A stretch of DNA of 64,000 nucleotides from Acidobacteriaceae bacterium (GTDB lineage: Bacteria > Acidobacteriota > Terriglobia > Terriglobales > Acidobacteriaceae). The DNA lies in NCBI GenBank assembly GCA_030041515.1, contig JASHNS010000086.1:1-64000 (forward strand), written 5' to 3'. The position numbers and the translations under genes were made by a program. Positions within the stretch are counted from its first letter, which is position 1. Each line of letters begins with the position of its first letter. Below the pieces are notes generated by a model. It did no database searches, was not told where the DNA came from, and saw nothing but the letters and a program-made list of their open reading frames with translations. Positions 1 through 64,000 of this stretch are shown here, one piece after another.

Positions 1-39
1 GCGGGAACGCTGTTCCAGCCGGTGGTGGTGCTGGTGTGA
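1..39 (+). CDS. C-terminal end of a gene entering from the left (partial)
   Basis: Twelve codons in frame 1 (ending in a hydrophobic VVVLV) run to a TGA at 37-39. This may be the last residues of a protein whose body lies outside the window. It is too short to identify, and the reading frame is assumed, not proven. It is followed by short GGGATA/GGGGAT tandem repeats and no further plus-strand gene until 1471. Confidence 0.3.
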   Translation, partial: AGTLFQPVVVLV

Positions 40-86
40 GGGATAGGGGATAGGGGATGGGGATCGGTGATCAGAGATCAGTAACC
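40..86 (+). repeat. short G-rich tandem repeats
   Basis: Units of GGGATA and GGGGAT follow one another, then GATCAGAGATCAGTAACCAG-type near repeats. It looks like slipped-strand intergenic repeat sequence, with no coding potential and no known family. Confidence 0.4.
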
Positions 87-102
87 AGTGAACGGACCCC
101 CC

Positions 103-125
103 TGTCGTCCAAAAACGGGACGACA
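103..125. repeat. REP-like palindrome, copy 1
   Basis: TGTCGTCC, a 7-nt A-rich loop (AAAAACG) and GGACGACA form a perfect 8-bp stem. A second copy with the same left arm, nearly the same loop and one arm change lies at 613-635, so the two bracket the small secreted-protein gene. A repetitive extragenic palindrome family is the simplest reading; a terminator is less likely because no T tract follows. Confidence 0.55.
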
Positions 126-201
126 AGGGTGGGGCACCCCAGCATTCGCAGAGGTACGAGTAACTCATCGTTATGAGTTACTCGTTGCTGGTTCTTCGTG
201 G

Positions 202-522
202 TTAGTGGCGGACGGCGGCGTTGTGCTTGTCGCGGTAGATGGCGCGCGACGTGCGGTTCTGGCGCCGGTTGAGGGTGGCGCGGTCGGCGCGGGTGAGATG
301 GCCGTTGTCGGCGCGGCGCATGCTGCGCTCCTGGCGATTGATGGAGGCTTCGCGGCCCTCGAGATGAGCGGTTTCGCGCGGGGTGAGCTGGCCGGAGCGG
401 ACGCCCTGGGCGATGCGCGCCTGCTGGTGGTTCTTACGCTGCTGGATGGTGGGTTGGGTTTGGCACATCGCGACCGTGGTCGAGAGAGCCAGAAAGGCCG
501 TAGCGAAAAGAGAGAGTTTCAT
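202..522 (-). CDS. small secreted basic protein, conserved hypothetical
   Basis: The product has 106 aa: a clear signal peptide (KLSLFATAFLALSTTVAMC, cleavage near residue 22), then a highly charged, Arg/Gln/His-rich helical region with repeated [HR]xxRExxINR-like segments and a C-terminal RxIYRDKHN motif. I recognise similar small secreted proteins from Acidobacteriota and some Proteobacteria, but no function is known to me. The start at 522 was chosen because AGGAGATCGACCC precedes the ATG and the signal peptide begins there; the frame stays open upstream to 705, but that part looks non-coding. It is monocistronic and bracketed by REP-like palindromes. A periplasmic RNA-, DNA- or metal-binding role would be guesswork. 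Confidence 0.7.
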   Translation of the reverse strand: MKLSLFATAFLALSTTVAMCQTQPTIQQRKNHQQARIAQGVRSGQLTPRETAHLEGREASINRQERSMRRADNGHLTRADRATLNRRQNRTSRAIYRDKHNAAVRH

Positions 523-612
523 GGGTCGATCTCCTGGCCGCGGAGGGTGAGGTCCCGCGCGCTTGTATCGTGAAAACCAGGATGCCGAAGAAAGTTGCTG
601 GCTTCCCCTCCT

Positions 613-635
613 TGTCGTCCAAAAGCGGGATGACA
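613..635. repeat. REP-like palindrome, copy 2
   Basis: TGTCGTCC, loop AAAAGCG and GGATGACA form a stem with a G-T wobble. It is the same element as at 103-125, and the flanking sequence (tccttGTCGTCC) is also similar. It lies upstream of the small secreted-protein gene. Confidence 0.5.
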
Positions 636-709
636 ACCCACTCGCGCACGCCAACTGCAGGCGTGTTGGAGACCCCGGACAAGGGCGGGTACCCCTTTTA
701 TGCACCCGT

Positions 710-1357
710 TTATTTGCGCAGGAGGGGCCTGAGAACGGGAATGAAGTTGTGGGCGAGAATTTCGGCGCCTTCAGCGGTGGGATGGGTGCCGTCGGATTGA
801 ATGGCGTTCGGCACCTCGTAGACGTTTTGGTAGATGTTGGGAATGACCGGAACGTGATAGCGAGTGGCGATCAGAGAAAAAGTTGCGTTGAACTGGCGGA
901 TGTAATCGGGGCCGTAGTTGGGGGGGAGAGTAATGCCGAGCAAAAGGACTTTGCTGCCCGCCTGTAACAGAGTGGAGACGATGGTGCCGAGGTTGCGGCG
1001 GGTGTCCGTGATGGGGATGCCGCGGAGTCCGTCGTTGCCGCCGAATTCCACCAGGACGACGGCGGGATGGAGGCGGAGAATGTCGGGAAGACGGTCGACG
1101 CCGTCTTTGGTGGTGTTGCCGCTGATGCCGGAGTTGACGACGCGGTAGTGGTAGCCGTGGGCGTCGAGGTCGGATTGCAGGTCGTCCGGGTAGGACTTGC
1201 CGGGAGCGACGCCGTAGCCTGCGGTGATGCTGTCGCCGAAGCAATCGATGACGGGGCGTGGGGGGTGGGCGCGACGCGGGGCAGCGTAGGCTGATGGGAG
1301 GAGAAGGGCGGCGGCGAGGGGGAACCAGTGGCGGCTGCGGCGCGTAGGCAGGATCAT
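710..1357 (-). CDS. tesA: periplasmic GDSL/SGNH esterase, TesA-like (acyl-CoA thioesterase I / arylesterase)
   Basis: The product has 215 aa with a signal peptide (about residues 1-25) followed by a full SGNH fold. Block I FGDSIT gives nucleophile Ser43, the Gly oxyanion residue is in NSGISGNT, block III is GGND (Asn108), and block V DGTHP gives Asp189 and His192. The family hydrolyses acyl-CoAs, lysophospholipids and short esters in the periplasm. Length matches TesA (about 208 aa). It is divergent from an ABC ATPase and FtsX-like permease pair, the same arrangement as tesA/ybbA-ybbP of E. coli, which supports the assignment. No strong ribosome binding site is visible before the ATG at 1357. 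Confidence 0.88.
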   Translation of the reverse strand: MILPTRRSRHWFPLAAALLLPSAYAAPRRAHPPRPVIDCFGDSITAGYGVAPGKSYPDDLQSDLDAHGYHYRVVNSGISGNTTKDGVDRLPDILRLHPAVVLVEFGGNDGLRGIPITDTRRNLGTIVSTLLQAGSKVLLLGITLPPNYGPDYIRQFNATFSLIATRYHVPVIPNIYQNVYEVPNAIQSDGTHPTAEGAEILAHNFIPVLRPLLRK

Positions 1358-1370
1358 GGCTTGAAATGCA

Positions 1371-1427
1371 AGTCCTTCGACTGCGTTCGATCGCTGTAGC
1401 GAACGAACTTCGCTCAGGATGACACTT
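1371..1427. repeat. REP-like element between tesA and ybbA
   Basis: The sequence runs from AGTCCTTCGACTGCG through a GTTCGATCGCTGTAGCGAAC stem to TTCGCTCAGGATGACA. Its ends (TCCTTCGA and CGCTCAGGATGACA) resemble a dispersed element I associate with acidobacterial intergenic regions. It fills the tesA/ybbA divergent gap. A genome-wide copy count is needed to prove it is a repeat. Confidence 0.4.
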
Positions 1428-1470
1428 TTACATTAGACGAGGGATGGAAGGGATGGAATCGGGAGATTCG

Positions 1471-2169
1471 ATGATTGAGGTGCGGGGACTGAAGAAGTCG
1501 ATCCGGAACGGCGCGCGGACGGTAGAGATCCTGCGCGGGATCGATCTGACGATTCCGAAGGGGCAGTTTGCGGCGATCATGGGCGCGAGCGGGAGCGGCA
1601 AGAGCACGCTGCTGGGACTGCTGGCCGGGCTGGACTCGCCGTCAGAAGGTGAAGTGATCCTGGATGGAGTCTCGATCGGCAGCCTCGAGGAAGACAAGCT
1701 GGCTGAAGTGCGAGGCCGACGGATTGGGTTCGTGTTCCAGTCGTATCAACTGATTCCGACGCTGACGGCACTGGAAAATGTGATGCTGCCGCATGAGCTG
1801 AACGCACCGGGGAATGCGCGGGGCCGTGCGGAGGCGCTGCTGGAGACAGTGGGGCTGGGGGACCGGCTGCATCACTATCCGGTGCAGCTTTCGGGCGGGG
1901 AACAGCAGCGCGTGGCGCTGGCGCGGGCGTTTGTGCTGGAGCCGCCCATTGTGCTGGCGGACGAGCCGACGGGAAATCTGGACTCGAAAAATGGGCAACA
2001 CGTGCTGGAGTTGTTGATGGAGCGGCAGCGCGAGTCGGGGACGACGCTGGTGATGGTGACGCACGATGCGCAGATTGCGGAGCGGGCGGACCGGAAGATC
2101 CATCTGCGAGATGGAACGATCGTGGCCGATGAACTGCAAACTGCGGTGAGAACGGAGACGCTGCGATGA
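1471..2169 (+). CDS. ybbA: ABC transporter ATP-binding protein, YbbA/LolD/MacB type
   Basis: The product has 232 aa and is a complete ABC ATPase: Walker A GASGSGKS (39-45), Q-loop Gln90, signature LSGGEQQR (from about 140), Walker B VLADEP (161-166) and H-loop His198. It belongs to the LolD/MacB/YbbA subgroup, which powers extracytoplasmic lipid or lipoprotein work rather than uptake. GGGAG lies six bases before the ATG at 1471; an in-frame ATG at 1444 would add nine residues but has worse spacing. The stop overlaps the next start by four bases (ATGA), so translation is coupled to the permease. Confidence 0.9.
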   Translation: MIEVRGLKKSIRNGARTVEILRGIDLTIPKGQFAAIMGASGSGKSTLLGLLAGLDSPSEGEVILDGVSIGSLEEDKLAEVRGRRIGFVFQSYQLIPTLTALENVMLPHELNAPGNARGRAEALLETVGLGDRLHHYPVQLSGGEQQRVALARAFVLEPPIVLADEPTGNLDSKNGQHVLELLMERQRESGTTLVMVTHDAQIAERADRKIHLRDGTIVADELQTAVRTETLR

Positions 2170-4745
2170 AACCTGCATTGCCCTGGGGCACGGCGGGGCG
2201 CATCGCGTGGAGGGAATTGCGCGCGGGGAAGGCGAAGTTTCTGTTCGTCCTGTTGTCGGTGGCGGTGGGCGTGGCGGCGCTCACCGGCGTGCGCGGGTTC
2301 AGCGATTCGTTTTCGCGAGCGCTGCTGACGCAGGCGCGGAGCATCCTGGCAGCGGATGTTTCGGCGCGGATGTTCCGGCAGGCGACGCCGCAGGAGACGC
2401 AGGAACTGCGGGCGCTCGAGCCCAGAGGGGTGCGCGAGACGGTTGTGACGGAAACGCTGTCGATGGCGATGGTGAAGGGCGATCCGATCCCGTTGCTGGT
2501 GTCGCTGAAGGCGGTGAATCCTGAGAAATATCCATTTTATGGAACTGTCGTTTTGTCGGCGCGGGCGGGAAGCGGAGCGCGGAGCGAACACCCGAGCCTC
2601 GAGCAGGCGCTGACGAACGAGACTGCGGTGGTGGACGACAACCTGCTGGTGCGGCTGCGCGCGAAAGTGGGCGATGAACTGAAGATCGGAGACGAGTGGT
2701 TTCGAATCGCAGCGGTGATTGAGAAAGAGCCGGATCGGCTGACGGCGGGGGTGGGGCTGGGCCCGCGGGTGATGATCACTCGGCAGGCGCTGGCGCAGGC
2801 GGGACTGCTGGCGCCGGGCAGCCGGGCGACGGAGCGCTATCTGTTTGCGGTGGAGAACAAGCAGAGCGTGGATGCGGTGAAGAGCCAGGTTGAGAAAGAT
2901 TTGCCGGAGGCGCAGGTGACGGACTTTCGGGAGGCGAGCCCGCAACTGACGCAGGGGCTGGACCACGCGACGGGATTGCTGAGCCTGATTTGTCTGGTGG
3001 CGATGGTGCTGGGCGCGATCGGGGTGGCGATGGCGATGCGCGCGCACCTGCAGCAGCGGATCGAGGTTCTGGCGATCATGAAGTCGGTGGGGGCGCGGTC
3101 GGCGGATATTCTGCGGATTTATCTGCTGCAGACGGTGCTGCTGGGCGTGGCGGGAGCGCTGATCGGGATTGGGCTGGGGCTGGGCGTGGAATACGCGCTG
3201 CCGGTGGTGCTGGGGAAGCTGCTGCCGTTACAGCCGGCGATTCGATTGCCGCTGGATCCGGTGCTGGCGGCGCTGGGGACGGGCGTGCTGACGACAGTGC
3301 TGTTCTGTTTGCCGCCGCTGCTGGATGTGCGGCGGGTGCGGCCTGTACTGGTGCTGAGGAGGACGGTGGAGAGCGGGAACGGCGGCGGCTGGGGCACGTG
3401 GCTGCGCGAACACAGGCTGCAGATGGTATCGATCGTCGTGATTCTGGCGGGGCTGGCGGGAATTGCGGCGGGACTGGCGGATTCGGTGGTGGTGGGCAAG
3501 TGGTTCGCGATCTGCCTGGCAGGAGTGCTCACAGTGCTGCTTGGGCTTTCGGCGGCGACGCTGCGCGGGTTGCGGGCGTTTTTGTCGCGGACACGGTTAC
3601 ATTTACACTCGACGCTGCGGCACGGGCTGGCGAATTTGTATCGCCCGGGGAACCAGTCGGCGGCGGTGCTGGCGGCGCTGGGGGCGGGGGTGATGCTGAT
3701 CCTGAGCGTGTTCCTGATGCAGCAATCGATTGTGGAGTCGCTGCGCGAGGATGTGAAGCCGGAGACACCGAACGTGTTCCTGATCGACATGAGCACGGAC
3801 GAGCTGCCGGGGATTCGGGGGCTGCTGGCGAAGCAGAAGGGGGTGATCGCCGGACTGGAGGCGATTCCGGTGGTCGCGGGGCGGGTGGAGTCGATTAACG
3901 GGACGCCGGTGGATCAGCTGAAGGTGAAGAATTATCCGAAGCACCTGCTGCAATCGGCGGATTTATCGTGGTCGGGAACGGTTCCGGCAGGAACGAAAGT
4001 AGCGGAAGGGAAGTGGTGGGCGAGCGGCAGCCAGAAGAGCGGTCTGGCTGTGGTGGACCGCGTGGCGGCGCGGCTGCACCTGAAGATCGGGACGCCGGTG
4101 ATTTTTGTTGTGGGCCAGAAGACGATTGCGGTGAAGGTGGCGGCGATCTACAAGGTGACGGGCGAGCATGCGTTTGCACGCAGCGAGTTCGTGATGCCGG
4201 AAGCGGAACTGAAGGGTCAGCCGGTGGTGTGGTACGGCGACGTACACGCGCGGCCGGGGGCGATTCCGGACATCGAGCGCGCGCTGTTCGCGGCGTATCC
4301 CACAGTGACGGTGATCAACATCGCGGATATTGTGGAGACGATCCAGGGGGTCGTGGATCAGATCACGCTGGTGATCCGGTTTCTTGCGGCGTTTTCGATC
4401 CTGTCGGGGCTGATCATTCTGGCGTCGAGCGTGGCGGGCACGCGCTTCCGGCGGATTCGCGAGGTGGTGGTGCTGAAGACGCTGGGGGCGACGCGGCGGC
4501 GCATCGCGACGGTGTTCAGCGTGGAGTTTACCGTGCTGGGACTGCTGGCGGGAGCCGTGGGCGTGATTTTTGCGAACCTGCTGACGCGGATTCTGCTGCA
4601 CCGGATGGATGTGACGTTCCATCGGGATCTGCCGGGATCACTGGGCGCAGTGGCGGCGACGGCCGTGCTGGCCGTGGCGACGGGATGGATTGCGTGCTGG
4701 CGCATTTTGGGGCAGAAGCCACTGGAAGTGCTGCGCGAGGAATAA
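2166..4745 (+). CDS. ybbP: FtsX-like ABC transporter permease, YbbP type
   Basis: The product has 859 aa. It has one N-terminal membrane helix (about 20-45), a periplasmic domain (about 45-255), three helices (about 265-395), a second membrane block (about 415-520), another large periplasmic domain (about 520-720) and a last set of three helices ending in a short KPLEVLREE tail. The duplicated FtsX-MacB arrangement with about ten helices is that of YbbP (about 800 aa in E. coli). It forms the membrane half of the YbbA pump and is translationally coupled to it. With tesA opposite, a role in handling lipids or hydrophobic compounds at the envelope is plausible, but the substrate is unknown. Confidence 0.87.
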   Translation: MKPALPWGTAGRIAWRELRAGKAKFLFVLLSVAVGVAALTGVRGFSDSFSRALLTQARSILAADVSARMFRQATPQETQELRALEPRGVRETVVTETLSMAMVKGDPIPLLVSLKAVNPEKYPFYGTVVLSARAGSGARSEHPSLEQALTNETAVVDDNLLVRLRAKVGDELKIGDEWFRIAAVIEKEPDRLTAGVGLGPRVMITRQALAQAGLLAPGSRATERYLFAVENKQSVDAVKSQVEKDLPEAQVTDFREASPQLTQGLDHATGLLSLICLVAMVLGAIGVAMAMRAHLQQRIEVLAIMKSVGARSADILRIYLLQTVLLGVAGALIGIGLGLGVEYALPVVLGKLLPLQPAIRLPLDPVLAALGTGVLTTVLFCLPPLLDVRRVRPVLVLRRTVESGNGGGWGTWLREHRLQMVSIVVILAGLAGIAAGLADSVVVGKWFAICLAGVLTVLLGLSAATLRGLRAFLSRTRLHLHSTLRHGLANLYRPGNQSAAVLAALGAGVMLILSVFLMQQSIVESLREDVKPETPNVFLIDMSTDELPGIRGLLAKQKGVIAGLEAIPVVAGRVESINGTPVDQLKVKNYPKHLLQSADLSWSGTVPAGTKVAEGKWWASGSQKSGLAVVDRVAARLHLKIGTPVIFVVGQKTIAVKVAAIYKVTGEHAFARSEFVMPEAELKGQPVVWYGDVHARPGAIPDIERALFAAYPTVTVINIADIVETIQGVVDQITLVIRFLAAFSILSGLIILASSVAGTRFRRIREVVVLKTLGATRRRIATVFSVEFTVLGLLAGAVGVIFANLLTRILLHRMDVTFHRDLPGSLGAVAATAVLAVATGWIACWRILGQKPLEVLREE

Positions 4746-4753
4746 AGAGCTGT

Positions 4754-5200
4754 CTAACGCGGCTGAACAGCGACGAGGACCAGGGCCGCGAGAAAGACCG
4801 CCTGTATGAGCCCACGCAGGAGCAGGCCGGGAGCGGGACGGCCCAGGATCGTGAGGCGTTCGCGCGCGGCGCGCATATTCGCGGGAAAGAGCGCCAGCAG
4901 AAGAACCGCGAGGCAGAGGGCAGCGAGTCGCGCTGTCGCAGGCACAAGCAGCCCGATGGCTCCGGCAATTTCAAGGATTCCTGTGATGGTGACCAGGAGG
5001 CCGGCGTGCGGAAAGGCGGAAGGAACCATGCGTATCAAATCGGGCCTTCCCTTGCCCCAGTGAGCGGATGCCGTGAGCAGGAACATGAGACAGAGAGCGA
5101 TGCGGAGAGGCAGGGACACGTTGTCGAGAGCCGTTACACCGAGAAAACCGGCCGCGCGGAGAACCGCAAAGGAGATCAGAAGGACGAAGAGGGGAATCAT
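4754..5200 (-). CDS. DoxX-like four-helix membrane protein
   Basis: The product has 148 aa with four hydrophobic segments (about 2-22, 28-48, 67-90 and 95-115, plus a C-terminal hydrophobic end), the pattern of the DoxX/DoxX-like family. The segment ILEIAGAIGLL(V)P is the usual family core. The ATG at 5200 is preceded by GGGTGAC. It converges on ybbP with only eight bases between the stops. DoxX relatives are linked to redox and thiol stress, but no substrate can be read from the sequence. Confidence 0.75.
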   Translation of the reverse strand: MIPLFVLLISFAVLRAAGFLGVTALDNVSLPLRIALCLMFLLTASAHWGKGRPDLIRMVPSAFPHAGLLVTITGILEIAGAIGLLVPATARLAALCLAVLLLALFPANMRAARERLTILGRPAPGLLLRGLIQAVFLAALVLVAVQPR

Positions 5201-5311
5201 GTCACCCGCATATTAGTTGACGGGGTGCTTTTGGTGAAGGCCGGCGTGGATTGGATCGCAGCGAGCCGCACGGCGGTGATGCGGAAATTCGCAGGCACGC
5301 CACGATTGAGG

Positions 5312-7492
5312 TTACGGAGCGTCCGAGACGCAGCGGAAGCCGACGGTTCCGGAGCGGTCGTAGCTGGGCGCCATGAGCAGCAGCTTGCCGTGCGTATCGT
5401 TGGCATAGGCCTGGGGGAAATACCAGATGGAACCCTGCGGCTGGTAGTAGCTGCCGCCACGGAGAATGGCCGCGCGGGTGTGGTGGTCGACGAATTCGTC
5501 GGTCCATTGCCAGATGTTTCCCACCAGATCCATCACGCCGTAGGGGCTCGCGCCGGAGGGGTGAGCGCTGACGTCGTCGGGAGCGCGGAGGGATCGTCCC
5601 TGATCGGGGATGGGCACGGCGGCGGGGTTCCACTGATTGCCCCACGGGTAAAGACGGCCGTCGGTGCCCTGAGCAGCCAGCTGCCACTCCCATTCGTGAG
5701 GAAGTCGCTTGCCAGCCCACATCGCGTAAGCGCGAGCATCCTCGATGGAGACCCAAGTGACGGGCTTGTTGGCCCATCCGGCGGGCCAGGAGCCGTTCTT
5801 CCAGTCTTTGAGGAAATTTGCTGCGTCGCGCGGCGCGTAGTGGGTCGCGTCGAGAAATTTTTTGAAGCCGGCGTTCGTGACCGGGTACTTATCGATATAG
5901 AACGATTTGACGTTCATGCGGTGCTCGTGGAAGCGGCGGGGCGAGTCTTCCCAGGGATATTGCACGTCAACGCCAACGTCGTCGCCACCCTCAATCTCAA
6001 TGCCGCGGACGCGGAAGAGGTAGCTGCCGCCGGGGATGAGCACCATGCCGGGCGGCGTTGTTTTGGCGGGCGCGGTGGGGGCGATGGCGACGATGTGCTG
6101 GGGCAGGAACTGCCACTGGTGGGAGTAACTCGCGAGCGGCGTTGCGGTGAGCTTCGCCATGGTCGTCATCAGGTGCTGGAGGGCGGGCGTGAGGGATGGC
6201 GCGGCGAGAACGAGGCCGTAGCCGTGCGCTTCCATGGCGAAGGAGAGGACAGCCTGGGCGCCGTCGGTCTCGGGCGTCAATTCCCTGCCGTGATAAAGGT
6301 CGTAATAGTGGATGCCGGGGGCGGCGGGAACGGTGAGTTGCGGACCCTCGATATCGTAGGCGTTGCGATTGACGATGGTCCAGACGGTCTGACGGCCGAG
6401 CGGCCAGCGGCTGGCAAAGACGCCGTAGCGGTGCGTGGGGTAGTAGGGCTCCCAGCCGGCGCTGACGAGGAACGGCGCGATGGCGCGCTCCATAGTGGCG
6501 ACGCGGCGCGTAGCTTCGGCATCGCGGGGCGTGATCCCGTTCCAGATGCCCCAGATATTTTCCCAGCTCTCCCAGCCTTCGCCGTTGAAGAACGCGAACT
6601 GGAGGTCGCCGGTTTTGTCGCGGTTCCAGCGATCGGAGATGTTCACCTGATGGCGCGTTTCGAGCCAGCGAAAACGGTCGACGGTGGGTGCGAACTGGAA
6701 GTCGTACTGGCCCCAGGTGAGAACGTTCCAGGCGAGCGCTTCGTCGGAGGGACTGTCTTCCGGCTCAAAGGCGAGGGGGTGACCGATTTTTTCCGCGGCG
6801 AGCGAAAAGGCGAGCGGGACGCCATCCTGGGTGTCGCCGTTGACGCCATCGGCGTCGATGGACTTCATGAGCGCGGCGATGGCCTGAGGCCACGGCTGGC
6901 CAGGATCGCGGGTGCCCTGATCCCACATCATCATGGGAAAGAGGACGCGCACGCCGCGGCGATGGAAGTCCTCGACCATCCGGCGGACGCCGGCGATGCC
7001 GCCAGGCATGGAGCGCACCATGTCGAGCTGGTTGCGGTCGTCGATGCCCATGTTGGGGTAGGTGGACCAGATGAGGACCGCATCGATGCCGCCATAGCGC
7101 TTGTCGAGATCATCGAGATAGCGGTCGACGGTGTAGCGGCCGGCCACGGGGTCGTAGAAGTAGCGATCCTGGACCATCATCTGGGGCTGCATGAAGCTGG
7201 ACTGGGCCCAGGCGAGCGCAGGCAGCGAGTAGCGACCGGGATTGAAGCCGACGCGGATGAGCCTTTCTCTGCGCCAGGCGGTGACGGCTTTGAGCCATTC
7301 CCGGTGCTCGCCGCCGGTGCAGGGATAGCCGCCGCTGTCACCAGGCGCCGCGAGCGTGACGCAGTCCGGCGGCGGGATCTGCTGATCGCGCGGGACGTAA
7401 CGATCGTCCTGGCTGGATGCGGCGCTGACCAGCAGGAGGATGAAGACGGTCCACGAAGCGGCGGCTGCGATGCGCGTGGGCTTCCGGCGCAT
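5312..7492 (-). CDS. secreted fusion: TIM-barrel glycosidase-like domain plus FGE/SUMF1-like domain
   Basis: The product has 726 aa with a signal peptide (about 1-28). Residues about 60-430 look like a (beta/alpha)8 glycosidase-related domain, with strand ends such as AVLIWSTYPN, RVLFPMMMWDQG and DGVNGD and a FFNGEGWESWENIWG segment, followed by a beta-rich part. Residues 480-726 are a formylglycine-generating-enzyme/sulfatase-modifying-factor domain (PGMVLIPGGSY, YPVTNAGFKKF, RLPHEWEWQLAA, GNIWQWTDE, GFRC). The cysteine pair that binds copper in true FGEs (the CxxxxC after GGSY) is absent; only the structural Cys in GFRC remains, so sulfatase activation is unlikely. It starts 3 bp after the GH9 cellulase stop, so they share an mRNA. 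A carbohydrate-binding or hydrolytic helper for cellulose breakdown is the best inference. Confidence 0.7.
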   Translation of the reverse strand: MRRKPTRIAAAASWTVFILLLVSAASSQDDRYVPRDQQIPPPDCVTLAAPGDSGGYPCTGGEHREWLKAVTAWRRERLIRVGFNPGRYSLPALAWAQSSFMQPQMMVQDRYFYDPVAGRYTVDRYLDDLDKRYGGIDAVLIWSTYPNMGIDDRNQLDMVRSMPGGIAGVRRMVEDFHRRGVRVLFPMMMWDQGTRDPGQPWPQAIAALMKSIDADGVNGDTQDGVPLAFSLAAEKIGHPLAFEPEDSPSDEALAWNVLTWGQYDFQFAPTVDRFRWLETRHQVNISDRWNRDKTGDLQFAFFNGEGWESWENIWGIWNGITPRDAEATRRVATMERAIAPFLVSAGWEPYYPTHRYGVFASRWPLGRQTVWTIVNRNAYDIEGPQLTVPAAPGIHYYDLYHGRELTPETDGAQAVLSFAMEAHGYGLVLAAPSLTPALQHLMTTMAKLTATPLASYSHQWQFLPQHIVAIAPTAPAKTTPPGMVLIPGGSYLFRVRGIEIEGGDDVGVDVQYPWEDSPRRFHEHRMNVKSFYIDKYPVTNAGFKKFLDATHYAPRDAANFLKDWKNGSWPAGWANKPVTWVSIEDARAYAMWAGKRLPHEWEWQLAAQGTDGRLYPWGNQWNPAAVPIPDQGRSLRAPDDVSAHPSGASPYGVMDLVGNIWQWTDEFVDHHTRAAILRGGSYYQPQGSIWYFPQAYANDTHGKLLLMAPSYDRSGTVGFRCVSDAP

Positions 7493-7495
7493 CGG

Positions 7496-9697
7496 CTACT
7501 CGCTCCCGAACGGCAGCGGCGCAGGTTGACCTGCCATCCGCCAGGACCACATCAGGAACGACGCAGCGGTGAGATCGATGGCCGGCTCGGTGGTGGTGTA
7601 GGACTGCATGTTGTCTTTGTACAAGGCGTAGACGGATGGGTCATAAGCGCCGTCGTTGCCGTTGAATTTGCGGAATGGGTTGGCACCGTTGGCAGGGCAG
7701 AGGATCATGCCCTGGACCACGCCGGAGCTGTTCTGGTCGGCGGGGCCCTCAGAAGAAGCGCCCCAGAGGATGGGTGTGCCGCCTGAGGTTCCGTCCAGGG
7801 CGCCGGCCAGATTCGCTACCTGGTGCTGAATGCAGTTGGGGAAGGTGGTGCCATCGCCGACGATGAAGGAAGATCCCCAGGAGTTTGCGCCGAGGATATT
7901 GCCGAGCCAGCGCTCAGCGAAGAGGTTATAGCGGGCATCGCCGGTGATCCAGTAGGCTTCGCTGGCCATCACGGAGAGACCGGCGCCATGGGAGGTGACG
8001 TCGCCGTTGTCCCACTGCTCGCCGAATCCCCAGGGATCCTGCGCGGCCTGCTGGATGGCGACGCCGACCTGAGCGAGGAACTGGCTGCGGATGCCCGAGG
8101 CGGAGTAAGCAAGGCCGCTGGGGTCGCCAGCCGCGCGCAGTGCGCGGTAAAGCTCGAAGTGAGCAAGGCCGCTGACGTCGAGCAGGTTGAGGGTGTCTTC
8201 GTTGCCGGGAATGTAGACGTCGTTGACGTAGTTTTTGGCGAACTGCGCTGCGTCGGCGAGGTACTTCATCGGGTTGGTGACGGGCAGACCCGAGGCGAGG
8301 TCGCCGCACTGCTGCGCCTCGGCGAGGGCAAAATAAAGCTCGGTTGCGCCCAGCTCCATGTCGTCATCCCAAACGGTTTCGTCATTGGGCGGAATCGTGG
8401 TGAGCAGGCAGGTGGGGCACTGCGTGGTGTAGGAGAAACCGGCGGGATCGGGGTAGGAAAGGTTGGCGAGCGCGTAAATATCCTCGGCGTCTTTGAGGCA
8501 GGTATGGGCGAGCGCCGGCCTGGTGGCGTGGTTGAGCTGATAGCAGAGAGCAAAATCGGCCGAGAGGCGTCCGGCGAGGTTCGGGCTGATCTGGGAACCC
8601 TGGGGCAGCTCAGAGAAGACAGCGCGATTGCAGATGTAATAGGTGGTGAGGGGATCGCATGGCTCGGGATCGCCCGATTGATCGTAGTTATCGGCAGCCT
8701 GGGGAAGGGTCCAGATATCGTATTCGGTGATGAGGCAATACGGACTGTTATAGGTGCCGCCGCAATAGCCAGCCGTTGAGGCGGGATCGCCCATGCCGTA
8801 GTAGTCCCAGTCCTGGCTGTTGTCGACCTGAACGGCGAGGGTTTTGGTGCCCTCATTCCACATCTTCATCAGCCATTGGAGGCCGAAGGCGGCTTCAGCG
8901 GTGAAGTCAGAGGAGTAGGGAGCGCCGTTGCCGCTGTTGCCGGCGTAGGAGACGGAGACGGGGGGAGCGGGGGGGTGAATGGGAGCGCCGGCGCCCATCT
9001 GGGCGGGGAAATCGCGAACGCCGATTTCCATCAGCGCCACGACGTAAGTCTCGTCCTCCACATACTTCATGTAGTCGCCCGCGTCCCACCAGCCGCCGGA
9101 AACGTCGATGTGGGGCAGATTCGCAGCGACCAGCGGCGGGGTGGGCGGGGGATTGTCCACGTAGCCGTTGTTGTCGATGGGAGGGGTGATGTACTGGACG
9201 GCATTGGCGTCCTTCAGGTGCCCCGGCGCTGTGCGCAGCGCGTTGGGGATGAAGTCGGGGCCGTCGCGCTCAGTTTGATAGAAGAAGAGCGTATTGAGCA
9301 GGAAGCCTGGGTAGAGAACGTCGGGGGTGTCGACGGCAAACGGCGGCGAGGTTGCGCTGACGGGACCAGCAACGGCAACGGTGTAGGTATCGCGGGCGGG
9401 AACGGAGAAGTCGATGGGGTAGACGTCGTAGATCAATGTTTTGCTGTGACCCCAGGTGCCGATGAGAGCGCCAACGGCGCCGGAGGCGACGACCTTGCCC
9501 GAGGAGTTCGTCACCGTGAACGTCACGCCGCTTACGGGAGACCTGGTCATGAGATAGGCGCGTGCGGGCTGGCCGGATTCATAGCCCGCCTGATCGACGC
9601 GGATCCAGGCGGATTCAGCGGAAGCGGCGGCAGCGAGCAGCAAAGCGGCGAGAAGGAAAGGAAGAGGGCGGCGGGCTTTGCGAATGGAACAAATCAT
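7496..9697 (-). CDS. glycoside hydrolase family 9 endoglucanase (cellulase)
   Basis: The product has 733 aa: a signal peptide (about 1-28), an N-terminal Ig-like domain of the CelD_N type (about 29-125) and a GH9 catalytic domain. The catalytic base motif GGWWDAGDYMKY places Asp205/Asp208. WGSSFIVGDGTTFPNCIQHQ matches the conserved GH9 signature around the active-site His, and Glu704 in TTTEPAIDLTAASF is the proton donor. GH9 enzymes cut beta-1,4-glucans by inversion. The ATG at 9697 is preceded by GAGAG. It is the first gene of a two-gene operon. Its promoter has TTGACG, a 17-bp spacer and TAGAAT, with a LacI-type palindrome filling the spacer. Confidence 0.93.
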   Translation of the reverse strand: MICSIRKARRPLPFLLAALLLAAAASAESAWIRVDQAGYESGQPARAYLMTRSPVSGVTFTVTNSSGKVVASGAVGALIGTWGHSKTLIYDVYPIDFSVPARDTYTVAVAGPVSATSPPFAVDTPDVLYPGFLLNTLFFYQTERDGPDFIPNALRTAPGHLKDANAVQYITPPIDNNGYVDNPPPTPPLVAANLPHIDVSGGWWDAGDYMKYVEDETYVVALMEIGVRDFPAQMGAGAPIHPPAPPVSVSYAGNSGNGAPYSSDFTAEAAFGLQWLMKMWNEGTKTLAVQVDNSQDWDYYGMGDPASTAGYCGGTYNSPYCLITEYDIWTLPQAADNYDQSGDPEPCDPLTTYYICNRAVFSELPQGSQISPNLAGRLSADFALCYQLNHATRPALAHTCLKDAEDIYALANLSYPDPAGFSYTTQCPTCLLTTIPPNDETVWDDDMELGATELYFALAEAQQCGDLASGLPVTNPMKYLADAAQFAKNYVNDVYIPGNEDTLNLLDVSGLAHFELYRALRAAGDPSGLAYSASGIRSQFLAQVGVAIQQAAQDPWGFGEQWDNGDVTSHGAGLSVMASEAYWITGDARYNLFAERWLGNILGANSWGSSFIVGDGTTFPNCIQHQVANLAGALDGTSGGTPILWGASSEGPADQNSSGVVQGMILCPANGANPFRKFNGNDGAYDPSVYALYKDNMQSYTTTEPAIDLTAASFLMWSWRMAGQPAPLPFGSE

Positions 9698-9872
9698 GAG
9701 AAGCTCTCGATCCGAATCAGGAGCCAGCGTGGAGCGCGAACTGGATGCCGGTTCGACCTGGGTCGAGTTGATGAGGCCGAAGGCGGCGCTACCGATGGCT
9801 TCCGTTCAAGCGGGGGAATGCATGTTGGTGGACGCCGCGGACGGCAAGCGGCGCGTTCCGGAATCGTGGAGA

Positions 9873-9901
9873 ATTCTAGATTCAAACGATTGAATCGTCA
9901 A
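9873..9901 (-). promoter_or_regulatory. sigma-70-type promoter of the GH9 operon
   Basis: On the minus strand TTGACG (9896-9901) and TAGAAT (9873-9878) are separated by 17 bases, the optimal distance. The spacer is the palindrome at 9879-9896. It lies about 175 bases upstream of the GH9 ATG. Confidence 0.6.
9879..9896. promoter_or_regulatory. LacI-family-type operator palindrome (site 1)
   Basis: GATTCAAACGATTGAATC has perfect 7-bp arms (GATTCAA/TTGAATC) around ACGA, with the central CG usual for LacI/GalR operators. It sits between the -35 and -10 boxes of the cellulase promoter, where a bound repressor would block polymerase. No LacI-family gene lies in the window, so the regulator is elsewhere. 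Confidence 0.6.
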
Positions 9902-10045
9902 CCAGCCAGCAGGGAGGCGAGCCAGGGGGATGGCTGGTCCGCGCAGTCATCAGGACAACAGGATCAACCAGCTGCCGCTTCCGATTCGGCGAGGCCGGAG
10001 GCGGCGAGGGGGTATGAGGTGCCGCGCCGCTCCTGGGCCACTTCC

Positions 10046-10075
10046 TTGACATTCTCAGTTTTCGGCTGCTAGATT
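10046..10075 (+). promoter_or_regulatory. sigma-70-type promoter of the discoidin/GH-A operon
   Basis: TTGACA (10046-10051), an 18-base spacer and TAGATT (10070-10075). Transcription would start near 10082, directly at the second palindrome, giving a leader of about 85 bases before the ATG at 10167. Confidence 0.6.
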
Positions 10076-10082
10076 TTCACGC

Positions 10083-10098
10083 ATTCAAACGTTTCAAT
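10083..10098. promoter_or_regulatory. LacI-family-type operator palindrome (site 2)
   Basis: ATTCAAACGTTTCAAT is a near-palindrome with a CG centre, mismatched only at one symmetric pair (the C four bases in from each end), and shares ATTCAAACG with site 1. Its position at the expected transcription start fits repression by blocking initiation. Confidence 0.55.
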
Positions 10099-10166
10099 TG
10101 CAGCGAGCAACGCTCGCTGCCCAACTGCGCGCCATAACGACTGAGATGTGCGTCTCCGGAGAGCTC

Positions 10167-12392
10167 ATGAAAATCCCCGCCTGCCCGCGGATTCTGAGGA
10201 ATTGGGTTCTTGCTGCCATGGTGTTGCCGCTGGGTGTGCCGCTGCGTGCGCAGATGATCCGGATCGACGCGGCTGCTCCGGTCAACACGATCAATCCCCG
10301 CACGTCGGTTGGAGCGGGCATCGATCAAATCCCCGTGGCGGCAATCGAACACGATCTGACGCCGGAGGCGCTGCAACCGGTGCTGAAGGCCGGATGGCAA
10401 CCGATCACTTACCGGCAGAACACCGATCTTTCCATGACAGCGTGGCACTGGAATCCGGTGGGCACGTGGAGCGGGCCGGGCGATCAGGGGTACTTCACGG
10501 GCTCCGCAGATTCGAAAGGATTCATCCGTCTCTCGTACGGCTACGCGCTGACGCATCGCGGAGTTACTGCCAACGATGGCACCGGACCGGCGGGATTTTC
10601 AGTGTTGACGGACGGGGATGCAGCGACCTACTGGAAGAGCAATCCGTATCTAACCAGCCGTTACACGCATGAGCCTGACGCCCTGCATCCACAGTGGGTG
10701 ATTATCGATCTCTCCAGATACCAGCTGGTGGATACGATCAGGATCAACTGGGCGCAGCCCTACGCGACAAAGTATGTGGTGCAGTACTGGTCGCAGCCGG
10801 GCCTGGCTACGGACCCTCTGCATTTCCCGCTGCTGGGCGTGTGGACGGCCTTTCCCGAGGGGGTCATCACCGAAGGGAGCGGAGGCATTGCTACGCTGCG
10901 GCTCTCAAAGATGCCCGTAAGCGTGCGGTATGTTCGCGTTTTGATGACGGAGTCTTCCAACACCTGCGACACCCACGGCTCCGGGGATCCGCGGAATTGC
11001 GTTGGCTACGCGATTAACGAGGTTTACCTTGGGACGACGTCGAAGGATGGGATGTTTCATGATCTGGTGCAGCACACAGCGGATCCGGACCAAACGGCGA
11101 CGTATTCCTCTTCGATCGACCCCTGGCACACAGCGAGCAGCCATGTGAACAGGAACGAAGCACAGGTCGGCTTCGATCTCTTCTTTCGCAGCGGAGTAAC
11201 ACGGGGGCTGCCGGCCATGATCCCGATTGCGATGCTGTATAACACGCCGGAGAACGCGGCGGCAGAGATCGAGTACATCGAGAATCACAAATACCCAATC
11301 TCCTATGTGGAAATGGGGGAAGAAGCCGACGGCCAGTTCATTTCGCCGGAAGATTACGGCGCTCTGTACCTGCAGTTTGCGGCGGCTTTGCACAAGGTTG
11401 ACCCGCATCTGAAGCTGGGCGGGCCCTCGTTCCAGGGAGTGAATCAGGATATCGAGTACTGGCCAGATGCCGAAGGGCGCACGTCATGGTTCAGCCGCTT
11501 CCTGCTCTACCTGAAGGAGCACCAGGCGATGAGGGAGCTGAGCTTCTTCTCGTTCGAGCACTATCCATTCGTCCCATGCCAGATTACGTGGGCGAATCTA
11601 TACGAAGAGCCTGCACTGATCCAGCACATCATTGACGTATGGCACGATGACGGGTTGCCGAAAGATATTCCTTACTTCATTACGGAATCGAATTTGTCTT
11701 CTTCGCCGGGAGAGCCCTACCAAAGCGTATTCGGCGGTCTGTGGCTGGCGGACTACATTGGGTCATTCCTGACGGATGGCGGCAGCGGGGTCTATTATTT
11801 TCACGATCTGCCGCTGCAACTGGAGATGGGGTGCAACAACTCGGTGGGGACGTTCGGGATGTTCACGCTGAACCCCGACTACTCGGTGAAGCAACCTTTA
11901 TCGCAATTCTTCGCGAGCGAACTGATCAACCACGCGTGGCTTGCATCCGATGGCGATAACCGGATTTTCCGAGCCAGCTCAGACATTCAGGATGGCGCGG
12001 GCAATACGCTGGTGACCGCTTATGCCGCGCAGCATCCCGACGGCATCTGGTCGGTCATGATCGTCAACAAGGACCAGAACAATGATCACCGAATCCACAT
12101 CGAGTTTGCGGGAAGAGAGGCCGAGCCGCAGAGCTTCAGCGGGGCGGTGTCTGAATCAGTGTTTGGCCGCGGGGAATACCATTGGCATCCGCTGCTGCGT
12201 AACTTCAATGCGCACCTGCCGATTGTCATGAGCAGTGCCCCGGATCTGTATTACGGAGAAGGGAAGGCCGATCCCGACGGACCGATCATGCACCGCGAAC
12301 TGCCGTCGGGGGAACCGGTTCTGTTGCCTGCGGCGTCGATCGTGGTGTTAGAGGGGCATGTGGGACCGCCGAGCGGGCGGGATCAACACTAG
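10167..12392 (+). CDS. secreted glycoside hydrolase with discoidin-like domain, clan GH-A type
   Basis: The product has 741 aa with a signal peptide (about 1-28). Residues about 145-290 form a discoidin/F5-8C-like beta-sandwich (TDGDAATYWKSNP, WVIIDLSRYQLVDTIRINWA, VRYVRVLMTES), usually a carbohydrate-binding fold. The following part carries TIM-barrel signs: YVEMGEEADG supplies the likely acid/base (Glu385 or Glu386) and FITESN the nucleophile Glu507, spaced as in clan GH-A (GH39/GH30/GH51-like). The exact family cannot be named from the sequence alone. GGAGAG lies four bases before the ATG at 10167. It is first in an operon with the BNR-repeat gene and divergent from the cellulase operon. 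Confidence 0.75.
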   Translation: MKIPACPRILRNWVLAAMVLPLGVPLRAQMIRIDAAAPVNTINPRTSVGAGIDQIPVAAIEHDLTPEALQPVLKAGWQPITYRQNTDLSMTAWHWNPVGTWSGPGDQGYFTGSADSKGFIRLSYGYALTHRGVTANDGTGPAGFSVLTDGDAATYWKSNPYLTSRYTHEPDALHPQWVIIDLSRYQLVDTIRINWAQPYATKYVVQYWSQPGLATDPLHFPLLGVWTAFPEGVITEGSGGIATLRLSKMPVSVRYVRVLMTESSNTCDTHGSGDPRNCVGYAINEVYLGTTSKDGMFHDLVQHTADPDQTATYSSSIDPWHTASSHVNRNEAQVGFDLFFRSGVTRGLPAMIPIAMLYNTPENAAAEIEYIENHKYPISYVEMGEEADGQFISPEDYGALYLQFAAALHKVDPHLKLGGPSFQGVNQDIEYWPDAEGRTSWFSRFLLYLKEHQAMRELSFFSFEHYPFVPCQITWANLYEEPALIQHIIDVWHDDGLPKDIPYFITESNLSSSPGEPYQSVFGGLWLADYIGSFLTDGGSGVYYFHDLPLQLEMGCNNSVGTFGMFTLNPDYSVKQPLSQFFASELINHAWLASDGDNRIFRASSDIQDGAGNTLVTAYAAQHPDGIWSVMIVNKDQNNDHRIHIEFAGREAEPQSFSGAVSESVFGRGEYHWHPLLRNFNAHLPIVMSSAPDLYYGEGKADPDGPIMHRELPSGEPVLLPAASIVVLEGHVGPPSGRDQH

Positions 12393-12417
12393 CGCAATCG
12401 CGCCCGGGAGACGTGAC

Positions 12418-15400
12418 ATGAGATCTGTATCGGGCCGGAACCGTGACCGAGTGACATCCAGGAATGAGCGGGCGCACGCGGGCGGGTGGCGACTATGGTG
12501 TATGCCGGCGTTTGTGGTGCTGTTGGCATTCTGTACGGGCGCGAGCGCGCAGCAGATCAACGAGACAACATTTGCCGGATTGCATTGGCGCTTTGTCGGG
12601 CCGTATAACGGCGGGCGAGCTGAAGCGGCCGCAGGGGTATCGGGAACGAACACTTACTATTTCGGCGCGGTGGCGGGCGGTGTGTGGAAGAGCATCGACG
12701 CAGGGGAGCACTGGGCCCCGATCTTCGACAAAGAACCGGTTGCCTCGATCGGCGCCCTTGCGATCGCGCCCTCCGATCCCAACGTGATCTACGCAGGCAC
12801 AGGAGAAGAGGCGATACGCGGCGACATCAGCTATGGCGACGGGATGTGGAGGTCGACCGACGCGGGAAAGACGTGGACGCACATCGGACTGGAGAAGACG
12901 CAGCATGTGGCGGCCATTCTGGTTGATCCGCATGATGCCGACGTGGCGCTGGTGGCAGCGCTTGGCGATCCCTTCGGGCCGAGCCCGGAGCGGGGAGTCT
13001 TTCGCACGAGCGACGGCGGAAAAACCTGGGCGAAAGTCCTCTATAAGGATGACCAGACGGGAGCGGTCGACCTGGTCTTCGACCCGCAGAATTCTCGCAT
13101 TGTCTATGCGGCGCTGTATCAGATCAGCCGCACGCCGTGGGGGTTTACGAGCGGTGGGCCGGGCAGCGGAATCTATCGATCGACGGATGAAGGAGTCACG
13201 TGGAAGCAACTGAGCGGGCACGGGCTTCCGGATGGAGTGCTGGGCCGGATTGGGCTGGCGGTGGGCGCCGATTCCGAGCACGTTTACGCGCTGATCGAGG
13301 CAAAGAAGGGGGGATTGTATGCCTCTGACGACGCAGGCAGGAATTGGCGTTTTGTGACGGACGATCACCGTTTCCGGCAGCGAGCCTGGTATTTCACCAA
13401 CATCTATGCCGATCCAAAGAATCCCGATACTATCTACATCCTGAATACAAGCGTGTACCGTTCGACGGATGGGGGGCGGACGTGGGCAACGGTGGGGGCG
13501 CGGACTCTCGGCGACAATCATTGCCTGTGGATCGATCCTGCCGCTCCCGGACACATGATCGTGGCCGACGACGGCGGGGCAAGCGTCACGGTGGATGGAG
13601 GCCAGACCTGGTCCTCGGAATCGATTGAACCGATCTCGGAGTTTTACCATGTGGCCGTGGATGGGCGCTCGCCGTATTACCTTTACGGCGCACAGCAGGA
13701 CGACGGCACGGTTGCCATCGCGAGCCAGGGCGACGGCCGCCAATTCTACGATGTGGGCGGAGGCGAGAGCGGGTGGGTGGTTCCGACACCGTCAGGGAAT
13801 ACGGTGTACGCGGACGGCTACGATGGCGCGATCACGCGATTCGATCGCCGCAACCGTACGGTCACCGACATTTCGCCGTGGCCGCTGAACCCGATGGGCT
13901 ACGCCGCGGCGGACCTGAAGTACCGGTTCCAGTGGACGGCGCCGATTGCGCTTTCGCCGTTCGATGACCACACGGTTTATTTCGGGGGGGATGTGCTGTT
14001 CCGGACGACGGACAGCGGCCAAAGCTGGACCGTGATCAGCCCCGACCTTACGCGCAACGACAAGGGCAAAGAGCAATCGGCTGGCGGGCCGATCACGCAG
14101 GACAATACCAGCGCGGAATACTACGACACGATCTTTTGCATCGCGCCGTCGGCGGTTGCACACGGAGAAATCTGGGTGGGCACCGATGACGGGCTGATCC
14201 AGCTAACGCGCGATGGAGGCGCGCACTGGACCAACGTGACTCCGCGCGATATGCCGGCGTGGTACAAGATCAGCATTCTCGATGCCTCGCATTTCAGCGC
14301 AGGCACGGCCTACGCAGCGGTGAACGGCGAAAAGAGCAACGATTTCGCGCCCTACATCTATAAGACCACCGATTTCGGCCAGACATGGAGCCGCATCAAC
14401 AACGGCATTCCGGACGGCGCCTACGTGCACGCCGTGCGGGAAGACACGACGCGCAGGGACTTGCTTTTTGCGGGAACCGAATTCGGCGTGTATGTGAGCT
14501 TTGACGGAGGCGCAAACTGGGGACCGCTGCAGATGAACCTGCCTGCTGTACCGGTGCGCGATCTGGTGATCCACGATGACGATTTGCTGATTGCCACGCA
14601 CGGACGTGGATTCTGGGCTCTCGACGACATCGCGCCGCTGCGCCAGTTCACCAGCGAGATTTCGAATGAGGCGGCGTACCTCTTTCATCCCGCGGTTGCG
14701 TTTCGCGGGTTCCATGGAAGCGCCACCATCGACTACTGGCTGAAATCGGCTCCCAAAGGCGCCGTCACACTTGCGATCTACGATGCCAAAGGGGCATTGG
14801 TCCACCAGTACTCCAGCAAGGCAAACGGGCTGCCGGACTGGGTTCGTCCCGAGTATGCAGCTTTTGTCCATCTGCCGCACGTTACCGCGCAGGCCGGAAT
14901 CAACCGATTCGCGTGGGATCTTCGTTATCCGGCCGACCGCGTGGTCAAAGGAGCGGTGACCTGGGGAGGATCGCCGCGGGGGCCGGTGGCGATTCCCGGA
15001 ACGTATCAGGTCAAGCTGACCGTGGACGGCCAGAGCTTCACGGCGCCGCTGATTGTGCGGGAAAGCCCACAGATCAGTGTGACGCAGGCCGATCTGGAGC
15101 GGCAGCTTGCGCTGGCGCTGAGGATCCAGGCAGAAGTCAACGCGGCAGACGAGGCGGTGAACGAGATTCTCAGCGTCCGCTCGCAATTGACTGTTCTGGA
15201 ACAGCGCGTGGGCCCGCAGCAGAGCGAAATCGCCGATGCGGCCAGGACGCTGGGAACAAAAGCGAGCGCGATCGAAGACGCGCTGATCGATCTCAAATCG
15301 AAGAGCGGGGAAGATCCCCTCAACTTCCCAGTGCGGTTAGCGGACCAGATGATGGCTCTTGGCGGTTCGGTAGAGAGCAGCGATGCGGCGCCGACGACGG

Positions 15401-15579
15401 CCGAGTCCACGGTCTTTGCGACACTGAAGACCCAGATCGATGCCGAAGTGGGCGCCTGGAATCTTCTGCAGAAGAAAGATCTCGCTGCGCTGAATGCGAT
15501 GGTGAGGCGCGACAACGTCCCTTTTGTTGCAGTTCCCGCACCGGGGCCGGGAAGTGGGCAGGATCGGGAAGAGCGGTGA
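12418..15579 (+). CDS. large secreted BNR/Asp-box repeat protein, sortilin (VPS10)-like
   Basis: The product has 1053 aa with a long N-terminus and signal sequence ending in GASAQQ. At least ten Asp-box/BNR motifs of the form S/T-x-D-x-G-x-T-W are visible (RSTDAGKTW, RTSDGGKTW, RSTDEGVTW, RSTDGGRTW, RTTDSGQSW, TRDGGAHW, TTDFGQTW), which predicts a ten-bladed sortilin-type or tandem seven-bladed propeller in the first about 750 residues. A beta-sandwich and a helical C-terminal segment (about 900-1050) follow. These proteins are abundant in Acidobacteriota and often named glycosyl hydrolase, but no catalytic residues are evident. The start at 12418 has GGGAG upstream and lies 25 bases after the preceding gene, so it is probably co-transcribed. 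Confidence 0.82.
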   Translation: MRSVSGRNRDRVTSRNERAHAGGWRLWCMPAFVVLLAFCTGASAQQINETTFAGLHWRFVGPYNGGRAEAAAGVSGTNTYYFGAVAGGVWKSIDAGEHWAPIFDKEPVASIGALAIAPSDPNVIYAGTGEEAIRGDISYGDGMWRSTDAGKTWTHIGLEKTQHVAAILVDPHDADVALVAALGDPFGPSPERGVFRTSDGGKTWAKVLYKDDQTGAVDLVFDPQNSRIVYAALYQISRTPWGFTSGGPGSGIYRSTDEGVTWKQLSGHGLPDGVLGRIGLAVGADSEHVYALIEAKKGGLYASDDAGRNWRFVTDDHRFRQRAWYFTNIYADPKNPDTIYILNTSVYRSTDGGRTWATVGARTLGDNHCLWIDPAAPGHMIVADDGGASVTVDGGQTWSSESIEPISEFYHVAVDGRSPYYLYGAQQDDGTVAIASQGDGRQFYDVGGGESGWVVPTPSGNTVYADGYDGAITRFDRRNRTVTDISPWPLNPMGYAAADLKYRFQWTAPIALSPFDDHTVYFGGDVLFRTTDSGQSWTVISPDLTRNDKGKEQSAGGPITQDNTSAEYYDTIFCIAPSAVAHGEIWVGTDDGLIQLTRDGGAHWTNVTPRDMPAWYKISILDASHFSAGTAYAAVNGEKSNDFAPYIYKTTDFGQTWSRINNGIPDGAYVHAVREDTTRRDLLFAGTEFGVYVSFDGGANWGPLQMNLPAVPVRDLVIHDDDLLIATHGRGFWALDDIAPLRQFTSEISNEAAYLFHPAVAFRGFHGSATIDYWLKSAPKGAVTLAIYDAKGALVHQYSSKANGLPDWVRPEYAAFVHLPHVTAQAGINRFAWDLRYPADRVVKGAVTWGGSPRGPVAIPGTYQVKLTVDGQSFTAPLIVRESPQISVTQADLERQLALALRIQAEVNAADEAVNEILSVRSQLTVLEQRVGPQQSEIADAARTLGTKASAIEDALIDLKSKSGEDPLNFPVRLADQMMALGGSVESSDAAPTTAESTVFATLKTQIDAEVGAWNLLQKKDLAALNAMVRRDNVPFVAVPAPGPGSGQDREER

Positions 15580-16089
15580 CGAGCTTTTCGCGGCGAGGAG
15601 TCGGCACCTGGCCCACGGATGGTGCGGAAGGCCGGGGAAGGAACAAACCGGGTCTTCAGGACGAGGACGCCTCCATTCACGGTGACCGTGACGGCCACGC
15701 TGCTGATGATTCTTCCCGCAACCTGATCCGTTTGTCAGCGGCACCTGGCAACTACCAAGACTTGCGAGGTTACACATCCGCCCCATGAGCGCAGCCATCT
15801 GCAGGCAAGCGCACAGGAGCCGGGAATGAACAGCCACCAGAGGACTCAATGACGGATCGCCTGATGAGATTCGCTCCGGGAAGCCAATCCGGGACGATGC
15901 GCGATTCGTAATATGTGCGTAAAATCTGCCGGAACTCACCGTTGGGTCGAGCTTGCGGACTATGATCGGAATAGAAGCTGGCGAACTCCCTCTGGATCGC
16001 AACCGTGCTGCCGATCTCTCCGGCACGCTTCCCCGGACCGACAATCGCTCACTCAGCCGCTGTCCCGGTTCGAAGAAAGGTCCAGACCA
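15580..16089. other. 510-base region without a supported gene
   Basis: Several open frames cross it, but none has a ribosome binding site with a recognisable product. The frame of the next gene stays open to 15913, but that translation is Arg/Ser/Pro-rich and looks non-coding. No terminator or RNA was recognised. Confidence 0.5.
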
Positions 16090-17661
16090 ATGCGGGTTCA
16101 CCTCGTCAATCCGAGCGACCATTCATTTGGCACCGCTGTTATCACACCGCGCTGGCTTTTTGTTCTGGCCGCCGCGACGCCGAGCAGCGCCGGCGACCCG
16201 ATTCTGGTCGACGAGTCGCTGGAAGCTATCGATCCCACCACCCTGAACACCGGCGACATCGTCGGCATCAGCGTCCATACCGGCAATGCACTGCGTGGAT
16301 ATGAGGTTGGGCGCATGGCCCGCGAGCGGGGCGCGTGGGTCGTCTACGGCGGAATCCACGCCACTCTCTACCCTGAAGAAGCCTTCGAGCGCGGGCACGC
16401 TCACTCGGTCGTCAAGGGCGACGGAGATCTCGTCTGGGCATCCGTTGTGAACGATTGCCTTGCTGGTACGCCAGGCAGGATCTACGAGGGCGGCCGCATC
16501 TCCGGTGACGATTTCCTGCCCGCCCGCTGGGATCTGATGCAGCCCAACAAATATATGTGGGCCTCGGTACAAACGACCCGGGGATGCCCCAAGCACTGCT
16601 CTTTCTGCAGCGTCTGGCGCACGGACGGGCAGAAACCGCGCCCGCGGCGCTACCAGAGCGTGATCGACGAGATCGTGACGCTGCGGCGACTCGGCTTCCA
16701 CGTCATCGCGCTGGCCGACGACAATTTCTACCCTGTCACCCAGACCGATCTTCGCCAGGCGCGCGAACAGAACAACCTCGCCCGTCTTGACGAGCTGAAC
16801 GCCATCCGCGCGGACCGCTTCCACCTGATGGAGGAGCTCGCGAAGCTGCCCGAAGACATGGTGTTCTTCACCCAGATCACCATGGAGGCCGCCGAAGACG
16901 GCGAATATCTCGATGCGATGCGCCGTGCCAATATCAAAGGCGCGCTGGTGGGGGTGGAAGCGGTGACACCCGAAGGTCTCAAAGCGGTCTTCAAAGACTG
17001 GAACTGCTCGGGCGATGCGCTGGTGCGGCAGCTCCAGACCTTCAAACAGCACGATGTGCATGTGCTGGGCTCGTTCATCTTCGGCCTGCCAACGGACAAG
17101 CCTGCCACCTTCGACGCGACTGTGGAAGCGGCTGTGCGCGCCGGGGTCACGTTTGCGCAGTTTGTGATGATGACACCCTTTCCCGGCACGGTCGATTTCA
17201 TCCGCTGGGAAAAAGAGCAATCGGTCTCGCCGACCATGGTCGGCGATGTGCCTGTGACTCGCTACTGGCTGATCCCAAGCGAGGTGCGCCCCAAGATGTT
17301 TACCCCGCATCCCTCCATGAGCTCAGACGAGATTCGGGAGCGGACCCAGCGGGTGTGGGACAGGTTTTACGCCTGGAAGCTGATCTGGAAGCGCTCGGCC
17401 TGTACACCCAATCTGAGCGCTCGCCTCGCCTTCGTCTTTCTCTCGAAGCTCTACCGGCAGATGTACGCCGGGACGGGCATCTCCACCGACAGTGCTCGAC
17501 GGCGGAAATCGAAGCGCTGGGCGCGCTGGACGGCGCGGCAATGTCAGAAGCTTTTCAGGGCGAAGCCCATGCCGGAACTACAATTTCCGGAATGGAACAG
17601 GCGCCTGGGAGCAGCGGCTCCACGCCCTGACCTTCTCCAGATCCAAAGCCGCGCGGACTGA
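16090..17661 (+). CDS. B12-binding-domain radical SAM protein
   Basis: The product has 523 aa. The N-terminal part (about 1-125) has a Rossmann-like cobalamin-binding arrangement (LVNPSDHS, DIVGISVHTGNALRGYEV, WVVYGGIHATLYPEEAF) but no DxHxxG lower-ligand motif, as in many class-B family members. The radical SAM motif CPKHCSFC gives Cys166, Cys170 and Cys173 for the 4Fe-4S cluster. ALADDNFYP and VGVEAVTPEGLKAVFK follow in the barrel, and the C-terminal extension is basic. The start at 16090 begins the fold and has AGAAAGG upstream. It is monocistronic, which gives no clue to substrate. BchE/HpnP-type relatives methylate or cyclise lipids and tetrapyrroles, so a lipid-modifying role is possible but unproven. 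Confidence 0.82.
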   Translation: MRVHLVNPSDHSFGTAVITPRWLFVLAAATPSSAGDPILVDESLEAIDPTTLNTGDIVGISVHTGNALRGYEVGRMARERGAWVVYGGIHATLYPEEAFERGHAHSVVKGDGDLVWASVVNDCLAGTPGRIYEGGRISGDDFLPARWDLMQPNKYMWASVQTTRGCPKHCSFCSVWRTDGQKPRPRRYQSVIDEIVTLRRLGFHVIALADDNFYPVTQTDLRQAREQNNLARLDELNAIRADRFHLMEELAKLPEDMVFFTQITMEAAEDGEYLDAMRRANIKGALVGVEAVTPEGLKAVFKDWNCSGDALVRQLQTFKQHDVHVLGSFIFGLPTDKPATFDATVEAAVRAGVTFAQFVMMTPFPGTVDFIRWEKEQSVSPTMVGDVPVTRYWLIPSEVRPKMFTPHPSMSSDEIRERTQRVWDRFYAWKLIWKRSACTPNLSARLAFVFLSKLYRQMYAGTGISTDSARRRKSKRWARWTARQCQKLFRAKPMPELQFPEWNRRLGAAAPRPDLLQIQSRAD

Positions 17662-17716
17662 AGGCAAAGAGCGGACGCGGCCCGCACCGGAACCAACGAG
17701 GCTCGGCGGTGGTGCT

Positions 17717-18986
17717 CTACGCCGGTCTCTGCTCGTGTTCCTGGGCGACCCGGCTGTGCTTTTCGAGGGACTTTTTAGTCACCACTGCGACGCCGGCTTC
17801 CGTCACGTGGAAACGCGAAACATCCGCAACCGGATCGACGCCGATCGACATTCGTTCAGGGAGCAGGACGCCCTCATCAAGGATGGCTCCCCTGACCGTG
17901 CACTTTGCTCCTACCGTGCAATTGTCGAAGAGGATCGAGTCTTCAACTACCGCTTCAGAGTTAATCCTGACGCCGCGGCCGAGGACCGAGCCGGACACCG
18001 AACCGCCGGAAAGAATGCATCCGCCGGAGATGATCGAGCCTGTGGCATGGCCGGGCCGGCCCTGTTCGTCAAAAGTGAACTTCGCGCAGGGATCCGGATA
18101 GCTGGCCGTTCGAATAGGCCAGCGGGGATTATAAAGATTGAGCGACGGAATGAGGCCGCACAAATCCCTCTGCGCTTCGTAATAGGCATCGAGGGTACCC
18201 ACGTCACGCCAGTACGCCGGAGCCGGAGAGGGCTCGCCTGGTATCACATTCGTTTGGAAGTCGTAGGCGCGCACGTTGCTGCGCCCCAGCATGGCCGGCA
18301 GGATGTCTCGTCCAAAATCGTGGCGGCTGTCTATTCGCCGGGCATCCGCCTGCAGTTCCCGGTACAAAACTTTGGCCGAGAAGATGTAGTTGCCCATCGA
18401 GGCATAGATCATTCCGGGGACGCCAGGGATCGAAGGCGCACAATCGCTCTTCTCGTGAAAACCGTGGATCGCGCCTCCCTCATCGGCCTCGATGACTCCA
18501 AACGCAGTTGCCAGTTCCTGCGGGACCGGGATCGCCGCCACGGTCACATCCGCGCATACGCTCGTGAAACTCGATCATGTGCTGAACGTTCATGCGGTAG
18601 ATATGGTCAGCGCTGAAAATAGCTACCAGACCGTCTTCGGGAACATCCAGGAGAGAAAGGTTCTGGAAGATAGCGTCGGCTGTTCCGCGGTACCAGGAGT
18701 CATCTTCGGTTCTCATCTGCGCAGGCACGGGGATGATGAACTGTTCCTGGAGAAGTCCGCCGAATTGCCATCCGTCTCGCAAATGCCGCAACAGGGAGTG
18801 GCTGCGGTACTGCACGAGGACGTAGATCGCGCACAGGCCAGAGTTGATCAGATTGCTCAGAGCGAAATCGATGATCCGATATTTGCCGCCGAAAGGGACG
18901 GCCGGCTTGGCGATGTCTTCCGTCAGGGGCAGGAGACGATTTCCAGCGCCGCCGGCGAGAACAAACGTGACTACTTTGGGTGCCAT
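17717..18986 (-). pseudogene. glgC: glucose-1-phosphate adenylyltransferase, broken by a one-base frameshift
   Basis: The two halves together match GlgC in length (about 423 aa) and motifs. The first frame (from the ATG at 18986, AAAGG upstream) has LAGGAGNRLLPLT, KPAVPFGGKYRIIDFALSN and YRGTADAIFQN, and ends its homology at FHERMRG near 18553. The second frame resumes at VTVAAIPVPQELATAFGVIEAD and continues through the substrate loop, YWRDVGTLDAYYEA and the left-handed beta-helix repeats to 17717. Adding one base near 18550-18556 (CGC G_G GAT GTG) restores one reading frame. The enzyme makes ADP-glucose for glycogen. The rest looks intact, so a sequencing error, a very recent mutation or programmed slippage are all possible. 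No other glg gene is adjacent. Confidence 0.8.
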
Positions 18987-19116
18987 TGTGAAGCCTTTCA
19001 GCCGTGCATACACTCCGTCTCGGAGTCCGCTCGCCTTCGAAACTACGTCCTCAGCCGCGAAGCAGCGACTTCACATCCATGCGCGGCCTGCGAGACCGCG
19101 AATCAACTCCGATGCA

Positions 19117-19554
19117 TCACTCGCTGAACGGAACGCCATACATCAGGAGGGCTGTAGAAGGCGGGCGATGGCGTGCGCCGATCAGTGTTGGATTCCTCCC
19201 CATGGTTTTCCAGACAAGGAGCGCGGTGGCGTTCATGTACAACAACCGCACCTGGTCCGGGTTGTTGCCTCGTTCACTATAGGTACTGATGGTCGCGAGG
19301 AGCTGGGTTTGACTCGATTCGATCAGCCAGGGCCCCATGCTGACGGGCGGGGCGTTCCGGAGGTCGCGCACCTCATCTGCATTCTGCGCGACCACCTCGT
19401 AGTTCATTGCTTTTGGAGGATGCTCACCATTGAGTCTGGACCACAGATCGTTCGAAGTATGACTGGACGAGAACTGTTGGTTCCCGAGGACAGAGTCTCC
19501 TGCGGCCTCGTGGAGCGCGGCACCGGGTCCAGCGAAATAATCTTTATTCTTCAT
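19117..19554 (-). CDS. conserved-looking small protein of unknown function
   Basis: The product has 145 aa, with no signal peptide or membrane segment and no family I recognise. The centre (MNYEVVAQNADEVRDLRN and ATISTYSERGNNPDQVRLLYMNATALLVW) is regular and soluble-looking. The ATG at 19554 overlaps the TGA of the upstream zinc-ribbon gene in an ATGA, and AGGAA lies upstream, so translation is coupled to that gene. The last residues (LLMYGVPFSE) end abruptly, which is unremarkable. Function unknown. Confidence 0.5.
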   Translation of the reverse strand: MKNKDYFAGPGAALHEAAGDSVLGNQQFSSSHTSNDLWSRLNGEHPPKAMNYEVVAQNADEVRDLRNAPPVSMGPWLIESSQTQLLATISTYSERGNNPDQVRLLYMNATALLVWKTMGRNPTLIGARHRPPSTALLMYGVPFSE

Positions 19555-19754
19555 TTCTTCGTTCCTGCAAACCAGTAATAGCGACGCCGGCAATTAACGC
19601 AACGGACGGCCCGCAGGCCAAAGGGAGCGAGCAGGTTGTCCTGCCACTCCGGCTCAGCCGCCCTGAATTCGACAGAACTGCAGAGAGGGCACCTTTTTCT
19701 CATCCACAGGAGCCGCGGGATTACGGGCGGCCAGTTCAGTACCGCGGTTTTCAT
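19551..19754 (-). CDS. small zinc-ribbon protein
   Basis: The product has 67 aa. Cys22-x2-Cys25 (RCPLC) and Cys52-x2-Cys55 (RCVNC) form a zinc-ribbon knuckle pair separated by 26 residues, followed by RRRYYWF, as in small acidobacterial CPxC...CxxC(xx)RF/Y proteins. AAGGA precedes the ATG at 19754 by about 11 bases; another ATG at 19703 would start next to the first knuckle but lacks a binding site. The stop overlaps the next start (ATGA). Probably a nucleic-acid- or protein-binding ribbon; role unknown. Confidence 0.6.
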   Translation of the reverse strand: MKTAVLNWPPVIPRLLWMRKRCPLCSSVEFRAAEPEWQDNLLAPFGLRAVRCVNCRRRYYWFAGTKK

Positions 19755-19942
19755 TTGAAGTGATCCTTCCTGCCCTGGGCCGCGGCGCAAACCGGAGAAT
19801 TGGATCGCATCCAGTCTTGACGCTGCAATGCCTCACCTGCGATTCCCGCTCCTTGTTCGCCGCGGGCGAGCAACATGACTCCAGCAGCGGTCCGGCGGCC
19901 CCTGTGCGCTGAAGATCGCTGTCGCAGCGAAGAGAGTGCGGC

Positions 19943-20350
19943 CTATTTTGGGGCGAGCAGCCTGATGGTCAGCTGGTCGATCAATCCGAGCGAACTGTTC
20001 CGCTGAATGTGCCGCGTGTGCAGTGTCGCTTTGGCGACTCGCACGCCACACCATCGTGAGATACGCACCGCGCCGAGTTCTGCGGCGTTGAAGCGCGCCT
20101 GAGTCTGCGATAAAGCGCGAGCAATCGCCCGATGGCTTGCCGCTTCGTCCGTTCGGCCGTAACCGAGACGGCAGCAGGCCGAATCGATCCACTTAAAGTG
20201 CCATCCAGCATTCCGTACGGCGAGAACCGCGTGCGCGGGCGTCACATCTTCAGCGACCATCCATGCCTTGTCGAACCGCCTCTGTTGCAGAAAAAGCCCG
20301 TGAGGCAGAAGGGAGCCGGCGCGAAGAAAGATCGCAGGCACCCGTATCAT
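19943..20350 (-). CDS. conserved small protein of unknown function
   Basis: The product has 135 aa with no signal sequence. The central and C-terminal parts (WHFKWIDSACCRLGYGRTDEAASHRAIARALSQ, then FNAAELGAVRIS and VAKATLHTRHIQ) resemble a family I have seen in Acidobacteriota, always uncharacterised. The ATG at 20350 has GGGAAG upstream and overlaps the TGA of the preceding small gene in an ATGA, so the two are translationally coupled. Function unknown. Confidence 0.6.
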   Translation of the reverse strand: MIRVPAIFLRAGSLLPHGLFLQQRRFDKAWMVAEDVTPAHAVLAVRNAGWHFKWIDSACCRLGYGRTDEAASHRAIARALSQTQARFNAAELGAVRISRWCGVRVAKATLHTRHIQRNSSLGLIDQLTIRLLAPK

Positions 20351-20607
20351 GAAGGGCTTCCCGAGTTTCCCGCCTTCGCCGGGATTCTGACAGAATCCCC
20401 GGCTTGCGGATTCAGCACCGGTTCAGGGGTGATGGCGCGGTCCGGGCTGATGGCGATTTCGGTTCTATCGGCCCTCGTCTCAGGAGCGCTGCCTGCGGGG
20501 GCGACAGCTGCCTCATCGGGCCGCGTGAGTCCAGAGGGGAACATCGAAGTACTGCCTGACCGCGTGGACAAATGATTCTTTACATCGGACCTTCTGATCA
20601 GAGTCAT
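20347..20607 (-). CDS. small conserved protein beginning MTLIRRSDVKNHLSTR
   Basis: The product has 86 aa. The N-terminal LIRRSDVKNHLSTR segment is a motif I recall from short acidobacterial proteins, followed by a Pro/Ala/Glu-rich, probably disordered tail. GGAGGAGCA before the ATG at 20607 is one of the best ribosome binding sites in the window, which supports a real gene. It is the first gene of a coupled pair (ATGA overlap at 20347-20350). It is divergent from the histidine kinase, with about 250 bases of shared upstream DNA. Function unknown. Confidence 0.6.
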   Translation of the reverse strand: MTLIRRSDVKNHLSTRSGSTSMFPSGLTRPDEAAVAPAGSAPETRADRTEIAISPDRAITPEPVLNPQAGDSVRIPAKAGNSGSPS

Positions 20608-20861
20608 TGCTCCTCCAGTCGACCTGTTGCGTACCTGAACGTTGCTCGTCTGAGCGATGCGCGGAAGGCTGGAGGCGAGGAAGGAAAATCCAAACTACGT
20701 GCTCAGTATACGCCCCATACTCCCCCAGCCAGTCACACATTCTTCTGAGGGACGGTCCGGCAAGCCGGACTTACCTGTGCGATGTTGCCGGAACAGAAAT
20801 AGGCCGGGCGCATACAACTATCCCAGGAGCCCATCCCTCTCACAGCACAGAGTCCCTTCTC

Positions 20862-21620
20862 TTGCCGCCAGAATCCAATGCCGCGGAACCTACTTACGCA
20901 GAACTGAAGAGGCGCATTGACCGGCTTGAAGCGAGTTACGCTCGCTGCAAGCAGCTCAGCATCGCCAATAACTTTGCCGCCGCGATCATCCATGAGGTCA
21001 ATAATCCGCTGGAGGCCATTCACAATCTGGTCTACCTTGCCCAGAGGGAAGAGCCCATCCAGCCGATCAAAGGATATCTGGAGCAGATTGAGGAACAGAT
21101 GGTGATGCTCACTGCCATCGCCCGCTCTTCGCTTGGTTTCTATCGAGGCCAGGAACAGCCGCGGGACCTGGATCTGGTACACATTGCTGAATGTGCCCTG
21201 AAGCTGCACGGGGCTCGCCTGAAGGCGGCGGGTGTCCGGGTTCGCACACGGTACTGCAGCGATCCGGGATTCCTTGGAATAGCGAGCGAGATTCTGCAGG
21301 TCCTTTCCAATCTCATCCTGAACGCGGGCGATGCATTGTCAGCAATCCCCGATGGGGAGATACGGGTGAGCGTGCATCGGAGCCGGAGCTGGCTTCACTT
21401 CGCTATCGCCGACAATGGTCCCGGGATTCCGGACCATGTGCGCGAGCGGCTATTCGAAGCGCACTCCACGAGCAAGAACTCCGGCATGGGCATGGGATTG
21501 TGGCTTTCCCGGCGCATCGTCAGGGAGCATGGCGGCTGCATTCGGTACCGGACCAGCGGGCGCCCCGGCAAGAGCGGAACCGTCTTCTCGGTCACCTTTC
21601 CACAGACGCAGGCGGGATAG
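20862..21620 (+). CDS. cytosolic sensor histidine kinase without input domain
   Basis: From the TTG at 20862 the product has 252 aa: a short coiled coil (TYAELKRRIDRLEASYARCKQ), an H-box IIHEVNNPLEAI with phospho-acceptor His44, an N-box NLILNAGDAL, G1 DNGPGIP and G2 GMGMGLWLS. All ATP-lid boxes are present, so the kinase should be active. There is no membrane segment and no PAS or GAF domain, so it must take input through a partner. No response regulator is adjacent. The start is uncertain: the frame is open back to a TTG at 20607, but that part overlaps the divergent gene's start and has odd composition, and no good ribosome binding site is seen for either. Confidence 0.75.
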   Translation: MPPESNAAEPTYAELKRRIDRLEASYARCKQLSIANNFAAAIIHEVNNPLEAIHNLVYLAQREEPIQPIKGYLEQIEEQMVMLTAIARSSLGFYRGQEQPRDLDLVHIAECALKLHGARLKAAGVRVRTRYCSDPGFLGIASEILQVLSNLILNAGDALSAIPDGEIRVSVHRSRSWLHFAIADNGPGIPDHVRERLFEAHSTSKNSGMGMGLWLSRRIVREHGGCIRYRTSGRPGKSGTVFSVTFPQTQAG

Positions 21621-21713
21621 AGGGCTCTGCGCGGGATCGCGACGGCGCGTCGCTGCTTCCGGCACGCATGGTATGCAAGCCAGAAGCTTCCTTCCGGGTC
21701 GGGGAATCACAGC

Positions 21714-22055
21714 CTAATAGCGATAGCCGCCGCCTTTGCCAGAGCGCCCGCGGTTGCCATCGCGGCCGCCGGAGCGTCCGCCGCCATGACCCCCTCCTCC
21801 AAAGCCGCCGGATTTGGGCCGTGCTTCGTTGACGATGAGCGACCGTCCGCCGACCTGGACGCCATTGAGCGCGGTGATCGCGGATTCGGCTTCGCTGTCG
21901 CTGGTCATTTCAATAAAGCCAAAACCGCGCGAGCGTCCGCTGTCGCGATCGGTGGCCAGTTGAGCACTTTGCACGGTGCCATGCGGTTCGAACAGGTGGC
22001 GGAGTTCATCTTCGCTTGCGTCGAATGACAAATTGCCCACATAGAGCTTCTTCAT
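21714..22055 (-). CDS. RRM-type RNA-binding protein with Gly/Arg-rich tail
   Basis: The product has 113 aa. Residues 1-80 form one RNA recognition motif: RNP2 LYVGNLSF at 4-11 and RNP1 RGFGFIEM at 43-50, with aromatic residues at the RNA-contact positions. The tail (about 81-113) is GGF/GGR repeats ending YRY, like the RGG tails of cyanobacterial Rbp proteins and bacterial cold-inducible RRMs. AAGGGAACTCC precedes the ATG. The start overlaps the stop of the upstream basic-protein gene (ATGA), giving a three-gene operon 22629 to 21714. Next to a cold-shock gene, a role as RNA chaperone is the natural inference. Confidence 0.88.
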   Translation of the reverse strand: MKKLYVGNLSFDASEDELRHLFEPHGTVQSAQLATDRDSGRSRGFGFIEMTSDSEAESAITALNGVQVGGRSLIVNEARPKSGGFGGGGHGGGRSGGRDGNRGRSGKGGGYRY

Positions 22056-22291
22056 TGGAGTTCCCTTTTGGTTGGGGCGATTTCGGTGGCAGCCGGCGTG
22101 GTATCGGAGACCGGCACGGAGTGGGATTCGGTGTTCGAGTTCGAGCCGAATTCGCCGGACTCCGAATCCGGTGGAGATTCGCGCTTCTCGAGTTTGCGCT
22201 GGAGTTTGCGCTGTTGCTTCTCCTGTTGCTTTTCGTGGCGAGCCCGCTCCTTTTGCCGTTTGGCAAAGGTGGCACTGGTACGTGGTGCCAA
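22052..22291 (-). CDS. small basic coiled-coil protein, TTG start
   Basis: The product has 79 aa. Residues 8-38 are a Lys/Arg/Gln/Glu-rich helix (KRQKERARHEKQQEKQQRKL), followed by a Ser/Thr/Glu-rich acidic disordered region. The start is TTG at 22291, chosen because a full AAGGAGGT lies a few bases upstream and no ATG fits. It begins 2 bp after the preceding gene and its TGA overlaps the RRM gene start. A charged helix encoded with an RNA chaperone may help bind RNA or ribosomes; this is inference only. Confidence 0.65.
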   Translation of the reverse strand: MAPRTSATFAKRQKERARHEKQQEKQQRKLQRKLEKRESPPDSESGEFGSNSNTESHSVPVSDTTPAATEIAPTKRELQ

Positions 22292-22293
22292 GA

Positions 22294-22629
22294 TTACCTC
22301 CTTTTGCTCCGCCGACCAGAAGGTTTCCTGGTTTCTGTTCCTTCAGCAACCGCCGATCCCTCCGGAACGGAAACGCCTTCGTCTTGCACGACGTGGATGA
22401 AAGACCGGGGCAGGAACCTGGGATCGCAGCGGACTCCCAGGGCGGCGAGGGTGAGAGCCGACTTGACGAGCGCGGCACGTTTCGAGGAAAGCTTCCGCAG
22501 GTGAGCTTCACGGGCTGTCTGGGAGTCGAAGGCTTCCAGAGTGGTGGAGTAGCTGATCTTGCGATCCATCAGGTCGATAGCCTGATGGAGATCTTTGAGA
22601 GCGTACTGGCTATAGGCATTCGCTTGCAT
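22294..22629 (-). CDS. small helical protein, first gene of the RRM operon
   Basis: The product has 111 aa. The N-terminal half (YSQYALKDLHQAIDLMDRKISYSTTLEAFDSQTAREAHLRKLSSKRAALVK) is predicted helical and heptad-like; the C-terminal half ends in a basic KPSGRRSKRR tail. GAGGT precedes the ATG at 22629. It is followed by the basic coiled-coil protein (2-bp gap) and the RRM gene. No known family. The basic tail and operon partners suggest binding to RNA. Confidence 0.6.
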   Translation of the reverse strand: MQANAYSQYALKDLHQAIDLMDRKISYSTTLEAFDSQTAREAHLRKLSSKRAALVKSALTLAALGVRCDPRFLPRSFIHVVQDEGVSVPEGSAVAEGTETRKPSGRRSKRR

Positions 22630-22775
22630 GCGACCTCGCTGTCGTGCCGTTGAGAGTGATGTTGGCCAAGAGCTGTAACCGGAGTCCAATGATGGACGGC
22701 AGTAACTCACGGACGCCGACCCCGACTCATCCGGGAAAACTGGACACGGGGATCTGAGCCCGCATCGAGATCCGA

Positions 22776-22976
22776 TCAGAGTCCCCGAACGCTTTCCGCC
22801 TGCAGGCCCTTCAGATTTCGGACAACCGCAAACTGCACACGCTGTCCTGCGTTGAGGGTTCGGACGCCGGCGGAGAGAATAGCCGCCTGATGGACAAAGA
22901 TTTCTCCGCCTCTATCGCGGACAATGACGCCGTAACCTTTCGCATCGTTGAACCATCTGACGCTACCCTCTTCCAT
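22776..22976 (-). CDS. cold-shock-domain protein (CspA family)
   Basis: The product has 66 aa, the usual CspA length. RNP1 is represented by KGYGVI and RNP2 by IFVHQ, and the fold ends in QRVQFAVVRNLKGLQAESV. Two aromatic contacts normally found in CspA are altered (Y for F in RNP1, Q after VH), a mild divergence. AGGAGCCGCGATC precedes the ATG at 22976; the frame upstream of it is not coding-like. It lies 146 bases ahead of the RRM operon on the same strand and could read through. It likely acts as a nucleic-acid chaperone that melts RNA structure. Confidence 0.85.
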   Translation of the reverse strand: MEEGSVRWFNDAKGYGVIVRDRGGEIFVHQAAILSAGVRTLNAGQRVQFAVVRNLKGLQAESVRGL

Positions 22977-23458
22977 GATCGCGGCTCCTGACTGGATTCC
23001 GGCGGAGGGAGGCGGGAAGGAGAATGGTAGGGGGCAGAAACTGCCAGACTCGAATCGGGACAAGCTTCGCTAGACACCCTCAGTATACATCGGAATTCGG
23101 CAGGCCATTGCAGTCACAGACTTGGGCTCCCATCCTCATTGCGGACGCAGACCAGCCGCGACCCAGGCGAGCTGCCGATTGGGCATGGTTCGTTTGACCT
23201 GCGCGCGCTGCCCGGAGTAGCGTCGAAAGCAGGTGGTTTCATCCTCTTCTCGCATCCCGGCCTGCTCTGGCCTAAGTCAGCCTGTCCGAATCTTCGCCCT
23301 GTGCGCAGCACAATCGCGCAATCATTTAGGGGAACAGGTTTTGCGGTTCGAACAAAAAAGGCGTCCCGATGAGCCAAAGGGGCATCCGGGAAATCCTGCA
23401 GAAAGGCTGCGCATGGCCAGGAAGACAGCCGGAGACAATGAGTAGTGAGTAGTCCTTC
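22977..23458. other. 482-base region between divergent genes, no supported gene
   Basis: Short open frames exist on both strands (for example 23233-23445 plus), but none has a convincing binding site or recognisable product. A short GAGTAGTGAGTAGT repeat precedes the next gene. The promoter of the cold-shock gene must lie at its left end, but no clear box was read. Confidence 0.45.
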
Positions 23459-23788
23459 ATGACGTCCAGGCAGCAATTCTCTCCGTTGTGCGATGTACAC
23501 CACGCCTCGATGCGGCGGATGATGCTGGAGGAAGATTCCGAAGAGATTCGGTCTTATCACGGCTGCGGGCGCCGAGATTGCTCGAGGGTATTCCGCGACT
23601 CCTCCGGTTATCTGGACTGGATCGATGGAAAGTTCGATGAAAGCCGAGCTCTTGTCAGGAACTGTCCGTCCTGTGGGGCGATTCTCTACCTCGCCGAAGT
23701 GGATCAGTCCCGGAAAATTGAAACCTGGGAATGCCCCCGCATGAGCTGCACATTCGCGGAGGAAATTCCGTCGCCGGCGTCGCGCTGA
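23459..23788 (+). CDS. cysteine-rich, zinc-finger-like small protein
   Basis: The product has 109 aa. Cysteine pairs occur as CDVHH, HGCGRRDC, NCPSCG and CPRMSC, giving about eight potential metal ligands, probably two zinc sites. The segment YHGCGRRDCSRVFRDSSGYLDW is a pattern I associate with uncharacterised acidobacterial proteins. No signal peptide. The ribosome binding site before 23459 is weak. A DNA/RNA-binding or redox role cannot be separated from sequence. Confidence 0.6.
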   Translation: MTSRQQFSPLCDVHHASMRRMMLEEDSEEIRSYHGCGRRDCSRVFRDSSGYLDWIDGKFDESRALVRNCPSCGAILYLAEVDQSRKIETWECPRMSCTFAEEIPSPASR

Positions 23789-23851
23789 ATCGTCTGCAGA
23801 TCGATTCAATCGTTGGCCGGCAGACGCAGAATCGCCGAAAAGGAGCATTGC

Positions 23852-24115
23852 ATGGAGTACAGGAAAATCAACATTGAACTGGTCGTTTTCGCAGACGAAG
23901 CCGACGCGGTTGTCGCGGAGCTGAACTCGGCGATCGACCGGCTGGAAGAGTCGCATGCCGTTTTCGGCGGTGACATTGAAACAGCAGCGGTCGAAAAGAG
24001 CGGGACGCGCAGGAAATCGGCGCTGACGCACACGCTGGCAGCAGGAGATGCAGCCGTAGCTGCCGTCAAACTGGCTGGCGACAAGATTGCGGGCGCCTAC
24101 AGGAAGGTCATCTGA
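23852..24115 (+). CDS. conserved 87-aa protein of unknown function
   Basis: The N-terminus MEYRKINIELVVFADEADAVVAEL and the middle GTRRKSALTHTLAAGDAAVAAVK are regular and I recall near-identical short proteins in other Acidobacteriota. AAAAGGAGC lies ideally upstream of the ATG at 23852. The ferredoxin-like beta-alpha-beta pattern suggests a small regulatory or scaffold domain. It follows the cysteine-rich gene by 63 bases and is probably co-transcribed with it. Twelve bases at 23801-23812 (GATTCAATCGTT) match half of the operator at 9879-9896, possibly by chance. Confidence 0.65.
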   Translation: MEYRKINIELVVFADEADAVVAELNSAIDRLEESHAVFGGDIETAAVEKSGTRRKSALTHTLAAGDAAVAAVKLAGDKIAGAYRKVI

Positions 24116-24233
24116 TCGCGCATGGTTTGCCAGATCGGAATTTGACCGCCCGAACCTGGTGAAAGACGCGCCGATATCGGAGCATGGGCTGTATGCGAAG
24201 CGTGTGACGACAGAATGCAGGCGGCTCAGTTGC

Positions 24234-24464
24234 TCAGGCGGCGGGCGTAATCAGCAGGGGCTCGATGAAAGGCGGTGGCGTGATCCTGGGGAGAACCGGA
24301 GATGCATAGCGTCCCTCCGAGATATCAGAGAGTGCTCGGTTCGCGGTATCCTCGGTTCGCGTTGAGTTGACATGGAGCACGCGCACAGCCCGAATAACTG
24401 TGGTGGCGAGGAGAAAACGATTTTCGATAGTGCGTCCCGCGGAGTAGACCAGATCAGATCGCAT
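24234..24464 (-). CDS. RNA polymerase omega subunit-like protein (RpoZ paralogue)
   Basis: The product has 76 aa. MRSDLVYSA..TIENRFLLATTVIRAVRVLH matches the omega pattern of a short N-terminal strand then NRF-LL/Q-L helix, followed by TRTEDTANRALSDISEGRY, the conserved second helix region (usually ...A-x-EI-x-G). The C-terminal LPRITPPPFIEPLL tail replaces the usual end. GAGG lies upstream of the ATG at 24464. A canonical rpoZ usually sits beside gmk or dfp; here it stands alone, which suggests a second, accessory omega. The assignment is from memory of family patterns, not alignment. Confidence 0.6.
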   Translation of the reverse strand: MRSDLVYSAGRTIENRFLLATTVIRAVRVLHVNSTRTEDTANRALSDISEGRYASPVLPRITPPPFIEPLLITPAA

Positions 24465-25125
24465 AGCGCCTCTTTTCCCGGTAATGGTGCGTTTGCTACC
24501 GAAGCCGGGCTCGAGGCACGTACCCGATGCGGGTCCGTCTGTTGGGGGAAGCTCCGATCCGGCAACTTCGAAATGAACCGGCTGGGAGAGCGATCGAGGG
24601 TTGGCTGAGAAATGCAGATCGATCCACAATTGGGATCAGATCTGTTACGAGCATACGCTCATTCCACCTTTCAGGGCGGATTCTTTTCGGGGATTGCCAG
24701 AGCGATGGTCCACTTCCGTCCGGCCGTCGAATCCGACCGGGTGTTCCCGCCGGTTACGATTCATCGCCTGAATTGCAAATGGTCCCACCCCGCGTTCAGC
24801 GACAGATTCAATCCGAATGAAGAATGGAACCGTGCCATGGTAACCACGCCAGGGGTTTCGAATTTCGCAGCCGGCCGAGCGGAGAGGACGTCGTCGTCCC
24901 GTTCTCCACGATTCAGAGCAGCGCCTTCCGCGCGCCGGAAGCTCTTGTGTGGTCGCGCTCTCGCGTGTCCTGGCCAGTATGGATACCTGCATCCCGAACT
25001 GAAGGACATCGCCAACCTGGTCAACGAACGGAACGAAACGAACCAGGACGCGGTTTTACATCATCGTTTGCGTCATAGTTCTGCCTTGGTGCAGTAGGGA
25101 ACGGCAGCTAACTTATTGAATTGAT
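24465..25125. other. 661-base region, no supported gene
   Basis: An open frame at 24612-25097 plus (161 aa) and several on the minus strand exist, but the products are low-complexity (Ser/Arg/Ala runs), lack good ribosome binding sites and resemble no family. I see no promoter, terminator or repeat that I can defend. Confidence 0.45.
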
Positions 25126-25199
25126 TGGCTGCCCCCCAGGGATTCGAACCCCGATATGCTGATCCAGAGTCAGCTGTCCTGCCGTTGAACGAGGGGGCA
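25126..25199 (-). tRNA. tRNA-Gln, anticodon CUG
   Basis: The minus strand folds as a complete tRNA: acceptor stem TGCCCCC/GGGGGCA (25193-25199 with 25130-25136), D-arm, anticodon stem GCTGA/TCAGC with loop CTCTGGA and anticodon CTG at 25165-25167, T-arm with GTTCGAATC, discriminator G at 25129 and an encoded CCA at 25126-25128. It reads CAG codons for glutamine, fitting a GC-rich genome. Confidence 0.93.
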
Positions 25200-25895
25200 G
25201 TGATCGATGAGCCACGGCACGACGCTTTTCTCGGTCTCTGGAACGACCTGAAGACCTCAGCATCGAGCACCGCCCTTTCATAGTATCGGCAGGCCGGATC
25301 GCGGTCAAACTCCACTTGCCTGACGAGAGAGTTTTCTGCTGACCTTCCCTGTGGTAATTGATTCATTTCATCAAGCTTGCCGGTGGCGGCTAGAGGACAG
25401 CGGCAAGCTTATGAAAATCGAGATGCTGCAACGGCACTTTGGCTCGCTGTCCTTACTGAATCGTAATGAGGGGCAGAGCGTTCCAAAAGAACCGACGCAT
25501 TCGTGTCTCCATCGGAGCCGAAGGGTGGTCTGCGTTCAACCAGGCAGCCATGGAAAAAGCTCTGCCGACGCAAGAGGTGGGCCGAGCTTTCCAGTTCCAT
25601 GGCAGGAAGCGCGGGGAATTGGGGCAAGAGAAATGGGCGGCTCGGGGAGTACCCGAGCTGGGAACGTTCAAGGCAACACCTTTGATGACCTGGCCCGCCG
25701 GTTGTTAATGTCCCCGAAGCTTGTGGTTACATATATCGTAACTGGACTGCAAGCGCTCTGCGCACGACACTGCGCGCACGCGGCAAACGCGACGGTGAGG
25801 CCCATGAAGAGGTACGCTATTTATCTCCTATCGGGTTGTCGCTCCTTTCATCCCTTTGTTCTGACTAAGCCATCTGTAACGCGTGGACGCCCGCT
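25200..25895. other. 696-base region between tRNA-Gln and the TonB receptor, no supported gene
   Basis: Frames on both strands overlap (25351-25908 plus, 25409-25627 minus), but their products are of mixed composition and have no recognisable motif. Proximity to a tRNA 3' region would suit an old integration scar, but no attachment-site duplication of the tRNA end or integrase was found. Confidence 0.4.
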
Positions 25896-28800
25896 TCAGA
25901 ACCGGTAATGCATGGAAACCTGCATCACACGTTGCGATGAATTCGTGTTGCTGATTTGGCCGAAGATGCCGTATGGCAGATACTCCAACTGGGAGACCGG
26001 CGGCCCGTAGCTGGCGATGTTTAAGGCGTTGAAGGCATCGCCGCGCAACTCCAGCGTCTGTGACTCTGCGATGGGGAAATCCTTGAAGGCGGAGAGATCC
26101 ACCTGGCGGAATCCTGGGGCGCGTTCTGAGCCGTTCTGCGCGTTACCGAATCCGAGGAAGGATTCCACGCCGTAGGCGCAGGTACCGTTGTCGTGGGTGC
26201 TGCCGTCGGAGTTGAAGCCGATGCATGGAGTGGCCGAGGGGTCGGTGCCAAACCAATTCTGGACGGTTCGATGCCGGATACCCATGGGCCGGAAGTGAAT
26301 GGCGTGGGCAGCCCAGCTATTCACGTAGTAGTCCTCGTAGGAGTACATCGTCAGCGGGAATCCAGAGTACATGACGACACCGGTGGAAAGTTTCCAGCCG
26401 CCGATTGCTTCATTGAGGCCCCGGTTGATATTGCTGCCGAAGCGCATACCGCGCCCAAAGGGAAGGGCATAGGTGGCATATCCATTGAAGGCGTTGCGTG
26501 CGTCCTGGCCCGCCGGGCCATAGTCGCCACGCGGGTTGCGGAAGTCCTGCAGGAAGGAGGACGATTCTGAGACCCCGCCGACCCCATAGAATCCGGCGTT
26601 GTTGGTCATGGCCTTGGCCCATGTGTAATTGAAGGTGTATTCCAGGCCGCTGGACATGCGGTGCCGGATGGTGGCCTGCATGGCGTTGTAATTGGAATAG
26701 CCCTCCGACTCGGTGATCTGCAGGTTGCCCTCATTGCCGACCAGGCCGCACGCGGGAGCAGCCGGGGCAATTGTGCCGCTGCAGTCACCGTCAGCCAGAA
26801 CACCGGAAGCCGGGGTAAAGAACTGGTCGGCTTCCATGGGGATCACGAGATGCTGGCCGACCTCGCCCACATAGCCAAGCTGAGCAGTTGTGTTGCTGCT
26901 GATCATCATCTGCCAGGCCAGGTTGTATTGCTGGATCAGCGCGGGCTTCAGATGGGGATCCCAGGCCTGGTAATTGAAATAGCTGACCGAAAGCGCTCCC
27001 GGACCGAGACTGAAGCCGTTCTCCACAGGCAGAGGCGCAAGGCCGCTGCTGGTGGTGGTGGGGGCGGTGGGAGAGGCAACAAAGCTGCCCTGGAAAGGCG
27101 CGTTCATCGTCATTCTCCAGTTCAGGCCGGTACCTTCCAGGTCGTCAGTGATTCCATAGCCGCCGCGAACGACGAAGCGGGGCGACAGTTGCCACGCGAA
27201 TCCAAGGCGGGGCATGAACTCCAGGTAAAACGGCTGGTAAAGGGCGCGGCTGTTTCCGTTTTTCCCGGCGAATTCGATACCCGCGGCGGTAATGTCATTC
27301 ATGTTGGAGAGATTGACGCTGGCTTCCTTGTTATTCACTTCATAGATGGGCTGATCGTGGGCGTAGCGTAAGCCCAGATTCAGCGTGAGGTTGCGCCGCG
27401 CGCGCCAATCATCCTGGACATAGTAGGCGTTACGGTACTGGCGCTGACCATTGTCTCCGGAAACGCCCCCAACCGCGGCGCTGGCGCCCTGGTCAAGAAC
27501 GAAATCCGCAAAGGAGTAGCCTGGTGATTTGGTCAGGCCGTCCGCCGTGTACTGCCCGTTGTAATAGAACTGGCCGAGTGCGCCGGAATTGCCGGAGTAG
27601 TAGGTGTTTTGCTGGTAGCGCATGATCTGCACACCGAACTTCGTGGTGTGACTGCCATGCTGCCAGGTAAAGTCGTCGCCGTAGAAGAAGTTGTTTTCGT
27701 GGAACTCAGTTACGATTCCCTCGGTGCCCACATTTGACTCGGTGCCGCTGAAAGCCATCTGGCTAAAGCCAGGGAAGGCCTGAGCGAACGGAAGTCCAAT
27801 TGTATTGTCGCCATTGCTGGCGAAGAGCCCCGTCGTATCGTTAGGAACACCGGAATCAACCACAGTGCGGGTGACACCAGCGCGGAATTCATTCAGCAGG
27901 TTGGGCGAGAACGTATGGACCCAGTTAGAGACAAAGCTCTCGAAGGGGTAATCGTTGAGCGGTGAGAAAGATGTCGGCAACACCGGCTGCGAGGTGAAGT
28001 CATACGCATCGCCGTAGGTGTAGCGGCCCATCAGAGTATCGCGTGTGTCGATGGTGTAGTCGACGCGGACGTCGCCCTGATTGTTGACCGTATGACCCTT
28101 CGTCGCGCCTACGTAGTTGTCTTCGTCCAGCGTGCCGGCGACCGGAGCTTTGTTGGGCAGCGGGTAGACGTTGGGGTGGGCAAAAAGATACTTCGCAACC
28201 GGGTTGACAATGGGGATCTGATTGTTCGTGTACTCGGTGGCGTTGGAGTAGCCGCCACCATTCTGGTTGTTGTAGAGCTGGATGCCGCCGTATTGAGGCG
28301 TCAAAAGGGCGGAAAAATCTCCTGTGCGCATGGCGGGTGTAGCCACGCTGGCGTAGCCCAGGCCTCCAGTGTGATAGCGGAAGCCCTCGTAATCCCCGAA
28401 GAAGAAGAGTTTGTTTTTCAAGATGGGGGCGCCGAAGGTGGCGCCGAACTGATCCTGGGTGAACGGCGTGGATGGCACGCCGGCAAAGCTGTTGGCCCAT
28501 GAAGTGCCAGCCATATTGTTGTTCTGGAAGTAGTCGTAAGCGCTGCCGTGATACTGATTGGTGCCGCCCTTGGTCACGATGAGGACTTCGCCGCCATTCA
28601 CATTGCCATACTCGGCATTGGCATCGCCAGTGATGACCTGCATTTCCTGGATGGAGTCGGGCGCGGGATTGTAGGCGGCGAGATCGTTGATGGTCTCGTT
28701 CATTTCCACGCCGTCGAGGACATAATTGTTGGTCTGTCCTCGGTTGCCGTTGAAGGAGGGCGTTCCGAGCCAATCCGAGTCGCGCTCATTGCCGTCCGCG

Positions 28801-29336
28801 CTGGCCATATAGGCCATACTTGGGTTGACGGAACCCGGTACAAACAGCGTGGCGGTCTGAAAGTTGAGGCCGTTCAGAGGGATGGTTGAGAGCGCAGTGG
28901 AGGAAATTGTCGATTGGAGGGTGGCGTCCTGTGTCTGGAGCAGCGGGGACGTGTTGGATGAAACCGTGACGGTAGTGGAGGCGCTCCCCACCTGAAGTTT
29001 GGCATCGATTTTCGCGATCTGGTCGATTTGCAGCTGGAAGGCCGCAATTGTGGTTGTAGTGAAGCCACTCGCCGCTACGGTTACCGAGTACGTCCCGATG
29101 GGCAGAAACTCAAGGTTGTAATCGCCAGACTGGTTGGTGACCGTGCTGGTCTTCACGCCGGTGGCCGTGTTGGTGGCGGTAACGTGGGCGCCGGGAACAA
29201 CGGCTCCGCTGGGGTCGGTGACCGTGCCGCGGATGGTGCCAGTGATGGTCTGCGCGGATGCGACCGCGGTGATGAGGGTGATCGCGGCAAAGGCGATTGC
29301 CGCGGCGCGGATACGGCGCCAGAATGCTCCAGACAT
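25896..29336 (-). CDS. TonB-dependent receptor, Oar-like, with carboxypeptidase-regulatory-like N-terminus
   Basis: The product has 1146 aa: a signal peptide ending SAQ, a CarboxypepD_reg domain (about 28-110; TGTIRGTVTDPSGAVVPGAHV and GDYNLEFLPIGTYSVTV), a plug domain carrying NNYVLDGVEMNE and GEVLIVTKGGTNQYHGS, and a long beta-barrel ending in an aromatic HYRF, the BAM recognition end. Acidobacterial Oar-like receptors import or sense oligosaccharides or peptides through the outer membrane. GGAGGCAGTC precedes the ATG at 29336; the frame upstream to 29519 is not used. It is divergent from a GntR regulator with an interleaved palindrome between them. Confidence 0.93.
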   Translation of the reverse strand: MSGAFWRRIRAAAIAFAAITLITAVASAQTITGTIRGTVTDPSGAVVPGAHVTATNTATGVKTSTVTNQSGDYNLEFLPIGTYSVTVAASGFTTTTIAAFQLQIDQIAKIDAKLQVGSASTTVTVSSNTSPLLQTQDATLQSTISSTALSTIPLNGLNFQTATLFVPGSVNPSMAYMASADGNERDSDWLGTPSFNGNRGQTNNYVLDGVEMNETINDLAAYNPAPDSIQEMQVITGDANAEYGNVNGGEVLIVTKGGTNQYHGSAYDYFQNNNMAGTSWANSFAGVPSTPFTQDQFGATFGAPILKNKLFFFGDYEGFRYHTGGLGYASVATPAMRTGDFSALLTPQYGGIQLYNNQNGGGYSNATEYTNNQIPIVNPVAKYLFAHPNVYPLPNKAPVAGTLDEDNYVGATKGHTVNNQGDVRVDYTIDTRDTLMGRYTYGDAYDFTSQPVLPTSFSPLNDYPFESFVSNWVHTFSPNLLNEFRAGVTRTVVDSGVPNDTTGLFASNGDNTIGLPFAQAFPGFSQMAFSGTESNVGTEGIVTEFHENNFFYGDDFTWQHGSHTTKFGVQIMRYQQNTYYSGNSGALGQFYYNGQYTADGLTKSPGYSFADFVLDQGASAAVGGVSGDNGQRQYRNAYYVQDDWRARRNLTLNLGLRYAHDQPIYEVNNKEASVNLSNMNDITAAGIEFAGKNGNSRALYQPFYLEFMPRLGFAWQLSPRFVVRGGYGITDDLEGTGLNWRMTMNAPFQGSFVASPTAPTTTSSGLAPLPVENGFSLGPGALSVSYFNYQAWDPHLKPALIQQYNLAWQMMISSNTTAQLGYVGEVGQHLVIPMEADQFFTPASGVLADGDCSGTIAPAAPACGLVGNEGNLQITESEGYSNYNAMQATIRHRMSSGLEYTFNYTWAKAMTNNAGFYGVGGVSESSSFLQDFRNPRGDYGPAGQDARNAFNGYATYALPFGRGMRFGSNINRGLNEAIGGWKLSTGVVMYSGFPLTMYSYEDYYVNSWAAHAIHFRPMGIRHRTVQNWFGTDPSATPCIGFNSDGSTHDNGTCAYGVESFLGFGNAQNGSERAPGFRQVDLSAFKDFPIAESQTLELRGDAFNALNIASYGPPVSQLEYLPYGIFGQISNTNSSQRVMQVSMHYRF

Positions 29337-29513
29337 GACTGCCTCCAAAAATGGTTTGCACAACCGGGGTGCTTTGTGTCCTCGGCAGCTGTACACACTG
29401 CCGTTACGGCCGGGGCTTTGGCAGCTGGGGAGCTGAGGAGAGGGGAACTGGACGGCTCCCGACTTCCGGGCCCGGCTCGAATGACGGCCATTGGAGCACA
29501 GGGGAATCAGGAG

Positions 29514-29547
29514 TGTCAATATGCATGTCTAGTCTTATAGAAGACAT
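29514..29547. promoter_or_regulatory. GntR-type operator next to a -35 box in the divergent region
   Basis: Positions 29525-29547 carry arms ATGTCT/AGACAT around an 11-base centre, and inside it GTCTT-ATAG-AAGAC (29532-29545) is a second perfect inverted repeat. GTCT/AGAC cores are typical of HutC/UTRA-type GntR operators. On the minus strand TTGACA (29514-29519) lies next to it, a good -35 for the TonB receptor, though its -10 is poor. The GntR gene starts 70 bases to the right, so autoregulation and control of the receptor are likely. Confidence 0.55.
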
Positions 29548-29616
29548 AAAAATCGGTGATGGAGGTGCGCGGACCTCTTGACTGCGGTAAGCCGATGGGT
29601 TTATCTGGTGAGACTC

Positions 29617-30408
29617 ATGAACGCACGCCCCATCCTGTCTTCGTCACCTTTGGAGCGCGGGAGCGGGATTTCTCTTTATCGCCAGATCCAGCACAAGCTG
29701 ATGGACCAGATCCGCTCGGGAGCGTTTAAGCCGAGCGAGCCGCTGCCGTCCGTGGAGGAGATTGCGAATCGGTACGGGGTGAGCCTGATGACGGCGCGGC
29801 AGGCGGTGCGGTCGCTGTGCGATCTGGGCGTGATCTACAGCCAGCAGGGGAAGGGAACCTTCATCACGCGCACGAAGGTGGAGAAGAATTTCCGGCGGGT
29901 GCTTTCTTTCAGCGAGGAAATGAAGATGCGGGGATCGACGCCGGAGTCACGGGTGCTTTCGCTGCGGTTGTGTGCGCCGAGCCGCGAGGTGCGGAAGGCG
30001 CTGGAGCTGAATGGCGGGGAGAAGATCTACGCGCTGCACCGGCTGCGGAAAGCGGATGGCATACCGATGGGGGTGGAGCGCAGCTGGCTGCCGGCGCTGG
30101 CGTGTCCGGATCTGCCCCGAGTGTTCGAGGCAAACGCCTCACTGTACCGGACGCTGGGCGAGCACTATGGGATCCAGCTGCACAGCGCGAGTGAAGTGGT
30201 GGAAGTAGGCAAGGCGACGGCTGAAGAGGCGCGATTGTTGCGCATCAAGCCGAGGAGCCCGGTTTTTCTGTTCACGCGCACATCATTTCTGGAAAATGGG
30301 AAACCGACGGAATACGTGAAGTCGACGTTTCGCGGCGACCGATACCAGTTTGTGAACCGGCTGACCCGGCTGAATGCAGTTTTGCCAGGGGCGTCAGGGG
30401 AGCTGTAA
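29617..30408 (+). CDS. GntR-family regulator with UTRA ligand-binding domain (HutC subfamily)
   Basis: The product has 263 aa. The winged helix (about 14-80) has SLYRQIQHKLMDQIRSGAF, PLPSVEEIANRYGVSLMTARQAV and QQGKGTFI; a UTRA domain (about 95-250) follows, with LHRLRKADGIPMGVERSWLP and PRSPVFLFTRTSFLENGKPTEYVKSTFRGDRYQF. Such proteins bind sugar phosphates, amino sugars or related metabolites and release DNA. GGTGAG precedes the ATG at 29617; a TTG at 29578 would add 13 residues without better support. It lies between two TonB receptor genes, the first divergent, so it probably controls one or both. Confidence 0.9.
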   Translation: MNARPILSSSPLERGSGISLYRQIQHKLMDQIRSGAFKPSEPLPSVEEIANRYGVSLMTARQAVRSLCDLGVIYSQQGKGTFITRTKVEKNFRRVLSFSEEMKMRGSTPESRVLSLRLCAPSREVRKALELNGGEKIYALHRLRKADGIPMGVERSWLPALACPDLPRVFEANASLYRTLGEHYGIQLHSASEVVEVGKATAEEARLLRIKPRSPVFLFTRTSFLENGKPTEYVKSTFRGDRYQFVNRLTRLNAVLPGASGEL

Positions 30409-30710
30409 TTTCGTGGCGCGATCGCGACCGCGCGCACGAGACCCGTTGGGTTGCTTGTATTTTATTCGCAAGGAGGCCGCCCGTTCAGCTAGTATGTTTT
30501 ATCCATTCTCGCGTTCCTGCGATGGGCTCCTTCGGTTGACGCACTGATGTGCAGCATGGCACAACGGCGCGGATGCAGCTGTTCTGCGCGGTAGAAGCAA
30601 CAGAGACGATTCACCGTGAGCTGAGGGCGAGGCTTGCGGAACCATCGATCCAGAGCGCGCTCCCCAGATGGCACAAGGCGCGCACGGACAAGCGGTTTTG
30701 GAGGTCAGTT
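30409..30710. other. 302-base region upstream of the second TonB receptor
   Basis: No gene is seen; the receptor frame is open to 30549 but not coding-like before 30711. AT-rich elements around 30450-30465 (TTGTATTTTATTC) and 30493-30503 (ATGTTTTATCC) may hold the promoter, but no pair of boxes with good spacing could be fixed. Confidence 0.4.
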
Positions 30711-33700
30711 ATGAGGGGTATCCTGCGTGGTGGGATGCTGGCATGCATCCTGAGCCTGAGTGTATTTGCCTTTGCCCAGACGGCGACGACCTCGCTGCGG
30801 GGCGTGATCAGCGATCCGAGCGGGGCGGTGGTTCCGGGAGCGAAGGTGGTCCTGAGCGACATCGCCACGGGGACGAATTACCATACAGCCTCGAATGGCT
30901 CCGGTTTCTACATTTTCCCAGTTGTCACGCCGGCGCCTTATCGCGTGACGGTGACCGCGCAGGGCTTTGCAACGGTGCAGAGCTCCATCACGCTGCTGGT
31001 CAACCAGCCGTCGACGCTGAACTTCAAGCTCACGGTGAGCAGCGCCACGGTTACGGTGAAGGTGAATTCAGCCGCAGAAGCCCTGAACATGACGGACGCG
31101 ACGGAAGGCAATGCCGTGGGCAACACGGTGATTGAGGCGCTGCCGATGGACAGCCGCAATCCCATTTCGCTGCTGACGCTGCAGCCCGGCGTGTTGTATA
31201 TCGGCAACAACAGCGACAGCCGTCAGGGTTCGGTGGCCGGCGGCCGCTCCGATCAGGGCAATATCACGCTCGACGGGCTGGACGACAACGATGAGGTTTT
31301 CGGCACGGCGTTCACCGGAATCCTGCGCTCGACGCTGGATTCGACGGAAGAGTTTCGCGTGGTGACGTCGAACGGAACGGCGGAGGCGGGACGGTCATCG
31401 GGAGCGCAGGTGGAGCTGATCACCAAGAGCGGAACGAATCAGATGCACGGCGCGCTCTATGAGTACTACCGTCCGAACAACGTGGTGGCCAACGACTACT
31501 TCAACAAGTATGGCGAGCTCGCAAGCGGCGAGCCCAACCTGCCTCAGTTCTTCCTGATGAACACATTTGGCGGTGCTGTGGGCGGCCCCATTATCAAGGA
31601 CAAACTCTTCTACTTCTTTAACTACGAAGGATTCCGCGAGGGCACGCATCAGGTGGTCGGGGCGACGGTGCCGACCACTACGTTCATGCAGGGCGGACTC
31701 TACTACCAGGATGTCAACAACAACTACGATCTGTTGCAGGCCAGCCAGGTTGCATCGCTGGACGCGCCGTGCAAGAACAACACTTTCAACGGCCAGCCCG
31801 TTTGTCCGAATGGACCCGGCGCCAATCAGGCAGTGCTGAGTTATCTGAAGACCGAGCCAGCGGTGGCGCCCATCACCGGCGGATCCCCGATCCTTGGCGA
31901 TGGCTACAACAGCGGCGCTCTGTTTTTCACTTCGCCGGCACCGCAGACGCTGAACACCAGCATCGCCAAGATCGATTTCGATCCCAACAGCCGCAACCGG
32001 TTCTTTGTGCGCGGCAACCTGCAGAAGGATACGACATCGGGTGCGGAGCCGTTGCCTGGGCAGCCAGCCAGCAGCTTCATCGACGACAACACCAAGGGTT
32101 TGGCAGCCGGATACACGTGGCTGCCCACCAACAACATCGTGAACGAACTGCGTTACGGGTTTATTCGTCAGGGCTACCAGATCAACGGGCCCGGGCAGAG
32201 CAACTACGTCGGTTTCTCCGGGCTAACCCAGCCGGTGGAGTACTGCGACTGCGCGCAGCTGCGGCACGTCCCCGTGAACGAAGTTACGGACACGTTGACC
32301 TGGACGCGCGGATCGCACACCTTTGCATTTGGGGGCACCTGGGATCAGGTGACGGACCACTTCGGCTCCGACGGGAGTTCCTTCAACACAGCCTCAACGA
32401 ACCCCCTCTACGATAACGAGAAGGAGTTGCCGGCGCCGGGGCCGTCCAATGGCAATCCGGCGATTAACAGCAGCTTTTACACCAGTTCGTGGGCGAATGC
32501 CTATGGCAATCTGATGGGCGTCATCCCCGAGCTGACCAACACGTACAACTACCAGATCGCCTCTGCTTCGACGGGCAATGCCCTGCCGAATGGCGCTTTT
32601 GTTCTTCGCAACTATCGTTCCAACGAGTTCGAAGGTTTCGTGCAGGACACCTGGCACGCCCGGAACAACGTCAACGTGATCCTCGGTTTGCGATATACGA
32701 ATCTACAGACGCCCTACGAAACAAACGGCCAGGAGATCGCGCCGACCATCAATATCGACAAGTGGTTCAGGCAGCGCGAAATCGCCGCACAGCGCAGCCA
32801 AATCTACGAGCCGCTGCTTTCGTTGGCGCCTGCCGGCAAATACTGGGGCAAGCCCGGCTACTACCCGAAGCAGAAGGACAACTTCGCGCCGCGTATTGGC
32901 GTGGTCTGGGCTCCGCGTACGGACACCTCGGTGCGCGCGAGCTTCGGCATGTATTACGACCACTACGGGCAGGCGCTGATCAACGATTTCTCCGGTTTCG
33001 GCTCCGCCGGTTTAGCCACAGCCATCACCAACCAACCGGATGTGCTGAGTTTTGAGGACGCGCCGCGTTTCACTGGCGCCACCAGCCTGCCCAATATCCC
33101 ATTGCCCGCGTCTCCTACTTCACAAACATTTCCGTACACACCGCCGCCGTATGGGTTCCAGATTTATTGGGGCATCGACAACGTGATGAAGACGCCGTAC
33201 TCCGAGGAGTTTAACCTCTCGCTCCAGCACGAGTTCGCGGGGGGATGGGTGTACGAGCAGGCCTACGTGGGCAGGCTGGGACGGCATCTGCTCCAGCAGA
33301 TCGATTTCGCGGAGCCCACCGACTTTGTGGATCCGCAGGGCGGCGGCGACTATTTCGGCGCGGCCAGAATTCTGTCGAAGGCCGTCGATGCTGCGCCGCT
33401 TGTGAACGGTGCGAAAGTCAACAATAACGTTCCGGCCATTCCTTACTTCGAACACATGTTTCCGTACATGAAGGGCGTTGATTACGCGGGAGAGAGCGCG
33501 ACGCAGGCGATCTTCAACGACGCATGGGCGGGGACGCGCTACTACGGGGGCGAAACGCTCGGCCTCGCCATCCTGGATGCCTTTGGGATTTTCCCGGGAA
33601 GTCCACTCACTTCGACGGGTCCTGCCCAGTCCACATTCTGGACCGATCAGTTCTCTTCGCTCTATGGACTGGCCACGATCGGCAACAGTTCCTACAACGC

Positions 33701-34490
33701 GCTGCAGTTTACCCTGCGGCATCCTGAAACTCACGGGCTGACACTGGATTTCGGTTACACCTACTCCAAGTCTCTGGACCTTGGATCGGAAACCGAACGC
33801 GGCGACGTCTTTACCAACGGTGATGATGGCTATGTGGATTTCGGCATCCAGAACACCTGGAATCCAAAGCTGAACAAGGCTGTCTCCGATTTCGACACGC
33901 ACAGCCTTTTCACCGCTGACTGGATCTACGCATTGCCGGTGGGCCGCGGCCAGGCAAATCTGGCCAATGTGAACCGCATCGTCGACGCGTTCATCGGCGG
34001 ATGGCAATGGGCCGGTCTGACTCGTGTGACCAGCGGGCTGCCGTTCTCGCTGCTTTCCCAGGGCTATCCCACCAATTATGAGAATCCCGGTTGGGGGATT
34101 GCGACGCAGCCCATCCAGATGAAGAAGACCTTCGTCGACGGCGTGCCTTCGGTCATGACTCCAGGAACCGCGGCTGCCATCAACAATGGCATCTTCGTCG
34201 GACAGAAGCCGATGCGGTACCCCTATGCGGGGGAGGCCGGCGAGCGCAATTACTTCCGCGGCGATGGTTACTTCGACATCGATTCCTCGATGACGAAGTC
34301 CTTCAGTATCGCGGAGAGGGCCCAACTGAAGATTGACGCGGAGGCCTATAACCTCACGAACTCAACCCGCTTCGACGTCAGTCCTACCGGTCTGAATCCG
34401 CAGCTGACTTTCTCGAATCTGGGAGTCTATCGGACTCAAACTCTGACGGCATACCGCAACATGGAATTCGGGCTACGGCTCGACTTTTAG
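30711..34490 (+). CDS. TonB-dependent receptor, Oar-like, second copy
   Basis: The product has 1259 aa: a signal peptide ending FAQ, a CarboxypepD_reg domain (about 25-110; TTSLRGVISDPSGAVVPGAKV and GFYIFPVVTPAPYRVTVTA), a plug (GNITLDGLDDNDEVFG, AQVELITKSGTNQMHGALYEYYRPN) and a long barrel ending GLRLDF. It is longer than and only distantly similar to the 25896-29336 receptor, so it is not a recent duplicate. GGAGGTCAGTT precedes the ATG at 30711. It lies 302 bases downstream of the GntR gene on the same strand and probably has its own promoter. Likely an importer of oligosaccharides or peptides; the ligand is unknown. Confidence 0.92.
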   Translation: MRGILRGGMLACILSLSVFAFAQTATTSLRGVISDPSGAVVPGAKVVLSDIATGTNYHTASNGSGFYIFPVVTPAPYRVTVTAQGFATVQSSITLLVNQPSTLNFKLTVSSATVTVKVNSAAEALNMTDATEGNAVGNTVIEALPMDSRNPISLLTLQPGVLYIGNNSDSRQGSVAGGRSDQGNITLDGLDDNDEVFGTAFTGILRSTLDSTEEFRVVTSNGTAEAGRSSGAQVELITKSGTNQMHGALYEYYRPNNVVANDYFNKYGELASGEPNLPQFFLMNTFGGAVGGPIIKDKLFYFFNYEGFREGTHQVVGATVPTTTFMQGGLYYQDVNNNYDLLQASQVASLDAPCKNNTFNGQPVCPNGPGANQAVLSYLKTEPAVAPITGGSPILGDGYNSGALFFTSPAPQTLNTSIAKIDFDPNSRNRFFVRGNLQKDTTSGAEPLPGQPASSFIDDNTKGLAAGYTWLPTNNIVNELRYGFIRQGYQINGPGQSNYVGFSGLTQPVEYCDCAQLRHVPVNEVTDTLTWTRGSHTFAFGGTWDQVTDHFGSDGSSFNTASTNPLYDNEKELPAPGPSNGNPAINSSFYTSSWANAYGNLMGVIPELTNTYNYQIASASTGNALPNGAFVLRNYRSNEFEGFVQDTWHARNNVNVILGLRYTNLQTPYETNGQEIAPTINIDKWFRQREIAAQRSQIYEPLLSLAPAGKYWGKPGYYPKQKDNFAPRIGVVWAPRTDTSVRASFGMYYDHYGQALINDFSGFGSAGLATAITNQPDVLSFEDAPRFTGATSLPNIPLPASPTSQTFPYTPPPYGFQIYWGIDNVMKTPYSEEFNLSLQHEFAGGWVYEQAYVGRLGRHLLQQIDFAEPTDFVDPQGGGDYFGAARILSKAVDAAPLVNGAKVNNNVPAIPYFEHMFPYMKGVDYAGESATQAIFNDAWAGTRYYGGETLGLAILDAFGIFPGSPLTSTGPAQSTFWTDQFSSLYGLATIGNSSYNALQFTLRHPETHGLTLDFGYTYSKSLDLGSETERGDVFTNGDDGYVDFGIQNTWNPKLNKAVSDFDTHSLFTADWIYALPVGRGQANLANVNRIVDAFIGGWQWAGLTRVTSGLPFSLLSQGYPTNYENPGWGIATQPIQMKKTFVDGVPSVMTPGTAAAINNGIFVGQKPMRYPYAGEAGERNYFRGDGYFDIDSSMTKSFSIAERAQLKIDAEAYNLTNSTRFDVSPTGLNPQLTFSNLGVYRTQTLTAYRNMEFGLRLDF

Positions 34491-34504
34491 CCTGCTGCGC
34501 CCCT

Positions 34505-34529
34505 GGGGTTCCGCAAATCACGGAGCCCC
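34505..34529 (+). terminator. stem-loop after the TonB receptor gene
   Basis: GGGGTTCCG, a 7-base loop and CGGAGCCCC pair with one mismatch, 14 bases after the receptor's stop. No T tract follows, so efficiency is doubtful. A 7-bp perfect hairpin (GTCCACG-TCGAT-CGTGGAC, 34577-34595) and the palindrome CGCGCTGCGCAGCGCG (34601-34616) follow in the same gap. Confidence 0.4.
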
Positions 34530-34576
34530 TGGACCGCTTCTGGGGTGTTGGAAGGGGTGAAGCACGTCGCGCGATC

Positions 34577-34616
34577 GTCCACGTCGATCGTGGACGTACC
34601 CGCGCTGCGCAGCGCG
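34577..34616. repeat. two adjacent perfect palindromes
   Basis: GTCCACG/CGTGGAC with loop TCGAT (34577-34595), then CGCGCTGCGCAGCGCG (34601-34616). Both are upstream of the peptidase gene. They may be REP-like elements or an RNA structure; no function can be assigned. Confidence 0.4.
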
Positions 34617-34669
34617 CGTCTTCGCTGCACCGGTACAATTCCTGAATGCCTGAAGGGAAGGACTGGCCT

Positions 34670-36802
34670 ATGCCGTCGTTTCGCCGGAGTGGTTGTTTGT
34701 GTGTGTTGCCGATGCTGCTCAGCTTCGCCGCTACGGCGCAACAGGCCGGTGCGGCAGGGTTCACGCTCGCGCAGGTGATGAGTGCGCCGTTCAACTCGGA
34801 GCTGACGGCGGCGCCGGCGCAGGACGCTTTTGCGTGGGTGGCGAACGCGGAGGGAAAACGGAATATCTGGGTTGCGGTGCGCTCGGGCTCCGGATACACG
34901 GCGCGGCAGATCACGAATTACACCGAAGACGACGGGCAGGAGATCAGCGATCTGCGGTGGTCGCCGGATGCGCAGTGGATCGTGTACGTGCGCGGCGGGT
35001 CGTCGGATTATCCGGAAGGTGCGGCGCCGAATCCGGCGCATCTGCCCGGAGGCGCGGAGCAGGATGTGTGGATGGTTCCGGTGGCAGGCGGCGCACCGCG
35101 CGAGGTGGCGAAGGGCGATTCGCCGACGATTGCGCCGGTGACGGGGATAGTGACGTGGGTGGCGGATGGGCAGATCTGGTTTGAGAAGCTCACGGACACG
35201 GGAACGAAGCCTGCGCAGTCGATCCACGTTTATGGCGGTCTTTCGTCGTTTGTGTGGTCGCCGGATGGGACGCGGCTGGCGTTTGTAAGCAATCGGGGCA
35301 GCCACAGTTTTGTGGCGGTGTTCACGCCAGAGTCGGATTCGCTGACGTTTATGGATCCGGGGGTGGATCACGACAGCTTTCCGGAGTGGTCGCCGGATGG
35401 GCAGCAGATTGCGTTTGTGCGCGTGCCGTATTCGCCGGATGAGAATTTCGACCGGGCGTGGCGGAGCGGGCGGCCGTGGTCGATCCGGGTGGCCGATGCG
35501 ACGACAGGGAAGGGGCATCTGCTGTGGAAAGCATCGCCGGGGCCGGGCAGCGTATTTCGCGGACTGGATGCGGATGAGCAGCTCTACTGGACGGCGAATG
35601 GGCATGTGATTTTTCCGTGGGAGGGCGATGGGTGGCTGCATTTGTACGCTGTGGCGGCGAAGGGCGGCGCGGCACGGCTGCTGACACCGGGAAATTTCGA
35701 GGCGGAGAACGCCGCGTTCACGCCGGATCGCGGGAGGGTGGTGTTTTCGTCGAATGAGGGGGACAGCGAGCGGCGGCATATCTGGGAGGTGTCGGCGGAG
35801 AGCAACGGTGCGACGGAGCTGACGCGCGGCGAGGGGATCGAGACGCAGCCGGCGGTGGGAAGCGACGATCGCACGATTGCGGTATTGCGGTCGGATGCGC
35901 GGATTCCGATGCGAGCGGCGGTTTTAACGGCGAGCGGAGGGATGCGGGATCTGGCGCCGCAGATGATTCCGACGGATTTTCTCGCGGCGCAGATGGTAAC
36001 GCCGCAGCCGGTGGTGTATTCGGCGACGGATGGAATGAGAATCCACGGGGATTTGTTTTTGCCACCGGGGGGCGGGGGATGCGAGCGGCATCCGGCGATT
36101 GTGTTTGTGCATGGGGGTTCGCAGCGGCAGATGCTGCTGGGATGGCACTCGATGGATTACTACTCGAATGCGTATGCGCTGAATGAGTATCTGGCGAACC
36201 ACGGCTACGTGGTGCTGGCGATCAACTACCGGAGCGGGATTGGGTATGGGCTGGATTTTCGCGAGGCCATCGACTATGGGGCGACTGGCGCGAGCGAATT
36301 TCGCGACGTGGAGGGGGGGGGGCTGTACCTGCGCGGGCGCTGCGATGTGGAAGCAAACCACATTGGCATCTGGGGCGGGAGCTGGGGCGGATTTCTGACG
36401 GCGATGGCACTATCGCGGGCGTCGGATCTGTTTGCCGGCGGTGTGGACATGTCGGGGGTGCACGACTGGAATATCGACAACCCGCAGAACTATCAGATTT
36501 CCGATCTGGCCGCGGATCAGAATGCGCGCTGGAAGCTGGCGTGGGAGTCGTCGCCGCTGTATTCCGTGGACACGTGGCGCTCGCCGGTGCTGCTGATCCA
36601 GGGAGATGACGACGATGAGGTTCCGTTTCTGCAGACGGTGCGGCTGGCGGCGGCGCTTCGCGAGCGGAAGGTGGATACGCAGGTGCTGGTTTTTCCGGAC
36701 GAGGTGCACGGATTCCTGCTGCACCGGACGTGGCTGACGGCGTACCAGGCGACGATTGATTTCTTCAACCGGCACTTTTTGCCGCAGGGCGCGGCGAGGT
36801 AA
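34670..36802 (+). CDS. S9 prolyl-oligopeptidase-family peptidase (secreted)
   Basis: The product has 710 aa: a signal peptide (about 1-25), an eight-bladed WD40/TolB-like propeller with repeated WSPDG/A motifs (ISDLRWSPDAQW, SSFVWSPDGTRLAF, SFPEWSPDGQQIAF), and a C-terminal alpha/beta hydrolase. The nucleophile is Ser571 in GGSWGG, with Asp648 in QGDDDDEVP and His680 in EVHGF, so the triad is complete. The family removes dipeptides or cuts after proline in short peptides. GAAGGGAAGG precedes the ATG at 34670; an ATG at 34646 lacks a binding site. It is monocistronic and convergent with the peptidoglycan operon. Confidence 0.9.
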   Translation: MPSFRRSGCLCVLPMLLSFAATAQQAGAAGFTLAQVMSAPFNSELTAAPAQDAFAWVANAEGKRNIWVAVRSGSGYTARQITNYTEDDGQEISDLRWSPDAQWIVYVRGGSSDYPEGAAPNPAHLPGGAEQDVWMVPVAGGAPREVAKGDSPTIAPVTGIVTWVADGQIWFEKLTDTGTKPAQSIHVYGGLSSFVWSPDGTRLAFVSNRGSHSFVAVFTPESDSLTFMDPGVDHDSFPEWSPDGQQIAFVRVPYSPDENFDRAWRSGRPWSIRVADATTGKGHLLWKASPGPGSVFRGLDADEQLYWTANGHVIFPWEGDGWLHLYAVAAKGGAARLLTPGNFEAENAAFTPDRGRVVFSSNEGDSERRHIWEVSAESNGATELTRGEGIETQPAVGSDDRTIAVLRSDARIPMRAAVLTASGGMRDLAPQMIPTDFLAAQMVTPQPVVYSATDGMRIHGDLFLPPGGGGCERHPAIVFVHGGSQRQMLLGWHSMDYYSNAYALNEYLANHGYVVLAINYRSGIGYGLDFREAIDYGATGASEFRDVEGGGLYLRGRCDVEANHIGIWGGSWGGFLTAMALSRASDLFAGGVDMSGVHDWNIDNPQNYQISDLAADQNARWKLAWESSPLYSVDTWRSPVLLIQGDDDDEVPFLQTVRLAAALRERKVDTQVLVFPDEVHGFLLHRTWLTAYQATIDFFNRHFLPQGAAR

Positions 36803-36997
36803 GAGCCGGTGGAGAAAGCCGGAGTCATTGGCCGCGGTTTCGGCACGACGGAAACAGCCGGCGGAAATGCTCCGCTTCCACCGCGAGAGAGCGGACCCTC
36901 GCCGCCTGAAGTGTGGGGCCCCACGGTGCGCTGCCTGGGATGACAGCTCCAGTGCGCTATGCGCGTGGAGCAGAAGGTGGCGGGCGGCGGTTGACAT

Positions 36998-39445
36998 CTA
37001 GCGGTCGGGATAGAGGAGAGCGGCCTGGCGCTGGGCCATGAAGGTTTCGAGCGCGGGACGCCAGTGTTCGGCGATGTATTCGGGGTCGTCGCCGGCGGTA
37101 AGCTCGGAGAGCACTTTTTTGTTCCCGAGCAGGACATTCATCTTTTGTAACTGAAACTGATCTGAATAAAAGCGGTGGAGGGCGGCGGCGATTTCGACGC
37201 CTAACTCCGGGGCGTTAAGGACGTTGCGCTGGGTAACCAGAATGCGGACTCCGCTGCACGGCTGTGCACCGTAGGGGTAGGGCTTCTCAGGCGTGAAGTC
37301 CGCGGCATAGAAGCGGACGCCGGGGATGTCGCGATGGTTGAGATAGGCGGCGAGAGCGGGGCCGTCGATCCACGGCGCGCCAATGAGCTCGAAGGGTGTG
37401 TCAGTTCCGCGGCCGACGGAGATGTTGGTGGTTTCGATGAGGCCGAGGGCGGGATAGAGCGTGGCCTCTTCCAGATCGCGGAGGTTGGGTGAGGGATTGA
37501 TCCAGGCGAGGCTGGTGGAATCGAACCAGTCGCCGCGCTGCCAACCTTTCATGGCGACGACGGTGAGGGGAGCATTGAGGTGGAGCTGCTGGTTGTCGTA
37601 GCGGGCGAGCTCGCCGAGAGTCATGCCGTGGCGGACGGGGATGGGCATGGGGTCGACGTAGCTTTCGGCGTCCACATCGGAGACGGGGCCCTGCACGAAG
37701 GCGCCGTTGATGGGATCGGGGCGATCGAGGACGACGATGTCAGTTCCTGTTTTCGCCGCGGCTTCGAGGAAGTATTGCAGCACGGCGTCGTAAGTGTAGT
37801 AGCGGACCCCGGCGTCCTGGAGGTCGATGACGACGGCGTCGAGCTGGCGCATGAGGTCGAGGGATGGATGGCGCTGCGCGGCGGTAGCACCGTAGAGGCT
37901 GACGATGGGCAGACCGGTGGCTGCGTCCGTGGAATTGGGGATGCCGGGATGGTCATACGAGCCGCTGATGCCGTGCTCGGGGCTGAAGAGGGTGGTGAGC
38001 TTCACGCCGGGAACAGCTGAGGCGGCATCGTGGTCGAGGACGTCGATGGTGCGATGGCCGTGGGAATCGACGCCGGTTTGATTGGTGAGGAGGCCGAGGC
38101 GGAGATGGCCGCCATGCTTTTGGGCGAGGGCGGCGAGCTCCGCGAAGTGATCGGACTCGAGGACGTCGATGCCGGTCTGGACGTTGCCATTGCGTGCGAC
38201 CCAGTGACGCATGCCGCTCAACGATTCGTTGTAGCCGGTGATGTGGGCGGCGAGGACTCCGCCATCCGCGTGGATGCCGAGCGCGACGGCGGTGGCATCG
38301 GCGATATGGCTGCGCATGGCCAGGATGTTGGTGGGACCGTTGGGGTGAACGGCATTGGTGAGGATGATGAGATAGCTGTCGCTGGTGGGGTCGAACCAGA
38401 TCGAGGTGCCGGTGAAGCCGGTGTGGCCGAAGCCGCCGACGGGAAAGAGAGTGCCGCGATTGCTGGAGAAGGGCGAGTCAATGTCCCAGCCGAAGCCGCG
38501 GAGAGCGACGCCGGTGACGGGCTGCTCGGGAGCGACCATTTTCTCGAGGACTCGGCGCGAGAGCGGGAAGGAGCTGGGCTTGCCGTAGAGACGGTTGAGC
38601 AGATTCTGCGCGTAGACGGAGAGATCGTCGGCGTCCATGAAGAGGCCCGCGTGTCCGGCGACGCCGCCCATGCGGCGGGAGGTGGGATCATGCACGACGC
38701 CGCGAAGCATGACGTCGCCGGGGAAGGTGTGTGAGTCTGGATTGCCGGAGGCGGCAGCGCCGTGCTCCCACTGGGTGGGGGCGATGCGGGGAATCCAGGA
38801 TTTGGGCGGGAGGAAGCGCGAATCTTTGAGGCCCATCGGCTGCATGACGTGCGTGAGCACGTATTGATCGAGGGACATGCCGGAGATTTTCTCGACCAGC
38901 GCGCCGAGCACGATGAAATTGATGTCGCTGTACTGGAAGCGGACGCCCGGGGGACGCAGGGGCGCGATGGCGAAGGCCAGGTTGTAGGCTGCCTGCTTGC
39001 CGTGCCAGGGCGGGTCGAGGGGGAGATCGGGCGGAAGCCCGGAGTAGTGGGTGAGCAGGTCGCGGACGGTGATATCGCCTTTGCCGTTGGCGGCAAATTC
39101 CGGAAGATATTTCGCGACGGGAGCGTCGACGTCGATCTTGCCCTCCTGGTAGAGCTGCATAACGGAGGGCGCGGTAGCGAGGACCTTGGTGAGGGAAGCC
39201 ATGTCGAAGATGGTGTTGACGGTCATGGTCTCGCGATCGGGGACGAGGGAGCGCTCGCCGTAGGCACGGCGATAGACGACGTGGCCGTCGTGGCCGACGA
39301 TGACGACGGCGCCGGGAATTTTATGGTTGGCGATGGCCTGATTCACGATCGTGTCGACGGTGGAGAAGTTGTACTGCGCGGACGCGGGCCCGGCGAGAAG
39401 GAGGGTGCAGAGGAGAAGAGGCCCAACGCTAAGCAGACGGCGCAT
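36998..39445 (-). CDS. fusion of beta-lactamase-like serine hydrolase (AmiE type) and DUF1343/NamZ exo-N-acetylmuramidase (GH171)
   Basis: The product has 815 aa. After a signal peptide (about 1-23), residues about 25-400 form a class C beta-lactamase-like domain with SxxK (Ser84-Leu-Thr-Lys87), YSD (Tyr172) and a GHTG at the KTG position. From about 440 (HLRLGLLTNQTGVD) to the end it is DUF1343, with SPEHGISG, DLQDAGVRYYTYD, LDRPDPI and RDLEEATLYPALGLIETTN. In Bacillus subtilis the two activities are separate neighbouring genes (amiE and namZ) of a peptidoglycan-recycling cluster. AAAGGAGT precedes the ATG at 39445, which overlaps the symporter stop by 17 bases. It probably strips peptides from and releases MurNAc from muropeptides. 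The domain split is inferred from motifs. Confidence 0.82.
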   Translation of the reverse strand: MRRLLSVGPLLLCTLLLAGPASAQYNFSTVDTIVNQAIANHKIPGAVVIVGHDGHVVYRRAYGERSLVPDRETMTVNTIFDMASLTKVLATAPSVMQLYQEGKIDVDAPVAKYLPEFAANGKGDITVRDLLTHYSGLPPDLPLDPPWHGKQAAYNLAFAIAPLRPPGVRFQYSDINFIVLGALVEKISGMSLDQYVLTHVMQPMGLKDSRFLPPKSWIPRIAPTQWEHGAAASGNPDSHTFPGDVMLRGVVHDPTSRRMGGVAGHAGLFMDADDLSVYAQNLLNRLYGKPSSFPLSRRVLEKMVAPEQPVTGVALRGFGWDIDSPFSSNRGTLFPVGGFGHTGFTGTSIWFDPTSDSYLIILTNAVHPNGPTNILAMRSHIADATAVALGIHADGGVLAAHITGYNESLSGMRHWVARNGNVQTGIDVLESDHFAELAALAQKHGGHLRLGLLTNQTGVDSHGHRTIDVLDHDAASAVPGVKLTTLFSPEHGISGSYDHPGIPNSTDAATGLPIVSLYGATAAQRHPSLDLMRQLDAVVIDLQDAGVRYYTYDAVLQYFLEAAAKTGTDIVVLDRPDPINGAFVQGPVSDVDAESYVDPMPIPVRHGMTLGELARYDNQQLHLNAPLTVVAMKGWQRGDWFDSTSLAWINPSPNLRDLEEATLYPALGLIETTNISVGRGTDTPFELIGAPWIDGPALAAYLNHRDIPGVRFYAADFTPEKPYPYGAQPCSGVRILVTQRNVLNAPELGVEIAAALHRFYSDQFQLQKMNVLLGNKKVLSELTAGDDPEYIAEHWRPALETFMAQRQAALLYPDR

Positions 39446-40952
39446 CCTGGAGACTCCTTTCAGATGGAAGAGGGAAGAACAGGCTTGTCGAGTAGCCGAC
39501 AGCGCAGGTGACCGTGGCACCGATGAGGACCCACCAGGTCCAGGCGATTTTGGGGAGGGTCATCGCATGGCCGGCGACGGAAAACGAGAGCGCGTGAGGC
39601 TGTAGCCAGAGCAGCAGATTGACGGCGACACCGGCGATCATGCCGGCGATGGCGCCGCGCTCGACGGCGCGGCGGGTGAGGGTGCCGAGGAGGAAGACGC
39701 CGAGCATGGCGCCATAGAGCACCGAGGCGATGGAGAGGCCGACCTCGACGACGTGGCCGCCACGGCGCGACAACATGGCCACGAGGAAGAGGACTACGGC
39801 CCAGGCCACCGTCATGGCGCGGGAAAGGCGGTTGCGCCGGCGTTCCGGCGTGTTGGGGCGGCGCGGCAAGTAAAAATCGACCATGGAGCTGGAAGCCATG
39901 GAATTCAGAGCCGCACTCAGGCTGGACATGGCGCTGGCGAGAACGGCTGCGACCATGAGGCCTGCCACGCCGACGGGCAGGTCGCGGACGATGAAGGCGG
40001 GGAAGATGTGGTCGGGGCTTTGGCCCGGGACCGGGCTGACGTGGCCGTAGAAAACCCACAGACCGGCGCCAATGAGAAGAAACAGCGCGAACTGGAAAAA
40101 GATAACGACGCCGCTGGTGAGGAGAGCCGCGCGGGACTGAAAGAGATTTTTGGCGGCGAGCAGGCGCTGAACCATCAGCTGATCGGTGCCATGGCTGGCC
40201 ATGGTGAGGAAGCATCCGCCGATGATGCCGGCCTGGAACGTGTAGGTCCGGGTGATGGACCAGGAGAAGTGCAGTAGGGTGAGCTTGTGGGCCGCCGATG
40301 CGGTGGCGAGCAGGCCGCTCCATCCGCCGGGGATTTTGAGGCAGAGCGTGGCGAGGGCGACCAGCGAGCCGAGGACGTAGAGGAAGGTCTGCACGACATC
40401 GGTCCAGATGACTGCGGCCATGCCTCCTTCGAAGGTGTAGAGCAGGGTGAGGACGGCAAGGATCGCGATCGAGACGACATCGCCTGTGCCGATGGCAACG
40501 CCGACGACGATGGCCACCGCGAAGAGGCGCACGCCTTCCGCCGCGGCGCGCATGACGAGGAATAAGAATGCCGTGGCGCGATGCAGGCGCTGGCCGAAGC
40601 GCTGGCCGATGAGCTGGTAGGCGGTAAGCAGCTCGCCGCGAAAGTATCGCGGCAGAAAGATGATGCAGATGACGATGCGGCCGAGAAGATAGCCCATCGC
40701 GAGCTGGAGGAATCCGAAATCGCCGGACCAGGCGAGGCCAGGTACGCTGATGATGGTGAGGGTGCTGGTTTCAGCGGCGACAATGGAGAGCGCGATGGCC
40801 CACCATGGGAGGCTGCGATCCGCCAGGAAATAGGAGCGCAGCGAGCGCTCGCCTCCGCGGCGGAAGCGCAGCCCGAAGAGCGTGATGCCGGCGAGGTAGG
40901 CGACGACCAGAGCGAGATCGACGAATCGCAGATGCGTGGGGTGTGCGGTCAA
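39429..40952 (-). CDS. sodium:solute symporter (SSS family)
   Basis: The product has 507 aa with about 13-14 membrane segments and SSS-family features: DLALVVAYLAGITLFG, SLPWWAIALSIVAAETSTLTIISVPG, the Gly-rich GTDQLMVQRLLAAKN and LASAMSSLSAALNSMASSSMVDFY. The start is TTG at 40952, decided by a GAGGA seven bases upstream that overlaps the end of the GH20 gene; no ATG fits. It sits between GH20 and the AmiE-NamZ fusion in one operon, so its likely cargo is a product such as MurNAc, GlcNAc or an anhydro-muropeptide. The cargo is inferred from context only. Confidence 0.85.
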   Translation of the reverse strand: MTAHPTHLRFVDLALVVAYLAGITLFGLRFRRGGERSLRSYFLADRSLPWWAIALSIVAAETSTLTIISVPGLAWSGDFGFLQLAMGYLLGRIVICIIFLPRYFRGELLTAYQLIGQRFGQRLHRATAFLFLVMRAAAEGVRLFAVAIVVGVAIGTGDVVSIAILAVLTLLYTFEGGMAAVIWTDVVQTFLYVLGSLVALATLCLKIPGGWSGLLATASAAHKLTLLHFSWSITRTYTFQAGIIGGCFLTMASHGTDQLMVQRLLAAKNLFQSRAALLTSGVVIFFQFALFLLIGAGLWVFYGHVSPVPGQSPDHIFPAFIVRDLPVGVAGLMVAAVLASAMSSLSAALNSMASSSMVDFYLPRRPNTPERRRNRLSRAMTVAWAVVLFLVAMLSRRGGHVVEVGLSIASVLYGAMLGVFLLGTLTRRAVERGAIAGMIAGVAVNLLLWLQPHALSFSVAGHAMTLPKIAWTWWVLIGATVTCAVGYSTSLFFPLPSERSLQDAPSA

Positions 40953-40964
40953 CAGGTTCCTCGA

Positions 40965-43073
40965 TCAATTCCCTGGAGCGGCGGCCGGCGCGGGCGGAAT
41001 GCCGATCTGCCGGGGAGGGGGGAGGGTGTGGTGCTGCTCCCACTGTTCGCGCGCCGCATTGAGCTGGTCGCTGCGATGGATCCACAGTTGCGCATCGGCA
41101 TCGTAGCGGTCGGTGACGTTGCGGAGCCAGTAGGGACGATTTTCCATGAGCCAGACGGCGCTGTAACGGGAGCGCAGGTAATTGTAGCCGTCGCGCAGGT
41201 CTTCGCAGAGGCCGTTCACGCCGGCGACATAGTACAAGTCGCGCTCAGTGTGTTTGGAGATCGACGGATCGTTCTGACCGTTGTAGAGGTGGCGGTAAGT
41301 GTCGGCAATCCGGTCGGCGAGCTGGAACTTGAGCGCGAGAAAGTCCATGCGCCGCGCGCCAAGTTCCATCGCGTCCAGGGCGTCCTGATGGCGCAGGGTG
41401 GCCTGGGCGCGGGCCAGGTCGAGCAGGGTCAGCGCGCGCTCGGCATCGAGGCGAACCTCGGGGGCGATGGGACGAATCTTTGCGGCGATTTCCTGGCCCT
41501 CGTTGCTCCAGGGATCGACCCAGAAATAATCGTCGGTGGCGTCGTCGAGTCCCGCGCGATCGAGGGCCTGCTGCGCGTCAATCAGAGCCTGCTGGGCCTG
41601 GTCGATGTCTCCGCTTTCGTCGCCGTGAAAGACGGGGCCGAAATCGCGCTTGAATTGCGGGATGTCGCTGGAGTCGGGCTGCCATGCGGCGGCGGCGCCG
41701 AAGAGCACGCCGTACCAGTCCTGAAGGAAGAGTCCCTCTCCGTCATCGTCCCATACGGTATTGAGCATGCCTGGGCAGCCGGATTTCTGTCCGTCGGCCA
41801 CGAAGCCCTGAATGTTGGTGAGACCCGCTTCGTAATCGGGCCAGACGCGGCGCCAGTTGTTGATGCCGGGCGAGACCCACGTCTGCATGCCGGCATTGGT
41901 GTAGGGATCAATCCAGCGCGCATAGCCATCCGGCTCGGGATCATATTCCCAGGCGACGGCGATCATGTCGTGGGGAAGTTCCGGGACCAGCTGCGGGCTG
42001 TTCATCGCCATGTCGCCCCAGAAGAGCAGCTGCCGGTGAAGTGGTTCCAGCGCTTTGTGGATGCGGACGAGGTAATCGATATAGGTCTGACCCCAACCGC
42101 GCTGTTTGACTGCCTGGGCTGTCTGTCCCTGGCCCAACTCGAAGGTTTCGTCGGCGCCGATGTGGAGAAACGGTCCGGGGTAGATGCCCGCGAGCTCGTC
42201 GAAATCTTCGGTGATCATGTGGAGCGAACCGGGCTGGCCCGGGGCAAGGACCGCGCCGAAGGGAATCTCGGCGAGGCCGGCGTACTTCTGCCAGAGAAGA
42301 ACTTTGTGGAGATGGCCGAAAGCTTCCTGCTCGGGAATGATGGTGACGTGATAGCGGGCCGCATACGCGACGAGAGTTTTTGCGTCCTGGGCAGAGATGG
42401 AACCGCCGGGAAGCGCGGGGAGAGGGTTCGATGCGTACTGCATCGTGTTCTCGAAGTAGGGCGAGTACACGTTGATTTTGTAGGCGGCGAAGGTGCGAAT
42501 CTGCTTTTCCTGAAAGGCGAGGGTGGGGACGGGTCCTCGGGACAGGTCGTCGTGAATGCCGCGCCAGCGCATGGCGGGCCAGTCGCGGATGACGCCGCCC
42601 TGGAGAATGGGGCCAGTGCCGCCGGTGCGGGCGAGTTGCTTCAGGGTTTGCACGCCGTAGAAGATGCCTGCAGCGGTGTGGCCGATGACGAAGACGCTGT
42701 GGCTCCGGGTGACGAGGACGTAGCCTTCCGAATCCATCGTTCGATCCATCGACTCGTGGTTGCGACGGAGGACGCTGCGGGCCAGGGCGCTGGTATCGCG
42801 CAGGAGATAGATTCGCACGGATGCGGCGGCGCGGATGCGCACACCGCGCGCGCGGAGGCCGTCCCTGAGATTCTGCGCGGCAAAGCGATCCTCGGAATTT
42901 CCGCCGGGGACCAAGATGCGGACGCCGGAGCGGAGGGAAAGATCGGCACGGGCCGCAAATTCGCGCGGCTGGGGAATCAGCGGCGGGCGAGTGTCGGCGT
43001 TTGCAGGAGGAACGAACGATGCAGCAAGAAAGACCAGAACGAGCAAAGCAAGCGAGGATCGGATCACCAACAC
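40965..43073 (-). CDS. GH20 beta-N-acetylhexosaminidase, secreted
   Basis: From a GTG at 43073 the product has 702 aa with a signal peptide (RSSLALLVLVFLAASFVPPANA). A GH20b-type domain (IPQPREFAARADLSL) is followed by the catalytic barrel, with the Asp-Glu pair in HIGADETFELG and WGDMAMNSP, and a C-terminal helical extension. GH20 uses substrate-assisted catalysis to remove GlcNAc or GalNAc. The start is uncertain: no ATG lies near the signal peptide, GTG at 43073 or 43112 fit and the frame runs open to 43259. It heads the operon with a 12-base gap to the symporter, supplying amino sugars from chitin or peptidoglycan. Confidence 0.85.
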   Translation of the reverse strand: MLVIRSSLALLVLVFLAASFVPPANADTRPPLIPQPREFAARADLSLRSGVRILVPGGNSEDRFAAQNLRDGLRARGVRIRAAASVRIYLLRDTSALARSVLRRNHESMDRTMDSEGYVLVTRSHSVFVIGHTAAGIFYGVQTLKQLARTGGTGPILQGGVIRDWPAMRWRGIHDDLSRGPVPTLAFQEKQIRTFAAYKINVYSPYFENTMQYASNPLPALPGGSISAQDAKTLVAYAARYHVTIIPEQEAFGHLHKVLLWQKYAGLAEIPFGAVLAPGQPGSLHMITEDFDELAGIYPGPFLHIGADETFELGQGQTAQAVKQRGWGQTYIDYLVRIHKALEPLHRQLLFWGDMAMNSPQLVPELPHDMIAVAWEYDPEPDGYARWIDPYTNAGMQTWVSPGINNWRRVWPDYEAGLTNIQGFVADGQKSGCPGMLNTVWDDDGEGLFLQDWYGVLFGAAAAWQPDSSDIPQFKRDFGPVFHGDESGDIDQAQQALIDAQQALDRAGLDDATDDYFWVDPWSNEGQEIAAKIRPIAPEVRLDAERALTLLDLARAQATLRHQDALDAMELGARRMDFLALKFQLADRIADTYRHLYNGQNDPSISKHTERDLYYVAGVNGLCEDLRDGYNYLRSRYSAVWLMENRPYWLRNVTDRYDADAQLWIHRSDQLNAAREQWEQHHTLPPPRQIGIPPAPAAAPGN

Positions 43074-43179
43074 GTCATCCCATCTTTGAGAAGTGTTGAA
43101 AAGAAACTTCACCAGTGTAGGCGATTCGATGGGTCTGTGACAGGGAGAGCGAGGAAGCGGAGAAGATTTGGGGCTGGGG

Positions 43180-44634
43180 CTACAGGCTCGTGGTCTGCAG
43201 CGGGAGGCGCACGATGAACTCGGTGTGGCCGGGTCGGGAGGTGAAGTCGATGGTGCCATGGTACTGGGCGCCGACGATGCGGCGCGCGATCTCGAGGCCG
43301 AGGCCGGTGCCGACGCCGGGGGGCTTGGTGGTGAAAAAAGGCTGAAAGATGTGCTCGCGGACCTCAGGAGAGATGCCTTCGCCCTGGTCGGCGACGCCGA
43401 CGCACACCAGGCCGTTTTCGACCCAGGTGCGCACGCGAACCGCGGACTCCGGAGGCGACGCGTCGATGGCGTTGTCTAAGAGATTGGTCCAGACCTGGCT
43501 GAGACCGGTGCCGTGAGTCCGGAGCTTCGGCAGGTCGGCGGCAAAATCCTTCTCGACAGTGAGCTGGCGGTGGCGGAATTTGTGACCGAGGATAGTGAGC
43601 GTGCTCTGGATGCTCTCGTGAACGTCGATGAGATGCTCACCGCCCTTTTCTTCGTAAGCGTATTTTTTGACGGCGAAGACGAGTTCGGTGACGCGACTGA
43701 GGCTTTCTTCAATGGTGGTGAGCTGTTGCATGGCGGAAACAAGGGCAGCCAGCCAGTTGAGCGCGTCCTGGAGGGCAGGGGCGGGGAAGGCTTCCTGCGC
43801 GCAGACGATGTCGCCGCGGCGCCATCCGGCCGCGACGAGCGTAGGAGCCAATCGCCACGAATCGGCGATGCCGATGGTGGTGAGCCATGCCGCGAGCTCC
43901 TGTTCCGCGTCGGCTTCTTCCAGGCTGCCCATGGGCTTTGGTTTTTCCAGCTTCAGAGCTTCGGTCTGCATCTCCAGCAGGCAGGAGCGCTGCTCCTGGG
44001 TGAGAGGAGAACGGCAAAAGCGCATGCTGATGTCCTGCAGGCGAGCGAGGTTCTCGCGCAACTGGGCTGCGGAGCGTTTGGCCGCGGAGCCTGGATTGTT
44101 GAGCTCGTGCATCAGGCCCGCTGCCAGGGTGCCCAGGGAGATGAGCTTTTCCCGATGCAGGGTATTGGCCTGGAAGGCGTGGATGCGCTGCGCGGCGTTG
44201 GCCAGCACGCCTTCGCGGACGGTGGGGCAGCTGGACATGAGCCGCCAGAAACCGTCGGCATCGATGCGCAGCAGGCGCGTGGGGGCGGTGCACTCGCAAA
44301 ACGCGCCGACCAGCCGCGAGCCGAGAAGCAGCGGTGCTTCGCCAAAACTGTCGCCGGTGTGGAAAGTGGCGAGGGGCGTCTCGATGCCGTTTGCTTCCCG
44401 GCGGACCACGTGGACTTCGCCTTCGAGAATGACGCAGAAGGCCGGAGCGCTCTGGCCCTGGTAGAAGAGCACCGCGCCCGCAGGAGCTTCGAGCAACTCG
44501 ACTGCTCCGAGGCAGGGCAGCTCATCGGGCTGCAGGTGCGCGAGGAGCGGCACGGAGCGGACCAGCGGGGACAGTTCCTGGGGGCTTAACACTCTGCCCG
44601 TAACCGCCGATGCCGCGCTGACTTGCTCACCCAT
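43180..44634 (-). CDS. cyclic-nucleotide-binding-domain sensor histidine kinase
   Basis: The product has 484 aa. Residues about 25-150 are a cNMP-binding/Crp-like domain (LAHLQPDELPCLG, GAVLFYQGQSAPAFCVILEGEVHV, FHTGDSFGEAPLLLG), followed by a HisKA-like H-box AAGLMHELNNPGSAAKRSA and a long helical linker, then N-box NLLDNAIDAS, G1 DQGEGI and G2 GTGLGLEIARRI. There is no membrane segment, so it is cytosolic. It starts 11 bases after the receiver/reductase fusion gene and shares its operon. That pairing is conserved in my recollection of acidobacterial and proteobacterial genomes. It probably phosphorylates the fused receiver; the ligand of the cNMP domain is unknown. Confidence 0.88.
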   Translation of the reverse strand: MGEQVSAASAVTGRVLSPQELSPLVRSVPLLAHLQPDELPCLGAVELLEAPAGAVLFYQGQSAPAFCVILEGEVHVVRREANGIETPLATFHTGDSFGEAPLLLGSRLVGAFCECTAPTRLLRIDADGFWRLMSSCPTVREGVLANAAQRIHAFQANTLHREKLISLGTLAAGLMHELNNPGSAAKRSAAQLRENLARLQDISMRFCRSPLTQEQRSCLLEMQTEALKLEKPKPMGSLEEADAEQELAAWLTTIGIADSWRLAPTLVAAGWRRGDIVCAQEAFPAPALQDALNWLAALVSAMQQLTTIEESLSRVTELVFAVKKYAYEEKGGEHLIDVHESIQSTLTILGHKFRHRQLTVEKDFAADLPKLRTHGTGLSQVWTNLLDNAIDASPPESAVRVRTWVENGLVCVGVADQGEGISPEVREHIFQPFFTTKPPGVGTGLGLEIARRIVGAQYHGTIDFTSRPGHTEFIVRLPLQTTSL

Positions 44635-44645
44635 GGTTCAAAATC

Positions 44646-46301
44646 CTAGAACTGCGCCAGATACTGATGCATAAACTGGACCGCGATGGAACCCTCACCC
44701 ACCGCAGAAGCAGCGCGCTTGACCGATCCGTGGCGGACATCGCCGGCAACAAAGACGCCGGGCATGGAAGTCTCGAGGAGATACGGCTCGCGATTCTCTT
44801 TCCAGAGGCGGGGGAGGCGGCCATCGCCGTCGCGGAGATCGCGGCCGGCAAGGACGAAGCCGTTGGGGTCGCGCAGGATGGATTCGGGCAGCCAGTCCGT
44901 CTGAGGGGCTGCGCCGATAAACAGAAAAACCGACGAAGCAGGGCGAATTTCCTCGCCGCGCCGCCCGCGGATGCGCAACTGCTCCAAACGATTCTCGCCC
45001 AGGGCTTCCACAATCTCAGAGTTGGTCTCCACCGTTATATTCGATGTTCCAGCGATCTGATCGATGAGATATTTCGACATGCTCTTCTCGAGGGAGTCGG
45101 CGCGCACCAGCATGGTTACGTTTTTGGCCACATGGGAGAAGTGCATGGCGGCCTGGCCGGCGGAATTGGCGCCACCGACGACATAGACCGACTCGTCCCG
45201 GCAGGACTGGGCCTCGGCCAGGGAAGCGCCGTAGTAGACGCCGGCTCCGGTGAGGCGCTCAATGCCGGGGGCCTGAATGCGGCGGTAGCAAACGCCAACC
45301 GCGATCAGGCAGACACGGCAGGAGACGTTCCTGCTGCCGGCCAGACGTACCTGCCGATACTGACCATCGCAGAGGATTCCCGCAGCGCGCTGGGTGACGA
45401 ATTCAGCGCCGAAGCGCCGCGCCTGATCGACGGCATTGCGCGCGAGGCGCTCGCCGCTGACGCCAAGAGGGAAGCCGAGGTAGTTTTCGATTTTGGAACT
45501 GCTGCCGGCCTGTCCGCCGGGAGCTTCGGGCTCGAGGATCAGGGTCCTGAGCCCCTCGGAGGCGCCGTAGACGGCCGCGGCGAGGCCGGCCATGCCGGCT
45601 CCGGCCACGACGAGATCGTAGAAATCCTGCTCAGCCTGAGTACGCAGGCCAACTTTTTCAGCTAACAGGGCGTCATCGGGTTGGACCAGCGAGGAGCCAT
45701 CGGGAAAGAGGACTGCGGGCAGATGGTTGTCGGAGAGTCCGAACCTGCGGAGAAGTTCGAGGGCCTGCGGGTCTTTCTCCGGATCGACCCAGACGTAAGG
45801 GACCTGATTGCGGGAGAGGAAATTCCGGATCTGATAATCGCGGAGCGACCAACGGGGGCCGACGACGCGGATGCCTTCAAAGGGCGGCTTATACCCCTCG
45901 TTCCAGTCCTCCAGCAGATCGTCGAGAACCGGATACAGGCGCTCTTCGGGAGGGTCCCAGGGCTTGGTGAGGTAATAGTGGATGCGCGCGGAATTGATCG
46001 CGCGAATGGCAGCTTCCGTATCGGCGTAGGCAGTGAGGAGCACGCGGCGCGCCGCGGGAGCTGTCGCCTGGAGGCGTTCGAGCATCTCCACGCCGGTCAT
46101 GCCCGGCATGCGCTGGTCGGAAACGACGAGAGCCACGGGGTCGCCGCGCTCTTTCAACTGCGAGCAGATATCCAGGGCCGCCTGGCCGGAGCCGGCGCGC
46201 AGAACCCTGTAATTCTCGCCGTAATTCCGGCGCAGGTCCTGCACCAGCGCTTCCAGCACGCTGGCATCGTCGTCAACGGCAAGGATGATTGGCCTGGGCA
46301 T
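44646..46301 (-). CDS. fused receiver / glutaredoxin-like / thioredoxin-reductase-like flavoprotein
   Basis: The product has 551 aa. Residues 1-120 are a response-regulator receiver with an acidic DDD pocket (10-12), phospho-acceptor Asp62 (SDQRMPGM), Thr90 and Lys113 (LTKPW). About 145-205 form a glutaredoxin-like fold (YQIRNFLSRNQVPYVWVD, PAVLFPDGS) without a CxxC. About 225-545 are a TrxR-like FAD/NAD(P)H domain with GAGMAG and VVGGANSAGQAA. The redox CxxC expected after GVxY is replaced (GVYYGASLAEAQ), so it cannot reduce disulfides in the known way. Start ATG at 46301 with AGGAT upstream. It is co-transcribed with the cNMP kinase. Databases call this architecture fused response regulator/thioredoxin-disulfide reductase. 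Confidence 0.88.
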   Translation of the reverse strand: MPRPIILAVDDDASVLEALVQDLRRNYGENYRVLRAGSGQAALDICSQLKERGDPVALVVSDQRMPGMTGVEMLERLQATAPAARRVLLTAYADTEAAIRAINSARIHYYLTKPWDPPEERLYPVLDDLLEDWNEGYKPPFEGIRVVGPRWSLRDYQIRNFLSRNQVPYVWVDPEKDPQALELLRRFGLSDNHLPAVLFPDGSSLVQPDDALLAEKVGLRTQAEQDFYDLVVAGAGMAGLAAAVYGASEGLRTLILEPEAPGGQAGSSSKIENYLGFPLGVSGERLARNAVDQARRFGAEFVTQRAAGILCDGQYRQVRLAGSRNVSCRVCLIAVGVCYRRIQAPGIERLTGAGVYYGASLAEAQSCRDESVYVVGGANSAGQAAMHFSHVAKNVTMLVRADSLEKSMSKYLIDQIAGTSNITVETNSEIVEALGENRLEQLRIRGRRGEEIRPASSVFLFIGAAPQTDWLPESILRDPNGFVLAGRDLRDGDGRLPRLWKENREPYLLETSMPGVFVAGDVRHGSVKRAASAVGEGSIAVQFMHQYLAQF

Positions 46302-46721
46302 CGAGAATCCTGGGGTTCAGTTCTCTTATCAAGGTACAGGGACAGCAGAAATCATGCGAGGGCGGTGGGGATGGTACGCGCGGGGTGCACAAGGAAGAAA
46401 GCCAGGGAGGCTGAACGGAGAGAGGTGACGAGCGTCACAGTACGGATGATTGCGGGAGGTTACTTTTGTCCTGAATGGTGGCAGTTCAGTGCAGGCCATC
46501 GTGGAAAGCCTTCCGCAAGTAGACGCTGGGAAGGCCCATCATTCAGCCGGCAGCGACCGGAAGTACCGCAAGTGTCCGAATAAGAGACACAGACGGTGGA
46601 GGGGTAGCGCCGGGCCGATGACCGTTGCAGCGAATCGCGGCAGTTGGGCGATGCGTGTCGGAGTGAAACAGTCTTCGGGACGATCCCGGCGACACAGCTC
46701 GAAGTTCGAGGAAGCCAACCC
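46302..46721. other. 420-base divergent region between the receiver/reductase operon and a LuxR-type regulator
   Basis: No gene is supported. It must contain promoters for both directions, but no clear pair of boxes was found. No tandem or inverted repeats stand out. Confidence 0.4.
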
Positions 46722-47375
46722 ATGAATAAGCTGATTCTTGCTGATAACCAGGCTATTTTTCGCGCCGGTACTGCCAAAATTTTGGCGATGGAAGATGATT
46801 TTCGCATTATCGCGCAGTGCGCTGACGCCGACCGGCTGCTGCCGGCGCTGGACACCTTTCGGGGTTCTATTGTTTTGTTTGCTTCGTCGTTGAAGCTGGA
46901 TCCGCAAACCTTTGTGCCGCGGCTCCTGGCTGCCGGGAACCGCAGCATCGTGATCGCGGAGAACGGAGAGATGGTCCAGGCGTGGTTTCAGGCGGGTGTG
47001 CATGGCGCTGCGCACAGGAATGTGTCGGGGCCTGCTCTAATTGAATGCGTGCGCCGGGTGGGTGCGGGGGAACGGCACGTTCGGACGATGGGTGTGGACG
47101 CCGGTACCTCAGATGATGCGGTTGGTTCGCGGGTACGGGAACGCCTGACGCCGAAGGAACTGAAGATTGTGGCGCTGATCGTGCAGGGCTGCAAGAACAA
47201 GGAAATCGCAATGCGCCTGGCCACGACCGAACAGGTGATCAAGAATTATCTGCGCAGTATTTACGACAAGACGGGCGTTTCCGATCGGCTGGAGCTGGCG
47301 TTGTTCACGATTCACCACAGGATTCTGGCCGAGGCCGCCCAGGCGATCGGCGACCAGATCATGCAGGGACTGTAA
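46722..47375 (+). CDS. NarL/LuxR-type regulator with degenerate receiver domain
   Basis: The product has 217 aa. The N-terminal half resembles a receiver (LILADNQAIFRAGTAKIL), but the phospho-acceptor position reads IVLFASSL instead of IVLLDxxL and the conserved lysine is not in place (GAAHRNVSG), so phosphorylation is doubtful. The C-terminal half is a standard LuxR HTH (RLTPKELKIVALIVQGCKNKEIAMRLATTEQVIKNYLRSIYDKTGVSDRLELALF). GAGGAAG precedes the ATG at 46722. It is divergent from the receiver/reductase and cNMP-kinase operon and ends before a strong hairpin at 47478. It probably reads another signal or acts as a constitutive binder. Confidence 0.82.
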   Translation: MNKLILADNQAIFRAGTAKILAMEDDFRIIAQCADADRLLPALDTFRGSIVLFASSLKLDPQTFVPRLLAAGNRSIVIAENGEMVQAWFQAGVHGAAHRNVSGPALIECVRRVGAGERHVRTMGVDAGTSDDAVGSRVRERLTPKELKIVALIVQGCKNKEIAMRLATTEQVIKNYLRSIYDKTGVSDRLELALFTIHHRILAEAAQAIGDQIMQGL

Positions 47376-47477
47376 GGGTCGGTTTCGAAGCTGCTGGATG
47401 AATGTGCAGTATCCGGACCGTACCCGGGGGCCCTCACGATCTGGCTCGAGGAGGTACGGGTTTTGTCAGGCAGAATG

Positions 47478-47514
47478 AAGACGCGATCCGGCGAATGAGA
47501 CCGGATCGCGTCTT
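47478..47514 (+). terminator. strong stem-loop terminator after the LuxR-type gene
   Basis: AAGACGCGATCCGG and CCGGATCGCGTCTT pair perfectly over 14 bp with a 9-base loop, followed by TTGCGTTTGG. It lies 102 bases after the regulator's stop, between convergent genes. The trailing T run is short, but the stem is the strongest seen in the window. Confidence 0.6.
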
Positions 47515-47647
47515 TGCGTTTGGGCTGTCCTGGTTAGAGCATTTTCACTTTTACTGGGCCCCGTCAGGATTGGCTCTGTGGGGCCGTTCTTTGGCGGAAC
47601 GGCCACGTCCGGTGGCTTTCCGCGGGGTAGACCAAACGTGAAATGCC

Positions 47648-50611
47648 CTAGTGCCTCCACTGCGAACCGACACCTGCGAACTGGAAGAACGTGCCGGTTT
47701 CATAGGTAGCCGAGGTCCAGGGCATCTGGAGCACGAAGCGGGCACTGGAGCGGCAACTGCTGAAATCCACTTTGAAGGCGGCCGCGGCCGTGCCGCTCGT
47801 TGGAATATCCCCCAGAGAAATGGGGTAAGGTCCCGGAGCGGTAATCGTCGGCTGACAGCGGCGGCCTGCGATCTGCAGGAGGGAGAGCGAGGTAATTTGG
47901 GTTGCGTAGGCAGGCCCCGCATCGCCGTTCTTCGCGGTGATGGTCCACGTTTGTGACGAGCCCGAAGGATTGGCTGCGGCGAGCGAGAACGAGAGGCCAT
48001 AGCCGGGGAGATGGGTGGGATCGACGATGCCCCAGTAGGCGGGCTTGGCCTGTAGTTGCATGTTGAAGGGCAACGGGTAGTCGGTGCGCGAAACCGGGAA
48101 GCTGTCGAGCCAGGTGTCGTCGTCGGCCATCCCCCACATCGTGACTCCGGTGAGATCGCGGTGGAGACGGCGGAAGAGATCGAAGTAGTCCTTATAGAGC
48201 CAGCCCTGCTCGGCCAGAATTGCCGGCGGGATGTTGTTGCCATAGTTGCTGGTCGTGTTCCCTGCCGCATAGACGCTCTCGTCGAGCTCGGTGATCTGCT
48301 GTTCGAGCTGCGGGAAATCACGATGGACTGTCTCAATGGAATTCGCCATCATCTGGATGGACGGGTAATTGATATTGTTGTGCATCTCGTGGCCGATGCC
48401 GTCGATGGGCACTCCCTGATCGATGAGATTGCGGACCACTTTCACGAGACAGGCGAGCTTTGCCGGGTCGTTGAGGCTGTAATCGTTGAGAAATAGTTTT
48501 GTGCCGGGAGGCGCGTATTGGCGGGCTGCCTGGAAGGCGATATTGATGTACTGCGGGCCGAGGACCTGGTAAAACGGACCGTGGGCGAGGCAGTCAGACT
48601 GCGTGGGATCAATTGGCTCGTTCACGACATCCCAAGCGTAGATCTCGCTGCCGTAGTGCTGGACCTCGTTCTGGATGTGCTCCTGGATGTACTGGGTGAC
48701 GAGCGCCTGATTGGCGGCCGAGCTGGTGCCGTCGCCGAAGGCATAGGAGGGCGTTTGCTCGCCGGTGGCCCAGACCAGGTTCTGCCCGCGGACTTTCATG
48801 CCGTGGCAGACGGCTTCCCCGACTTCAGCATCGCCGTTGGTGTAATCGAAGGTGCCGAAGCTGGGCTCGACGGTGCTCCACTTGAGATCGTTGCCAGGCG
48901 TCATGCTGTTGTAGTGCATGGTGAGCAGCTGGGCGTGCGGGCCGGAGAGGTCCGTCGTGTCTACCGCTGCTCCGATGGGGAAGTAGTCGGCGTAGGTCTT
49001 GTAGATGGAGGGGATGTCGGTCTGGATGACAGGTGGCGGAACATAGGTGAGCTGGAAATCCGTCATGTAGAAGGAGACGTCGTCGGTACCGGAAGCGGGG
49101 ACGGTTTGCAGATACAGATCGGCTGCGCCTGGGTCGTAGGCGCTGCTCATCGTGTAGTTGGTCACGCTGATCTGGTGCCAGGCGCCATCGTCGGGAACGG
49201 TGATGCCGGGGTAGCTGCTGACGCTGGGATAGCTGGTGTTGCCACTGTCGGTGACCTGCAGGCTCATGTTGATGACGTGCGACGACGAGTCGACGGGCTG
49301 CATCATCACCCAGACGCTGAGGTTGTAGACCGATCCCTGATACATCTTGTCACTGACACTGATCTGCGGCCCATTCCAGTTCGCGGTGCGGCCGGTGACG
49401 AGCAGGCTGCTGCTGTCGCCGGCGGGCGGCGTGCCGGGAGAAGCGACGTTCTGGAGTTCTGCGGTACCGCGGCCGCTCCAGCCGTCGAGGGCTCCGTCAG
49501 TAAAAGTGCTGGTAATGCCGGAGTTGTCCTGGTCGCTGACGGGGAGCGGCGGAGGCGTGAGCTCGCTGATGGTGACACCGGAGAGGTAGAAAGAATCCGT
49601 GGCACTGCTGGATTGCACATAGAGGGTCAGGCTGGAGGGCGGGCCAGGGAGATCGCTGAAGCTGAAGGTGCCCTGGACTTTGGTCCAGGCTGTACTGGAA
49701 AGCGCGGCGGAGGTGCCGAAATCTCCATAGACTCCGGAACTGCTCGCGCAATTTGTGGTCTTCGTGGAGAGAGTTACCGTGGGGGCGCTGCTGTCCGCAT
49801 TGGCGAGCATGACGTACGCCGTCACCTGATAGGTGGCGCCGGCCGTGATGTTACTGACGTTGAGCAGATTCAGACTGGGGCCCATGTAAGTTGCGGTGCG
49901 GTTCGTGGTGAGCAGACTGTGGGTGTTTCCGGCCGGGTCCGCGGCGGGCGAAACGACGCTGGTGAGTTGCACCGGGCCGAAGGGCTGCCATCCGTCCGTG
50001 CCGCCGGCAAAGTTGTACGAGGCGACGGGAGTGCCTCCGGGAGGAGGCGCGGTTTCAGTGATGACGACGTCGTCGAGGTAGAAGGATTGGGCGCTGGTGG
50101 CGCCGACGAGCTGGGCGTAGAGCGTGAGTCCGGTCTCCGTGGAGGGGACGACGTAGCTGCCGCCAATCTGGGCCCAGCTGCTGGAGTTGACGGGCACTTC
50201 ATACGCGCCAATGGTGTCGTAGCAGGCGCCGCCAGAGCAGGTGGGGTCGGTACGCTTCATGGTGAAGTCTGCGTTGCCGGAGCTTTCGCCGGGCGTGAGC
50301 AGCACATAGCCGGTGATGGAGTAAGTGGCACCCGCCTGGAGCACGGTGTTGAGCTGAAGAGAGGGCCCTCCCTGGCCACTGCTCGAGGTGGTGGTGAGCA
50401 AGCTGGAGTTGCCGGAGTAGGAAGCAGCGCTGGTCGACACGGGGTTGGCGGCGCCGTTGAAGGCGACCCAGCCATCGGTGCTGTTTTCGAAACTGTAGGT
50501 GGCCACAGTCTGCGCGCGTGCGGGAGAGGCGAGAGAGGACACCGCGATCAGAAAGGCGGCGGCAATGAGGTGGGAGAGAAGGCGGCGGGGAACTGTGGCG
50601 GAACGAAGCAT
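47648..50611 (-). CDS. GH10 endo-1,4-beta-xylanase with three N-terminal CBM-like modules
   Basis: The product has 987 aa: a signal peptide ending ARA-QT (about 1-34), three CBM4/9-like beta-sandwich modules (about 35-187, 195-350 and 365-523) each starting with a [Y/F]xFxx(S/G)xDGW motif, then a GH10 domain (about 530-870) with acid/base Glu665 in WDVVNEP and nucleophile Glu775 in ITELDES, and a C-terminal beta domain (about 880-987). It cuts xylan with retention of configuration. AGGAGACG precedes the ATG. Its own near-consensus promoter lies at 50700-50729. The modules have diverged, so the triplication is old. Together with the GH9 and GH30 genes it shows xylan/cellulose growth. Confidence 0.93.
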   Translation of the reverse strand: MLRSATVPRRLLSHLIAAAFLIAVSSLASPARAQTVATYSFENSTDGWVAFNGAANPVSTSAASYSGNSSLLTTTSSSGQGGPSLQLNTVLQAGATYSITGYVLLTPGESSGNADFTMKRTDPTCSGGACYDTIGAYEVPVNSSSWAQIGGSYVVPSTETGLTLYAQLVGATSAQSFYLDDVVITETAPPPGGTPVASYNFAGGTDGWQPFGPVQLTSVVSPAADPAGNTHSLLTTNRTATYMGPSLNLLNVSNITAGATYQVTAYVMLANADSSAPTVTLSTKTTNCASSSGVYGDFGTSAALSSTAWTKVQGTFSFSDLPGPPSSLTLYVQSSSATDSFYLSGVTISELTPPPLPVSDQDNSGITSTFTDGALDGWSGRGTAELQNVASPGTPPAGDSSSLLVTGRTANWNGPQISVSDKMYQGSVYNLSVWVMMQPVDSSSHVINMSLQVTDSGNTSYPSVSSYPGITVPDDGAWHQISVTNYTMSSAYDPGAADLYLQTVPASGTDDVSFYMTDFQLTYVPPPVIQTDIPSIYKTYADYFPIGAAVDTTDLSGPHAQLLTMHYNSMTPGNDLKWSTVEPSFGTFDYTNGDAEVGEAVCHGMKVRGQNLVWATGEQTPSYAFGDGTSSAANQALVTQYIQEHIQNEVQHYGSEIYAWDVVNEPIDPTQSDCLAHGPFYQVLGPQYINIAFQAARQYAPPGTKLFLNDYSLNDPAKLACLVKVVRNLIDQGVPIDGIGHEMHNNINYPSIQMMANSIETVHRDFPQLEQQITELDESVYAAGNTTSNYGNNIPPAILAEQGWLYKDYFDLFRRLHRDLTGVTMWGMADDDTWLDSFPVSRTDYPLPFNMQLQAKPAYWGIVDPTHLPGYGLSFSLAAANPSGSSQTWTITAKNGDAGPAYATQITSLSLLQIAGRRCQPTITAPGPYPISLGDIPTSGTAAAAFKVDFSSCRSSARFVLQMPWTSATYETGTFFQFAGVGSQWRH

Positions 50612-50699
50612 ATCTGCGTCTCCTGGTCGAAGTCGATCATGGACTTGCGGATTGTCGTTCAGCGTGCGACTAACTAAGTCGATTTATCAAACGGATCGC

Positions 50700-50729
50700 A
50701 GTATAGGCAGGGAATCCAGGGATTGTCAA
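50700..50729 (-). promoter_or_regulatory. near-consensus sigma-70 promoter of the xylanase gene
   Basis: On the minus strand TTGACA (50724-50729), an 18-base spacer and TATACT (50700-50705). The transcript would begin about 50693, leaving a leader of about 80 bases before the ATG at 50611. No LacI-type palindrome of the kind at 9879 is present here. Confidence 0.65.
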
Positions 50730-50893
50730 TCTGGCTACTGTTGGATCGGTAAATTACGGAAATCTGACCCCGGAGGGCGCGGGGAACTCGCTGGAGCGTG
50801 CCGGATTGGAGTGGATTCGGGGGGAAGCGGTGAGGAGGCCGGGAAGAAGGCCAGCTTTTTCGCCGGCCCTGCTCCATCGCGGGTGAGGCGCTG

Positions 50894-52489
50894 TCAGGAG
50901 AGCTTCTCGCCTACCGACTTGGCCTGGGTGAAGAGGTAGAGGTAATCCGGGCCGCCGGCCTTGGAGTCGGTTCCCGACATGTTGAAGCCGCCGAAGGGGT
51001 GCGCGCCGACCATGGCCCCGGTGCATTTGCGGTTGAAGTAGAGATTGCCGACGTGGAATTCGCGGCGGGCGCGGTCGAGCTTGACGCGATCCGTGGAGTA
51101 GACGGCGCCGGTGAGGCCGAACTCCGTGTTGTTGGCGATCTCGAGGGCATGATCGAAGTCGCGGGCGCGGATGACGGCGAGGACCGGGCCGAAGATTTCC
51201 TCCTGGGCAATGCGGGCTTTGGGGGCGACATCGGCGATGATGGTGGGCGCGATGTAATAGCCCTTTTCCGGTGTTTCCACGGCACACCCGCCAGCGACGA
51301 GGCGGCCTTCCTTCTTGCCGATGTCGATGTATTCGAGGATGGTGTTCCTTGCGCCTTCGTTGACGACGGGTCCGAGGTTGCTGTTGGCGGTGGGGTCGCC
51401 GACCTTGAGTGTGTCGGCGCGTTCGCGCAGGCGATCGACGAAATCCTGGTAGATGGGGTCTTCGACGATAGCGCGTGAGCAGGCGGAACATTTTTGTCCG
51501 CTGAAGCCGAAAGCGGAGGCGATGACGCCGTTGACGGCGGCGTCGATATCGGCGTCGGCGCTGACGATGATGGAATCCTTGCCGCCCATCTCGAGGATGG
51601 TGCGCTTGATCCAGATCTGGCCGGGCTGGGTTTTCGCGGCGCGGGCGTGGATATCGAGGCCGACTTCCTTCGAGCCGGTGAAGGCGATAAAGCGGGTTTT
51701 CGGATGCTCGACAACCGCGTTGCCGAAGGTTGCGCCGGAGCCGGGACAGAAGTTCACGACGCCGGGGGGCAGGCCGGCTTCTTCGAGGGTCTCCATGAAG
51801 CGGGCAGCGATGGTGGGCGAATCGCTTGAGGGTTTCAGCACGACCGTATTGCCGGTGACGATGGCAGCAGCGGTCATGCCGGCCATGATGGCGAAGGGGA
51901 AGTTCCACGGCGAGATGACGGCGCCGACGCCGAGGGGGATGTAAAGGAGCTCATCGCGCTCGCCAGGGAGCTGGATGGGCGGTTGCGCCTGGGCGAGGCG
52001 GAGCGCTTCGCGGGCGTAGAACTCGAGGAAGTCGATGGTTTCGCCGACGTCGGCGTCGGCTTCGGCCCAGTTTTTTCCGACCTCGTAGGTGAGCCAGGCG
52101 CAGAAGTCGAACTTGCGCGAGCGGATCAGGTCGGCCGCGTTGAGGAGGAGGGAGGCACGCTCCTGGGTGGAAACAAAACGCCAGGTTTCAAAGGCGCGCA
52201 GAGCGGCTTCGACAGCCTGAGCGGCGTGTTCGGCGCCGGCTTTCTGGTGCAGTCCGACGAGCTGCGCAGGTCGTGCGGGGTTGCGCGACTCGATTTTGGC
52301 GCTGGTGCGGACACGCTCGCCTCCAATGATGAGAGGGTATTCGTGGCCGAGCTGGTCGCCGACCCGCGTGAGCGCCTCGCGCATGGCATGCGCGGATTCG
52401 TGTTTTGAGAAATCAATGAAAGGCTCGTTGCGAAATGCGCCGTGGGGCGTTTTCGGCAGGATGACAGTGGAAGTTTCGGCGGTTGCCAT
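50894..52489 (-). CDS. pruA: L-glutamate gamma-semialdehyde (1-pyrroline-5-carboxylate) dehydrogenase
   Basis: The product has 531 aa, the size of stand-alone RocA/PruA enzymes. VGVISPWNFP-like GVGAVISPWNFPFAIMAGM, the NAD loop TGNTVVLKPSSDSP, ITGSxxVG-like AFTGSKEVGLDIHA, the catalytic Glu in LEMGGKDSIIV and the nucleophile Cys in FSGQKCSACSR are all present, as is the C-terminal NLYFNRKCTGAMVGAHPFGGF substrate loop typical of P5C dehydrogenase. It oxidises glutamate semialdehyde to glutamate in proline breakdown. AAAGGTT precedes the ATG at 52489; the frame upstream is not coding-like. No proline dehydrogenase gene is beside it. Confidence 0.92.
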   Translation of the reverse strand: MATAETSTVILPKTPHGAFRNEPFIDFSKHESAHAMREALTRVGDQLGHEYPLIIGGERVRTSAKIESRNPARPAQLVGLHQKAGAEHAAQAVEAALRAFETWRFVSTQERASLLLNAADLIRSRKFDFCAWLTYEVGKNWAEADADVGETIDFLEFYAREALRLAQAQPPIQLPGERDELLYIPLGVGAVISPWNFPFAIMAGMTAAAIVTGNTVVLKPSSDSPTIAARFMETLEEAGLPPGVVNFCPGSGATFGNAVVEHPKTRFIAFTGSKEVGLDIHARAAKTQPGQIWIKRTILEMGGKDSIIVSADADIDAAVNGVIASAFGFSGQKCSACSRAIVEDPIYQDFVDRLRERADTLKVGDPTANSNLGPVVNEGARNTILEYIDIGKKEGRLVAGGCAVETPEKGYYIAPTIIADVAPKARIAQEEIFGPVLAVIRARDFDHALEIANNTEFGLTGAVYSTDRVKLDRARREFHVGNLYFNRKCTGAMVGAHPFGGFNMSGTDSKAGGPDYLYLFTQAKSVGEKLS

Positions 52490-52736
52490 AACCTTTAAGT
52501 TTAGTCCAAAGGGGGGCCGGCAGAAGGCATGGGATGCGCCTCTGGCGGGAAGGAGGTGGCGGCGCATCGGTGGCAGTGGGGGATTCGGGAGGCAGGAGCG
52601 GCGAGATTGGAAGACCTGACTTTGCCGCGCACACCGCATGGGCCCCGTCCCAACAGAGACAATTTGTTACCAGTCCTGAACGATTCTTGTTTATACTTAA
52701 GCGCGAGGTGTATCCTCCAATTCGCCGAGGAGGCAG

Positions 52737-52985
52737 ATGCGTTCAGTTGTTCGTTTAAGAGGCTGGCTGCGCGGGATGGAACGGGAATCGCCGTGCGTGT
52801 TGCTGGCCTGGAAAGATACTCTTCGCTCTGAAGAGGGTCTGGGCGCATTCCGTTACGTGTACTCGCGTTTGCAGGTGCTGGATGCGCCCCAGGATCTGCC
52901 GGACGGCGAATATGTTGCGGGATTTGGTGAGCAGAGCGTACCCGTGATGAAACGCTCCGGCATCTGGCTGCCCGACTGGCGATAA
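52737..52985 (+). CDS. small protein of unknown function
   Basis: The product has 82 aa. It is basic at the N-terminus with MERESPCVLLAWKDTLRSEEGLGAFRYVYSRLQVLDAPQDLPDGEYVAGFGEQSVPVMK, a beta-strand-rich pattern. GAGGAGGCAG lies ideally before the ATG and a TATACT hexamer at 52691-52696 may be a -10 box, so it looks like a real gene. It is monocistronic and stands between pruA and the CheB-CheR fusion. I recall similar short proteins in Acidobacteriota; no function is known. Confidence 0.6.
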   Translation: MRSVVRLRGWLRGMERESPCVLLAWKDTLRSEEGLGAFRYVYSRLQVLDAPQDLPDGEYVAGFGEQSVPVMKRSGIWLPDWR

Positions 52986-53027
52986 GCCAAACTTTTCCAA
53001 AGGACAATTTCGGCTGGTGAGCGGGAC

Positions 53028-55709
53028 TTAACGTCGCAGCCGGGGCACCGTCTTTTTTTCCGCCGTATTTCCAGCGCTGGAATCCCCGGGGTCCTGGCTG
53101 CCGCGGTCTTCGGCCGCGTGACGATCCACCACAGTCAGCACGACGCCGTCGATGCGGTTGTCGAGCGTGCGATAGGGAGTGATGCGCAGGCTGAACCAGC
53201 GGCCATCCTCGTCCTGCACCATGCTGTGCCGCGGCTGCGCCTGCTGAATGACTTCGGTCATCATTGCCTCGAGGCTGCGCACATCGATGCGGAGTTTGAG
53301 GCGCGGAATGGGGCGGCCGATGTCGCTGGGGCCGAGACCGAGGATGGCGGTCGCCTGAGGGGTAAAGCGGCGGACGCTCAGGTCAGAACTCACCATCACC
53401 ATGGCCAGATTCACGCTGTTCAGCAGGTTCGTCAGATCGTTGTTCAGCAGGGTCAGCAGGTCGTTGCGGTGCTGGATCTCGTCATTGACCGTATGCAGCT
53501 CTTCGTTCGCCGATTCCAGCTCTTCCTTGGAGGTTTGCAGTTCCTCGTTGGTGCTCTGGAGCTCCTCGTTGACCGACTGGATTTCCTCGTTCGCCGACTG
53601 TAGTTTCTCGTTTGTGGCTTCCTGCATTTCAATGATCGACTGGAGGTATTCCCGGGAAGCGGAAAGCTCCTGGCGCAGTTGCGCGATCTGCTTTTCTTTT
53701 TCGGCGTGCTCGGATTCGCTCAGCGGTTCGAGGTTGCGGGCCGACGGAGCTGCGAGTGCGGCCGAGTCCGCCTCGAAGATGATGAGGTAGCTGGGTTGTT
53801 GCTGGATTGGAGTGCGGAAGGGGCAAACGCGGATGGTGACTGGAAACCTGGAGCCGTCGCTCTGCGCGTCCACGTTATGCCGCGCCGCTTCGAGGCCGCT
53901 GTTCCTGGCTTCCTCCAGAGCGCTCTGGATCTCGAAGAGCAGCCCGGGGCGGACCATCTTGAGGAGATTCAGGCTGGCCCTGCCCGGCGCCAGTTCCAGA
54001 AAGCGCCCCGTTCGGCCGCGCGTTTGCAGGATCTCCATCTGCGCGTTCACGACGACGGCGGGGGGAGCATAACGCGCCAGCAGCAGCCGGTCAGCTTCGC
54101 GCTGCAACTCCAGCGGAGTCCTGAACGGCTCGCCGGGTTTGAGGAGGGCCGGCGGCTCTTCCGGCGATGCGCCCTCCTGATCGTGCGTTCCCACCGACAA
54201 GCCAAATGTCGCCGGAGTGGACACGAGCTTCCTGCGATAAATTTTCTGTTTCTTGTCAGCCATCTCGAACAACTCCGAACCCGCGCCCAGCAGGCCTTCC
54301 GTATTGCCGATCATCAGAAAGCCGGTGGGGTTCAGGGCGTAATGGAAAACCGGAATCACCCGCTTCCGCAGCGCCTGGCCCAGGTAGATCATCACATTCC
54401 GGCAACTCACCAGGTCCATGCGCGAGAATGGCGGGTCCCTGAAGATGTTCTGGGTGGAGAAAATGCAGAGGTCGCGGATGGTCCTGCTGATCTGGTAGCC
54501 GCCGTCGGACTTGTGGAAGAAGCGGCGGAGGCGCGCCGCACTGACGTCGGTCTCGATGCTTTCCTTATAGATCGCGTTGCGGGCCCGCTGCACCGCGGTC
54601 TCGCTCAGATCCGTGCCAAAAATCTGCACGGGGACGTCGGTGCGCGCCTCCCCGAGATATTCGATCAGGGAGATGGCGTGCGAGTAGGCTTCCTCGCCGG
54701 TGGAGCAGCCCGGGACCCAGATGCGAATGGGAGTGCTCCCTCCGCCGCGGGCACTGAGGAGCGCGGGATAGACCACCTGCTTCAGTGCGTCGAAGGCTTC
54801 GGGGTTGCGGAAGAAGCTGGTTACGTTGATCAGCAGCTCCTGGTAGAGGGCATTCAGCTCATTGTGGTTGCGATGCAGGAGCGCCACATAGTCGGCGAGC
54901 TTGTCCATCCGCTGCAGCGCCATACGCCGCTGGATGCGCCGCCCGATCATCGGTGGCTTGTAGTCGGAGAAATCCACGTGGGTGGCGCGCCTCAGCAGGC
55001 GGAACACCTGGTGCATCATTACGTCGATGCCGGCGTCCTCCGCTTCGACGGGGTTGGCGGAAACGCCGGAAGCATAAGGATGGTGCCGAATCCGCGCCAG
55101 CTCCTGGGCGATTTCCTCGGGCGGCAGGATGAAGTCGACACACCCTGCCGCAACAGCGCTGGCCGGCATGCTGTCGTATTTGGCGGAACGGGTGTCCTGG
55201 GCGAAGGTGATGCCGCCCTCGCCCTTGACGGCCGTCAGGCCCAGGGTGCCGTCGGAGGCGGCGCCGGACAGCACGATGGCGATGGCGTTGGAACCCTGCT
55301 CGGCGGCGAGCGAGCGGAAAAAGATGTCGATGGTTGCGTTGACGGAGCGTGTGGGGTCGCGATCGACGATGTGGCAGCGCAGCCCGGACAGGGAGAGGTC
55401 GCAGTTCGGCGGGATCACGTAGACGTGATTCGGCTCGACCGCCATTCCCTCCTCAATTTGCACGACGGGCATCGTGGTCGCCCGGGAGAGGATCTGCGAG
55501 ATCGCGCTCTCCCGCTGCGGGTCCAGGTGCGGCACCAGCACATAGGCCATGCCAAGATCGGGCAGAAGCGCTTTGAACAGCGCGGTGAAGGCCTCCAGGC
55601 CTCCCGCCGATGCGCCGATGCCGACGATGGGAAAACCATTGCGGCCCAGCGCGGGGCCCGATGGCTCGGCTGCAGCGGTAACCGCGCGATTCTGTGTGCG
55701 TGCGGTCAT
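53028..55709 (-). CDS. CheB-CheR fusion with coiled coil and PAS-like C-terminus
   Basis: The product has 893 aa. Residues about 20-210 are a CheB methylesterase domain (GIGASAGGLEAF with active-site Ser, LVPHLDPQ, LSGAASDGTLGLTAVKGEGG with Asp). About 245-520 are CheR (methyltransferase) with FRNPEAFDAL, PIRIWVPGCSTGEEAYSHAI and DLVSCRNVMIYL. Then comes a PAS-like region, a long heptad-rich coiled coil (about 690-770; SANEEIQSVNEELQSTNEELQTSKEEL) and a second PAS domain ending near 880. No receiver domain is present, so CheB control must come through the fused parts. ATG at 55709 has GGGA upstream; a TTG at 55769 is possible. Such fusions usually sense signals rather than drive motility. Confidence 0.9.
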   Translation of the reverse strand: MTARTQNRAVTAAAEPSGPALGRNGFPIVGIGASAGGLEAFTALFKALLPDLGMAYVLVPHLDPQRESAISQILSRATTMPVVQIEEGMAVEPNHVYVIPPNCDLSLSGLRCHIVDRDPTRSVNATIDIFFRSLAAEQGSNAIAIVLSGAASDGTLGLTAVKGEGGITFAQDTRSAKYDSMPASAVAAGCVDFILPPEEIAQELARIRHHPYASGVSANPVEAEDAGIDVMMHQVFRLLRRATHVDFSDYKPPMIGRRIQRRMALQRMDKLADYVALLHRNHNELNALYQELLINVTSFFRNPEAFDALKQVVYPALLSARGGGSTPIRIWVPGCSTGEEAYSHAISLIEYLGEARTDVPVQIFGTDLSETAVQRARNAIYKESIETDVSAARLRRFFHKSDGGYQISRTIRDLCIFSTQNIFRDPPFSRMDLVSCRNVMIYLGQALRKRVIPVFHYALNPTGFLMIGNTEGLLGAGSELFEMADKKQKIYRRKLVSTPATFGLSVGTHDQEGASPEEPPALLKPGEPFRTPLELQREADRLLLARYAPPAVVVNAQMEILQTRGRTGRFLELAPGRASLNLLKMVRPGLLFEIQSALEEARNSGLEAARHNVDAQSDGSRFPVTIRVCPFRTPIQQQPSYLIIFEADSAALAAPSARNLEPLSESEHAEKEKQIAQLRQELSASREYLQSIIEMQEATNEKLQSANEEIQSVNEELQSTNEELQTSKEELESANEELHTVNDEIQHRNDLLTLLNNDLTNLLNSVNLAMVMVSSDLSVRRFTPQATAILGLGPSDIGRPIPRLKLRIDVRSLEAMMTEVIQQAQPRHSMVQDEDGRWFSLRITPYRTLDNRIDGVVLTVVDRHAAEDRGSQDPGDSSAGNTAEKKTVPRLRR

Positions 55710-55971
55710 CAAAATTCCCGATGGGACGGAGAGAGCGAGGCCAATATTCGCGCTTAGGCGGTGAACCAAGGCAGTAACGCAACGATTATAGAACGATCAA
55801 TCCTCTCCTTCGGGTCAGGCGCGCAGGTGCTCAAAATCGAGCGAGGCACGCGCGGGACCTGAATCCCACGAGGAGCGAGCTTACTTCCGGCACGACCTTA
55901 AAAAGGGTTCGGACCGGGAAAGGCGCGGGCGCAATCCAGCTCCTCGAGCGATCAGCGAGCCCCGATCGGGC

Positions 55972-56364
55972 TCAGACTACGCTCTGGAGTGAAAGGATGC
56001 ACTGCTGCAGGCTGGACAGCGCCGTCTGGAACTCAACCATGAGCAGGCGATTGGAATCGCGCAGTTGCCGTGCGGTCTCAATCTGTGCGGAGAGTGCGGC
56101 CAGACGCATGATCGCGTCCCTTCGATTCCCAGTGGGCACGACCGGCAGAGGGACGCGCGCGCCACAGCGCAAGGCGATCCACGCATCGAGATCCGAAGGG
56201 CGAGCGAGCACGGCCTTCTTGTTGGAACCAAGAGGCCGGCGCACGGGAAGCCCGAAATCCTGCTCCCATCGCTGCACCGTTCGAACTCCCTTGCCCATGT
56301 AGTTGGCGATATCTTTCCAGCAGGTAAGGACAGTTGGCTTAACGCCAGTCGTCAAGGTATTCAT
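55972..56364 (-). CDS. helix-turn-helix protein, MerR/excisionase-like
   Basis: The product has 130 aa. Residues 8-65 are a winged HTH (LTCWKDIANYMGKGVRTVQRWEQDFGLPVRRPLGSNKKAVLARPSDLDAWI), a pattern common in Acidobacteriota and related to MerR/Xis DNA-binding domains. The rest is a Leu/Gln-rich helical tail (AALSAQIETARQLRDSNRLLMVEFQ) that could make a coiled-coil dimer. GGAG precedes the ATG at 56364 at nine bases. Neighbours give no target. It likely binds DNA as a dimer. Confidence 0.7.
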   Translation of the reverse strand: MNTLTTGVKPTVLTCWKDIANYMGKGVRTVQRWEQDFGLPVRRPLGSNKKAVLARPSDLDAWIALRCGARVPLPVVPTGNRRDAIMRLAALSAQIETARQLRDSNRLLMVEFQTALSSLQQCILSLQSVV

Positions 56365-56575
56365 CGCAAAGGCTCCAACGCAGGCAGATTCGAATTTTAG
56401 TAGTAACAAAGGCCCGAGGCTGATTCCGGACGGTGATTAGGACGGCGGTTTCGGCCGCTTTGGATGCCTTCTTTCTGCGGCCCGTTGTGAAAGTCATGAT
56501 ACGCCTGAATCGCAGCGGACCGGATATCCGGGCGTTCGTCGAGCAACATCGGAGGGATTTAGGCAGGAAGTCTGA

Positions 56576-56790
56576 GTGCATTGCGATCTGGTCACCATCG
56601 GCACCTCAGCCGGCGGGATTGAGGCTCTGCAGGAGATTCTGTCTGAACTGCCGGAGTCCTTTCCCGCCGCCGTGCTGATCGTTCTCCACAGAACCGCAGG
56701 CGGACCGGGCCTGCTGTCGAAGATTCCGGGAGGCGCCACAGTGCTGCCTGTCCGTCATCCTTCCGACGGGGGGTCTATGCTGGATCGGGC
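56576..56790 (+). pseudogene. N-terminal fragment of a CheB-type methylesterase running into thpR
   Basis: GTG at 56576 with AGGAAG upstream begins HCDLVTIGTSAGGIEALQEIL, clearly the CheB nucleotide-fold start with the active-site Ser in GTSAGG, followed by LPESFPAAVLIVLHR and VRHPSDGGS. Homology to CheB stops near 56790, exactly where thpR begins in another frame, so at least two thirds of the protein (including the catalytic Asp and His) are missing. It is a relic, not a working enzyme. It is not part of the CheB-CheR gene 53028-55709, which is on the other strand. Confidence 0.65.
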
Positions 56791-57345
56791 ATGCGTCTGT
56801 TCATCGCCATCGCGCCGGAGGGGGATGCCGCAACCGCAGTGGAGCAGGTCCAGAAGCGGCTGGCATCGCAGAGCGAAACCCTGCGATGGACGCGCCCGGA
56901 GGATCATCACGTGACGCTGCAGTTTCTGGGCGAAGTGCCGGAGGAGCAAGCGGTACGGGTGAGAGAAGCACTGGCGGGTGTGCGGGCGGAGCAGGTGCGG
57001 GTACGGATCAACAGCCTTGGGTTTTTCCCGCGCGCCGGAGTTTTCTGGGCGGGCGTGGAACTGACGGGCGAGCTGCTGGCGCTGCAGCAGCGGGTAACGG
57101 CGAGCACGCGCGCCTGCGGATTTGTTGCGGAGCCGCGGCCGTATCGGCCCCACATCACACTGGCGCGAAGCCGTGGACGTCATGGCTCCGGCGCGCTGGC
57201 AGCGCTGGAAGAGGCCGTGCGGCGGGGCAAAATCCGGATTGCCGGGGAATGTGTTGTGCGCGAGTTTGGCCTGTATGAGTCGTGTCCGGGAACGGAGGGT
57301 CCGCGGTACGAGGTGCGGGCGCGATTCCGGCTGGGGTTCGACTGA
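56791..57345 (+). CDS. thpR: RNA 2',3'-cyclic phosphodiesterase (LigT/ThpR family)
   Basis: The product has 184 aa, the normal length. The two catalytic HxTx motifs are HVTL in EDHHVTLQFLGEVP and HITL in RPYRPHITLARS; MRLFIAIAP is the typical start. It hydrolyses 2',3'-cyclic phosphate ends of RNA. The gene has no obvious binding site of its own, since the ATG lies inside the remains of a cheB frame, so it may depend on translation through that relic. Confidence 0.88.
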   Translation: MRLFIAIAPEGDAATAVEQVQKRLASQSETLRWTRPEDHHVTLQFLGEVPEEQAVRVREALAGVRAEQVRVRINSLGFFPRAGVFWAGVELTGELLALQQRVTASTRACGFVAEPRPYRPHITLARSRGRHGSGALAALEEAVRRGKIRIAGECVVREFGLYESCPGTEGPRYEVRARFRLGFD

Positions 57346-57383
57346 TGCGATTCGGGGCAAACGGGGAACGAGCCAAAAACAAC

Positions 57384-57409
57384 GGGACCCCTCGATGGAG
57401 AGGGGCCCC
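57384..57409 (-). terminator. rho-independent-like terminator of the giant Ig/NHL gene
   Basis: GGGACCCCTC-GATG-GAGAGGGGCCCC folds as a GC-rich stem with one bulge. On the minus strand it is followed by GTTGTTTTTGG, a T-rich tract, 26 bases after the gene's stop. It also lies 38 bases after the convergent thpR stop. Confidence 0.65.
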
Positions 57410-57435
57410 GGCGGTTGGAATTGCGGTTTGGAAGG

Positions 57436-60400
57436 TTATTGCCGAATCGTAATTGTGACCGGGAGTGTTTGCGTGATCGTAGTTCCGTTGTACGTGGAGG
57501 TTGCGACCACCGTCATGCTGGTCGTGGTGCTGCCCTTGCTGGAAACGCCGCCGCCGGAGCCGCAGCCGGTGAGCTGGGTGACGCCGAAGACGCCTGCCAG
57601 GAGCATCAGGCCGAGGAGCAGGCTACGCCGCTTCCGGAATCCAAAGAAGCAGAGGGCCAGGGCAAAGGTTGCACCGCCCGGGATGAACGGGTTCGGTCCG
57701 CGACGGTTTGCCGATGTCGAAGCGGCATCGGTAATCGTCACGACGGTCGTCATGTCGTTTGTGCCGGTCGAGGTGAGGGTCGCCGGCGAGAACGCGCAGC
57801 TGACACCGGCCGGAGCTCCTGTACAGGAGAAGGAGACCGTGCCGAGGAAGCTTGCGTTCGGGGCGATGGTGATGTCGATGATCGCGCTGCTGCCGGGCGT
57901 GAGGTTGACTGCCGACGGGCTGGCCGACGCGGTGAAGTTGGGAGCGAGGTTGCTGACGGTGTAGGTGACGCTGGCCTGCTGGCTGGGCGTATAGCCGATC
58001 TCGGACGCCGATGCGGTGAAGGTGTAGGGGGTGTCCGACTGGGTAAGCTGGAAGCCGCCCGTGGGATAGGCCGTCAGCGCGCCGCCATTCTCCGTGTACA
58101 TAATGGCAGCATTCGGCGTGCCATCGGAGATGGTGACGGTAACGGTGCTGCCCGCCTCACCATTGGTGTACAGGTCGCCCGAAGGCTGACTGAACGCCGG
58201 GGTAGCGACTTGTCCGATTGGGTTGATGGTGACCGTGATGTTCTGCACGGGTGCAGCCGAGTAGTCTGAGTTGCCAGACTGCGTGGCCTGGACCGTGACC
58301 GGGCCGAAGGCCGTGCCGGTGGGAGTGAGGGTGTTGCCGGTGAGGGTCGCGATCGCGCTGCCGGAAGTTTGGGTCAGCGTTACCGGCAATCCCGAACTGG
58401 CGGATGCAGTGATGGTGACGCTCAGGGTTGGCGACCAGGTGGCGGAGGCCATCGACGGAGCAGCGGTGATGGTTTGCGAGGCGACGCCGACCGTGAAGGA
58501 GACCTGCACCTGCGTTGCCGCCGCATAGTCGCCGTTGGTGCTGGCCGCCTGGTTGGCATCGATCACAACGGTGCCGAGACCAGCGAACGTCAGCTTATTG
58601 CCGCTCAGGGTTCCAGCAGCGGCCTGGGTGGAACTGACGTACCCGGTCGAGGAGGAATCAATGGTGAACGTGACAGCGTTGCCGGAAGCTCCGCCCGTCG
58701 CAGCAAGCGTGACCGCCGCAGCGCCGTAAGGAACCGAGTTGGTGGGGGTGCCGGGACTGGTGAAAGTGATGGTCTGCGATGCCGCCGTCACGCTGATGTA
58801 CGCCTCTGCCTGAGGGGCGGCCGCATAGGTCGTGTTGCCGGCCTGACTGGCGCTCACCACGATCGCGCCGGCGCCAGTGATCTGCAGCGTGGTGCCGTTG
58901 CTTTCCAGCGTGGCCGGGCCGCTGACTACGGCGAAGGTCACCGCATTGCCGGAGGCTCCGCCCGTCGCAGCCAGGTTGATCGTCAGAGTCGGCGAATATG
59001 TGACCGAATCGGGCGACGTGCTGGTGGTGCCGCTCGGGTTTGTGAAGGTAATGGTTTGCGGAATCAGGTTCTGCGCGGTGCCGGAGACGGTGGCCGTGCC
59101 GGTGTTGGCGGAATCGCTGGCGGTGAGGGTTTCGGTGACGGCGCCGCTTGCGGTACCCGTGGGCGGCGCGAACGTGAGCACCGTGGGCCACCACGCAGCG
59201 TTGGTGATGGTTGCCGAGCAGGTGGTGGTTGCCGGAGCAACTGGCAGGGCCAGGGCCGCGGTGAAGATCGTGTCGGAGCTGCTGTCACTGAACGAAACCG
59301 TTGGCGGCGTGGTGCAGGTGCTGCCGTCGTTCAGGACGGTGTACATGGCATTGATGGGATACGCCGTGTTGGAGTTGATGAAGGAAGTGGCACTGGGAAC
59401 CGTGGCTGAAGTTCCGTCCTGCACGGTGCCGGGAACGGTGACGCTGCCGACGTTGAGCATGAACATCGAGTCACCGAAGGAACTGAAGGCATTGGAATAA
59501 TCGGCTTCGTAAATGGTGCCGTTGTTGGCGGCGATATACTTTCCGCCCTGACCCGAGATCGTCCACATCGTGGACTGGACGCCAGAGGCCGTCAGCGGCG
59601 TGCCTGGAGTGTTCGCAAACTCGTAGGTGGCTGCCTGGTCGGTGACGTAGACATAATTGGGATTGGTGGGATCGATGGCGACGCCGTCGAGCTCAGCGGG
59701 ATATTGCGCGGCTGGATAGGAAGTTTCAGTCAGAAGCGTCGTGGCGCTCCCTGCATAGCTTCCGCTGGTGAACGGTAGCTCGTACAGGTCGGAGTAGTAA
59801 ATGTAGTTGTATTGAGGATTGGTGCTGGTGCCTTCATTCTCGGCGGAATCCGTGAAGAAGAGATCTCCGGCGGAATCGACCGCCAGACCGCCGAGGAACT
59901 GGGTCACCGGATAGCTGTTGTACGTTACGCCGGTCGGCTCCTGCCACAGCATGACGGGGGCAGGAGAACCGGTGCTGGAGTAGAGGCAGGCGGCGGAGCA
60001 CTCCCAGATGGAGCCTGGGGCGATGATGCCGCTGAGGCCGGCTTCGTTCTGGTCGATGGCGTAGAACAGATCGCCCGCCGAGTCGAAGACCATCGACTGG
60101 ATGGGCTCATCTGTCAGCGTCCCCGAGACGTAGACCCCGACATTGTGCATTTGGCAGATTGCGGTGTCGGTGCCGGTGCAGTAGGGCGATCCTGACGGGT
60201 TGTAGGCGGCGTAACCCGTGGTGCTGTTATACGGAAGTTTGACCACGTAATAGCCGTACGTGTTGCCGAGGAAGAGATTGCCACTGGGATCCACCGCAAC
60301 CGCACTCGGATCCTGGCCGTCTGCAGTCAAAACGGTCGGGTTGGTGGTGCTCGTGGGGTTGAAGGAATCGACCTTGGCTCCGTAGGTAGTCCCAATGATG

Positions 60401-62718
60401 ACGTTGCCATTGGAATCGATGGCCATGGTGCCGCCGTCGGGATTGGTGCCCGCGGTTGCGCCACCAGCAGGATCAAGCTGGCCAAGGAACGTGCTCTCAC
60501 TCATGACCACGTTCTCGCCGGCGGGCGGCAGCTGCGAAGTAGCGGTCACGAGAATCGTGGCCTGGAGTTCCTGCGCCGCCGCGTAGTCGCCATTGGTGCT
60601 GGCAGCCTCGTTGGCATCCACAATCACCGTGCCGGTGCCGGAAATGGTTAGCGTGCTGCCGTCGGTGCCACTGACCGCGGCAATGCCAGCAGTCGAGTTC
60701 GCATCGACGGAGAAAACGACTGGTTGACCGGAGTCCGTACTGGTAGCCGAGGTGGCTGCCAGCGTGAGGACGACATTGGTTCCGCTGTAGACCACATTGC
60801 GCGGGGGAGCCGGTCCCCAGACGATCAGTTGTGCGATGGGGCTCACCGTAACGGTTTTGGTTGTCGGGAGCGCTGGGGCGTAGCAGGTTCCAGTGCAGGG
60901 CTGAGCGCTGCCCGCCTGATTTGCGGTCACCGTGATCGAGCCGGCGCCGGTCACATCCAGCTGATCGGGGACGGTGGTGTCCAGCGTGGCCGGACCGCTC
61001 GTCACCGTAAGCGTGATTGGGTTGCCGGAGTTGTTGGAGAGCGTGTCGACGGCGCTGACGGCAATCGTCAAACCGGAAGCATAGGTCGGCGTAGCCGGGT
61101 CGAAGGTGATGCCGAGTTCCTGCTCTTTTGCAGCTGTCCCGGAGAGAGTGGCGCTTCCGCTGGCCGTGGTCGAGCTATCGGTGGCGGTGAGCGTGGCGCT
61201 GTCGGTACCGGTGGACAACGGAGAAAAGGTGATGGTGACCGGGAAGGTGGTGCCGAAGAGTTGCGAGGCGCAGGTGCCGGCGACCGGTGGGGTAGTGCTG
61301 GCGTTGAAGTCCTTCTCCTGGGTGCCTGTCACGCTCAGATCCAGCGTGGGCGGAGTGGTGGCATTGCAGGCGGCGCTGCCGTTGTCGGCCACATTAGCGG
61401 TAAAGGTGGTGGACTGAGCCGCTCCGGTGAGGATGGGATCGGCGACGCTGCCGACGGCGACGAAGCCAAGCGTGTCAGCATTGTTGTAGGCATCTACGTA
61501 GAAGTTGCCGTTGCCATCGGGCAGAATCAGCTTGTTGCCCCTCGCGGCGGCCACTGCGTAGGGGGTTCCCGTGGTGGTGTTGCCCGTGGTGCCGGTGTTG
61601 TCAGTAATTCCGAAGATACCGCCGGCAAAGCCGCCGGTCTCGCCGGTGGTTCCAAAATAAACGGTAGGATTGCCGCCGCTCGTGCCCGGAACGATGGCGA
61701 CGGTTGCTATCTGGTCATCGCTCTGCGGGGGATTGTCATTCTGAACTGCGGTTTGAATGCTGGCCGGAACGGTGTCCGTTGCGATCGCGGCTTCGCTCCC
61801 GGTCAGGTAGCATCCACAGCTGGTGCTGCTGGGGCCGTAAGGGATTTCGTTCAGTTCGGAGTATGCGCTCACTGAGGTGCTGGCGGAGACGATCGCCGAA
61901 TCGGTGAAGAAGAGATTGCCATTCGCATCGAGGGCCATCGCGCCGTCCACCATCTGGACGTTGCTGGTTCCGCTACCGGTGGTCACCGACATGGTGGGTT
62001 CCTGGTAGATTTGTGTGGGCGCGCCGGTGCCGTAGAGGCAACTGGAGGAGGTCCCGGGAGTGCCGACGGCGCACTCCACAATCTGATAGGGCGCCGATCC
62101 CTGGCCGTTCGTGGCGATGAAGAGATCTCCCGCAGAATCGAAGGCGAGGCTGGACGAGCCGAAATAGTAGCCCAAAGCCCCAATGTTCGCGCTCTTCATG
62201 GCAACGCACTCGCCGGCTGCGTCGGAGGCCGTGCCTGTACAAGCGGGCGTCGTGGCTCCGGACGCAGTCGCATCGGTGACGGTGTACGTCCCATCGCTGT
62301 TCATCGGAACTTTGACAATGGCGGTGCCGTACTGGGCGCCCACCCAAAGGTTGCCGCTGGGGTCGATGGCGACCGGGCCGGCATTGCCGCTGCCGTAGGG
62401 GCCGGCGACGGACTCAACATATACGGGCGCGCCGGAGGTGGCGCTATTGACGAACTGGATGACGTCGCCGCCGTAGGTGGTGCTGGCGACGATGACTCCT
62501 TTGGAATTCATGCCCCAGCTGCTTCCGGCGGGGTTCCCGCCCGACAGTGCGCCGCCATTCGGCCATGCGCCACCCGCATAGAAACTGACAGGGGCGCTGA
62601 CGACGACGGACTGCGCGGAGGCCGAGGTGGCCACGAGGCCCAGGATGAACAGAGGCAGCAGGGCAATCCACATTGCCCGCGACGTAGTGCGCTGAAGCTT
62701 GTTCCCAATCGATTGCAT
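57436..62718 (-). CDS. 1760-aa secreted NHL/Ig-like repeat protein with C-terminal membrane anchor
   Basis: A signal peptide ends SASAQ (about 1-36). Two NHL/beta-propeller blocks (about 40-420 and 770-1120) carry repeats such as AIDPSGNLWVG, FDSAGDLFIA and VDSAGDLFFTDS. Ig-like/choice-of-anchor modules follow, several with the phrase ATGGASGNAVTF, and a chitobiase/HEX C-terminal-like module (about 1530-1610). The end holds a cytoplasm-side or anchor segment: PGGATFALALCFFGF, the basic RKRR, a second hydrophobic stretch and LTGC-GSGGG, then 40 residues of beta sequence. GGGAGG precedes the ATG at 62718. It is monocistronic with a terminator. Likely surface adhesion or display; no enzyme active site is seen. 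Confidence 0.8.
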   Translation of the reverse strand: MQSIGNKLQRTTSRAMWIALLPLFILGLVATSASAQSVVVSAPVSFYAGGAWPNGGALSGGNPAGSSWGMNSKGVIVASTTYGGDVIQFVNSATSGAPVYVESVAGPYGSGNAGPVAIDPSGNLWVGAQYGTAIVKVPMNSDGTYTVTDATASGATTPACTGTASDAAGECVAMKSANIGALGYYFGSSSLAFDSAGDLFIATNGQGSAPYQIVECAVGTPGTSSSCLYGTGAPTQIYQEPTMSVTTGSGTSNVQMVDGAMALDANGNLFFTDSAIVSASTSVSAYSELNEIPYGPSSTSCGCYLTGSEAAIATDTVPASIQTAVQNDNPPQSDDQIATVAIVPGTSGGNPTVYFGTTGETGGFAGGIFGITDNTGTTGNTTTGTPYAVAAARGNKLILPDGNGNFYVDAYNNADTLGFVAVGSVADPILTGAAQSTTFTANVADNGSAACNATTPPTLDLSVTGTQEKDFNASTTPPVAGTCASQLFGTTFPVTITFSPLSTGTDSATLTATDSSTTASGSATLSGTAAKEQELGITFDPATPTYASGLTIAVSAVDTLSNNSGNPITLTVTSGPATLDTTVPDQLDVTGAGSITVTANQAGSAQPCTGTCYAPALPTTKTVTVSPIAQLIVWGPAPPRNVVYSGTNVVLTLAATSATSTDSGQPVVFSVDANSTAGIAAVSGTDGSTLTISGTGTVIVDANEAASTNGDYAAAQELQATILVTATSQLPPAGENVVMSESTFLGQLDPAGGATAGTNPDGGTMAIDSNGNVIIGTTYGAKVDSFNPTSTTNPTVLTADGQDPSAVAVDPSGNLFLGNTYGYYVVKLPYNSTTGYAAYNPSGSPYCTGTDTAICQMHNVGVYVSGTLTDEPIQSMVFDSAGDLFYAIDQNEAGLSGIIAPGSIWECSAACLYSSTGSPAPVMLWQEPTGVTYNSYPVTQFLGGLAVDSAGDLFFTDSAENEGTSTNPQYNYIYYSDLYELPFTSGSYAGSATTLLTETSYPAAQYPAELDGVAIDPTNPNYVYVTDQAATYEFANTPGTPLTASGVQSTMWTISGQGGKYIAANNGTIYEADYSNAFSSFGDSMFMLNVGSVTVPGTVQDGTSATVPSATSFINSNTAYPINAMYTVLNDGSTCTTPPTVSFSDSSSDTIFTAALALPVAPATTTCSATITNAAWWPTVLTFAPPTGTASGAVTETLTASDSANTGTATVSGTAQNLIPQTITFTNPSGTTSTSPDSVTYSPTLTINLAATGGASGNAVTFAVVSGPATLESNGTTLQITGAGAIVVSASQAGNTTYAAAPQAEAYISVTAASQTITFTSPGTPTNSVPYGAAAVTLAATGGASGNAVTFTIDSSSTGYVSSTQAAAGTLSGNKLTFAGLGTVVIDANQAASTNGDYAAATQVQVSFTVGVASQTITAAPSMASATWSPTLSVTITASASSGLPVTLTQTSGSAIATLTGNTLTPTGTAFGPVTVQATQSGNSDYSAAPVQNITVTINPIGQVATPAFSQPSGDLYTNGEAGSTVTVTISDGTPNAAIMYTENGGALTAYPTGGFQLTQSDTPYTFTASASEIGYTPSQQASVTYTVSNLAPNFTASASPSAVNLTPGSSAIIDITIAPNASFLGTVSFSCTGAPAGVSCAFSPATLTSTGTNDMTTVVTITDAASTSANRRGPNPFIPGGATFALALCFFGFRKRRSLLLGLMLLAGVFGVTQLTGCGSGGGVSSKGSTTTSMTVVATSTYNGTTITQTLPVTITIRQ

Positions 62719-63353
62719 CACGAATCCTCCCGGTGAAGTTGTCCAAGCTGGGAGCAGAGCTTTGATTCGGCAAGCGCCGACCGCTCTTTCTTCCCATGCG
62801 CTGACGCCCGCGTTCGGCTTGATCGATAACCAGCGCCGCCGCATCTGCGAGAGCCCCTGTATAACCGTCGCGATCTCCCACTTACAGATGAGTCCCAGTG
62901 TCCTCTTCTTTCCTGAGCGGTCCGACACGGTCCTCAACGGCTGTACGGAGAGAACCCAGTGGAGCCGCGCTGGCGGGAGTTAGAACGATTCGGCTTGCCT
63001 GCATGGGTGCGGACGCCGGCGCCTCCCGCTGAAAATGCGGAGGCAACGGATCAGCTGTCGCGGAATCATGGAGGGAGACAGGCAGACACATCGTGGTATC
63101 GCTCCCAGGGCGGGTCGAACCCCGGCCACAAAAGCCCCCGAAGTTATCCTCCGGGGCTACGATTGAAAGAAATGCGGGATCATCTTCGTCCCGGGAAGTC
63201 AAGTTGTCAAGATAATTTCGGTACCCAACTCAGAAAGGGCGAGGGGCGCCAGAGCCAGGAGTAAATCGTTCAAGCCCGATGCCTCGAAGTGCTCCGTAAT
63301 GCAGCAGATTCCGCGCGCACGCCCATCGTGAGATCGATTTCGGCTTCGTAATG
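62719..63353. other. 635-base region upstream of the giant gene
   Basis: No gene is seen. The giant gene's frame is open to 62937 but not coding-like past its start. A minus-strand TTATACA at about 62861 may be part of a promoter. A hairpin at 63133-63158 is listed separately. Confidence 0.45.
63133..63158 (-). terminator. possible terminator of the GH30 gene
   Basis: On the minus strand AGCCCCGGAGG and CTTCGGGGGCT pair imperfectly and are followed by TTTTGTGG. It lies about 200 bases downstream of the GH30 stop. A mismatch in the stem keeps confidence low. Confidence 0.35.
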
Positions 63354-64000
63354 TTACTGGACGAAGGTCGTGATGCTCTGGGCCGGTAACGTATCAGTGA
63401 ACTGTCCGGCCGATATCGAGACCGGGGAAAGCTGCTGAAGGCCCGAGGCTGCCGTGGTCTGCCATGGTGTCATGGAAGAAAGGGTAGCATTCTGGATAGT
63501 AAACGACTGAGATACTGAGCTAGTGCCAGAGTTAATAGCCACGATGACATAGTGACCGTCGCCGCCGTACGCCGAGAAGAACAGTGTGGACGAAGCAGGC
63601 GCCGTGAGGTTATAGCGGTAGTAACCCGGCTGGATGAATTTGGAAAATTGTCCGATGGCATAACCGAAGTAAGTTGGCGTCGGCGTGCCGGTGTTGGAGT
63701 CGATGAGGCCGTAATTGATGTAGGAGGCCTGGTCCCAGATCCACCACCAGACGTAGGCGTTGTACTGGCCGATAACCATGGAGTTATGTATTTCTTCGGC
63801 AGTAGAGAGCGCGTCGGAGATGTTGGTCTGGGCGCCGGAGGGGGTCAGATAATGTTCGGTCATCCAGATGTCTTTGCCTGCGTTTTCAGCCTGCGTCTCG
63901 TAGGACGGGGAAGTCCCGTAGAGGTGGCCGCCAATGATGCTGATGTCGCTAACGGCGGTTGCATCGGAGAGGGAAGGGGCCGCCTGAGCGGGGTTGAAGT
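63354..64000 (-). CDS. GH30-type glucuronoxylanase, C-terminal part (cut by window end)
   Basis: The frame is open through the right edge; the visible 214 codons end in TAA at 63354. The motif GHLYG...AENAGKDIWMTEHYL matches the GH30 nucleophile region (Glu in WMTEHY) of XynC-like enzymes. VWWWIWDQASYINYGLI and FGYAIGQFSKFIQPGYYRY follow as in GH30_8, and a beta-sandwich side domain ends ITTFVQ. It would cleave glucuronoxylan, matching the GH10 and GH9 genes. The N-terminus lies outside the window. Confidence 0.8.
   Translation of the reverse strand, partial: FNPAQAAPSLSDATAVSDISIIGGHLYGTSPSYETQAENAGKDIWMTEHYLTPSGAQTNISDALSTAEEIHNSMVIGQYNAYVWWWIWDQASYINYGLIDSNTGTPTPTYFGYAIGQFSKFIQPGYYRYNLTAPASSTLFFSAYGGDGHYVIVAINSGTSSVSQSFTIQNATLSSMTPWQTTAASGLQQLSPVSISAGQFTDTLPAQSITTFVQ

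Follow-up and report, generated by a model that had tools for sequence, protein, structure and literature searches.

A kinase-paired flavoprotein family without redox cysteines and its co-occurrence with ergothioneine biosynthesis

What could a thioredoxin reductase (TrxR)-like flavoprotein do when it carries a receiver domain, lies beside a histidine kinase and has no active-site cysteines? The question is raised by two open reading frames, P0001 and P0002, which lie on the same strand with a gap of 11 bp in an Acidobacteriaceae contig, of which a stretch of 64,000 nucleotides (the window) was analysed. The initial annotation had read them as a possible signalling pair that senses the NAD(P)H or flavin redox state and feeds or receives phosphorylation.

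Domains and conserved residues of the two proteins

The predicted features of the locus are as follows.

43180..44634, minus strand: P0002, histidine kinase with N-terminal cNMP-fold domain, 484 aa (ORF, Pfam, AlphaFold2)
43195..43635, minus strand: P0002 catalytic ATP-binding domain, residues 334-480 (Pfam HATPase_c 376-480)
43789..43998, minus strand: P0002 four-helix insert, residues 213-282 (AlphaFold2, ten-residue pLDDT means >90)
44107..44109, minus strand: codon of the P0002 phospho-acceptor His176 (invariant in 69 aligned kinases)
44230..44601, minus strand: P0002 cNMP-fold domain, residues 12-135 (Pfam cNMP_binding 49-135, 4.6e-15)
44646..46301, minus strand: P0001, receiver, glutaredoxin (Grx)-like and TrxR-like flavoprotein, 551 aa (ORF, Pfam, AlphaFold2)
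44649..45626, minus strand: P0001 TrxR-like FAD/NAD(P)H module, residues 226-551 (Pfam Pyr_redox_2 228-537, structure fit)
45216..45227, minus strand: P0001 vacated redox centre A359-S-L-A362, beside Y356-Y357-G358 and E363 (alignment)
45309..45320, minus strand: P0001 literal C-x-x-C, C328-R-V-C331, away from the active site (alignment, model)
45648..45884, minus strand: P0001 glutaredoxin/thioredoxin-like domain without C-x-x-C, residues about 140-218 (alignment, Pfam, AlphaFold2)
45927..46301, minus strand: P0001 receiver domain, residues about 1-125 (Pfam Response_reg 6-118, 9e-18)
46116-46118, minus strand: codon of P0001 D62, the conserved phospho-Asp position
46722..47375, plus strand: divergently transcribed LuxR-type regulator with degenerate receiver (GerE 3.2e-11), its start ATG at 46722 picked from an alignment

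The AlphaFold2 models of P0001 (76-row alignment) and P0002 (69-row alignment) have mean pLDDT values of 90 and 92.8. The receiver is intact, as initially annotated: D62 is kept, and no variation at D10, D62 or K113 was seen among 76 aligned receiver-reductases, so that by its acidic residue, phospho-Asp and Lys it is a predicted response-regulator receiver. In the larger alignment of 129 rows the receiver type was assigned by these three residues themselves, and conservation of the receiver is for that reason given from the 76 alone. The FAD and dinucleotide motifs claimed for the flavoprotein part were also found, namely GxGxxG (G234, G236, G239) and GGxNSAGQ. We counted conservation in 124 family rows, which are the 129 aligned rows (including P0001, its copy L001, two duplicated paralogues of its own genome and the canonical TrxR L004) minus P0001, L119, L120, L131 and L004. 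G234, G236, G239, G376, N379, R400, G520 and D521 are conserved in at least 97% of the 124, and E363 and Y357 in 123. NADPH is selected in TrxR by an HRRxxxR motif, at which P0001 reads VRADSLE; its R504 and P506 lie inside a segment unaligned to the canonical TrxR of the same genome. In the Grx-like domain P195, read by eye as the cis-Pro of the fold, is kept in 120 of 124 rows, and Pfam Glutaredoxin is matched by this stretch in just 5 of 76 members.

The reductase lacks the TrxR dithiol, as had been proposed: A359 and A362 stand at what we take to be the CATC positions, from an alignment by eye to the E. coli TrxR. Not one of the 124 family rows has Cys at 359 or 362, and in the Grx-like stretch C-x-x-C occurs in 0 of the 129 rows of the alignment, some few of them lacking the stretch itself. 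Homologues retaining the cysteines had been named as the finding that would speak against the proposal, and none was seen. In fact, a loss local to one lineage is ruled out; absence of Cys from both active-site positions is the rule throughout the aligned family (124 of 124 rows), so the word "lost" does not describe it. The claim that neither part has a CxxC holds for the active sites and fails literally, since C328-R-V-C331 lies in strand 325-333 of the AlphaFold2 model, distant from the active site. As a substitute dithiol this pair is ruled out, since only 20 of the 124 rows have a Cys at 331. C367, considered as a single catalytic Cys by comparison with Bdr, is unlikely in that role: 101 of 124 rows have Cys there, and 22 have Tyr, Val, Phe or Thr. 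The architecture of P0001 is not due to chance, as homologues sharing its traits were found across many phyla, and one scan gave at least 589 relatives of its fold.

By its phospho-acceptor His and its N and G boxes P0002 is a predicted histidine kinase; H176, N388, D416, G418, G420, G440, G442, G444 and G446 are invariant and HATPase_c is present in all 69 aligned kinases. Only 20 of the 69 reach the Pfam HisKA score. In the P0002 model the insert splits the dimerisation/phosphotransfer helices (137-208 and 285-327), and the Foldseek matches of this model were kinase cores, uninformative on the insert. Of the cNMP sensor ascribed to the kinase, the fold stands (cNMP_binding is matched by 65 of 69 kinases) and the ligand residues are not conserved: the Glu column of the phosphate-binding cassette is E in 30 of 69, P0002 among them, and the columns after it, to 124, have Arg in at most 29. 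Thus cAMP sensing by these kinases as a family is unlikely. P0002 itself has E99 and R107, the Arg lying nearer than in PKA or CRP, and may bind a cNMP ligand.

Pairing with the kinase and neighbouring genes

The dedicated kinase/receiver pair initially proposed is borne out among genomes. A P0002-like kinase was found in 33 of 34 Acidobacteriota genomes with the receiver form of the reductase (a match beginning at P0001 residue 1-3) against 1 of 18 with other forms only. All 30 of the Acidobacteriota loci read have the kinase next to the receiver-reductase, and in 58 of 80 wider loci the two directly adjoin each other on one strand, the kinase being downstream in 39 and upstream in 19. Several of these gene pairs overlap by at least one base, and the Streptomyces fungicidicus locus has 4-bp gene overlaps. 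The similarities of adjacent partners correlate over 53 loci with a Spearman coefficient of 0.64, to which shared ancestry contributes and whose p-value should be disregarded, as it uses overlapping pairs of related sequences. Exceptions are one genome (G231), in which a reductase of receiver length was found but no match to the kinase, and 5 of 39 kinase-positive genomes without a reductase match.

The reductase core can also be preceded by a cNMP-fold domain or, apparently, by no regulatory domain at all, which points to an enzyme output with interchangeable inputs. In a quick tree of 108 rows the receiver/non-receiver label needs 3 changes, and L131, one of the rows counted there as non-receiver, is a homologue shortened at its N-terminus that adjoins the kinase. 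The receiver fusion may therefore belong to roughly one lineage.

Among other neighbours, zf-UBP proteins stand out, being found in 42 of 52 Acidobacteriota carriers of the reductase against 19 of 245 other genomes (odds ratio 50). Relatives of the LuxR-type regulator (E<=1e-8) occur in 20 of 20 reductase loci of L009-L028, in 0 of 9 of L029-L037 (1.5 kb flanks) and in 8 of 80 of L038-L117, the last of which (L068) is only 26% identical; the regulator possibly controls the P0001/P0002 operon. We scanned 220 of 395 called neighbours, hand-picked and mostly the two closest to either flank of the reductase. The 25 commonest families listed contained only weak recurrent neighbours beyond the kinase, zf-UBP and Egt proteins, such as GerE-type regulators (4 of 107) and LtrA (3 of 107). 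HATPase_c was found in 5 of 113 neighbours, which probably include kinases of the P0002/P0001-type system.

Co-occurrence with ergothioneine biosynthesis

The reductase family tracks EgtD in three bacterial groups, and this co-occurrence is new here. In Acidobacteriota, 50 of 52 carriers have EgtD against 69 of 245 other genomes (odds ratio 64), with 26 of 26 against 1 of 5 inside the window's own family and 24 of 26 against 68 of 240 outside it. The same holds for Bacteroidota, the phylum drawn around the Dyadobacter genome of L099 (20 of 23 carriers, 23 of 125 others), and for Burkholderiales, the order around the Caballeronia genome of L088 (7 of 7 and 26 of 76). These Fisher tests count genomes as independent, and counting by Acidobacteriota genera (29 of 31 with the reductase, 48 of 136 without) lessens the effect of kinship and does not remove it. 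Among the carrier genomes behind the retrieved loci, EgtD was found in 44 of 49 and not in 5. A common lifestyle could lie behind part of the correlation, as catalase, taken as control gene in Acidobacteriota, is enriched in carriers too, though less (22 of 52 against 30 of 245, odds ratio 5). Moreover, the 69 Acidobacteriota non-carriers with EgtD show that ergothioneine does not require a P0001-type enzyme.

Some loci join the two systems physically. L099 and L111 carry co-oriented egtU-like, egtB, egtD, kinase, receiver-reductase and zf-UBP genes, and L144 has zf-UBP, cNMP-reductase, egtB-like and egtD genes in one orientation. Such linkage is rare. Of the 50 Acidobacteriota genomes with both kinds of gene, only 6 place an Egt gene within 5 kb of the reductase, and none of the 6 belongs to the window's family; the same is true of 1 of 20 such Bacteroidota genomes and of 4 of 80 wider loci. 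In the window's genome egtB and egtD are present, scoring over curated cut-offs, on a different contig from P0001/P0002. DUF5996 repeatedly adjoins Egt clusters (L140, L141, L142, L145 and L146).

Known relatives and possible roles

P0001 shares the FAD and NAD(P)H folds of TrxB (TIGR01292), scoring 187.4 against that model, below its cut-off of 343.45. In 50 structural matches listed, mostly TrxRs, its identity is 21-32%. The P0001 model is fitted by TrxR in the flavin-reducing arrangement, matching 5mh4 with Z 35.9 and an rmsd of 1.7 over 300 residues, against an rmsd of 7.3 for 5mjk, the oxidising form of the same enzyme. Unlike TrxB, it lacks the CxxC, has an altered NADPH motif and carries extra receiver and Grx-like domains. 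AhpF likewise has a thioredoxin-like part N-terminal to its TrxR-like module (4o5q, Z 30.7); it works through dithiols in both parts, and P0001 is below the cut-off of its model (121.7 against 502.9). A TrxR fold without CxxC, as defined in PMC10294844, is common to P0001, to TrxR-like FNRs, which reduce ferredoxin or flavodoxin, and to Cys-less Bdr/YpdA, a reported reducer of bacillithiol disulfide. Both lack the regulatory input domains of P0001, which scores 49.6 against the Bdr model TIGR04018 (cut-off 339.9). P0001 fits FNR structures less well than TrxR (Z 27-28.6). In the TrxR-like FNRs and Bdr the C-terminal part of the other subunit stacks on the FAD; the last residue of P0001, 551, is matched to residue 322 in 6gar, an FNR1 chain of 346 residues, so its C-terminal part appears shorter.

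We tentatively prefer, at somewhat under an even chance, to read P0001 as an NAD(P)H-flavin reductase that is controlled by phosphorylation and acts in the redox metabolism of ergothioneine. The sequences show the domains, the kinase and receiver residues, the absence of the cysteines, the pairing and the co-occurrence; phosphotransfer, gating, NAD(P)H oxidation and the substrate are inferred. P0002 and P0001 would form a two-component system with an enzyme output: P0002, autophosphorylated at His176, would pass the phosphate to Asp62, and the phosphorylated receiver would gate the FAD module, reduced by NAD(P)H. Having no usable dithiol, this module would hand electrons directly from the flavin to an external acceptor, much as Bdr/YpdA is reported to act on bacillithiol disulfide. 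Oxidised ergothioneine (disulfide or 5-oxo), or a partner carrying it, would be the likeliest acceptor, given that the family follows the biosynthesis in three groups and in some loci shares the orientation of egtB-egtD; the zf-UBP protein may also have a role. A more specific version, a dedicated bacterial oxidised-ergothioneine reductase, appears rather unlikely. Here the flavin, reduced by NAD(P)H, would in turn reduce oxidised ergothioneine bound at the former CxxC site, lined by Y356-Y357 and E363, the small molecule thus replacing the lost cysteines, exchangeable inputs would set activity (phosphorelay in P0001, a cNMP-fold domain in other members) and zf-UBP would be an accessory. According to PMC8868364, selenium-dependent mammalian TrxR was the first direct recycling system discovered for oxidised ergothioneine; selenium TrxR reduces the disulfide and non-selenium TrxRs hardly do, which makes a flavin-only route hypothetical. 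A review table (PMC10950700) gives the ergothioneine transferase as unknown and the potential as -60 mV, and PMC9516567 describes the physiological function of ergothioneine as not yet understood.

A doubtful but possible alternative is that the phosphorylation-gated reductase serves a protein acceptor, ferredoxin/flavodoxin-like or zf-UBP, as part of a general stress response or of protein quality control, with lifestyle behind the ergothioneine correlation. The acceptors of the TrxR-like FNRs without CxxC (PMC10294844) suit it, and so does the zf-UBP link, comparable to that of EgtD (odds ratio 50 against 64), with 22 of the 80 wider loci containing a zf-UBP ORF and, in Streptomyces angustmyceticus, the order dnaJ-type, cbpM, clpB, trxA, zf-UBP, cNMP-reductase. 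However, ferredoxin/flavodoxin families are absent from the 25 commonest families of the 220 scanned neighbours, the C-terminal part appears shorter than in FNR1, and catalase, the lifestyle control, correlates far less than EgtD. The originally proposed sensor, with the redox or NAD(P)H state feeding or receiving a phosphorelay, is improbable. Although an intact receiver fused to a flavoprotein with a conserved kinase partner agrees with it, other family members join this core to a cNMP-fold domain or, apparently, to no regulatory domain, which makes the phosphorelay unnecessary for the conserved function, and nothing points to the flavin state reaching the kinase. A receiver N-terminal to an enzyme is, moreover, the usual layout of response-regulator outputs. 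Even less probable is a catalytically dead TrxR-like scaffold for signalling or binding only: both cysteine sites are gone and HRRxxxR is replaced, but FAD and dinucleotide motifs kept at 97% or more of 124 rows exceed what a dead fold would be expected to retain.

The associations with ergothioneine and zf-UBP hint at a metabolic role instead of sensing, and the tie to ergothioneine in genome comparisons suggests that the reductase may be a switchable enzyme of its chemistry that has so far gone unrecognised. As a widespread family of flavoproteins under predicted kinase control that follows this biosynthesis in three groups, it is a concrete enzyme candidate, and its link, if borne out, suggests a role for bacterial zf-UBP proteins. 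No publication on a P0001/P0002-type pair was found among titles and abstract openings of CC-licensed PMC papers, and the excerpted part of a Deinococcus thiol-reductase review (PMC8945050) does not mention cyclic-nucleotide, receiver or ergothioneine. RefSeq names family members "cyclic nucleotide-binding domain-containing thioredoxin-disulfide reductase" or "FAD-dependent oxidoreductase". For members without a dithiol, the name of a disulfide reductase is probably wrong, and a role in ergothioneine chemistry would, if true, explain fold relatives without the cysteines that the fold and some of the names imply.

The response regulator and its cysteine-less output

P0001 is a response regulator with a cysteine-less, thioredoxin reductase (TrxR)-like output, which is tied to ergothioneine by genome evidence. 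Its gene lies on the same strand as that of P0002, the partner histidine kinase, with 11 bp between them (window 43180–46301).

40965–43259: GH20 hexosaminidase, flanking gene (Pfam)
43180–44634, minus: P0002 gene, 484 aa
43789–43998, minus: helical insert in the kinase phosphotransfer hairpin (model)
44646–46301, minus: P0001 gene, 551 aa
about 46722–47375, plus: LuxR/NarL-type regulator with degenerate receiver, divergent, upstream of the operon
47648–50611: GH10 protein with CBM_4_9 domains, flanking gene (Pfam)

The GH20 and GH10 genes are apparently unrelated to the pair. The LuxR-type regulator, whose receiver is without the usual phospho-Asp context (FASSL), may control the operon; its relatives are present in the loci of all 20 closest relatives of the pair (L009–L028), in none of the nine loci L029–L037 and in 8 of the 80 loci L038–L117, where that of L068 is distant.

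P0001 matches Response_reg (6–118) and Pyr_redox_2 (228–537) in Pfam, and between them lies a Trx/Grx-like stretch (about 140–218), which reaches Pfam Glutaredoxin in 5 of 76 P0001-type members. P0002 matches cNMP_binding (49–135) and HATPase_c (376–480). The AlphaFold2 models are confident, with a mean pLDDT of 90.0 for P0001 (76-row alignment) and 92.8 for P0002 (69-row alignment).

We take the CATC-centre positions of TrxR to correspond to A359 and A362 of P0001, aligning by eye with the E. coli sequence. Cys is found at neither column in any of 124 family rows; column 359 reads A in 105 rows, S in 13 and G in 6, and column 362 is mainly T (85 rows) or S (16). The initial annotation is therefore not refuted on this point, since the homologues are without both cysteines too. 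Its wording, that neither the reductase nor the glutaredoxin part has a CxxC, is literally wrong: C328-x-x-C331 exists in the strand immediately preceding the conserved A-[TV]-G segment. This pair was ruled out as a family redox centre because Cys occupies column 331 in just 20 of 124 rows. Around the vacated site, Y357 (123/124), G358 (122/124) and E363 (123/124) are kept, the last being Asp in L004, the canonical TrxR of the window's genome.

The FAD and dinucleotide motifs are retained at 97% or more across the 124 rows. Inside the FAD GxGxxG motif, P0001 has M237 (codon 45591–45593), whereas 123 of 124 rows have Pro. Of the two forms of Lactococcus TrxR, the flavin-reducing one (5mh4; Z 35.9, rmsd 1.7) matches the P0001 model far more closely than the oxidising one (5mjk_A; Z 30.4, rmsd 7.3). 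Because a predicted model represents a single conformation, this does no more than agree with an enzyme that has ceased to need the dithiol-reaching state. HRRxxxR is the NADPH-selecting motif of TrxR; its position in P0001 reads VRADSLE, whose one Arg, R400, is kept across the family.

Kinase pairing and interchangeable input domains

Among the 297 Acidobacteriota genomes drawn, 52 have the reductase family and 34 of these a receiver-length match (starting at P0001 residue 1–3). A P0002-like kinase (E ≤ 1e-30) is present in 33 of these 34 genomes, as against 1 of the 18 with other forms only; that one (G121) carries an N-terminally shortened homologue adjoining the kinase, and G231 is the sole receiver-length genome without a kinase match. 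The reductase match is absent in 5 of 39 kinase-positive genomes. The kinase lies within the 1.5-kb flank of the receiver-reductase at all 30 loci L001 and L009–L037. A further 80 loci, drawn from many phyla, have a kinase-profile match in the examined flank in 71 cases and none in nine, some of these on short contigs; in 58 the kinase is the immediate same-strand neighbour, lying downstream of the reductase in 39 and upstream of it in 19. The same partnership in two gene orders is better explained by function than by an order that was inherited. Overlaps of 4 bp each join the reductase, kinase and zf-UBP genes of Streptomyces fungicidicus. Six loci (L118, L122, L124, L125, L127 and L128) have P0002-type kinases with no family reductase in the fetched stretches.

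Across the 69 kinases aligned, H176 and the ATP-binding boxes never vary; 65 of these kinases match cNMP_binding but only 20 the HisKA model. The low HisKA scores may result from four helices (213–282), inserted between the two phosphotransfer helices in the AlphaFold2 model, which have no Pfam match at E 0.001. As for the cNMP sensor earlier assigned to the kinase, the fold stands but the ligand residues are unconserved: the cassette Glu occurs in 30 of 69 kinases, and Arg in any later column (to 124) never in more than 29. A cyclic-nucleotide ligand is doubtful for the kinase family, though P0002 itself may have one.

Part of the family matches span only residues about 144–550 of P0001. In seven of nine such reductases scanned, a cNMP_binding domain replaces the receiver; none was seen in L130, and L002 probably has no regulatory domain, because what looks like its N-terminal extension overlaps with an old-yellow-enzyme-like ORF lying upstream. 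Nine of the 11 non-receiver regions fetched (L119, L120, L121, L123, L126, L129, L130, L132, L135, L136 and L137) gave no kinase-profile match, and the weak matches in L123 and L136 are the reductase ORFs themselves. A quick 108-row tree requires three changes of the receiver label. Most simply, the family is read as a single oxidoreductase core under different control modules, with a cNMP-fold domain placed on the partner kinase instead in the receiver branch. The window's own genome also encodes a paralogue without a detectable regulatory domain (L119:4824–6703, contig C60), flanked by an old-yellow-enzyme-like ORF on one side and a zf-UBP gene on the other. On a Streptomyces angustmyceticus plasmid (L154), a cNMP-type member follows a DnaJ-type gene, cbpM, clpB, trxA and zf-UBP, like a heat-shock setting.

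Co-occurrence with EgtD and a proposed acceptor

The ergothioneine biosynthesis protein EgtD is present in 119 of the 297 Acidobacteriota genomes, and its distribution follows that of the reductase.

Genomes with each gene among reductase carriers and others
Gene and set	Carriers	Others	Odds ratio
EgtD, Acidobacteriota	50/52	69/245	64
EgtD, window's own family	26/26	1/5
EgtD, Acidobacteriota outside that family	24/26	68/240
EgtD, Acidobacteriota (genera counted)	29/31	48/136
EgtD, Bacteroidota	20/23	23/125
EgtD, Burkholderiales	7/7	26/76
zf-UBP, Acidobacteriota	42/52	19/245	50
Catalase (control), Acidobacteriota	22/52	30/245	5

EgtD was also found in 44 of 49 genomes behind receiver-form loci on genome contigs, a count that covers carriers only.

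In TrxR-like enzymes that lack CxxC, electrons are described as going from the flavin to an external acceptor; Bdr, which belongs to this group, is reported to reduce a small-thiol disulfide (PMC10294844). A table in PMC10950700 gives ergothioneine a high redox potential (−60 mV), so flavin reduction of its disulfide should be thermodynamically easy. According to PMC8868364, ergothioneine disulfide is directly reduced by selenium TrxR and hardly by non-selenium TrxRs. On these precedents we propose that P0001 would reduce an oxidised ergothioneine species, at a rate set by phosphorylation of D62; phosphotransfer, gating and substrate are all inferred. The initial annotation had proposed a redox-sensing signalling pair; its observation was mostly right, its interpretation in part.

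Ergothioneine genes and zf-UBP in the neighbourhoods

Pfam scans covered 220 of 395 called neighbour proteins; eight of them carry zf-UBP and four match the histidine methyltransferase family to which EgtD belongs. A profile search found zf-UBP ORFs in 22 of the 80 wider loci. The arrangements with Egt genes are as follows.

Dyadobacter L099 and L111, one strand: egtU-like transporter, egtB, egtD, kinase, receiver-reductase, zf-UBP
Dyadobacter L097 (third): Egt genes on the opposite strand, past zf-UBP
Pararcticibacter L093: egtB, egtD, kinase, reductase
Acidobacteriota L144, one strand: zf-UBP, cNMP-reductase, egtB-like gene, egtD (partly masked)
Acidobacteriota L140–L143 and L129, other orientations: reductase, zf-UBP and Egt genes near one another

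EgtB scores exceed the NCBIfam cut-off of 360 in L099 (521), L093 (530.9) and the window's genome (557.8). In none of the three does the selenoneine model SenA reach its cut-off. For EgtD (cut-off 290.9), the window's genome is above (350.8) and L099 slightly below (286.1). The transporter is called egtU-like from its OpuAC and BPD_transp_1 domains and its likeness to EgtU, described as a fused ergothioneine transporter in PMC9732360; its substrate is putative. Physical proximity cautions against reading too much into the co-occurrence: with positions read by hand, Egt genes lie within 5 kb of the reductase in only 6 of 50 Acidobacteriota genomes that carry the two (0 in the window's own family) and in 1 of 20 such Bacteroidota genomes; the same holds for 4 of the 80 wider loci. 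A DUF5996 gene recurs adjoining the zf-UBP/Egt clusters of Acidobacteriota (L140, L141, L142, L145 and L146), and LtrA (low temperature requirement) genes occur near the family in 3 of 107 neighbours and at L152:10334–11563 (Deinococcus aetherius plasmid).
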